Assembly: GCA_030682385.1 (NCBI GenBank)
Contig: JAUXOG010000012.1
Span: 1-33,828 of the forward strand
DNA from: Bacteroidota bacterium
GTDB taxonomy: Bacteria; Bacteroidota; Ignavibacteria; UBA10030; BY39
DNA length: 33,828 nt
Direction of reading: 5' to 3'
The position numbers were made by a program, and so were the translations under genes. Positions within the stretch are counted from its first letter, which is position 1, and every line of letters starts with the position of its first letter. Positions 1-33,828 of this stretch are shown here, piece by piece. The notes under the pieces are model-generated. The model did no database searches, was not told the DNA's origin, and was given only the letters and a program-made list of their open reading frames with translations.

Positions 1-134
1 TCTAAAAACTATTATTTATTAATTGGGCTAAAGCCCTTGATGCACGCGGCTTTTCAATAACCCCACGCTTAAGCGTGGGGTTACAAAAACATACTAATCT
101 CTGCGGACTTTAGTCCTTAATTCAAGTTTTTAGA
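1..134. repeat. REP-like palindrome cluster bounded by inverted repeats
   Basis: Three short palindromes lie within 134 bases: GGGCT-AA-AGCCC at 25-36, a perfect 20-base palindrome at 61-80 (CCCCACGCTT then its complement), and GGACT-TT-AGTCC at 105-116. The block is bounded by a perfect 10-base inverted repeat, TCTAAAAACT at 1-10 and AGTTTTTAGA at 125-134. The left end may continue outside the window. It carries no ORF. Clusters of this kind are typical of REP/BIME elements mobilised by REP-associated transposases, but no transposase is in the window, so that link is inference. Bases 135-206 hold nothing I can recognise. Confidence 0.6.
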
Positions 135-207
135 GATGCCCTTAACAACGCACGTTCTAATTTTACCAAACGCGGCATTCCCTGGAAGTTAGTTTACACA
201 GGTCCAT

Positions 208-240
208 AAAAAAAGGGACAACTAAAATTTTAGTTGTCCC
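208..240 (-). terminator. Rho-independent terminator of the cytochrome gene
   Basis: A perfect 26-base palindrome at 215-240 (arms begin GGGACAACTA) is followed on the minus strand by seven T residues (A run at 208-214 on the plus strand). It lies 24 bases beyond the stop codon of the cytochrome gene. The opposite side has no T run, so it is directional. Confidence 0.85.
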
Positions 241-264
241 TCGAAAAATAAATACCAGTTGTCC

Positions 265-1812
265 TTATTTCATCAACAACATCTTCTTGGTTTGATTGTA
301 CTGGTCAGTATCAAGTCGATATATATAAACACCGGTTGCTACTAATTTACCGCTGGCATCTGTACCATTCCATGTTGCTTGATGCTCACCGGCTGCATAT
401 TTTGCATCCGCAATTGTATTTATCAAACGTCCATCAATATCGAAGATAGTAATCTTCACATTCGATTCTGTCGGCAATCCAAACTTAATCATAGTACTTG
501 GGTTGAATGGGTTTGGATAATTTTGTTTGAGATACCAAGCGCTTGGGATATTTTTATCATCGCCAACATTAGTGATGATGATGGTTTTCCCGTGCATCCC
601 TGTTGCATGACCTGAAGCCCATGTTAGATCCTTAGTGGTATGACATCCTAAGCAAGCAAAATCGAGTGTATGAGCGACGATTGAATCTGTTGGAATCTTT
701 ACGTTTAGAGAATCAGCAGTCCACATACCAGTGTACCTATTATCAGTTGTAGTTTTAATTTTCCACATATGCGATGCTTGGTCGCCACGATTGTCATTTT
801 GTTTCACTGCAGTATTTCCAATATACGGCATATGGCAATCTTTGCATTGGTTGTGTTGGACTGGCACACCATCTTTGATAATATCAATTACTTTACCCGT
901 ATGACAAGGTGCACAAGTTTTCGCAGTCGATTTTAAACCACCTCTGTCATAAACTGTGCTCTTGTGAGGATCATGACATGTTACACAAGTCATATTTGCT
1001 GAACGACGATGTTTAGTGAAAATCATTTGATCGTATTGTTCGCGATGATCTAAAAATAGTCCGCCAGATTTTACAGGAATTCTTAAACCAAGACCTCGCG
1101 CGTGACAAGATTTGCAACCATTAAATCCATCTTTGGGAGGTTTAATAGATGTGTTGGTAGTATGTGCTTTTGAAGGACCGTGACAGCCTTCGCATTGCAC
1201 GCCAAACTCAAAGAAGGTTCCATCGAAGCCGGGTTTATCTTCGTAACGATATGGTGAATTTGCTGCATCATACTTTTTCCAACCTGTTGTATGGCAGCCA
1301 CCGCAATTGTAAAGTAAACCTGTTCCACTTCGTAGGGCAAATGCTTGATTTGATACGTTTGTAGCATTATATGCACTAAAAGTTTTGGGATTACCCGGTA
1401 TGTTTGTACCCAAATTGAATTGTGCTTTAGTTCCTTCGAAGATATAACCATTTTTGTTCATCCAGCGTGCTTTCCAACCAAAGCCACCTATCATATATGA
1501 AACACTCGAATCTTGATACAAATCATCATAACGATATCCGAGAGCTAAAGCTTCCGGTGCAAGTTGAACGCCGTATTCATTTGTCCCGGTTGGGAATGGG
1601 CGATATACTCTGTCAACTCCAACTTTAGTTGGGTCGATTTTTTGAATTTTCCAAGGATGACCTGATTTATCAAACTCTGAGAAGTTAATGTTGGAAGAAT
1701 GGCAAGTAATGCAAGAAGCTTTCCCTGCATAATCGGGCCATGTAGCTTGACTATTCGCATCTGAAAAAGCGAATAAAAAAATTAAGATAAATATAGTTGT
1801 AAAAATCTTCAT
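265..1812 (-). CDS. secreted octaheme c-type cytochrome with T9SS sorting domain
   Basis: This 515-residue protein starts with a signal peptide (about residues 1-22) and has eight CxxCH heme-binding motifs, with first Cys at 34, 170, 207, 233, 276, 300, 323 and 387. Several extra His residues could be distal heme ligands. The spacing resembles the cytochrome c554-like multiheme families. After the last heme comes a C-terminal domain of about 85 residues beginning NYPNPFNP (431-438) and ending in KKMLLMK, the hallmark of type A sorting domains read by the type IX secretion system. The inferred role is electron transfer on or outside the outer surface; the donor or acceptor is unknown. The ATG follows a strong AGGAGG site. 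It is a single-gene unit with its own promoter (1935-1963) and terminator. The heme and sorting motifs are seen directly; location and role are inferred. Confidence 0.9.
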   Translation of the reverse strand: MKIFTTIFILIFLFAFSDANSQATWPDYAGKASCITCHSSNINFSEFDKSGHPWKIQKIDPTKVGVDRVYRPFPTGTNEYGVQLAPEALALGYRYDDLYQDSSVSYMIGGFGWKARWMNKNGYIFEGTKAQFNLGTNIPGNPKTFSAYNATNVSNQAFALRSGTGLLYNCGGCHTTGWKKYDAANSPYRYEDKPGFDGTFFEFGVQCEGCHGPSKAHTTNTSIKPPKDGFNGCKSCHARGLGLRIPVKSGGLFLDHREQYDQMIFTKHRRSANMTCVTCHDPHKSTVYDRGGLKSTAKTCAPCHTGKVIDIIKDGVPVQHNQCKDCHMPYIGNTAVKQNDNRGDQASHMWKIKTTTDNRYTGMWTADSLNVKIPTDSIVAHTLDFACLGCHTTKDLTWASGHATGMHGKTIIITNVGDDKNIPSAWYLKQNYPNPFNPSTMIKFGLPTESNVKITIFDIDGRLINTIADAKYAAGEHQATWNGTDASGKLVATGVYIYRLDTDQYNQTKKMLLMK

Positions 1813-1934
1813 AAAAACCTCCTGTTTTTTTTTGACATAAAGTTATTTAATAATATTTTAATTTTATTTTTTTATTACTTAAATAATACTACATCCATAA
1901 CTTATCAAAAACTATGCTGACAAATTACAGAGGC

Positions 1935-1963
1935 AATATAACGAACTCATTATATAAAGTCAA
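1935..1963 (-). promoter_or_regulatory. sigma-70-like promoter for the cytochrome gene
   Basis: On the minus strand, TTGACT (1958-1963) and TATATT (1935-1940) are separated by exactly 17 bases. The predicted transcript start is near 1928, giving a leader of about 115 bases. The rest of the 317-base gap 1813-2129 is AT-rich; I see only a weak TATCAA/TTGATA inverted repeat at 2018-2034 and no clear terminator for the upstream beta-helix gene. Confidence 0.65.
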
Positions 1964-2129
1964 GTATTATGCCACTATAACTCCCCTTTTTTCAAGTATT
2001 AGATTAAGGGCAAACCTATCAAATTGATTGATAAATTGCGTTTTTACTATAAAAATAATTAATACGAGCAATAATCATTTCCAATTTTGAATAAATGCAG
2101 TTAACAAATTATTACTTTCAATAAATTTA

Positions 2130-3314
2130 TTAGTCTTGTTTGCCTATTGGAAATCTTTTCCCTTTACTGTTTGGATAAAAACTCCCTGCATTCTTCAATG
2201 GTGAAGTACGTTCAAGCGTATAATTTTTTTCAGGAATAAATAACGGGTCCACTGACAAATTACCATTAATTCCCGTCAAGTCTTTGATGAACCTATAGTT
2301 GCCCATTATATTATTCCAGAGGTTATTGTATGAAAACTCAACATTAACCGAATCACCATTCATCCAGAAACCAACTTGCGGACAAACCCATTCGTCGCGC
2401 CAGCCATTATTTGTAATTATATTGTTATAAATTTTACCCACAGCAGTGCTTTCCCAAACTGCAATACCACAATTCCCATTTTTGTCAACGACATTGTTTG
2501 CTACTTCCATAGTCGATGAACCTGTGATTACAATTCCCCATCCCAAATTTTCAAACACGATGTTGTTTTTAACTATAGCACTTGAGTTTCCAAAAGTTCC
2601 AATTCCTTTCCAATAATATGAGACGCTGTTTTTCATAACGGTTGCTTTTGCATCCCAAGTAATTCCTATGCCAACGCCCCTGCCCTGTTCAATAGTATTC
2701 TCTTGGATAACAGCAATGGCACCACGATAAAGAGCTATCCCATCCCAACTGTTGTTCCGGATGATGCATTTTTCGATGATCAATTCAGAATTATCGCGAC
2801 CGACGATTCCGGAAATACCAACTACGATATCATCTGAGTATTCCTCGTTATCTTTGACGTGAACATTTTTTATGTGAACGATACTATTCTTCGTTACGAT
2901 TCCCCCATTAGTAGCGTTGGCATCTCTATCACGTTTACCTCCGCTAATCGTTAAATTACAAATCAATGAACCACTGCTATTCTGAAACAGGAAACCATAG
3001 CCGGCATTTGTGATAAGTTTTGTTTTGAATGGACCCGCCCCCTTGATTACAACAGCTTTCCCCTCTACAATAAAACCTGCAGTTGCTGTTACATTTGTAT
3101 TATGTTGACTGCAATTACCGCACTCTTCTTCGATATACGATCGTGGAAGTGCTTTGAACTCACCCTCATAAATTAATATTGTATCACCATCAACAGAAAT
3201 ATCGATTGCTGTTTGCAAACTTTCACCTTTTTTAACCTCGATGGTTCTGTTACCCGATAAAGTATTAGAGTGAATTAAGATAAGCGTTAATACAAATATT
3301 ATTAAATTTTTCAT
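2130..3314 (-). CDS. secreted right-handed parallel beta-helix protein
   Basis: This 394-residue protein has a signal peptide (about 1-20) followed by a short entry motif, ESLQTAIDISVDGDTI (31-46), typical of DUF1565/NosD-like and pectate-lyase-like beta-helix proteins. Residues from about 75 to 350 hold roughly 20-25-residue coils rich in N and G with recurrent patterns such as IVKNNIVFEN and VANNVVDKNG, as expected for stacked beta-helix turns. C65 and C68 near the N terminus (CGNC) could form a disulfide or bind metal. No catalytic residues can be assigned, so it may be a polysaccharide-active enzyme, a binding protein or a structural surface protein. It lacks an obvious T9SS sorting tail. 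Its ATG directly abuts the stop of the DUF2721 gene (TAAATG), so it is probably translated by coupling as the last gene of the run. Confidence 0.8.
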   Translation of the reverse strand: MKNLIIFVLTLILIHSNTLSGNRTIEVKKGESLQTAIDISVDGDTILIYEGEFKALPRSYIEEECGNCSQHNTNVTATAGFIVEGKAVVIKGAGPFKTKLITNAGYGFLFQNSSGSLICNLTISGGKRDRDANATNGGIVTKNSIVHIKNVHVKDNEEYSDDIVVGISGIVGRDNSELIIEKCIIRNNSWDGIALYRGAIAVIQENTIEQGRGVGIGITWDAKATVMKNSVSYYWKGIGTFGNSSAIVKNNIVFENLGWGIVITGSSTMEVANNVVDKNGNCGIAVWESTAVGKIYNNIITNNGWRDEWVCPQVGFWMNGDSVNVEFSYNNLWNNIMGNYRFIKDLTGINGNLSVDPLFIPEKNYTLERTSPLKNAGSFYPNSKGKRFPIGKQD

Positions 3315-3794
3315 TTACTCCTCAGCCTGAGTTTCAAGTTTAATTACCTTGTAAGCTTTTAAAATATCTCTCCCAAAGAAAAGTAATCCAATCAGAACCG
3401 AAACCAGTCCGATTAAGAAGGAAAATATTGGTAAGATTTGTACAAATTCGTGCGGGATGAAAAAGAACAAAGCTATTAGGAGAGATGTTAGAACAAAAAA
3501 TATAGCCCCAATGATTTCGAAAAGGATAGCATTACGCAAAATGAAGGCGCGTGTTGTAAGCTCCTGCATTTGTTGGCGGACGCTGTGGAATCTGATATTT
3601 TCCGAATAATCCAATTCTTTCCCGGAAACTAATTGTTTCTGTAAACGGCGTCGTTCATCGTTCAATAATCGAATGCGATTTACAATAAATGAATACCGGT
3701 TTTGAAGCCCCAGAAGAATTAGCCCGCAGCTTGAAATCATTATTGCCGGGGCTAAAATTGCTTGAATAATCTGTGTAGCCGAAATATCGAACAT
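3315..3794 (-). CDS. DUF2721 family membrane protein
   Basis: This 159-residue protein begins MFDISATQIIQAILAPAIM, the characteristic start of DUF2721 proteins. Three hydrophobic segments are visible at about 10-28, 85-110 and 115-138. Between the first two lies a basic cytoplasmic-type stretch (RIRLLNDERRRLQKQL, about 39-54) likely to be helical. The family is common in bacterial inner membranes and has no established biochemical function. It starts 23 bases after the metG stop and abuts the beta-helix gene, so it probably sits in the same transcript. Confidence 0.85.
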   Translation of the reverse strand: MFDISATQIIQAILAPAIMISSCGLILLGLQNRYSFIVNRIRLLNDERRRLQKQLVSGKELDYSENIRFHSVRQQMQELTTRAFILRNAILFEIIGAIFFVLTSLLIALFFFIPHEFVQILPIFSFLIGLVSVLIGLLFFGRDILKAYKVIKLETQAEE

Positions 3795-3817
3795 CGGAAT
3801 ATGTTATTTATGTAAGA

Positions 3818-5884
3818 TTATTTGACAATTGCACCGTTGGATATTTCTCCAGCGGTTGTTACAAAAACAAGTTTTCCATCAGTATCTGATGCAGCGAGCA
3901 GCATCCCTTGCGAGTCGGTTCCCATTAACTTTGTTGGTTGAAGATTTGCGACAACAATTATTTTTTTTCCTACCAAATCGGTCGGTTTATAATGTTGAGC
4001 GATACCAGCAACCAACTGCCGTGTTTCTGAACCTAATGAAATCTGTAATTTTAATAATTTTTCTGATTTTGGGACTTTCTCACATTCCACAACGGTTGCA
4101 ACGCGTAAATCGATTTTTTTAAAATCTTCAATCGTAATTGTAGGTTTAATTTCTACCACTTGAACATCTGAAGATTTGCTGGAAACGTTTAATTTATCCA
4201 GTTCTTTTTGTATTATTTCGTCTTCAATTTTGGTAAAGAGAATTTCAGGAATCCCTAATTTGGTACCCGGTTTTAATTCTAATTTCGCTGCGTTATTCCA
4301 ACTGAAGTTTTCGCTAGTCGTCGGCAAATTAAACAATGAATGAATCCGATGCGCCACACCGGGCATAACGGGTTGGAATAAAACAGAAAGTGTCCGAACT
4401 GCTTGTAAGCAGAGGTTGATTGTTGTAGAACATCTTTCAGGATTATTCTTAATTGTTTTCCACGGTTCGCTATCGTTAAAATATTTATTTGCAAAACGAG
4501 CGAGGTTCATAGTTTCCAGTACCGCCTCACGGAATTTATATTGTTCAATTAAGTTACCTACCGTTTCAGGTTTGAACGAAAGTTCATTCACGAAAGCAGT
4601 ATCTAAATCAGAGAGTTCGTATAATTGAGGAACAACGCCATCAAAGTTTTTATGAACAAAAGTGAGAGTGCGATTTACAAAGTTACCGAGGATATCGGCT
4701 AACTCGTTGTTATGCTTCGCTTGAAAATCTTTCCAATAAAAATCGGCATCGCGCGATTCGGGCATATTAACCGCAAGAGCATATCGCAGCGAATCGGCGG
4801 GATATTTTTCTAAAAATTCATCTACATCAACTCCCCATCCGCGGCTTTTCGAAAACTTTTGTCCTTCTAAATTTAAAAATTCGTTAGCGGGAACATTTGT
4901 AGGAAGCACATATTTAACATCGCTGTTATCGTTCCACGCCATCAACATTGCCGGAAAAACTATACAATGAAACACAACATTATCTTTTCCGATAAATGCT
5001 ACATACTTTGTATCTTCATTAGTCCAATAATCTTTCCACTTTTCGTTACCGTTCTTTTGCGACCATTCTTTTGTACTCGAAATATAACCTAACACTGCAT
5101 CGAACCACACATACAGAACCTTATCCTTATAACCTTCTAACGGAACTTCTACGCCCCATTGCAAATCGCGTGTAACTGCTCGGTCTTGGAGACCATCGTT
5201 GAACCAGCTTTGACAATACTTAATAACGTTATCGCGCCAACCGTCTTCAGTATTTTTTCCATCGATATAATCTTTGAGTCGTTGCTGATAATCGCCAAGA
5301 GGAAAATACCAGTGCGAGGTTTCGCGCACAATCGGAGTATCGCCGCTGATTTTACTTTTCGGGTCGATCAAATCTGTCGGATTTAAAAAAGTACCGCATT
5401 TTTCGCACTGATCGCCACGGGCATCGGGTGCTTTACAAGTCGGGCAGGTTCCTTCTACATATCTATCAGGTAAAAACATCTTCGCTTTTTGGTCGTAAAG
5501 CTGCTTTTCAATTTTTTCCTTTAATATCCCTGCTCTGTGCATCTTTAGAAAAAATTCCTGTGCAGAAGAATGGTGCAGCGGAAGCGAAGTCCGTGAGTAA
5601 TTATCGAAACTCATCCCGAATTTTTCGAAAGCTATTTTATTCAACTCGTGGTATCTATCTACGATTGCTTGAGGTGTTGTTTTCTCGTTTTCCGCAGTGA
5701 TCGTAATAGGTACGCCGTGTTCATCGGAGCCGCAAATAAAAAGTACATCACGTTTTTTTAATCTTTGATAACGGGCATAGATATCGGCTGGCAAATATGC
5801 GCCGGCTAAATGACCTAAATGTATTTTACCGTTTGCGTATGGTAACGCTGCGGTAATTAAAATTCTTTTATACTCTTTTTTCAT
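3818..5884 (-). CDS. metG: methionyl-tRNA synthetase with C-terminal tRNA-binding domain
   Basis: MetRS charges tRNA-Met with methionine in the cytoplasm. I place the start at ATG 5884 (MKKEYKRILITAALPYANGK), giving 688 residues; the frame is open to 5929, but that extension overlaps ricT and has no homology-like content. The class I signatures are HLGH at 22-25 and KFSKS at 343-347. A zinc-binding insert has Cys at 147, 150, 160 and 163. After the anticodon-binding helical domain, residues of about 585-688 form an EMAP-II/Arc1p-like OB-fold (IEDFKKIDLRVATVVECEKV), the dimerising tRNA-binding module found in the long bacterial MetRS form. The gene begins 5 bases after the ricT stop and is clearly co-transcribed with it. 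It looks intact. Confidence 0.97.
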   Translation of the reverse strand: MKKEYKRILITAALPYANGKIHLGHLAGAYLPADIYARYQRLKKRDVLFICGSDEHGVPITITAENEKTTPQAIVDRYHELNKIAFEKFGMSFDNYSRTSLPLHHSSAQEFFLKMHRAGILKEKIEKQLYDQKAKMFLPDRYVEGTCPTCKAPDARGDQCEKCGTFLNPTDLIDPKSKISGDTPIVRETSHWYFPLGDYQQRLKDYIDGKNTEDGWRDNVIKYCQSWFNDGLQDRAVTRDLQWGVEVPLEGYKDKVLYVWFDAVLGYISSTKEWSQKNGNEKWKDYWTNEDTKYVAFIGKDNVVFHCIVFPAMLMAWNDNSDVKYVLPTNVPANEFLNLEGQKFSKSRGWGVDVDEFLEKYPADSLRYALAVNMPESRDADFYWKDFQAKHNNELADILGNFVNRTLTFVHKNFDGVVPQLYELSDLDTAFVNELSFKPETVGNLIEQYKFREAVLETMNLARFANKYFNDSEPWKTIKNNPERCSTTINLCLQAVRTLSVLFQPVMPGVAHRIHSLFNLPTTSENFSWNNAAKLELKPGTKLGIPEILFTKIEDEIIQKELDKLNVSSKSSDVQVVEIKPTITIEDFKKIDLRVATVVECEKVPKSEKLLKLQISLGSETRQLVAGIAQHYKPTDLVGKKIIVVANLQPTKLMGTDSQGMLLAASDTDGKLVFVTTAGEISNGAIVK

Positions 5885-5889
5885 TTGAT

Positions 5890-6696
5890 TTATTGTTCGA
5901 ATACCAAACAGCATTTCAGCCTGCCACATTGTCCCGAAAGTTTCAGCGGATTATGCGACAATCCTTGTTGAGCAACGTGTTGAGAAGAAATCCGTTCAAA
6001 GTCGTGTAACCAAATTGTGCAACAAATTTGTCTGCCGCAAACACCGATGCCACCTACTCTTTTAGTTTCATCCCGCACACCAATCTGTCGCATCTCGATG
6101 CGTGTATGGTAAACGAAAGCCAGGTCTTTCACTAATTCACGAAAATCTATTCGGTGATCGGCTGTGTAGTAGAAAGTCATCCGGTTCAAATCGAATTGGT
6201 ATTCAACATCAACCAGACGCATCGACAATCGATGTTTTGATATTTTTTCGAGGGTTACGTTAAAAGTTTCGTCTTCCTTTGTTCGATTTTCCTGAAGCTG
6301 TTGTAAGTCGCCTTCGTTTGCTAACCTGATAATTTTTTTAAACTCACCGCAGTTTCCCTTTTTTGTCTGCATTTTTAAAAAGGCGAGATTCCCTGTCGAA
6401 ACCACCATCCCGATGTCGCAACCCCTGTCGGCTTCAACAATTACATAAGCATTAATCTGAATATTCAATCCATTCTGCACACAATAAAAATCGCACCGGT
6501 CTGCTTTGAATTTAATGAGGGCAAAACTAATTTCGGTAGTTACATTTTGTTGGGTTTCGTGAGGGCACTCCTTGCAATTAACATTTCCGTTTTGAGAATA
6601 ATATTCATCAGGAAAGTTATTTCCTTTTAATTCTGTGTTAGTCGAACTTACAGAATTTGTCTTCTCGTTTTCCTGCGGATACTTATGCTGATGCAC
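5890..6696 (-). CDS. ricT: PSP1-domain protein RicT (YaaT family)
   Basis: This 268-residue protein has the PSP1 C-terminal core: KHRLSMRLVDVEYQFDLN, a FYYTADHRIDFRELVKDL stretch, RQIGVRDETKRVGGIGVCGR and SGQCGRLKCC. In Bacillus subtilis RicT joins RicA and RicF in an iron-sulfur-containing complex that affects RNA processing and several developmental switches; its role in this lineage is unknown. The paired Cys clusters near the end match the family's conserved cysteines. The N-terminal 60 residues are variable and include CKEC (41-44). The start is GTG with an AAGG ribosome site 8 bases upstream. The chain stops only five residues after the KCC motif, shorter than the B. subtilis protein. 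It sits between holB and metG with gaps of 10 and 5 bases. Confidence 0.88.
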   Translation of the reverse strand: MHQHKYPQENEKTNSVSSTNTELKGNNFPDEYYSQNGNVNCKECPHETQQNVTTEISFALIKFKADRCDFYCVQNGLNIQINAYVIVEADRGCDIGMVVSTGNLAFLKMQTKKGNCGEFKKIIRLANEGDLQQLQENRTKEDETFNVTLEKISKHRLSMRLVDVEYQFDLNRMTFYYTADHRIDFRELVKDLAFVYHTRIEMRQIGVRDETKRVGGIGVCGRQICCTIWLHDFERISSQHVAQQGLSHNPLKLSGQCGRLKCCLVFEQ

Positions 6697-6706
6697 TAAT
6701 AGAACC

Positions 6707-7828
6707 TTAATTTTTAACTAAAATAATACGCCTTATTTTAATAACCATTACTGTAATAATCAATTGAATATATACATTTTTTTTGAGAAGTAAAAGAGCT
6801 TTTTCAATTTCTTTAAAAACAGCGTAGATATCGAAATTTTTATAGATAGCGTTAAATTTTTCGAGACGGGTTTTTTGGTCAACGTTTAAAACTTGATCGC
6901 TGCCAATTGAGAGTGTATGGACATCACGGAACCAAACCTGCAGCAGCAAAAGCAACTGTTCGATTTCAGCCCGATCGTTTTCTTTTGTCATTTTTTCGAT
7001 TTCTTCAGAAATCTTGAGAGGGTTCTGGGTAAGAACGATAGCCAAAAAATCCACAAGCTGATTCCGTTTTGCATTCAAATCGGTTTGCATTAACTGCAAA
7101 GCGTGCGTGTAACTTCCATTTGATAGACGTGAAATGATTTTGCTCTGCTGTTCATCTAAGTTTTCGCGACTTTGAAGTGCGGCAGATATTTCATCTTCCT
7201 TTAAATCTTCAAATCGAATTAATTGGCAGCGCGAAATAATTGTGGGAAGTAATGCATCTTTGTTCGATGTTGTGAGAATCAATACGGTTTCGCCCAGAGG
7301 TTCTTCAAGGGTTTTTAATAACGCATTAGACGATTGTTCATTCATTTTTTCAGCATCAAAGATTATGATTACTTTTCTTCCTTGCGATAAAACACTGAGT
7401 GCAGATTTTTTTCTTATTTCCCTGATGCTTGTAATTTTTATGAAATTGGCTCTTTCGATTGAGATTTCATAATAAGGATTCTTTGCCTTAGCTGCTAACT
7501 CGGAATAAACTTGTGATAGCTCTTCCGATGTTAATTTATCGAGTGGTAAATCATCGGATAATTCGCTTTTACCTACTGGAAGAGGAAACACGAGGTGAAT
7601 ATTTGGATGTTGAAGAATATTCACTTTATGACAATCGGGGCAAGAATCACAGGAATCGGTTACTGCAGTTTTACAATTAAGGATTTTTGCGATTTGAATG
7701 GCTGCAGCATCTTTGCCAACACCGTCGCCTCCATATAAAAGCAACGAATGTGGTAAACGATTTTGTTCGAGATGCTTTTGAATTATTCTCTTAGCTCGAT
7801 TTTGCCCTATGACTATATCCCAACTCAT
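6707..7828 (-). CDS. holB: DNA polymerase III delta' subunit (clamp-loader AAA+ protein)
   Basis: This AAA+ protein belongs to the clamp loader that places the sliding clamp on DNA. From ATG 7828 it has 373 residues. It shows a Walker A (GGDGVGKD, 33-40), a four-Cys zinc module (C52, C60, C63, C66) as in DnaX/HolB, a degenerate Walker B (VIIIFDAEKMN), and the SRC motif (ISRCQLIRF) that supplies an arginine finger. The DAEK form of the Walker B suggests delta' rather than the ATP-hydrolysing gamma/tau subunit. A TTG at 7846 would overlap the upstream gene, so the ATG, one base after that gene's stop, is preferred. It is followed by ricT after 10 bases. Confidence 0.9.
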   Translation of the reverse strand: MSWDIVIGQNRAKRIIQKHLEQNRLPHSLLLYGGDGVGKDAAAIQIAKILNCKTAVTDSCDSCPDCHKVNILQHPNIHLVFPLPVGKSELSDDLPLDKLTSEELSQVYSELAAKAKNPYYEISIERANFIKITSIREIRKKSALSVLSQGRKVIIIFDAEKMNEQSSNALLKTLEEPLGETVLILTTSNKDALLPTIISRCQLIRFEDLKEDEISAALQSRENLDEQQSKIISRLSNGSYTHALQLMQTDLNAKRNQLVDFLAIVLTQNPLKISEEIEKMTKENDRAEIEQLLLLLQVWFRDVHTLSIGSDQVLNVDQKTRLEKFNAIYKNFDIYAVFKEIEKALLLLKKNVYIQLIITVMVIKIRRIILVKN

Positions 7829-7829
7829 A

Positions 7830-9983
7830 TTAGAATGCGTGTCCAATTCCGAAATTTAAAACTCCGTTGTAGAGTACTTCTTTAAAAAAAATTTTCTGAT
7901 AGAACCATCTTTTGCCTGCAATTTCCATCGGGTCGTAAACTCTCATCCCGAAATCAAACCTCACCGGCCCAACGAAAGTATCGTATCTGATACCTACTCC
8001 GGAAGCTATTGCTACATCTTTGATGTTTACGTCTTTGAAATTATTCCACAGGTTCCCATAATCTAAAAAATAAACAGCCCATAAGTTTTCCAGATTTAAA
8101 ATCCATAATTTCCCAAATCCGCGCATGTGGTTAATGCGAAGTTCGGTGTTGCCTTCAAATAGGAAATTCCCACCTAACGGGATTTCGCTTTGCAGCATCG
8201 AGCCAAGCTCACGGTTTTTCCAGCCACGCACGCTTCCACTTCCTCCTGCAAAAAATCTTCTATTCAATGGAATTGATATATTGTGATTTAGTTTGCTTTC
8301 GCCATATTTATCCTGATATCCGGCTTTCAGTTTTACAGCTAATATATTAAATTTTGTTCGCGATAAATCTTTATACCACCTTCCAAATAAAGTTACCTTG
8401 TAGTATTGAGTGAATGGAAGTGACTTCTGAATGTTTTTGAAAACATTTTGGAGTATGCCCGACTCCTCGATAGATCCGGCATGAAAAAAACCTTCTGTCG
8501 GTGAAAATAGATCGTTGGTTTTATCCCTCTGCAATGTAAAACTCAAAATAGAGTTAAACTGCGGTTGCTCCTCTTGCTTCAAACGGGTGATGCTCAACCC
8601 TGTTTTAATCGTATCCTCGATCCAATTAACGTCCGATCGTTCTAATATCCATTCCATAAATCCGGTTGTATAAGTGGCAAATTGATTAATCAACCCGATT
8701 TTATTTCGAACAAGTGTAACAAGGTAAAAGTTTTTTTTATCGGCGATTAACGATAATGTCCACGTTCCATTTAGTGTACGTGTGAAAAGATAAGGTTGAA
8801 TTATCTGAAAATTCAAATCAACTTTACCCTGGACTGAATTGTCCTTCAAGCCGTACTTCCCGAAAACCCGTCCAAAATTCCACTCTTGTACTGATTGCGT
8901 ATTGAAACGTAATCGTAAATTAAAGTTCCGGGCATCGCCAAGAAAATTTCGGTTGGTATATCCAAGTCCTAAACCCAAATTAAATACGTTATCTTCATCC
9001 GATAGTATTACTTCGGGGGCAATTTCGTGTTTATCTCTTGGCTTCACACGAACGCTAATCGGAAGCAAATCGCCAACCGTTGAAGCAGCAATTTCCGGAA
9101 TTTCAATACGTGCTGCCTCAAACAAACCCAACCTATTTAAATTTCTTTCAGATGATATTACCTTATTTTTGCTTATTAACTCTCCCGATTTAAAATCTAA
9201 ATGTTTTGTAATAATTTTATTTGTTATATCCTCACGAGGAGGTTCAACAACTATACTTAATTCTCCGAATTTATATTTTTTACCGGGACGTATTGCATAA
9301 GTGATTTTAAATCTGTTAGTCGAGAGGTATCTGATTGCAGTTGAACTTTCGGGCAGTATAGTAACCAGAGGATATCCACTGTTTGAAATAATCTCAGTTA
9401 TTCTTGTGGCTTCGTCGTTGATTTTAGATTTTTCGTAAGGGTGTCCGGATTTTATCTTGGGTTCCAGGAATATTGCATCAAGGACAGATTGATCTATATT
9501 TTCAATCCCTGTGTATTCTACGGAATCGATATACGACCGTTCATTTTCATCTATCTTCAAATCAATTTTGATTGCAGTAGTGTCGGAATTGTATGAATAC
9601 GATGATACGGCATTCAGATCAAAGAATCCATAATCGTGATAGAGTTGTTTCAAACGTTCAACATCAGAATAATAAACATCCTGAAAAAAATATTCTGTTT
9701 GTCTGCCAAATTTTTCGCCAAATATGTTATACAGGAATTTTGAAAAAGCGCCCGGTGATATTTTTGTAATAAAAGTTTCTAAAATTGTTTTATCGTCAAA
9801 GAACTTATTACCTGATAATTCAATATTATCTACTTCAAGCGGTTTCTCTGATACGACATCTTGAGAAAATAACGGAAGGGAAAACAAAAAGAATAATGCG
9901 AGTAAATAAAAACTAATTCCGCAATGGAGGTAATCATATTTGATTAAAAATATCAAGTGGATTGAATTTATAAAAAAACCCAT
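7830..9983 (-). CDS. BamA/TamA (Omp85) family outer membrane protein
   Basis: This protein of about 717 residues has a signal sequence ending near LPLFSQ, periplasmic POTRA-like repeats (first about 320 residues, including an ELSGNKFFDDKTI start and YHDYGFFD) and a C-terminal 16-stranded-barrel domain with the Omp85 signature GGSGSVRGWKNRELG and a terminal phenylalanine (GIGHAF). Omp85 proteins insert or translocate outer membrane proteins; whether this is the main BamA, a TamA-like or a patatin-less relative cannot be told from one window. The N-terminal start is uncertain: ATG 9983 lies inside the terminator hairpin of the preceding gene, and a candidate promoter (9967-9995) would start transcription near 9960, leaving in-frame TTG 9956 as an alternative. 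It leads the run holB-ricT-metG. Confidence 0.85.
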   Translation of the reverse strand: MGFFINSIHLIFLIKYDYLHCGISFYLLALFFLFSLPLFSQDVVSEKPLEVDNIELSGNKFFDDKTILETFITKISPGAFSKFLYNIFGEKFGRQTEYFFQDVYYSDVERLKQLYHDYGFFDLNAVSSYSYNSDTTAIKIDLKIDENERSYIDSVEYTGIENIDQSVLDAIFLEPKIKSGHPYEKSKINDEATRITEIISNSGYPLVTILPESSTAIRYLSTNRFKITYAIRPGKKYKFGELSIVVEPPREDITNKIITKHLDFKSGELISKNKVISSERNLNRLGLFEAARIEIPEIAASTVGDLLPISVRVKPRDKHEIAPEVILSDEDNVFNLGLGLGYTNRNFLGDARNFNLRLRFNTQSVQEWNFGRVFGKYGLKDNSVQGKVDLNFQIIQPYLFTRTLNGTWTLSLIADKKNFYLVTLVRNKIGLINQFATYTTGFMEWILERSDVNWIEDTIKTGLSITRLKQEEQPQFNSILSFTLQRDKTNDLFSPTEGFFHAGSIEESGILQNVFKNIQKSLPFTQYYKVTLFGRWYKDLSRTKFNILAVKLKAGYQDKYGESKLNHNISIPLNRRFFAGGSGSVRGWKNRELGSMLQSEIPLGGNFLFEGNTELRINHMRGFGKLWILNLENLWAVYFLDYGNLWNNFKDVNIKDVAIASGVGIRYDTFVGPVRFDFGMRVYDPMEIAGKRWFYQKIFFKEVLYNGVLNFGIGHAF

Positions 9984-9995
9984 CCGGTTGAACAA
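9967..9995 (-). promoter_or_regulatory. candidate promoter embedded in the preceding terminator
   Basis: On the minus strand, TTGTTC (9990-9995) and TATAAA (9967-9972) are separated by 17 bases. The sequence overlaps the terminator hairpin of the DUF2795 gene. It would drive the Omp85-holB-ricT-metG run. The -35 match is moderate, and the A/T run is shared with the terminator, so this could be chance. Confidence 0.4.
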
Positions 9996-10004
9996 GATGG
10001 GTTT
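9972..10004 (-). terminator. Rho-independent terminator after the DUF2795 gene
   Basis: A 9-base-pair stem, AAACCCATC (9976-9984) with GATGGGTTT (9996-10004), encloses an 11-base loop. On the minus strand it runs into a T tract (A run 9972-9978). It lies 38 bases beyond the DUF2795 stop. Confidence 0.85.
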
Positions 10005-10041
10005 CTTAGTAAAGGGTTATAAAATTTATTAAGATTCAAAT

Positions 10042-10266
10042 CTAATATTCATTTTCGTCTTCAAAGAAAAAATCTTGATCCGTGGGAAAGTCGACCCATA
10101 TATCTTCCATACTTTCATACGGTTCGTCGGAGTCTTCAAGTTCCTGAAGATTTTCAATAACTTCGATCGGCGCACCGATTCGATTCGCATAATCGATTAA
10201 TTCTTCTTTAGTAGCGGGCCAAGGCGCATCGTCTAAATGTGCAGCAAGTTCCAAAGTCCAAATCAT
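10042..10266 (-). CDS. small acidic DUF2795-like protein
   Basis: This 74-residue, strongly acidic protein contains APWPATKEELIDYANRIGAP (14-33), which matches the DUF2795 pattern of a short helical domain with a conserved W-P-A-T-K-x-E-L. The C-terminal half is dominated by Asp, Glu and Phe (DQDFFFEDENEY). Function is unknown; small size and acidity suggest a cytoplasmic protein with a binding role, but nothing in the sequence proves this. It has a good AAGGAG ribosome site, lies 24 bases after the M23 peptidase gene, and is followed by a strong terminator, so the two genes form one unit. Confidence 0.8.
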   Translation of the reverse strand: MIWTLELAAHLDDAPWPATKEELIDYANRIGAPIEVIENLQELEDSDEPYESMEDIWVDFPTDQDFFFEDENEY

Positions 10267-10290
10267 AAAATAATTCTCCTTATTAAAATA

Positions 10291-11247
10291 TTAACGCTTT
10301 GAAATATTTCTGACATATTCACTCACAGATAGATCGTTTAAAAAATAATCAATAGGATTTTGTTTGACACCTTTGTAGTGGACTTCGTAATGTAAATGAG
10401 GACCACTTACTAAACCGGTTCTTCCACTTTTGGCAATCAAATCGCCGCGTTTAACTTTAGCCCCCGAACGGACGAGTACCTTCGATAAATGAGCATACAA
10501 AGTCTGATAACCAAAGCCGTGATTGATAACCACAACTATTCCGTAACCGCCGCCGCTTCGTCCTCCAAATTCAACTGTGCCATCGCCAGATGCATATACC
10601 GGTGAACCAACATCACCTATGATATCCAGACCTTCGTGCTTACGGAAGAAACCGAGAATCGGATGCATTCTTTTTCCGAAACCACCGGTTGAATGATATC
10701 CGTCCATCGGTTTTAACGCCGGAAGTGCTGCAAAAAGTTTTTGATTGTAATTATACTTTTGAAAAACTTTCGCGTAGCTCTCGCTTTGCTGATTTATTTC
10801 TCTGCTCAGTTTATCTGCAATGTCGTTTATCTGACTGAGCGCGTTTTCACTATTATTCAAAATTTGTTTAGAATCGAATTTTAAAATACTGCCGCCAACG
10901 CCAACCTTCAATTCATCTTTATCCAGTTTAGGCAAATCAACCAGTAATCTGAGTTGATCGCCTTGAGTATTAATCTTGTCGATGTCAGTTTTAAATTCTT
11001 CAAATCTTTGAGTTAAAGATGATATTTGAGATCTTAAAACTTTGTTTTCATCAACAATTTTATTAATCCGATCATAACCGAGATTTAAGAAATCATAAAT
11101 AATATAATTTCCACTAAAGATAATACTCACCATCAAGACCACACTCGAAAGTATAGTAACTATGGTTTTTAAACCAAAGTGCTTTACCTCCCTATAAGTA
11201 AGGTCTTTTTCGGAAAAATAGAAATATTTACGGTTCTTAAAAATCAA
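10291..11247 (-). CDS. membrane-anchored M23 (LytM-type) metallopeptidase
   Basis: This 318-residue protein has a short cytoplasmic N terminus, one transmembrane segment (about 26-46), a coiled-coil stretch (about 55-105) and a C-terminal M23 domain (about 185-302). The zinc ligands H204 and D208 (HEGLD) and H286 in the HLH motif (284-286) are present, as is H253 in YAHLS, so it should be active. The family cleaves peptidoglycan cross-bridges or regulates amidases at division or elongation sites; the periplasmic position is inferred from the anchor. The start is a TTG (no ATG gives the conserved KYFYF N terminus). A consensus promoter lies 105 bases upstream and a leader hairpin at 11282-11310. 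Confidence 0.9.
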   Translation of the reverse strand: MIFKNRKYFYFSEKDLTYREVKHFGLKTIVTILSSVVLMVSIIFSGNYIIYDFLNLGYDRINKIVDENKVLRSQISSLTQRFEEFKTDIDKINTQGDQLRLLVDLPKLDKDELKVGVGGSILKFDSKQILNNSENALSQINDIADKLSREINQQSESYAKVFQKYNYNQKLFAALPALKPMDGYHSTGGFGKRMHPILGFFRKHEGLDIIGDVGSPVYASGDGTVEFGGRSGGGYGIVVVINHGFGYQTLYAHLSKVLVRSGAKVKRGDLIAKSGRTGLVSGPHLHYEVHYKGVKQNPIDYFLNDLSVSEYVRNISKR

Positions 11248-11281
11248 TATAAAATGTCTTTTATTATTTAATTTGTCTTCC

Positions 11282-11310
11282 CATCAACGATATTTATATA
11301 AAAGTTGATG
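11282..11310 (-). promoter_or_regulatory. leader hairpin upstream of the M23 peptidase gene
   Basis: CATCAAC (11282-11288) and GTTGATG (11304-11310) form a 7-base-pair inverted repeat with a 15-base AT-rich loop. It lies in the predicted 5' leader, about 35 bases before the start codon. It has no T run behind it, so it is not an evident terminator; it may be an RNA structure or a protein-binding site. Confidence 0.35.
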
Positions 11311-11351
11311 AAATGAGCTGTTTTCATACAAAGTTACAATACTTTTTGCTA

Positions 11352-11380
11352 ATTATATAAAAAAAAAAATCATTTGTCAA
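11352..11380 (-). promoter_or_regulatory. perfect-consensus sigma-70 promoter for the M23/DUF2795 unit
   Basis: On the minus strand TTGACA (11375-11380) and TATAAT (11352-11357) are separated by 17 bases, most of them in a run of T. Predicted transcription start is near 11345, leaving a leader of about 98 bases. The -35 begins 26 bases after the hprK stop. Confidence 0.8.
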
Positions 11381-11405
11381 GAGTAAATTCACTTTTTTGG
11401 AATTT

Positions 11406-12416
11406 TTATTCAAAATCGTGTTCAAAGTAGTTTATTGCTCTATCGCCTATTCGCTTGCTTTTTTCATCAATCACTGCCTCCAGACGTTTGGCAAATTCCT
11501 TTGCGGCATCGTATCCATAATGTTTTAACAAGTAATTCATCGCAATAACCTCGCAAATTACAGTTACATTTTTGCCGGGGAATATCGGTAATTTTACATG
11601 CAGCAGTTCGACTCCGACAATTTCGATGCCCTCAGTATCCAAGCCTGTGCGTGTATATTCCTCGTCCGGATTCCAATCTGTAAGTTCGATTACAACTTCT
11701 ACTCTTTTTTGAAATCGGATAGCCCTGATGCCAAACATCGAACGAACATCAATCAAACCAAGTCCACGGATTTCCATAAAATGTTTTACGATATCCGAAC
11801 CGGCGCCCATTAAAATTCCTTCGCCTTTTCGTGTTATCATAACCACATCGTCGGCAACAAGCCGGTGGCCCCTTTCTACTAAATCAAGAGCAATCTCGCT
11901 TTTGCCAATACCTGACCTTCCCATTAAAAGGACACCGATTCCATAAACGTCAACGAACGACCCATGAACCGCTGCTTGTACAGAAAATTGATCGTCCAAA
12001 AAATCACTTAAAAAATAAATGAATTTTGTTGTCTCCAAAGATGTTTGCATAACTGCAATCTTTTTTTCTGTCGCCAATTGAACCAGCTCATCGCCGAGGA
12101 CGTTGTTGCTGGTTACTACTATACATGGAATATCGAATTCTATTATTCTTTTGAACGATTTGATTCGATCTTCGAGCGATAGATGCCTCAAGTATTTAAC
12201 TTCGGTATTTCCAAAAATTTGCACCCTGTTGTAAGAGAACAAATCGACATAACCTGCTAAAGGTAATCCGGGACGATGAAAATTTTTATCAATGATTTCT
12301 TTTTCGAAACCAGTCTCACCGTTAAGTAATGTTAAAGCAAGTCTCTCTTTGTTCGATTCGTACAAATAGCCGACAGTGATGCTCTTTTTGCGGGTTTCCT
12401 TGACTTCTAATTTCAT
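11406..12416 (-). CDS. hprK: HPr kinase/phosphorylase
   Basis: HprK phosphorylates and dephosphorylates a serine on HPr or an HPr-like protein, linking carbon status to regulation. The 336-residue length is slightly above the Gram-positive form. The N-terminal domain is about 1-130. The kinase domain has H151 (AVHGSFVDV), Walker A GRSGIGKS (166-173), acidic residues VADDVV (187-192) and the family signature EIRGLGLIDV (215-224). All key residues appear intact. It starts one base after the hpf stop and is therefore coupled to it. No PTS component is in the window, so the substrate here is unknown. Confidence 0.95.
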   Translation of the reverse strand: MKLEVKETRKKSITVGYLYESNKERLALTLLNGETGFEKEIIDKNFHRPGLPLAGYVDLFSYNRVQIFGNTEVKYLRHLSLEDRIKSFKRIIEFDIPCIVVTSNNVLGDELVQLATEKKIAVMQTSLETTKFIYFLSDFLDDQFSVQAAVHGSFVDVYGIGVLLMGRSGIGKSEIALDLVERGHRLVADDVVMITRKGEGILMGAGSDIVKHFMEIRGLGLIDVRSMFGIRAIRFQKRVEVVIELTDWNPDEEYTRTGLDTEGIEIVGVELLHVKLPIFPGKNVTVICEVIAMNYLLKHYGYDAAKEFAKRLEAVIDEKSKRIGDRAINYFEHDFE

Positions 12417-12417
12417 A

Positions 12418-12750
12418 TTAGAATTTCCTTTTGAATTCCCTAACCTGCTTTTTATTTTTTCCGCGTACTTTAGATTTTATTTTTGAGAGTTGCTTCTCTA
12501 ATTTCAGGACGGTTTGATCAATCGACTTAAAAAAGTTTTCCGATTTTTCAGTTGCAACAATATCGTGCCCGTAAAGATGTAAACTCATATCAACAATTTT
12601 TGAATTATTGTCGGACCCCTCCAAGCTGAATGTTGCATTACAGCGAAGGATGCCATCAAAATGATTACCTAATTTATTTATTTCTTCGATTGCATGTTCT
12701 TTTACAGTTGAATGCAGGCGAACTTTGCGTGCAGTAATATGTACTTCCAT
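12418..12750 (-). CDS. hpf: ribosome hibernation promoting factor (short HPF/RaiA)
   Basis: The 110-residue protein is an S30AE-domain protein (MEVHITARKVRLHSTVKEHA at the N terminus, then a DMSLHLYGHDIVA strand and a basic tail KSKVRGKNKKQVREFKRKF). Such proteins bind the 30S decoding region and inactivate or dimerise ribosomes in stationary phase. It lacks the C-terminal dimerisation domain of long HPF, so it is the short form. It follows xerC by 20 bases, an order also familiar in Bacteroidota, and precedes hprK by one base. Confidence 0.9.
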   Translation of the reverse strand: MEVHITARKVRLHSTVKEHAIEEINKLGNHFDGILRCNATFSLEGSDNNSKIVDMSLHLYGHDIVATEKSENFFKSIDQTVLKLEKQLSKIKSKVRGKNKKQVREFKRKF

Positions 12751-12770
12751 TTTTTATCCTTTCTTTATGT

Positions 12771-13676
12771 TTACGATTTTGGATGAGCTTGATCGTATAT
12801 ACTCTTTAACCGATCAATAGTTACATGTGTATAAATTTGAGTCGTCGATAAACTCTCGTGTCCTAATAATTCTTTTACTGCCTTTAAGTCGGCTCCTCGA
12901 TTCAATAAATGTGTGGCGAAAGTGTGCCGAAGTACGTGCGGACTTTTTTTCTCGATATCGGATACCTGTTGAATATAGTGGTTTACAATATTATACACTC
13001 CTTTGGGATACATCCGCTTTCCCCGATTTGAAATAAAAACTGAACGAAGTTCTTTTTCAGAAGTCGTTCCTGAAAATAATTCTTCACGGCTCAGCAGGTA
13101 TTTTTTCAATGCTGACTTTGCTTTTTCTCCAAAGGGAGTAATTCGGACTTTTCGACCCTTTCCGATAACTTTCAGTGTTTTATTGTACCAATCGATGTTT
13201 TCTAAATTCAACTCTATCAATTCGTTAAGCCGGATACCTGTGCTGTACAAAAGCTCTAATAATGCTTTATCTCTTAGACCTGTTACAGCCGCTTCATTCG
13301 GAAGTTCTAACATTTTGATTATCGCTGATTCATCCAAAAATGAGGGTAATTTTTTAGGAATTTTTGGAGTTGCGATGTTTATAGTCGGATTCGATTTAAT
13401 TATTTTTTTCCTGTATAGATATTTGTAAAAAGAACGTACCGAAGATAGTTTTCTGGCAATACTTTTTTTTGATATCCCATTCTCAATAAGATCACCTAAA
13501 AAAAGTCGTATGGTTAGATTATCAATAGTTTTTAATTGATATTTTTCAGAAGAAAAATGTTTTATGAAAAACGAGTGCAGTTGTAACAAGTCGTCCTCGT
13601 ACGATGATACTGTATTGGAGGAATAGTTTTTTTCGAATTTCAGAAAATCTAAAAACGATGTAATATGATTGATCAT
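12771..13676 (-). CDS. xerC: tyrosine recombinase of the XerC/XerD family
   Basis: This 301-residue recombinase resolves chromosome dimers at dif sites. It has an N-terminal SAM-like core-binding domain (about 1-90) and a catalytic domain with the full set of active residues: R149, K173, H247, R250 (HVLRH), H273 (LLGHESLSTTQ) and the nucleophile Y282 (IYTHV). It is the usual length for Xer proteins and lies in a housekeeping run rather than beside phage or integron genes, so it is most likely a cellular Xer protein. Assignment to XerC rather than XerD is not certain. The start lies 5 bases after the topA stop. Confidence 0.88.
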   Translation of the reverse strand: MINHITSFLDFLKFEKNYSSNTVSSYEDDLLQLHSFFIKHFSSEKYQLKTIDNLTIRLFLGDLIENGISKKSIARKLSSVRSFYKYLYRKKIIKSNPTINIATPKIPKKLPSFLDESAIIKMLELPNEAAVTGLRDKALLELLYSTGIRLNELIELNLENIDWYNKTLKVIGKGRKVRITPFGEKAKSALKKYLLSREELFSGTTSEKELRSVFISNRGKRMYPKGVYNIVNHYIQQVSDIEKKSPHVLRHTFATHLLNRGADLKAVKELLGHESLSTTQIYTHVTIDRLKSIYDQAHPKS

Positions 13677-13681
13677 ATCAA

Positions 13682-15943
13682 TTAACTTGCTTCAGCTTCT
13701 ACAACAGTTATTTCGATTTTGGCTTTGCAACTTGGACATACGTGATACGTGCCGGTTTTTTGTGTATATTTTTCGACTAAATATGCCGAACCGCAAACTT
13801 CACAAGGTTTATCAACCGGTTTATTCCACGATGCGAAATCGCACCCCGGGTATTTTGAACAGCCATAGAAGATTCGTTTACTTTTTGTTTTTCTTTCTAA
13901 CAAATTACCCTCTTTACATTTTGGGCATTTCATCGGCATTGAGATAGGTTTTGTATTTGTGCACTTAGGATAATTTGAACAACCGAGGAAAGTTCCAAAT
14001 TTACTGGAACGAACGAGCATATCGCCGCCGCAATTTTCGCATTTCATACCTTCGAGGTGTTCGTGTTTTGCTAAATCACCATCTAGGGGTTTTGTATTTT
14101 TGCATCCGGGGTATCCGCTGCAAGCTTTAAATCTACCGTTGCGTCCCCATTTAATTACCATCGGTTTTTCGCATAATTCACAAGGCTCATCGGTTGTTTC
14201 TTGCAACGACTTTTTAATTTCAGCAGCGAGTTTAACCCGTTTTTCTAACGCTTTGCTGAAAGGGATGTAAAAATCGTCCATCACTTTTTTATAAGTCCGT
14301 TTACCCGAAGCAATTGTATCTAATTCTTCTTCCATCTTCGCAGTAAACTTGACATTTAAAACTTCGGGAAAATTTTGACCCAACAATCGGTTAACACTCA
14401 TCCCTAATTCGAGTGCAAACAATTTTCTCTCTCTCTGCTCAACATACTTGCGGTCAACTATTGTACTAACTATCATAGCGTAAGTGCTCGGACGCCCAAT
14501 TCCGAAAGCCTCCAAATCTTTTACCAAACTGCTTTCGGTATATCGAGCCGGTGGTTTTGTGAAATGCTGTTTGGGAATCATACTAAGTAATCGAGCATTA
14601 TCGTTGATATGAAGATGAGCCGGAATCTTTGAAACAGGATCGGCATCGGGTGTAGTAACTCCGTTCTCCTCTTGTATGTCGTCGTAAACTTGCAAGAAGC
14701 CTCGAAACTTAGGTGTCGTACCGGTCGCCCGGAATAAATACTCGCCGCCACTTAACTCGACTGTAACTTGATCAAAGTCGGCTGAAGACATTTGTGAAGC
14801 TACAAAACGATTCCAGATAAGTTCGTATAAACTATACAAATCTTTATTATGAAGATATTTTTTAATTGTTTTGGGATTGTACTTCATAATTGTCGGACGG
14901 ATTGCTTCGTGCGCATCTTGGGATGCTTTGACCTTTTTGAATTGGCGTGCTTCTTTGGGCAAATAATCGCCACCATAATTGTTGAAAATAAATTCGCGAA
15001 CCGCTGCAATTGATTCGGCACTTAAACGGGTCGAATCAGTACGCATATATGTAATTAAACCAACTAATCCATCTTCTCCAATTTCGACGCCCTCGTAAAG
15101 ATTTTGGGCTAACTGCATTGTTTTCTTTGCTGAGAAGCCGAGCCGCGATGCTGCTTCCTGTTGTATAGTACTTGTAATAAAAGGTGCCGGCGGGTTTCGT
15201 TTTACTACTTTCTTCTGAAGATTCGAAATCTTATACTGCTGATTCGAAAGTTCATTTACATATCCTGTTGCAGTTGTTTCGTTCGAAATTTTTGGTTCTT
15301 GACCAGCAACTTGAACGAGTTTGGCAAAGAATGGTTCGCTCTTATCGGTTTTGAACTCGCCTGTGATCGACCAGTATTCTTCACTCATGAAACTTTGAAT
15401 AAGTTCTTCGCGCTCACAAATCAATCGCAAAGCAACCGACTGAACCCGCCCGGCTGATAAACCGTAATAAAATGTTTTCCAAAGGAAAGGACTGATTTTA
15501 TACCCTACGATACGATCCATCGCGCGGCGTGCCCGTTGTGAGTCCACTAAATGCTGATCAATCTTGTGAGGATTTTGCATCGCCTCATTTATTCCGGATT
15601 CTGTAATTTCATGAAATAGAACGCGGTAGATATTTTTGTTATGCTTCTGAATTTCTTCTGCAATATCGTAAGCAATTGCTTCACCTTCACGGTCAGGGTC
15701 AGTCGCTAAATAGACAGCATCAACTTCGGAACTCAAACGACATAATTTCTTAACGACCTCTTCTTTCCTTTCGATTAATTCATAATTCGGTTTGTAGTCG
15801 TTATCAACATCCACCGAGAGTTTATTTTTGGGAAGGTTTTTTATGTGCCCGACTGAAGCTTCTACTGTAAAATTTTTTCCTAAATATTTTTTCACCGTCT
15901 TTGATTTTGAGGGAGACTCGACGATGACGAGTGATTTATTCAT
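13682..15943 (-). CDS. topA: DNA topoisomerase I
   Basis: TopA relaxes negative supercoils by a transient break in one strand. The 753-residue protein starts with a TOPRIM domain (VIVESPSKSKTVKKYLG; acidic motif TDPDREGEAIAYD at 81-93), followed by the catalytic core with the nucleophile Tyr299 in ITYMRTDSTRLS. The C terminus (about 597-740) has four Cys4 zinc-ribbon modules (CELC...CSGYPGC, CENC...CSNYPKC, CPKC...CSKYPGC, CEVC...CPSC). The gene is complete and follows the Smg/DUF494 gene by 18 bases, as smg and topA are adjacent in many bacteria. Confidence 0.97.
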   Translation of the reverse strand: MNKSLVIVESPSKSKTVKKYLGKNFTVEASVGHIKNLPKNKLSVDVDNDYKPNYELIERKEEVVKKLCRLSSEVDAVYLATDPDREGEAIAYDIAEEIQKHNKNIYRVLFHEITESGINEAMQNPHKIDQHLVDSQRARRAMDRIVGYKISPFLWKTFYYGLSAGRVQSVALRLICEREELIQSFMSEEYWSITGEFKTDKSEPFFAKLVQVAGQEPKISNETTATGYVNELSNQQYKISNLQKKVVKRNPPAPFITSTIQQEAASRLGFSAKKTMQLAQNLYEGVEIGEDGLVGLITYMRTDSTRLSAESIAAVREFIFNNYGGDYLPKEARQFKKVKASQDAHEAIRPTIMKYNPKTIKKYLHNKDLYSLYELIWNRFVASQMSSADFDQVTVELSGGEYLFRATGTTPKFRGFLQVYDDIQEENGVTTPDADPVSKIPAHLHINDNARLLSMIPKQHFTKPPARYTESSLVKDLEAFGIGRPSTYAMIVSTIVDRKYVEQRERKLFALELGMSVNRLLGQNFPEVLNVKFTAKMEEELDTIASGKRTYKKVMDDFYIPFSKALEKRVKLAAEIKKSLQETTDEPCELCEKPMVIKWGRNGRFKACSGYPGCKNTKPLDGDLAKHEHLEGMKCENCGGDMLVRSSKFGTFLGCSNYPKCTNTKPISMPMKCPKCKEGNLLERKTKSKRIFYGCSKYPGCDFASWNKPVDKPCEVCGSAYLVEKYTQKTGTYHVCPSCKAKIEITVVEAEAS

Positions 15944-15961
15944 ATAATAATTACTTTCGTT

Positions 15962-16414
15962 TCAATTAATAGTTTCGTTGTCGTAAGAAGAGCTTCCCAA
16001 AACATGTTCGTCTTTTTGAAAAATTATTGAAGCAGTTATTGCTATCATTTCTCTTAAATCGACAGGATGCGAATAATTTATCATTATTCTTTCAATTATA
16101 AATTCCATTTCTATATCACTAACTATCTCGAGTTCACGTAGTTGTAATAAATAACCATAAGCTTCGGGCATAATAATTAATTTTTCTACATCGTGAAGAA
16201 TCCGATGGGAATTCGATTTCTCCGAAGGTGTAAAATTCAAGTTCATTTCTGCTAGATACAATCTATCGAACAACCAGCTAAATGCAGCGTTCATTTCCGA
16301 GTTCGTGAAGCCCAATTTCTCTAATTTTTGGACATCTATTTCCTGTAGAGATTTTTGGGTTGTCTTAATTTCGTTCAACACGTAAACTATTATTTCTATA
16401 ATTCTATCTTGCAT
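15962..16414 (-). CDS. Smg/DUF494 family protein
   Basis: The 150-residue protein begins MQDRIIEIIVYVLNEIK and continues with FTNSEMNAAFSWLFDRL (about 36-52), both typical of the Smg (DUF494) family. It is predicted to be mostly helical and cytoplasmic. No biochemical function is established for the family. Its place directly upstream of topA repeats the smg-topA neighbourhood seen in other phyla and supports the assignment. The ribosome site AGGA is unusually close to the ATG. Confidence 0.85.
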   Translation of the reverse strand: MQDRIIEIIVYVLNEIKTTQKSLQEIDVQKLEKLGFTNSEMNAAFSWLFDRLYLAEMNLNFTPSEKSNSHRILHDVEKLIIMPEAYGYLLQLRELEIVSDIEMEFIIERIMINYSHPVDLREMIAITASIIFQKDEHVLGSSSYDNETIN

Positions 16415-16434
16415 TATCCTAATTTATAAATATT

Positions 16435-16842
16435 TTAGCATTTTTCTAAATACATATCTTCCAACAAACTCATTTTCTTTTTAGTTCGTTGGGTTGTGTC
16501 GGTGTATCCAATAAGGTGTAATGTCCCGTGGACAAGCAACCGATTTAATTCTTCTGATATCCTGACTTTATATTCTTTGGCTTGACGCTTGGTTTGTTCG
16601 ATATTGATGTAAATTTCGCCTTCGATTTTATCATCATCATTCAGCGGAAAACTTATAACATCGGTGGTCCAATTATGATTTAAATATTGTTTATTCAGTT
16701 GGGTGATGTATTCATCGTCAACGAAAACAATATTGATATTTTTTTGGAGGGATTTTTCTCCCTTTAAAACGAACTTAACGAGCGAAACAATTTCGCTCTT
16801 ATCAATTTTCTGTTTTTTATAGTTATTGAAAACCGTAATCAA
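16435..16842 (-). CDS. ybeY: endoribonuclease/rRNA maturation factor YbeY
   Basis: YbeY takes part in 16S rRNA 3'-end maturation and ribosome quality control. The 135-residue protein has the family's NKQYLNHNWTTDVISFPLND region and the metal-binding segment HGTLHLIGYTD (105-115). Two of the three usual His ligands (H105, H109) are present; the third position of HGxLHLxGYDH is Asp115. A similar Asp occurs in Bacteroidota YbeY proteins, so this is a lineage variant rather than a defect. The start is TTG 16842; an in-frame stop lies five codons upstream and no ATG is available before the conserved region. The gene is in the same tight run as topA. Confidence 0.9.
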   Translation of the reverse strand: MITVFNNYKKQKIDKSEIVSLVKFVLKGEKSLQKNINIVFVDDEYITQLNKQYLNHNWTTDVISFPLNDDDKIEGEIYINIEQTKRQAKEYKVRISEELNRLLVHGTLHLIGYTDTTQRTKKKMSLLEDMYLEKC

Positions 16843-16861
16843 GATAATTTCAGATTATAAA

Positions 16862-17317
16862 TTATTTTTCAGGAAATAAACTTTCGGTTAACGACAATGC
16901 GATACCCGACATCATTACTTCCGGAGCAAGCCGTGTAAAATCGCCGGAGAGGATTTTACGATCGACATTAGCATAGAGCGAACAGCCGGCTTCACGTTCG
17001 ACAATTAAGCCGCTGAGTTTACCGTTCATATCTCCGATAAATGTAACTTCATTCAATTCTTCACTCACAGCAAATCCTGTGCAAAAATGTAATTGCAAAA
17101 AAGAATTGAGTGCGTAAACCGATACCATTGTACCAATTTTATCTCCGATTAATATATCAGGATAAATTTCTAAAGCAAGTTTTCGCTTTTCTTTTTCGTT
17201 ACGGAGTTCGTACCGATAAAAGTTTCCAATTTTTTTTAGTTTCGTTTTTAGAACCTTACTAATAACCGATAAACTATTTTTATTGAAAGTATAAAACTTC
17301 TGTGTTTTACTTTTCAT
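16862..17317 (-). CDS. conserved-looking protein of unknown function
   Basis: I do not recognise this 151-residue protein. It has no signal peptide and no transmembrane segment. The first 60 residues are basic, then come mixed strands and helices with motifs GDKIGTMVSVYALNSFLQLH, NEVTFIGDMNGKLSGLIVER and DFTRLAPEVMMSGIALSLTE. The G-D-M-N-G-K-L-S-G and S-G-D-F-T-R-L-x-P-E patterns look like conserved loops, and the protein may bind a nucleic acid or ligand, but that is a guess. The start is ATG 17317 with an AGGA ribosome site; a TTG at 17338 is possible but less likely. The gene is preceded by the csp terminator, so its promoter is unclear, and it heads the ybeY-Smg-topA run. Confidence 0.7.
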   Translation of the reverse strand: MKSKTQKFYTFNKNSLSVISKVLKTKLKKIGNFYRYELRNEKEKRKLALEIYPDILIGDKIGTMVSVYALNSFLQLHFCTGFAVSEELNEVTFIGDMNGKLSGLIVEREAGCSLYANVDRKILSGDFTRLAPEVMMSGIALSLTESLFPEK

Positions 17318-17339
17318 TTTATGTCCTAAGTTTAACAAT

Positions 17340-17378
17340 AAAAACCCCGCAAGATTCCTCGATAGAGTATCTTCGGGG
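17340..17378 (-). terminator. Rho-independent terminator of the cold-shock gene
   Basis: The hairpin pairs CCCCG-AAGAT with ATCTT-CGGGG (17345-17355 and 17369-17378), with one bulged base and a 13-base loop. On the minus strand it is followed by TTTTT. It lies 26 bases beyond the csp stop and only 23 bases before the next gene's start, so partial read-through may feed that gene. Confidence 0.8.
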
Positions 17379-17403
17379 TGTTTGAATATTTTTAAAAATA
17401 CAA

Positions 17404-17610
17404 TTATCTGACAACAAATACTTTTTTGGCTTGCAGTCCTTTATTTCCTTCTACAAGCTCGAATTCAATCAGATCACCTTGATCTAATTTTTTAAAATTC
17501 GCTTTGGTTTGGATTTCCGTGTAGTGGATAAAAATATCTTTTCCGTTTTCCCACTGAACAAATCCGTAACCTTTTTTTGCATCAAACCACTTTACCTTGC
17601 CTTTTGGCAT
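17404..17610 (-). CDS. cold-shock protein (CspA family)
   Basis: The 68-residue protein is a single cold-shock OB-fold. It begins KGKVKWFDAKKGYGFVQ, which contains the RNP1 motif KGYGFVQ (13-19); RNP2 follows as DIFIHY (25-30). Such proteins bind single-stranded RNA and melt secondary structure at low temperature. A strong AGGAGG ribosome site precedes the ATG. The gene has its own promoter (17788-17816), a leader of about 170 bases with two interleaved inverted repeats, and its own terminator, which resembles the layout of E. coli cspA. Whether expression is cold-induced cannot be read from the sequence. Confidence 0.96.
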   Translation of the reverse strand: MPKGKVKWFDAKKGYGFVQWENGKDIFIHYTEIQTKANFKKLDQGDLIEFELVEGNKGLQAKKVFVVR

Positions 17611-17640
17611 AACTACCTCCTCTAATAAGTTTTACCATTA

Positions 17641-17707
17641 ATAGTCGCAAAACATCTCAGGTTAATAATTTATTAATTGAGCGACTATCGCAGTAAAGTT
17701 ACCTGAG
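17641..17707 (-). promoter_or_regulatory. structured leader of the cold-shock mRNA
   Basis: Two inverted repeats interleave. The 8-base arms ATAGTCGC (17641-17648) and GCGACTAT (17681-17688) alternate with the 7-base arms CTCAGGT (17656-17662) and ACCTGAG (17701-17707). The order is b-a-b'-a', so the helices either form a pseudoknot or exclude each other. The element ends about 22 bases from the AGGAGG ribosome site. By analogy with E. coli cspA it may be a temperature-responsive RNA, but that is inference. Confidence 0.5.
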
Positions 17708-17787
17708 TGTTTTTATAAAAAATTTAAATATTTCAATTTTATATCATACCACCTAAAAATCCATTAATGGAGAAAATATTTGTAGCT

Positions 17788-17816
17788 AATATACAACACG
17801 AATTCAATTTTGTCAA
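17788..17816 (-). promoter_or_regulatory. sigma-70-like promoter of the cold-shock gene
   Basis: On the minus strand TTGACA (17811-17816) and TATATT (17788-17793) are separated by 17 bases. Predicted start is near 17781, giving a leader of about 170 bases. The -35 lies 12 bases after the stop of the MBL hydrolase gene, with no terminator between. A 10-base palindrome, CCATTAATGG, is at 17761-17770 just downstream of the start. Confidence 0.8.
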
Positions 17817-17828
17817 GTCTTCAATTTT

Positions 17829-18725
17829 TTAAGTTTCAATTTCCAGACCTTCATAAGCCACAATACATGTAAAAGGATAATCACGAATTTTTATCTCTTT
17901 TAAGCATTTCTTGTAAATTTCATCAATTTTTTCATCATTATGCGATGGGTCGTGATGAAAAAGTATCAATTTTTTGACCTTACCTTCAGCAGCAACCTTA
18001 AGCGAAAATAAATAGTGCGAATGCCCCCAGCCCACCCGATCAATATATTCTTCGGGTGTGTAAGTTGTATCATAGATTAATATATCCGCACCCATCACAA
18101 AATCAAAAACTCGCTGATTTGGTTCGGGTTTGCATTCCAAGTATTTGTTAACAATATCTTGTTCAACGTTCCGCACCGATTGAGCAACATAACGATCGAA
18201 CGGTTCATTATCGCTTATATAGACTATTGATTTTCCGTTTTGACTGATACGATATCCGATTGCAAATGTTGGATGATTCAAATATATACTTTTTACGTCC
18301 GCGTCGAACACTCTGAATTCATCTTCGCCAATAGGTTTGAAATTGATTTTTGCTTTAAGTTCATTCAATTGTATCGGAAAATATACTTTGTTCATCTGGT
18401 CTGAAATCATATCGGGAAGCGAAACACTTTTTGTCTCTCCGGAAACAATCGTAAACTCGTTCCCCGAAATAAATGCCGGCTTAAAAAATGGGAAACCCTG
18501 TATATGATCCCAATGCGGATGCGATATCAAGACGTAAGCATTTATTGAATCGCCGGTTTCAATCAGTTTCTCTCCAAGATTCCGTATTCCGGTACCGGCA
18601 TCTAAGATAACTAAATTATTGTCATCCAATCGTAACTCAACACAAGGTGTATTACCGCCGTATTTTACGGTTTGTTTACCCGGAGTTGGGATTGAACCTC
18701 TTGTTCCCCAAAAAATTAGTTTCAT
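17829..18725 (-). CDS. MBL-fold metal-dependent hydrolase
   Basis: The 298-residue protein begins MKLIFWGTRGSIPTPG and has the metallo-beta-lactamase motif HPHWDH (69-74), with further candidate metal ligands in YLNHP, SDNEP, YDTTYTPEE and HHDPSHND. The N-terminal GTRGS pattern is shared with RNase Z-like and phosphodiesterase-like MBL enzymes of bacteria; the substrate cannot be told and a cyclic nucleotide, phosphonate-type or RNA substrate are all possible. There is no signal peptide, so it is cytoplasmic. It is the last gene of the S41-DUF3108-gamma-carbonic anhydrase run, 15 bases after the carbonic anhydrase stop. Confidence 0.85.
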   Translation of the reverse strand: MKLIFWGTRGSIPTPGKQTVKYGGNTPCVELRLDDNNLVILDAGTGIRNLGEKLIETGDSINAYVLISHPHWDHIQGFPFFKPAFISGNEFTIVSGETKSVSLPDMISDQMNKVYFPIQLNELKAKINFKPIGEDEFRVFDADVKSIYLNHPTFAIGYRISQNGKSIVYISDNEPFDRYVAQSVRNVEQDIVNKYLECKPEPNQRVFDFVMGADILIYDTTYTPEEYIDRVGWGHSHYLFSLKVAAEGKVKKLILFHHDPSHNDEKIDEIYKKCLKEIKIRDYPFTCIVAYEGLEIET

Positions 18726-18740
18726 ATTTTTTTCCGACTA

Positions 18741-19244
18741 TCATTTTATATATGACTTTGCATAAGCAATATAATTACTTGCCGACTCTTCCAACATTTT
18801 TTTCTCGTCATCACGTAATTGCCGCATAACTTTTGCCGGTACACCAGCCACAAGCGATCCATCAGGAATTTTTTTATTTTGTAAAACTACTGACCCTGCA
18901 GCAACTAAAGTATAATCACCAATTATCGCTCCATCCAAAATACAAGAACCCATTCCAATCAAACTGTAATTACCCACAGTGCAGGCATGCAGAATTGCGC
19001 GATGCCCAACTGTTACGCCTTCGCCGATAATTGTGGGCAGAGCTTCCGATACATGAATAATTGCCCCATCTTGTATATTCGTTCCTTTCCCGATTGAAAT
19101 ACTATTAACATCGCCCCTTACTACAGCATTGAACCATATACTCGCATCTTCCATAATTAAAACATCCCCAATAATTTCGGCGCTATCGGCAGTGAACGAG
19201 GGTGAGATTAATTCCGGAATTTTATTTTGATATTTGTGAATCAT
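18741..19244 (-). CDS. gamma-type carbonic anhydrase family protein
   Basis: The 167-residue protein has a left-handed beta-helix built from hexapeptide repeats (for example IIGDVLIMEDASIWFNAVVRG), then a C-terminal helix. The three metal-binding His residues of gamma-carbonic anhydrases are present at H64 (IIHV), H81 and H86 (VGHRAILH). Many YrdA/CaiE-like members of the family have no proven carbonic anhydrase activity, so the reaction is uncertain. I place the start at ATG 19244, two bases after the DUF3108 stop; an open extension to 19295 only overlaps that gene. Confidence 0.9.
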   Translation of the reverse strand: MIHKYQNKIPELISPSFTADSAEIIGDVLIMEDASIWFNAVVRGDVNSISIGKGTNIQDGAIIHVSEALPTIIGEGVTVGHRAILHACTVGNYSLIGMGSCILDGAIIGDYTLVAAGSVVLQNKKIPDGSLVAGVPAKVMRQLRDDEKKMLEESASNYIAYAKSYIK

Positions 19245-19246
19245 AA

Positions 19247-20074
19247 TTATTTTTTCGATTGATAGATTGGAGGTTTCCAGTTTTTCTTTTTCCAAGATAT
19301 TAATTCAATGCGGACTTTTCCAATTATCACTTTCATTTTGGCTAAAATAGGAACTCGTGCTTCATCGTTACTGAACCATCCTTCGAACCCGCCTGAAAAG
19401 CCATATATTCCTTCAAAATCTGCCCGACCGTCAAATTCTATTACATCGACCGGATAATCGACTGCATCGATATTTACACTTTCATTTCTATTTGAAAAAT
19501 TTATTGTAGTATTTGATAATTGTTCGACTACTACGGTCGGTATGCGGACGGTTCCGTTCCGCAATAAATTATACCGTGCAAAATAAAAAAGGGATAAACC
19601 ATCCTGCAACAATGTATCTATCTTGAGTGTATCTCGTTTATCCAACATTCCTTTTCCCCAAATGCCATGTTCAAAATATATTTTATTATTCGGGTAATCA
19701 AAATCGTATGTAACATACTTAACTTTCGCCCCATCTTTAGACCTTGCTCGAAACCAATACGACGCAACATTACTATTAATTTTGCTCTCATAAATTTCAT
19801 GCAGATCAATAAACGGCAATCCTTTATAACTATCCATGTATGCGATAGTTTTGTACATTACTTTACCATCCTGAATAATTTTTTCTAAAATTTTCAAGCG
19901 TATTTGCCCTAAGCTGATGAATGCATAACTTACATTGTAAGTAAGTTCCTCACCAACCTCAAATTCAAATGCTTTATTCAAAGAATCTGATTCGGGATTC
20001 GGAAAAGCAGCAATCAATTTTATTTGAATGAAGACAAATAATACGACGATGAGATAAATTCTATTCAGCTTCAT
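19247..20074 (-). CDS. DUF3108 domain-containing exported protein
   Basis: The 275-residue protein has a signal peptide (about 1-23) followed by FEVGEELTYNVSYAFISLGQIRLKI (about 37-61), the standard opening of DUF3108 proteins. The rest is beta-rich with aromatic residues, in line with a periplasmic or outer-membrane-associated protein of lipocalin-like or beta-barrel type. The family has no known reaction. It starts 22 bases after the S41 protease stop and is probably in the same transcript, which suggests a role in the envelope. Confidence 0.82.
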   Translation of the reverse strand: MKLNRIYLIVVLFVFIQIKLIAAFPNPESDSLNKAFEFEVGEELTYNVSYAFISLGQIRLKILEKIIQDGKVMYKTIAYMDSYKGLPFIDLHEIYESKINSNVASYWFRARSKDGAKVKYVTYDFDYPNNKIYFEHGIWGKGMLDKRDTLKIDTLLQDGLSLFYFARYNLLRNGTVRIPTVVVEQLSNTTINFSNRNESVNIDAVDYPVDVIEFDGRADFEGIYGFSGGFEGWFSNDEARVPILAKMKVIIGKVRIELISWKKKNWKPPIYQSKK

Positions 20075-20096
20075 CTCTAATTTTTCTTAAACAGCA

Positions 20097-21704
20097 CTAC
20101 GGTTTTAGACCGGCAATTTTTTCGGCTTCGGGAAATAGTGATATCGCCTTTTTTAATTGAACGTCTTCAGACTGAATAACGGGGTATGAACCTTCGTTAC
20201 CCCAGATGTTTCGACCAATCTGTGCTTTTGCAAAAGCTTTAATAAATCGAATATCTTTTTCGTATTGTTCTTTATTAAACTCGATTTCTCTTTTCTTGCC
20301 CAGCTCTACGATTTCTTCTAACATTCCATCAGAAATATTAAATTCGTTCAAGAATTTTTTGAAATCTTTTTCATAATTTTTACGGAACGCTATTCCTTCT
20401 TTTTCAAAAAATTTGTTGGCAAATTCTAAGAATATTGCTTTGCCGCGAAGTTGAGCAGAATAATTGGTTAACCTTTCGGATTTAATTATAAAATCCGGTG
20501 TGATTCCGCCACCGCCGTAAACTGTTCGCCCTTTGGCAGTTAAATACTTCGGACGCGAGGTATCGCTTTCAATTTTATGATCGATATTATCAACCTCTTC
20601 CTCTTCACCATCTTCGAGGGGTTTACGGTACTCTGCCATATCCTTACCAAACGGTTTTTGTATCAACCTTCCCGAAGGGGTGTAATACTTAGCAATAGTT
20701 AACCGGAAGGCTGAGCTGTCGGGCAAATCAAACTGCCGTTGCACTAAACCTTTACCGAAAGATGTTTCGCCCACAACTAAACCGCGATCCCAATCTTGAA
20801 TCGCACCCGATACAATTTCGCTTGCTGATGCTGAACCATGATTGATAAGCACAATGATAGGAATGTTTTGATATTTTGAAATACCACTCGAAATGTACTC
20901 TTCTTCAAATTCTTTTCTTCGTGATTTTGTATAAACGATTTTCTTCCCCGGTGGAAGTAGTTCATCAGCCATCCGGAAAGCTTGCTCCAAATATCCACCC
21001 GGATTATTTCTTAAATCGAGTATCAACCGTTTCATACCTTTATTTTTTAGTTTTTGTAAAGCCTCTACAAATTCATCACGCGTAGTTGCAGAAAAACGGT
21101 TTACACTTAAGTATCCTATTTCATCGTCTATCATATATGAAACATCAACGCTGTAGAGTGGAATTTTATCCCGAATAATTTCGAATTCGAGTAAATCTTT
21201 CATCCCCAACCGCAGAATTAGAACTTTAACTTTTGTCCCTTTAGGACCGCGTAATTTTTTAGGAACATCTTCACGCTTGATTCCAATAGCGGAAGTATCG
21301 TCGATTTTTAAAATTTTATCAGCGGCTAATATTCCTAACGCTTCACTCGGACCGCCAACAATCGGGGAAACCACCACCAATGTATCATTCAAAACATCGA
21401 ATTCGATTCCTATCCCTTCAAAACTGCCTCTGAATTCTTCTTCTGCCCGTTTGGCTTGTGCGGCTGGGATATATACAGAGTGAGGGTCTAATTTTTGGAG
21501 TAACCCTACGATTGCTCCTTCGACTAACTCTTTTGAGTTTATATCTTCAACATAAAATTTTTCAGTTAAACTTAAAACATCCTTAAATTTGCTGAATTGC
21601 ACATAAATATTATCACCTGAAAAAACGGTGTTTAATTGAGTTCCAAAAAATAAGGCAGCAGCCATCAATATAATGACCGTTGCCCACGAAAAACGTTTTA
21701 TCAT
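20097..21704 (-). CDS. S41 family C-terminal processing protease
   Basis: The 535-residue protease starts at ATG 21704 with an AGAGG ribosome site; a TTG at 21788 would overlap the glycosyltransferase gene and is rejected. It has an N-terminal membrane anchor or signal (8-24), a PDZ domain (about 95-175) and the S41 domain (about 190-370) with the catalytic serine S293 in GSASASEI and lysine K318 in FGKGLVQ, spaced as in E. coli Prc. The C-terminal 150 residues are basic and helical. Such CtpA-like proteases cleave proteins from their C terminus in the periplasm. It has its own promoter (21738-21766) and heads the run with DUF3108, carbonic anhydrase and MBL genes. Confidence 0.92.
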   Translation of the reverse strand: MIKRFSWATVIILMAAALFFGTQLNTVFSGDNIYVQFSKFKDVLSLTEKFYVEDINSKELVEGAIVGLLQKLDPHSVYIPAAQAKRAEEEFRGSFEGIGIEFDVLNDTLVVVSPIVGGPSEALGILAADKILKIDDTSAIGIKREDVPKKLRGPKGTKVKVLILRLGMKDLLEFEIIRDKIPLYSVDVSYMIDDEIGYLSVNRFSATTRDEFVEALQKLKNKGMKRLILDLRNNPGGYLEQAFRMADELLPPGKKIVYTKSRRKEFEEEYISSGISKYQNIPIIVLINHGSASASEIVSGAIQDWDRGLVVGETSFGKGLVQRQFDLPDSSAFRLTIAKYYTPSGRLIQKPFGKDMAEYRKPLEDGEEEEVDNIDHKIESDTSRPKYLTAKGRTVYGGGGITPDFIIKSERLTNYSAQLRGKAIFLEFANKFFEKEGIAFRKNYEKDFKKFLNEFNISDGMLEEIVELGKKREIEFNKEQYEKDIRFIKAFAKAQIGRNIWGNEGSYPVIQSEDVQLKKAISLFPEAEKIAGLKP

Positions 21705-21737
21705 AAATAAACCTCTAATGATTGATTTCACTGTTTT

Positions 21738-21766
21738 AGTATATTTAAAAAACAAATTAAAGTCAA
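21738..21766 (-). promoter_or_regulatory. sigma-70-like promoter of the S41 protease unit
   Basis: On the minus strand TTGACT (21761-21766) and TATACT (21738-21743) are separated by 17 bases. It lies in the 65-base gap after the glycosyltransferase stop. Predicted transcription start is near 21731, about 27 bases before the ATG. Confidence 0.75.
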
Positions 21767-21769
21767 ATG

Positions 21770-22507
21770 CTAACGCACTGGTTTCCACTCATCTACGATA
21801 GATTTTTTGAATAGTAACACTGTGATTGCATTTAGTAACCATAATAAAATTATTTTTATGTATCCGCTTTTTCGATACCTGCGTGGCGATTCGAAAACTC
21901 GTAATTTCCAATCGAATTTTATCTTGCCATACCAACGCACTCGGCGGAAAAAATCAAAGTCTTCACCGGCAGCAACTCTCTCGTCGTAACCGCCAACCTG
22001 ATCGAACATCGCTCGTTTTACGACGTGGCATTCGCCCCGTCCCATCCCCAACCCTATCACATTCAAAAAGTAAAAATAAATATTTAAAAAATTGTGAAAA
22101 AACTTATCGGCAAAAGTTTCTATGTCGGGATAAATGTAAACAGGGGCTGTAATACCTTTTACTGCCGACAATTCAATAACTTTTCTTATATGAGTAAAAA
22201 AAAAGTCGATGTCTGAAATCAGTGTGTCGCCATTTATGAACACAAGTATCTCACCGCTGGAGGCGCGGGCCCCGGTGTTCCTTCCGATTGAGATGTTTTG
22301 CTTAACCCGGTTTTTGTTTTCAACCACAACGTCGGCATACTTCCGGGCAATTTCCAAAGTCCTGTCAGTTGACCCACCATCGCTAATAACTAATTCAATG
22401 TTGTGGCCTTTTTTTAGATCAGTTGTAAATTGTGATAGTATCCCATCGATAATTTTTTCCTCTTGCAAAGTGGGAATCACGACACTTATTTTTTTTGCCT
22501 CGCTCAA
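21770..22507 (-). CDS. family 2 glycosyltransferase
   Basis: The 245-residue protein has a GT-A fold: the start ISVVIPTLQEEKIIDGIL, the nucleotide-binding SDGGSTDRT, and an acidic NGDTLI in place of the DxD motif. A VAAGEDFDFFRRVRW stretch (about 188-202) matches the acceptor-side ED and RRxRW motifs. A hydrophobic segment near the C terminus (about 217-235) probably anchors it to the membrane. The donor and acceptor sugars are unknown. The start is a TTG that overlaps the GH57 stop by four bases (TTGA), so translation is coupled. It is the last gene of the lysS-TonB-lipoprotein-GH57 run. Confidence 0.85.
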   Translation of the reverse strand: MSEAKKISVVIPTLQEEKIIDGILSQFTTDLKKGHNIELVISDGGSTDRTLEIARKYADVVVENKNRVKQNISIGRNTGARASSGEILVFINGDTLISDIDFFFTHIRKVIELSAVKGITAPVYIYPDIETFADKFFHNFLNIYFYFLNVIGLGMGRGECHVVKRAMFDQVGGYDERVAAGEDFDFFRRVRWYGKIKFDWKLRVFESPRRYRKSGYIKIILLWLLNAITVLLFKKSIVDEWKPVR

Positions 22508-24585
22508 ATATCGAAAATTCTTTGTGTAATTTGTATTTGCCAGTTGTCGATCAATTCAATGTTCCACACGGGTATAACCATTGAACTTTGATACACTTTT
22601 TCTAAACCGCCTTCTGAGAGTGAGACTGTTTCGACGGGACATCTCCAAAACTCGGCTGGTTTTTCGGTTTCAAGCTCAACCCGTATCTTCAACCATTCAT
22701 CGACTAAACTTAGTTTAGTGATGTTGGATAAACTACCGATGCTTTTTAAACGGCGGTCAGTTAATCCGATTCCCGCAGCTTCATAATATCTATCGGGGGC
22801 ATCACCTGCCATCAAGCCATAATTCCACTCCACTCCAAACCGAAGTTTTAGTGGCTTACTCTCTTGGTTGATTAGTTTATACTCGACTGTAATTTCGGAT
22901 GATTTATGTGAGATGAATATTTTTTTGATTAATTGAATTTTAGAGATTGTGTTCTCATAATTAACTGTGCCATCGTGAACAAGTTCGATGATAGCCGTTT
23001 TATTTTTTTTGTAAGACCGAACATCGTATTTCCCAAATACGAAACTTCCCCTTTCACTGTAATTCATTTTCAGAAAATCATCGACCGATGTATTTTCATC
23101 AAAGAAATGGTCAATTAGAGATCCATGTTGATATTTATCGTAGATCAAAAATTCGTGCAGATTAGATTCTTTGGTTTGGTCGGGCGAGAGATTTTTTTGT
23201 AATAATTTTCTATGCGACGCTTCCGGACGACGGCTAACTATATCAAGAATATTCAGTTGTTTCGGTTTATGGTCGTACTCGAAAATTGCACCCCCCATAT
23301 CCGGTTTTATATAAACATTTGATGCAGGCGATTCGACAATTACTTCCATCTGTCCATCACAATCAAAATCTATAACTTCGATGGATATTTTTTTGTCCTC
23401 GATTTTATCAATCAAATTTTCAGCTTGTATTAAACTGCGGTAAACAGGATGTCGTAGATTGGGCAGATACAAACCACCGAACACACCATGCCAATAAGCA
23501 TCGTTGCATTGCCCCGCCAAAAGAAATTGTTTTGCTTCATCAACATTGTTCCCTTGATCTTCGGAATGCTGGATTTTATTAGAAACACGAAGCATTTTCT
23601 TATGCATCCAGTTTGCTTCGGGGTATTTTGCTAAAAAATTTCGCCAATAACCGCCTCGAACAAAGACTTCGTATCTCTCTAATTGATGGTGTTTTAATTC
23701 GTTTTCAAATTCCTCAAAATTTTGTGCCGACTCGAAAGGCAGCGCCCATTTTAACATCTCAGGATACGAGGCAGTTGGTAAATAAATTTTACCAACTGGT
23801 GCAATATTATTAACTGCTTTTGCAAAATGAATAGTTTTTATCCATTCATTATTTTCAACTAATGCAGTAAAAAAATTTTCTAACCATTTATTTTCGTAAA
23901 CGTGTTGGTAGGTGTTGGGCCACGCACCGAATTTTTCGCCGTCGTCGGCAAAAACAGCGATACGTTTTCCAGCAACAGTTGCTTTACTTCGCAGCCAATT
24001 TATTGTTTCTTCAACAGGTGCAAACGGAATTGTGTATCTCAATTTTTTACTGCCGGGAAAAATATTCACCAATCTCCCCTGTTCCTCGGTCGTATAATAT
24101 CCATAAAGGGCATCCTCCTGCAATCCTGCATACATAAAGTGAGCTTCATCTATGGGCAAAAAATTTACACCAGCTTCAGAAATTTCTTTTGCGATAGCTT
24201 GTTCCCAAACTCTTTCAGCGAGCCACATTCCCTTTGGATGATAATCGAATATGTCGGTAATGTAATTAGTAAGTTTTTCGATTTGATGAATTCTATCGCG
24301 AGGTGGAATAATAGATAAGATTGCCTCGTAGTATGAACCTGTTAAAAGTTCTACTTGTCCTCGTGCAATTGCATACTTCAATTTTTCAATGAATTCGGGA
24401 TGATGGCTAATCAGCCACTCAAGCAGGATGCCGGTGTAGTGCTGTGTAACTTTAATACTTGGGAATTTTTCTACAACCTCTAAAAATGGTTTATACGATT
24501 TCTGATAAACATCTTCAAAAACGTGATCAAAATTTCCAGTTGGTTGATGGTTATGAACGGCAAAAACTAGATTGATAGCATCCAT
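22504..24585 (-). CDS. GH57 4-alpha-glucanotransferase/amylase-like enzyme
   Basis: The 693-residue protein matches the architecture of GH57 4-alpha-glucanotransferases such as that of Thermococcus litoralis: catalytic barrel, then DUF1925- and DUF1926-like C-terminal domains. The GH57 motifs are HNHQPTG (11-17), MWLAERVWE (120-128) with nucleophile candidate Glu124, and FADDGEKFGAW (212-222) with acid candidate Asp214 or Asp215. It has no signal peptide, so it is cytoplasmic and probably acts on glycogen or maltodextrin; the exact specificity (transfer or hydrolysis) is not certain. It lies 8 bases after the lipoprotein gene and overlaps the glycosyltransferase gene by four bases. Confidence 0.9.
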   Translation of the reverse strand: MDAINLVFAVHNHQPTGNFDHVFEDVYQKSYKPFLEVVEKFPSIKVTQHYTGILLEWLISHHPEFIEKLKYAIARGQVELLTGSYYEAILSIIPPRDRIHQIEKLTNYITDIFDYHPKGMWLAERVWEQAIAKEISEAGVNFLPIDEAHFMYAGLQEDALYGYYTTEEQGRLVNIFPGSKKLRYTIPFAPVEETINWLRSKATVAGKRIAVFADDGEKFGAWPNTYQHVYENKWLENFFTALVENNEWIKTIHFAKAVNNIAPVGKIYLPTASYPEMLKWALPFESAQNFEEFENELKHHQLERYEVFVRGGYWRNFLAKYPEANWMHKKMLRVSNKIQHSEDQGNNVDEAKQFLLAGQCNDAYWHGVFGGLYLPNLRHPVYRSLIQAENLIDKIEDKKISIEVIDFDCDGQMEVIVESPASNVYIKPDMGGAIFEYDHKPKQLNILDIVSRRPEASHRKLLQKNLSPDQTKESNLHEFLIYDKYQHGSLIDHFFDENTSVDDFLKMNYSERGSFVFGKYDVRSYKKNKTAIIELVHDGTVNYENTISKIQLIKKIFISHKSSEITVEYKLINQESKPLKLRFGVEWNYGLMAGDAPDRYYEAAGIGLTDRRLKSIGSLSNITKLSLVDEWLKIRVELETEKPAEFWRCPVETVSLSEGGLEKVYQSSMVIPVWNIELIDNWQIQITQRIFDI

Positions 24586-24593
24586 TATTGTTC

Positions 24594-25217
24594 TTAACCT
24601 GGATGGATCACTGTTGAAACTATATCAAGTTTGAATTCTATATCGGGTGTAATGACTAATCCTAATTTTTTATATAACTTGATGTAAGCTTTTGCTTTAA
24701 GAGTAAAGGGTCCATATCTAACTCTTCCATCCGGCGTGTCATCGGAAGTTTTTCCGATCCACACATATGATCCGTCTTGTAACAAGAGTTTTTTCCAAGA
24801 AGTTTTGAGCCAAATTTTCTCATCTGGTTTGATCTCTAAAATTTCCCGATAGGGCGATAATGAACTACTTGTGAAAGGCACAATTGCTATGTTGTCAGGA
24901 TAAACAGGATCCCAAATTTTAAGATATCCTCCGACTTCAGAACTGTCCTGAATAACTTCATCATATACGTTCAGCACTTCAAATCTGAACACAATAGAAT
25001 CAGGTGTAAAAAACGTAACTCTCGGAGGCTTGGTCGGATCAGCAAAACGTTCGCGGATGCTAAAGTAATACGACGAACCACTGTCAGGAATCGTGATTCT
25101 ACCTGTCAATATATCAGGAGGAGCTTTATATTCGGGCAACGTCTCGTCGCAAGCTTGGAAGATTCCTACAGAAAAAATAATCGTGATGAAGCCTGTTAAA
25201 TATTTTATAAATTTCAT
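24594..25217 (-). CDS. predicted lipoprotein of unknown function
   Basis: I do not recognise this 207-residue protein. It has a hydrophobic signal (5-20) ending in FQAC, with Cys23 as the likely lipid-modified residue, a relaxed lipobox as in Bacteroidota. The mature part is beta-rich (ILTGRITIPDSGSSYYFSI, PDSIVFRFEVLNVYDEV), suggesting an Ig-like or beta-sandwich fold, with many Tyr and Pro. It starts 15 bases after the TonB receptor gene with a good ribosome site, so it may be a surface or periplasmic partner of that receptor. That partnership is inferred only from position. Confidence 0.75.
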   Translation of the reverse strand: MKFIKYLTGFITIIFSVGIFQACDETLPEYKAPPDILTGRITIPDSGSSYYFSIRERFADPTKPPRVTFFTPDSIVFRFEVLNVYDEVIQDSSEVGGYLKIWDPVYPDNIAIVPFTSSSLSPYREILEIKPDEKIWLKTSWKKLLLQDGSYVWIGKTSDDTPDGRVRYGPFTLKAKAYIKLYKKLGLVITPDIEFKLDIVSTVIHPG

Positions 25218-25232
25218 AAGTACTAATCCTTT

Positions 25233-27773
25233 TTAAAATTCTAATCTTATTCCAGCTCGCGTTCGCCGTGGCTGGTAATAAGCCGAGGGGTCATCCAATT
25301 CACCTCCGATTCGTCCGTTCGAATCGACCCATCTAACATTTTTAGCGTTTAACACATTTCGAAAATCAACATAAACATATAGTTTCATATTTTTCATAAA
25401 CCCAAATACAATTTTTTTAGAGGCTTTAATATCTATGTTTGAAAAATCCTTCATCCTCGCGTTGTTCGGAATAAAAGATTTTATGAGGGTTGAATCTTTA
25501 CTGGAAGCTGGAGGGTTAAAACCATCTTTCGTGGGATAATGAGTGTATGGTTTTGGTGTATTAAATTGGAATAAAACATTGATGAATAAATCGGATGGAA
25601 GTGAAAATTCAATATTTCCCTTCACTGTGTGGCGCTGGTCCCAACTAAGGTAAAAGGGTTTGGGAAAAAGAGCAAAACCCCATTGGGCATAATTTAATGA
25701 TTGGTTTACGTACTCGCTCAAACCTTTCGCCACCATATAAGTGTATGATATCGTTCCATTTAAGTACTCTCCGTGTTCTCGTGAAACGCTTAATTCTAAT
25801 CCATTGGCTTCGGCATAAGGATTATTCACGTATTCAGCGAAACCAAAATCGCCTGCATATCGGCTATTTAGTGGAATAAGAGTTTTAGTATCAATTTGGT
25901 TGGTAGTATTTTTATTGAAATAGGTTGCACTTACTACTAATTGATTCCAGAAAATATATTTCACACTTATTTCCCAAGCTTTAGTTTTTTCAGGAAGTAA
26001 ATCCGGATTACCCACTAATGCGCGGGCACCTTTTGAGATTGCAACATTGTTCAAACCGGAATACAAGTAATCGAATAGTGGAAATTGAAAATACTCGCCA
26101 TAATTAATAAATATATAGCCATTAACATCTATTGGTGCCGACAATCCAATACGTGGACTTATAGAATATTTGAATTTTGATTTAATAAACTTTGCTATCC
26201 CTTGTCTATAAGTAGTGTCGCGAGTTAATGAATCGATATCAGCAATATTTTCCACTAACGGTCTTTCCGCAGTAGGGTCAAGGAAATCAAACCTGCCACC
26301 AATATTTAGCGTGAATCCTTCTTCATCAAATTTATCCTGAATATAAAAACTACCGCTTCTTGGATAATATTTATAGTTGGATGAATAATTCAACTGTGGT
26401 TCACTAACCAATGGTTTTCCGTAATAAGTTTTGCGTGGCTCGTATTTGAGCATATCCGAAAAAATTGAATATTGATTAAACTCAAATCCTACTTTGAACA
26501 AATGACTTTTCACGATTTGGCTTGTGATGTCAGCTTTCAGTGTATATATATTTTGATCCTGATTCACCCACCAGGCTCTACTTCCTTCAGTGATGTATTG
26601 TAAATAAAAATCGTATTGATAGACTGAAGTATCAATATTATATTTTGACCCCTCGTTGATTTTTTGATTTAAGGAATACAAACTTAAACTGACATTATAA
26701 AATGTTTTTTCGGAGAGGGAATGATTCCAAGCAGCCGACACTCGAATCGCATCTCTTGAACGTGGAGGTAATCCGTCCAGATTGAACCGCCAGCTAAATT
26801 CGTAGTCGTGCCAACGCTTGAATGAAGAAAGAGAAGATAAACTTAATCGCTTACCGTTTCCGAAATTGTAATCGAGTTTTGAGAAGTTAGATAATTCACG
26901 TTGGATTGGATAATCGAAAAAGTGCTGGAAATCCTGCCACCACCTTGTATCAGTTAAATGCAAATTGAATGCGGTGAAATAACCAAAATTTTGTATAATC
27001 GGTCCGCTTGCTGATATTTCAGCATCCGTAACCTTACTTACCTGCTTCCCACCTAACCAATTATCTTTATCAAGTCGTACTTGAAATTTGTGCCTGTCGG
27101 TACTCGTTTTTGTAATGATATTCACAATCCCCGATAATGCGTTGCCGTATTCAGCATCGAACCCTCCGGTTTGAATGCTCATTTCTGTAATTGCACTTTT
27201 GGGAAGTTCAGCGCCGGCGCCACCGCCAATCACATCCTGTATCGGCAAACCGTCAACAAAGTAAAGGACTTCCGAAGTTTTACCACCTCGAACGTGACCT
27301 TCAAGCGTAACTCCCGGTTGCAGAGTTAAAACTTCCTGCAGAGATGTTACGGGTAGTTTTTCGAGACGGACACTCCCGACGTTATATGTAGTCGATGTTA
27401 CATCGCGCTGTATCAATGGACGTTCAGCGATTACCTCGATTTCGTTTAATTCGATGTCGGTGGCAGTTAGTGCTACATTTATTTTGGTGCGTAAATCAGG
27501 TGCAACAGTAATACCTTTTTGTAAAGCAGTCCGGTATCCTATAAGCGAGAATTGCACATCATAAGTACTGGCTTTTACATTTGAAATTTGGTAGTAACCA
27601 TTTACATCGGTAACAGTACCCATTGTAGTACCAACAATTAGAACATTTACACCGGGCAAAACTTGTCCCGACTCTCTATCTTTTAATGTCCCTTCGAGAA
27701 TGCCGTATATACCGCTAAAAGCTGTTTGTAAAAATAAAATTACCAGCAACGAAATAAAAATAAAAACACGCAT
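25233..27773 (-). CDS. TonB-dependent outer membrane receptor with regulatory-like N-terminal domain
   Basis: The 846-residue protein has a signal peptide (1-20), a carboxypeptidase-regulatory-like domain (about 24-110, GILEGTLKDRESGQVLPGVNVLIVGT), a plug domain (about 120-225, with LQEVLTLQPGVTLEGHVRGGKTSEVLYFVDGLP) and a beta-barrel of about 600 residues ending in a terminal Phe (RAGIRLEF). It imports a substrate across the outer membrane with TonB energy. The substrate is unknown; no sigma/anti-sigma genes or SusD-type gene is next to it. It is 5 bases after lysS and followed by a lipoprotein gene. Confidence 0.9.
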   Translation of the reverse strand: MRVFIFISLLVILFLQTAFSGIYGILEGTLKDRESGQVLPGVNVLIVGTTMGTVTDVNGYYQISNVKASTYDVQFSLIGYRTALQKGITVAPDLRTKINVALTATDIELNEIEVIAERPLIQRDVTSTTYNVGSVRLEKLPVTSLQEVLTLQPGVTLEGHVRGGKTSEVLYFVDGLPIQDVIGGGAGAELPKSAITEMSIQTGGFDAEYGNALSGIVNIITKTSTDRHKFQVRLDKDNWLGGKQVSKVTDAEISASGPIIQNFGYFTAFNLHLTDTRWWQDFQHFFDYPIQRELSNFSKLDYNFGNGKRLSLSSLSSFKRWHDYEFSWRFNLDGLPPRSRDAIRVSAAWNHSLSEKTFYNVSLSLYSLNQKINEGSKYNIDTSVYQYDFYLQYITEGSRAWWVNQDQNIYTLKADITSQIVKSHLFKVGFEFNQYSIFSDMLKYEPRKTYYGKPLVSEPQLNYSSNYKYYPRSGSFYIQDKFDEEGFTLNIGGRFDFLDPTAERPLVENIADIDSLTRDTTYRQGIAKFIKSKFKYSISPRIGLSAPIDVNGYIFINYGEYFQFPLFDYLYSGLNNVAISKGARALVGNPDLLPEKTKAWEISVKYIFWNQLVVSATYFNKNTTNQIDTKTLIPLNSRYAGDFGFAEYVNNPYAEANGLELSVSREHGEYLNGTISYTYMVAKGLSEYVNQSLNYAQWGFALFPKPFYLSWDQRHTVKGNIEFSLPSDLFINVLFQFNTPKPYTHYPTKDGFNPPASSKDSTLIKSFIPNNARMKDFSNIDIKASKKIVFGFMKNMKLYVYVDFRNVLNAKNVRWVDSNGRIGGELDDPSAYYQPRRTRAGIRLEF

Positions 27774-27778
27774 ACTAA

Positions 27779-29311
27779 TTACTCCGGTTTCATTTGTGGA
27801 AAAAATAATACATCTCTGATTGAATCTTGATTTGTCATTAACATTGTAAGTCGATCTATGCCGATACCTAAACCTGCAGTCGGAGGCATACCGTATTCGA
27901 GAGCTCGCAGGAAATCCTCATCCAACACGTTTGCCTCTTCATCACCGCGTGCACGAAGTTTAGCTTGTTCTTCAAAGCGAGCCCGCTGATCGAGAGGGTC
28001 GTTGAGTTCTGAAAAAGCGTTGCAAAGCTCACTCCCATTAACAATCGCTTCGAAGCGTTCGACTACTCCTTCTTTCGAACGGTGTTTTTTTGCAAGAGGC
28101 GACATCTCGATTGGGTAATCGGTGATGAATGTAGGTTGAATAAGTTTGGGTTCGACCAACTCACCGAAAATTCCGTCTATCACTTTACCACCGTTTGCAT
28201 TAGGATCGACATCTACATGTAACTCCTTTGCTACCTTGTGCAGTTCGACTTCAGTTAAATTACTAATGTCTCTGCCCGTAAATTGCTTAATTGCATCGAA
28301 CATCGTCAAACGAGTCCACGGGGGGGTGAAATCAATTTCGTTATTTCCAACTTTAATTTTTGTGGTGCCGTGGACTTTCAAAGCGATATGGCTGATCATC
28401 TGTTCGACCAACTCCATCATCCAAATATAATCTTTGTATGCTACGTAAAGTTCAAGCATCGTGAATTCCGGATTATGAGTTTTATCCATTCCTTCGTTCC
28501 GGAAATCTTTGGCAAACTCATACACGCCGTCATATCCACCGACTATAAGTCGTTTTAAGTAAAGCTCATCCGCAATTCTCAAATATAAATCAATATCTAA
28601 TGCGTTATGATGTGTAACAAATGGACGGGCGAATGCGCCTCCGTATAGCGGTTGAAGTATCGGAGTTTCAACTTCAAGATAATCTCGTTCATTGAAAAAT
28701 TCCCGGATGGCACTCATTATCTTCGAGCGTTTAACAAATACTTCTCGCACATCGGAGTTTACAATTAAATCTACATATCGTTGACGGTAGCGAAGTTCTT
28801 TATCTGAGAAGGGATCGTATATGATTTTGTTTCCGGCTTCGTCAACTTTTTCTTTTACGATTGGAAGCGGTCGCAGCGATTTCGATAAAAGTTCTAAACT
28901 TTGTGCATGAATGGAAATCTCTCCCATTTTAGTTCTGAAGCTATAACCCTTCACACCAATTATATCCCCAATATCCATCAACCTGAAAGCATCGTAAATT
29001 TCACCGAGTTCATCTTTTTTCAGATAAACCTGAATTTTGCCGGTTAAATCTTGAATATGACAAAAGGAAGCCTTGCCCATCCGGCGGATAGACATAATTC
29101 TGCCTGCAACCGAAATATCATGTTGGGGCGAATCGTCTTTAAAATTCTCGATTAACTCTTTTGTGTAATTTTGGCGGTCGAATTGATATGGGTATGGATT
29201 TATGCCGCGGGCGATAAGCTCTGCGAGTTCTTCGCGCCGTCGCAACATTAACTCATTCAATTCCTCACTATATGATTTTTCGTGTATTCCTGTTTTTGTA
29301 TCGTCGTTCAC
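27779..29311 (-). CDS. lysS: lysyl-tRNA synthetase, class II
   Basis: The 510-residue protein charges tRNA-Lys. It has an N-terminal OB-fold anticodon-binding domain ([21 protein letters not shown], about 65-85) and a class II catalytic core: motif 2 [20 protein letters not shown] and motif 3 [12 protein letters not shown] near the C terminus. The start is GTG 29311; an in-frame TAA sits directly before it, so the only alternative is ATG at residue 22 (29248). The SD match is weak and I favour the GTG because the intervening EELNEL stretch looks native. It is the first gene of a run with the TonB receptor, lipoprotein, GH57 and glycosyltransferase genes. Confidence 0.95.
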
Positions 29312-29379
29312 TTATTAATCTCGTTATTAAAAATAAAAGTAGTTTGAAAATAACAAGAATTTAGACGATAATCAAATAA

Positions 29380-30129
29380 CTAATACCGTAAAAAGAATTG
29401 AAGTGCATATTTTGTGATCTGTGCAGAATTCGATTTTATACCCTTTTCTTCATCAGCATAAAAATGTTCCGGACCGAAACGGTATTCTAAAAAACTATAC
29501 GGATTGATTAGCAGCCCAACACCGAGTGTTGCACCTTTTAATTTTAGCTTGACAGATGGTTGAATATAAAATGGAAGCAAATTAACTACACCAAAAAATT
29601 TATCTTTAAAAACGCCCCCTTTCATATACGAAATCGTCCCGCCGATGTTAAAAAATGTAACTGCAAACTGTCCGATCAAAGCACGCTCCCCTATCAAAGG
29701 TAGATGGTATTCGGCGTTCACATTCAAAGAGTACAAATCTAAAATTCCGGTTAGGTGATTTACCTCGTGAGGCGATTTCAAATCGGCAGGATACTTGAAG
29801 CTCGTATCAGAAATAACCGGAATTGAATTTACAGTCATCTTGCCTGAAGTAAAACCGAGTAAAAGGTCTCTACCTAAATTGATAGATAATTTTCCGACGG
29901 GACCTATCTCGATTTCATCAATAATTTTTACATTTGAACTTGAACCTATTCCGAAACCATTATGATAAAGAGGCTCAACTGAGATATATTTTTCAGGCAT
30001 CGTGATACCCGTACGAAGCATACTAAACTCGAAATAACTAAAACCGAGCGAGTCCTGCATCGAGTATGATGATGGAACATTTGAGATTAAAGTAAACGAT
30101 ACAAACAAAATTAAGAATAAACGGTACAT
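29380..30129 (-). CDS. exported protein of unknown function, possibly outer membrane beta-barrel
   Basis: The 249-residue protein has a signal peptide (about 1-23, MYRLFLILFVSFTLISNVPS) and then alternating strands with many Gly, Tyr and Phe, ending in an aromatic residue (LQFFLRY). Segments such as LKLKGATLGVGLLINPYSFLEYRF and ALIGQFAVTFFNIGG look like amphipathic beta-strands, so a small outer membrane barrel is plausible. No family can be named. It has a strong AAGGAGG ribosome site and shares a 136-base intergenic region with the divergent larB gene. No clear terminator follows in 29312-29379. Confidence 0.75.
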   Translation of the reverse strand: MYRLFLILFVSFTLISNVPSSYSMQDSLGFSYFEFSMLRTGITMPEKYISVEPLYHNGFGIGSSSNVKIIDEIEIGPVGKLSINLGRDLLLGFTSGKMTVNSIPVISDTSFKYPADLKSPHEVNHLTGILDLYSLNVNAEYHLPLIGERALIGQFAVTFFNIGGTISYMKGGVFKDKFFGVVNLLPFYIQPSVKLKLKGATLGVGLLINPYSFLEYRFGPEHFYADEEKGIKSNSAQITKYALQFFLRY

Positions 30130-30227
30130 ACTTCCTCCTTAAAAGAAAATTAATAAAAGGTGAATTATATATATATCGTTGCATTTAAGTACGCTTGCAG
30201 AAAAAATCAGGATAATAAATTTTATTT

Positions 30228-30256
30228 TTGCTTATAAACTCGAAAAAGGCTATATT
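30228..30256 (+). promoter_or_regulatory. sigma-70-like promoter of larB, giving a leaderless transcript
   Basis: TTGCTT (30228-30233) and TATATT (30251-30256) are separated by 17 bases. The predicted start of transcription is near 30263, only about three bases before the larB ATG at 30266. The same stretch also reads as the Bacteroidota-type pair TTTG (30227-30230) and TAnnTTTG (30253-30260) with a 22-base spacer. Either reading puts the transcript start at or next to the start codon. Confidence 0.55.
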
Positions 30257-30265
30257 TTTGCCGTT

Positions 30266-31012
30266 ATGAACAAAGAATATCTTTCAAAACTATTAGCAGA
30301 TTATAAAACCGGCAAAGTATCAAAGGATGAATTGTTAAAAACATTATTAACTTTTGAATCCGAGTCGGTCGGTTTTGCAACGATTGATCATCACAGGACA
30401 ATTCGCAAGGGATTCCCGGAAGTTATCTTGTGCCAAGGAAAAACAGCAGAACAAGTTGCTGTGATCGCTTCAAAAATTATTCAACGGAATCAACCATTGC
30501 TGGCAACTCGTGCAACTCATGAACAATTCAAAGCTGTGCAGAAAAAAACAAAAAAGGCACACTACGACAAAGTTGCACGTATCATTTATGCAAACAAACC
30601 AAGCAAGCCTGATGCGAATAAAAAAAACGTTCTCGTCGTATCTGCCGGGACGATTGATATACCTGTTGCAGAAGAAGCCTGCCTTACTTTGGAAATGTTA
30701 GGAAATCCGGTGGAACGCCTCTACGATGTTGGTGTGGCAGGAATTCACCGTCTGTTTTCAAACTACAATAAAATAATGACAGCAAATGTTATCATTGTAG
30801 TTGCGGGGATGGAGGGTGCACTACCCAGCGTGGTTGGCGGACTTGTTGATGTCCCTGTAATCGCGGTGCCAACCTCAGGTGGATACGGTGCAAGTTTTGG
30901 CGGTGTTGCAGCTTTACTCGGAATGCTCAATACATGCGCATCTGGAGTTACTGTTGTAAACATTGATAACGGATTCGGAGCCGGCTTCGCGGCAAGTATG
31001 ATGAATAGATAA
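30266..31012 (+). CDS. larB: LarB, nickel-pincer cofactor biosynthesis carboxylase/hydrolase
   Basis: LarB carboxylates nicotinic acid adenine dinucleotide and cleaves it to yield the pyridinium dicarboxylate precursor of the nickel-pincer cofactor used by lactate racemase-type enzymes. The 248-residue protein has an N-terminal LarB domain (VGFATIDHHRTIRKGFPEVI, 35-54) and a PurE-like C-terminal domain with VVSAGTIDIPVAEEA (124-138) and LNTCASGVTVVNIDNGFGAG (221-240). Cys224 corresponds to the Cys that forms an adduct with the substrate in the Lactobacillus enzyme. I place the start at ATG 30266; the frame is open from TTG 30179, but that N terminus is not LarB-like. No larC, larE or larA is in the window. 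Confidence 0.92.
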   Translation: MNKEYLSKLLADYKTGKVSKDELLKTLLTFESESVGFATIDHHRTIRKGFPEVILCQGKTAEQVAVIASKIIQRNQPLLATRATHEQFKAVQKKTKKAHYDKVARIIYANKPSKPDANKKNVLVVSAGTIDIPVAEEACLTLEMLGNPVERLYDVGVAGIHRLFSNYNKIMTANVIIVVAGMEGALPSVVGGLVDVPVIAVPTSGGYGASFGGVAALLGMLNTCASGVTVVNIDNGFGAGFAASMMNR

Positions 31013-31067
31013 GGAATTTTAGATTTTTGATTTTAGACATCTGAAATATTATTTGAAGCATATTCCG

Positions 31068-31195
31068 AAACTGTTGAAACAGTTTGTATTCTCATATTTA
31101 TATTGTTAACCCACGACTCCCGCCTGCTGCGGGCAGGTAAGAGGTCGTGTGATAACTAAAAACCTTTTTACCATTGAACCGTTTCAACGGTTTTT
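31068..31195. repeat. composite palindromic repeat between larB and the CBS gene
   Basis: The element is bounded by two related hairpins: AAACTGTT-GA-AACAGTTT (31068-31085) and AACCGTT-TC-AACGGTT (31177-31192). Read on opposite strands they are nearly identical, and their difference (T-A pair versus C-G pair) keeps pairing. Between them an outer inverted repeat, CACGAC (31112-31117) and GTCGTG (31144-31149), encloses a GC-rich core at 31119-31137 that can form CCCGC/GCGGG or CCTGC/GCAGG. The whole block carries no ORF and looks like a REP/BIME-type element. Confidence 0.6.
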
Positions 31196-31282
31196 AAATA
31201 ATTTTTCAGAAGACACAATTTGAGATTAATGATTTTTTCTGTTTTGATATATAAACAACTATTAACTAACGACAAATAAAAA

Positions 31283-32650
31283 ATGGATATCAAAGAAAAC
31301 ATTTTAAAAACAATTGGTAACACACCTATCGTAAAATTAAATAAAATTTCGAGAGGTTATAAACCGCAAATTTTTCTTAAGTTAGAATTCTTTAATCCCG
31401 GCGGTTCTGTAAAGGACCGAATCGGAATTGAGATAATCGAGGATGCAGAGCGTGATGGCCGGCTTCGGGCAGGTGGAACAATCGTTGAAGCCACATCAGG
31501 TAACACAGGCGTTGGACTTGCTCTTGCAGCAGCCGTTAAAAATTATAAGTGCATCTTCACAATCCCTGATAAAATGAGTAACGAGAAAGTTCAACTATTG
31601 CGGGCTTTCGGCGCTGAGGTAATTATTACTCCAACAGCAGTCGCTCACGAGTCACCCGAAAGTTATACAGAAGTAGCAAAGCGTATCGTTCGCGAAACTC
31701 CGAATTCAATTTTAGCAAATCAGTTTTACAATCAAAAAAATCCTGAATCTCATTACAAAACCACAGGTCCGGAAATTTGGGAACAGACCGGAGGAAAAAT
31801 TGATTACTTCGTCGCTGGTGTAGGAACAGGCGGAACAATCAGCGGTGTTGGAAAATTTTTAAAAGAAAAAAATCCCAATATAAAAATAGCAATCTCCGAC
31901 CCGAAGGGATCGATTATCTGCGATTTCCACAAAACGAAAAAAATTTCAGACATGGCTATGCCTTATAAGGTTGAAGGAATCGGTTCGGATTGGATTCCCG
32001 GCACACTACACTTGGAATATGTTGATGAAGTAATTGAAGTTACCGATAAAGAATCGTTTTTGATTGCCCGAAAATTAGCCAGAGAAGAGGGCATTTTTGC
32101 CGGCGGATCTTCCGGAACTGCATTAGCCGCAGCTTTAAAAATCGCAGAACGCCTGAACGAGAAACAAATAATTGTCGTTCTCATCCCCGATACAGGCGAG
32201 AGGTATTTGAGTAAAATGTACAACGACAACTGGATGCGCGAACACAGTTTCCTGATTCCCGAAAAAGTTACAATGCGCTTTGTGATTCATGGAAAAGCCA
32301 AAAACCTTCCGTCACTCATTTCTGTCGATTCATCAGCAACTATTAAACATGCTTTTGACCTCATAAAACAATTCGATATCTCTCAGATTCCAGTAATTGA
32401 CAAAGGTAAATCAGTCGGAAGCATTGATGATGGCGATTTGATGACGGCAGTATTGGAAAATTCGTCTCTACTCGATAAACCCGTCAGCCATATTATGAAA
32501 CCGACATATCCAATCATCGGAATCGAGGCACCCATCGAACACGCCGTCGAATTATTAACAAAGAAAAACTCAGCAGTCATTATCGAAGAAAATAAAAAAA
32601 TTGCCGGCATCGTTACCCGTTATGATGTAATTGAATATATGTCGAGATAA
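31283..32650 (+). CDS. cystathionine beta-synthase-like PLP enzyme with CBS-pair domain
   Basis: The 455-residue enzyme is a fold-type II PLP protein. Lys44 in GGSVKDR is the likely Schiff base lysine, TSGNTG (71-76) binds the substrate carboxylate and GTGGTISG holds the cofactor phosphate. Phrases such as LEFFNPGGSVKDR and VEGIGSDWIP follow human and bacterial cystathionine beta-synthase more closely than cysteine synthase. Residues of about 335-455 form two CBS modules (DLIKQFDISQIPVIDKGKSVG and ELLTKKNSAVIIEENKKIAG) that may sense adenosyl compounds. It would join serine or an acetylated serine with homocysteine or sulfide. The stop overlaps the antiporter ATG by one base (TAATG). Confidence 0.9.
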   Translation: MDIKENILKTIGNTPIVKLNKISRGYKPQIFLKLEFFNPGGSVKDRIGIEIIEDAERDGRLRAGGTIVEATSGNTGVGLALAAAVKNYKCIFTIPDKMSNEKVQLLRAFGAEVIITPTAVAHESPESYTEVAKRIVRETPNSILANQFYNQKNPESHYKTTGPEIWEQTGGKIDYFVAGVGTGGTISGVGKFLKEKNPNIKIAISDPKGSIICDFHKTKKISDMAMPYKVEGIGSDWIPGTLHLEYVDEVIEVTDKESFLIARKLAREEGIFAGGSSGTALAAALKIAERLNEKQIIVVLIPDTGERYLSKMYNDNWMREHSFLIPEKVTMRFVIHGKAKNLPSLISVDSSATIKHAFDLIKQFDISQIPVIDKGKSVGSIDDGDLMTAVLENSSLLDKPVSHIMKPTYPIIGIEAPIEHAVELLTKKNSAVIIEENKKIAGIVTRYDVIEYMSR

Positions 32651-33822
32651 TGGAACTTCTAACTCTAATATTATTTTTTCTAGGGCTTGTATTATTAGTA
32701 ATAGGTGCTGAATTATTAGTAAGAGGCGCTTCAAAGATTTCTGCATCGTTTGGAATATCACCTCTTGTAATCGGTTTAACAGTTGTAGCTTACGGAACAA
32801 GCGCCCCCGAACTTGCCGTCAGCGTTAACTCGGCACTCATCAACCAACCCGATATCGCACTCGGGAATGTCGTCGGCAGCAACATTTTTAACATACTTCT
32901 GATATTAGGCATCTCTGCTCTCATCACTCCCCTCATAGTTAAACAGCAATTGATCAAAATCGATGTCCCAATAATGATAGGGGTTTCTGTTTTAGGTTGG
33001 GTTCTATCTTTAGACGGGCAAATCAGCCAGACTGACGGTATCATATTATTTTTGATCGTTATCGTTTACACGGTCTTTTCTATACGTCAAAGCCGGAAGG
33101 AAAGCAAGGCGATCAAGGAAGAGTACGAAAAGGAATATGGCAAAGCGAAAACCAAAAATGAAGGTTCTATTATTTTTCAGATTGCGTTAATCGTTTTTGG
33201 ACTCGCTCTATTGGTTTTAGGATCGAACTGGTTAGTTAAAGGTGCAGTAGAATTGGCAACTTTTTTTGGAATAAATGAATTAGTCATCGGCTTAACAATA
33301 GTTGCAGCCGGCACCTCTTTGCCTGAAGTGGCTACATCCATAGTTGCAGCAATTAAGGGCGAAAAAGATATCGCCGTAGGTAACGTTGTAGGTAGCAACA
33401 TCTTCAACATTCTATCCGTACTTGGTATATCAGGCATAGTTGCACCGAACGGAATTTCAGTATCGCCCGCAGCGTTAAATTTTGATATACCGATAATGAC
33501 AGCAGTCGCCATTGCTTGTCTGCCTATTTTTTTTACAGGCAACTCTATTTCACGATGGGAGGGTGTTTTATTTCTCGGCTATTATATAGCGTATATTTTA
33601 TACTTATTCTTCGACGCAACTCAACACGACATGCTACCGGCATACAGTTCGGTTATGATTATTTTCGTAATACCCATTACTGCTGTAACACTAATTTTGA
33701 TAAGTTACAGAAGTTACGCAGAATCGACTTTTTGTCATGTTGAGCGAAGCGAAACATCTAAAAACAGCTCAAAATTGAGGTTTAAGATTCTTCACTTCGT
33801 TCAGAATGACTGTTCTGCGTAA
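32650..33822 (+). CDS. calcium/sodium antiporter (YrbG/CaCA family) with repeat-derived tail
   Basis: The 390-residue inner membrane protein has about ten transmembrane segments in two inverted halves. Each half has the CaCA alpha-repeat pair: GTSAPELAVS (49-58) with GNVVGSNIFN (72-81), and GTSLPEVATS (221-230) with GNVVGSNIFN (244-253). A charged cytoplasmic-type loop (about 147-172) separates the halves. It would exchange Na+ or K+ for Ca2+. Residues from about 354 (SYAESTFCHVERSETSKN...) lie inside a palindromic repeat and do not look native, so the ancestral protein probably ended near 353-360. It starts in a TAATG overlap with the CBS-like gene, indicating coupling. Confidence 0.9.
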   Translation: MELLTLILFFLGLVLLVIGAELLVRGASKISASFGISPLVIGLTVVAYGTSAPELAVSVNSALINQPDIALGNVVGSNIFNILLILGISALITPLIVKQQLIKIDVPIMIGVSVLGWVLSLDGQISQTDGIILFLIVIVYTVFSIRQSRKESKAIKEEYEKEYGKAKTKNEGSIIFQIALIVFGLALLVLGSNWLVKGAVELATFFGINELVIGLTIVAAGTSLPEVATSIVAAIKGEKDIAVGNVVGSNIFNILSVLGISGIVAPNGISVSPAALNFDIPIMTAVAIACLPIFFTGNSISRWEGVLFLGYYIAYILYLFFDATQHDMLPAYSSVMIIFVIPITAVTLILISYRSYAESTFCHVERSETSKNSSKLRFKILHFVQNDCSA

Positions 33823-33828
33823 CTTCAG
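33710..33828. repeat. inverted-repeat element overlapping the antiporter 3' end
   Basis: Outer arms GAAGTTACGCAGAA (33710-33723) and TTCTGCGTAACTTC (33813-33826) are perfect complements. Inside, TGTCATGTTGAGCGAAGCGA (from 33734) and TTCACTTCGTTCAGAATGAC (33791-33810) form a second, imperfect inverted repeat. The inner arms match a family of widespread intergenic palindromes whose translation gives CHVERSE / FVQND-like spurious peptides. The right end may continue beyond the window. Confidence 0.7.

Follow-up and report, generated by a model that had tools for sequence, protein, structure and literature searches.

On the minus strand of the 33,828 nt stretch of DNA analysed here (the window) lies a cold-shock protein gene, csp, with a leader in which two inverted repeats are interleaved. 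In the direction of transcription, the parts of the locus are:

17788..17816, minus strand: promoter TTGACA-N17-TATATT, 11 of 12 consensus positions (TTGACA box at 17816-17811, minus strand, a 17-base spacer, then TATATT at 17793-17788)
17708..17780, minus strand: 5' part of the leader, unconserved
17701..17707, minus strand: 5' arm (b) of helix S1, CTCAGGT
17693..17697, minus strand: predicted outer part of helix S2, 5' arm TTTAC
17681..17688, minus strand: inner part of helix S2, 5' arm (a), ATAGTCGC
17663..17680, minus strand: AU-rich loop L2, TCAATTAATAAATTATTA, 94 % A+T
17656..17662, minus strand: 3' arm (b') of helix S1, ACCTGAG
17641..17648, minus strand: inner part of helix S2, 3' arm (a'), GCGACTAT
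17631..17635, minus strand: predicted outer part of helix S2, 3' arm GTAAA
17616..17621, minus strand: Shine-Dalgarno sequence AGGAGG, outside both helices
17404..17610, minus strand: csp, encoding a 68 aa cold-shock protein (Pfam CSD, 78.7 bits), with a same-position ortholog in the class
17339..17386, minus strand: intrinsic terminator 3' of csp (-18.2 kcal/mol, z -4.7) with a U run directly after it

The promoter, the leader of about 170 nt (counted from a predicted transcription start near 17780) and the two perfect inverted repeats of 8 bp (inner S2) and 7 bp (S1) in the order b-a-b'-a' are all as described in an earlier note on this DNA. The repeats also end near AGGAGG, as that note had said, though the spacing from the end of arm a' is 19 bases and not about 22. 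Beyond an internal loop, helix a extends outward by the pairing of TTTAC with GTAAA and ends 9 bases before the Shine-Dalgarno sequence. The strong intrinsic terminator behind csp makes a single-gene transcript probable, and no terminator hairpin of the kind used by terminator-type riboswitches was found in the leader between the repeats and csp.

In the 170 nt window leader, the best interleaved pair of stems has a stacking energy of -29.4 kcal/mol, and none of 1000 dinucleotide shuffles (mean -17.5 ± 2.7 kcal/mol, sd) matched it. When orthologous leaders were each set against 200 shuffles of their own, 29 of 33 beat all of them and the remaining four were equalled by just one to four. The nested fold of the 217 nt window leader is unremarkable because nested folding is blind to a pseudoknot. 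AT-rich DNA often contains short palindromes and this nested fold has a z of just -0.69, as would suit functionless repeats arising by chance in an AT-rich leader, but that explanation is contradicted by the shuffle test, by conservation across families and by the compensatory changes described below, and can for practical purposes be set aside.

Whether the two helices exclude each other or form a pseudoknot had been left as alternatives. As the arms share no bases, mutual exclusivity is not implied, and it is disfavoured by the estimated pseudoknot energy. In 21 of 22 leaders this energy, a hand estimate using a single fixed penalty, lies below that of the best nested fold. Both helices would be expected to form simultaneously, an arrangement that the loop lengths permit and the energy estimate favours.

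Orthologs of csp were sought by a profile search over 391 genomes of the class Ignavibacteria, which gave csp orthologs in families f10, f16, f55 and f57; the window genome belongs to family f1, and four other f1 genomes were compared. The order b-a-b'-a' is kept in the leaders of the same-position csp of 11 genera in five families (f1, f10, f16, f55 and f57). Within f1 the order of the arms is constant and their sequences shift, the arms being ACTTAGAC/GTCTAAGT and GTGACCGA/TCGGTTAC in one relative (L010) and CTCAGGT/ACCTGAG and CGCTGTAACC/GGTTACAGCG in another (L008). The 14 leaders taken to represent the 11 genera have 13 distinct S1 arms and 14 distinct S2 arms. Cross-family MAFFT alignments misplace S1, and covariation was therefore counted only within f10 and f55 together and within f57, the comparison across families being made by swapping arms. 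In the 14 representative leaders, pairing is 0.44 (S1) and 0.41 (S2) for arms swapped between species and 1.00 for each species' own arms, a value that is partly by construction as the arms were picked for pairing; the weight of the case rests on the shuffle test, the fixed geometry and the covariation in f10 and f55.

In a sequence-only alignment of the f10 and f55 leaders, 91 % of cells are paired and both helices carry compensatory changes, with double changes in 9 of 20 pairs (3.5 when shuffled). The covariation value is 0.381, compared with 0.262 for shuffled alignments (none of 500 reached the real value) and 0.07-0.18 for slid controls. Pairing falls from 91 % to 22-52 % once the partner is shifted by one to three columns. 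An outer helix occupies the same place in f10 and f55 as the outer part of S2 in the window, with 95.6 % of cells paired. Covariation within f57 alone is not significant because the f57 sequences are too alike. Since the order is kept despite changed arms and the compensatory change is significant, the interleaved helices of the csp leader are almost certainly a real pseudoknot, and the order 5'-b-a-b'-a'-3' with compensatory changes in both helices is that of the H type. The pseudoknotted alternative in the earlier note is the one that stands, the architecture recurring in five families with arms that pair within species and covary among relatives, where that note had proposed to look for covariation.

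Helix lengths are for the most part 7-13 bp in S1 and 7-14 bp in S2, where they reach 19 bp at most. Loop L2 commonly measures 9-21 nt in the orthologs and has an A+T content above the leader average in most, and the whole element spans roughly 75-110 nt. In some members (L169 and L170, and L140 by model alignment), about 38-60 extra nt lie between b' and a' and the architecture is intact; in L169 and L170, both from f10, this loop (L3) holds approximately 38-42 extra nt with hairpin-forming repeats of its own. In f10, f55 and f57, S2 has an internal loop that contains GA, together with a short outer helix. In the leaders of these families (L169-L180 and L187-L194) GA is retained on the 3' side of this loop and purines on the 5' side, a pattern that suggests tandem G-A type pairing and perhaps a surface for binding. 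A kink-turn at this GA-rich loop was considered and dropped, the bulge being absent.

The inner S2 arm ends 7-25 nt upstream of the Shine-Dalgarno sequence, which is strong in nearly all of the orthologs that carry the pseudoknot. A promoter of the form TTGACA-N17-TATATT or TTGACA-N17-TAAATT, with the same spacing, precedes csp in all scanned leaders of four families (f1, f10, f55 and f57), consistent with a transcript that starts upstream of the helices, as the earlier note had supposed. The distance from the -10 box to the pseudoknot is not conserved over these families (12-193 nt), being about 80-112 nt in f1, 138-193 nt in f10 and only 12-14 nt in f57. Given this variable distance from the start and the steady closeness to the Shine-Dalgarno sequence, it is the ribosome site, and not the 5' end, that fixes the position of the element. 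These distances bear on the proposal that the pseudoknot is a stabiliser of the 5' end, shielding an abundant mRNA from RNases with no action on initiation. In f57, the pseudoknot starting 12-14 nt past the -10 box would indeed be almost at the 5' end; however, in f1 and f10 it is approximately 70-190 nt from the predicted 5' end and always close to the Shine-Dalgarno sequence, and we consider this proposal improbable. The AU-rich loop near a strong Shine-Dalgarno sequence could also be a ribosome standby site that docks protein S1 or the 30S subunit and gives constitutively high translation with no sensing. The fold lies close upstream of the expected 30S footprint and leaves the ribosome site clear, as would suit such a site, but the upkeep of two covarying helices would be a high price for presenting a short AU-rich stretch, making a standby site quite unlikely.

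The gene order csp, unknown gene, ybeY is constant throughout the class, and csp is therefore counted as the same-position ortholog. The intervening gene (window positions 16862-17338, minus strand) encodes a 158 aa protein found between csp and ybeY across the class by tblastn, down to 35 % identity; it has no Pfam or NCBIfam match and represents an uncharacterised family in a fixed gene order. Five csp genes are present in the window genome, and only the one at 17404-17610 has the pseudoknot, a scan of the paralogs for the same structure having revealed nothing convincing. The csp genes scanned from other classes and phyla likewise gave no convincing pseudoknot. A covariance model (R1) built on the S2 helix of f10, f55 and f57 was run over the 391 genomes and gave 19 full-strength matches (66-102 bits) and one weaker match (G134, 35 bits), one per genome and every one directly upstream of the same-position csp; R1 fails to reach f1 and most of f16, and this restriction to csp applies to copies of the types that the model reaches. 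Four further matches, which score 23-29 bits, appear to be due to chance.

The sister family f2 has the same-position csp with no pseudoknot, even when loops of up to 90 nt were allowed, and none was seen in three other members of the class (L139, L202 and L205). As f2 keeps csp without it, the pseudoknot is not essential to the control of csp. The simplest reading is that the element is ancestral and that some lines have lost it; the Csp protein tree has too few columns to date gain or loss. In one pseudoknot-free f2 leader (L133), the segments GTTGTTC, GAACAAC and TGTTCAG lie between about 125 nt before the ATG and the start, and might pair into hairpins that compete with one another close to the ribosome site. 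In the leaders of csp paralogs of the MEKGTVKWFNG type (L001 1255-1494, L018, L019, L034, L043, L044, L051, L137 and L138), CAATYAACAGTACACCG recurs almost unchanged some 236-256 nt upstream of the start codon. Closer to the gene these leaders share another element containing GTAC, and GAAAGGA...GTTCC is conserved immediately ahead of the ATG. Judged by its sequence, this is a second, different conserved csp-leader element.

The pseudoknot fold leaves the Shine-Dalgarno sequence uncovered. A two-state thermosensor resembling that of cspA, in which a warm fold hides the ribosome site and refolding to the pseudoknot in the cold exposes it, is suggested by the gene itself, as the csp leaders of Escherichia coli, Listeria and Staphylococcus aureus have been described as thermoswitches, and by the window arm ACTTTAC, which can pair with GTAAAGT within the coding region. 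However, alternative pairing of this type is not conserved, the complementarity of the leader to the start region ranks middling or poor against shuffles in 17 of 19 cases (several at 92-99 of 100), and nested ensembles at 37 °C hide the ribosome site inconsistently; we therefore regard such a switch as unlikely. In most leaders the pseudoknot region is no more complementary to the start region than shuffled sequence is, and it often ranks near the bottom; switching by an anti-Shine-Dalgarno sequence was rejected, this complementarity not being conserved. No conserved alternative fold covering the ribosome site, as an RNA thermosensor would have, was found in these leaders. Hence, of the RNA thermosensor proposed earlier, a structured csp leader outside the Proteobacteria is retained, and a conserved fold that would hide the ribosome site was not seen.

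The lack of a conserved competing fold and the favoured energy of the pseudoknot suggest that regulation, if any, proceeds via melting or binding of the pseudoknot itself. Csp proteins bind single-stranded RNA, and the only candidate Csp site in the leader is the AU-rich loop. In E. coli, Csp proteins have been reported to remodel their own leaders, and thermoswitch csp leaders are described from E. coli, Listeria and S. aureus (PMC8155936, PMC4166951). In the model that we prefer, the leader would fold to an H-type pseudoknot in which S1 is b with b', S2 is a with a' plus the outer extension, and an AU-rich single-stranded loop joins them; sitting just upstream of an exposed Shine-Dalgarno sequence, the pseudoknot would act in cis on its own csp mRNA. 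The folded pseudoknot would be the translation-competent or decay-resistant state, because it sequesters the leader strands away from the ribosome site. The signal would probably be cold, the Csp protein or both. Accumulating Csp would bind the AU-rich loop and melt the helices, such that csp is made until Csp is sufficient. That the element is a cis-acting regulator of csp is very likely. We hold with moderate confidence, by analogy with the known csp leaders, that temperature or Csp is the signal, and the case for the folded state being the ON state is evenly poised. Overall, the best explanation is a pseudoknot that acts in cis and, when folded, keeps the csp mRNA stable or available for translation; it has about an even chance of being correct. 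The estimated stacking stability ranges from about -26 to -51 kcal/mol across leaders, a spread that is unlike a finely tuned thermometer and counts against this explanation.

The best-studied csp leaders are from the Proteobacteria and Firmicutes, and cold-shock genes are a classic case of control by mRNA leader structure. That a deep branch of the Bacteroidota/Ignavibacteriota has a compact, conserved pseudoknot at a single same-position csp gene suggests more than one separate origin of csp control by leader RNA. The RNA is small and its helices can be separately broken and repaired, making the idea testable.

At threshold, no family in Rfam 15 matches the window. The earlier note had entertained homology to the E. 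coli cspA leader, which the comparison with Rfam does not bear out, there being no cspA (RF01766) match in the window and scores of 23.7-27.1 bits at four other loci, far below the gathering cut-off of 78; the other loci have just weak cspA and 5S matches. A literature search of incomplete coverage, supplements excluded, found no description of a csp pseudoknot in this lineage, and the element is very probably an undescribed control element. More tentatively, and on balance somewhat doubtfully, it may represent an undescribed class-wide family of cis-regulatory RNAs, specific to csp and sensing cold or Csp with the ribosome site always open, that evolved separately from cspA.

The E. coli cspA leader reportedly includes a pseudoknot in its cold form. 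It is likewise a long structured cold-shock 5' UTR whose structure governs translation and stability (PMC4166951), whereas the element described here has no match to RF01766 at threshold, is about 75-110 nt long, excludes the coding region, has no conserved cover over the Shine-Dalgarno sequence and has turned up in just one class of the Bacteroidota/Ignavibacteriota lineage. The thermoswitch leaders of Listeria monocytogenes cspA and S. aureus cspB and cspC also provide post-transcriptional control of csp by leader RNA (PMC8155936), but belong to an unrelated lineage, and the likeness is to their description in a review, not to their structures. The Chlorobi-RRM motif precedes a gene that encodes an RNA-binding protein. 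It is a candidate structured RNA from the neighbouring Chlorobi group (RF01697; PMC2864571), for which autoregulation is plausible, though the gene family is different and RF01697 is not matched in the window. The alpha-operon mRNA pseudoknot bound by ribosomal protein S4 (PMC7858274) similarly lies near a ribosome site and raises the possibility of feedback by the encoded RNA-binding protein, but here the gene encodes a cold-shock-domain protein and the pseudoknot is upstream of the ribosome site. The structured csp leader is of a known kind, here in the form of a compact pseudoknot and apparently of separate origin.
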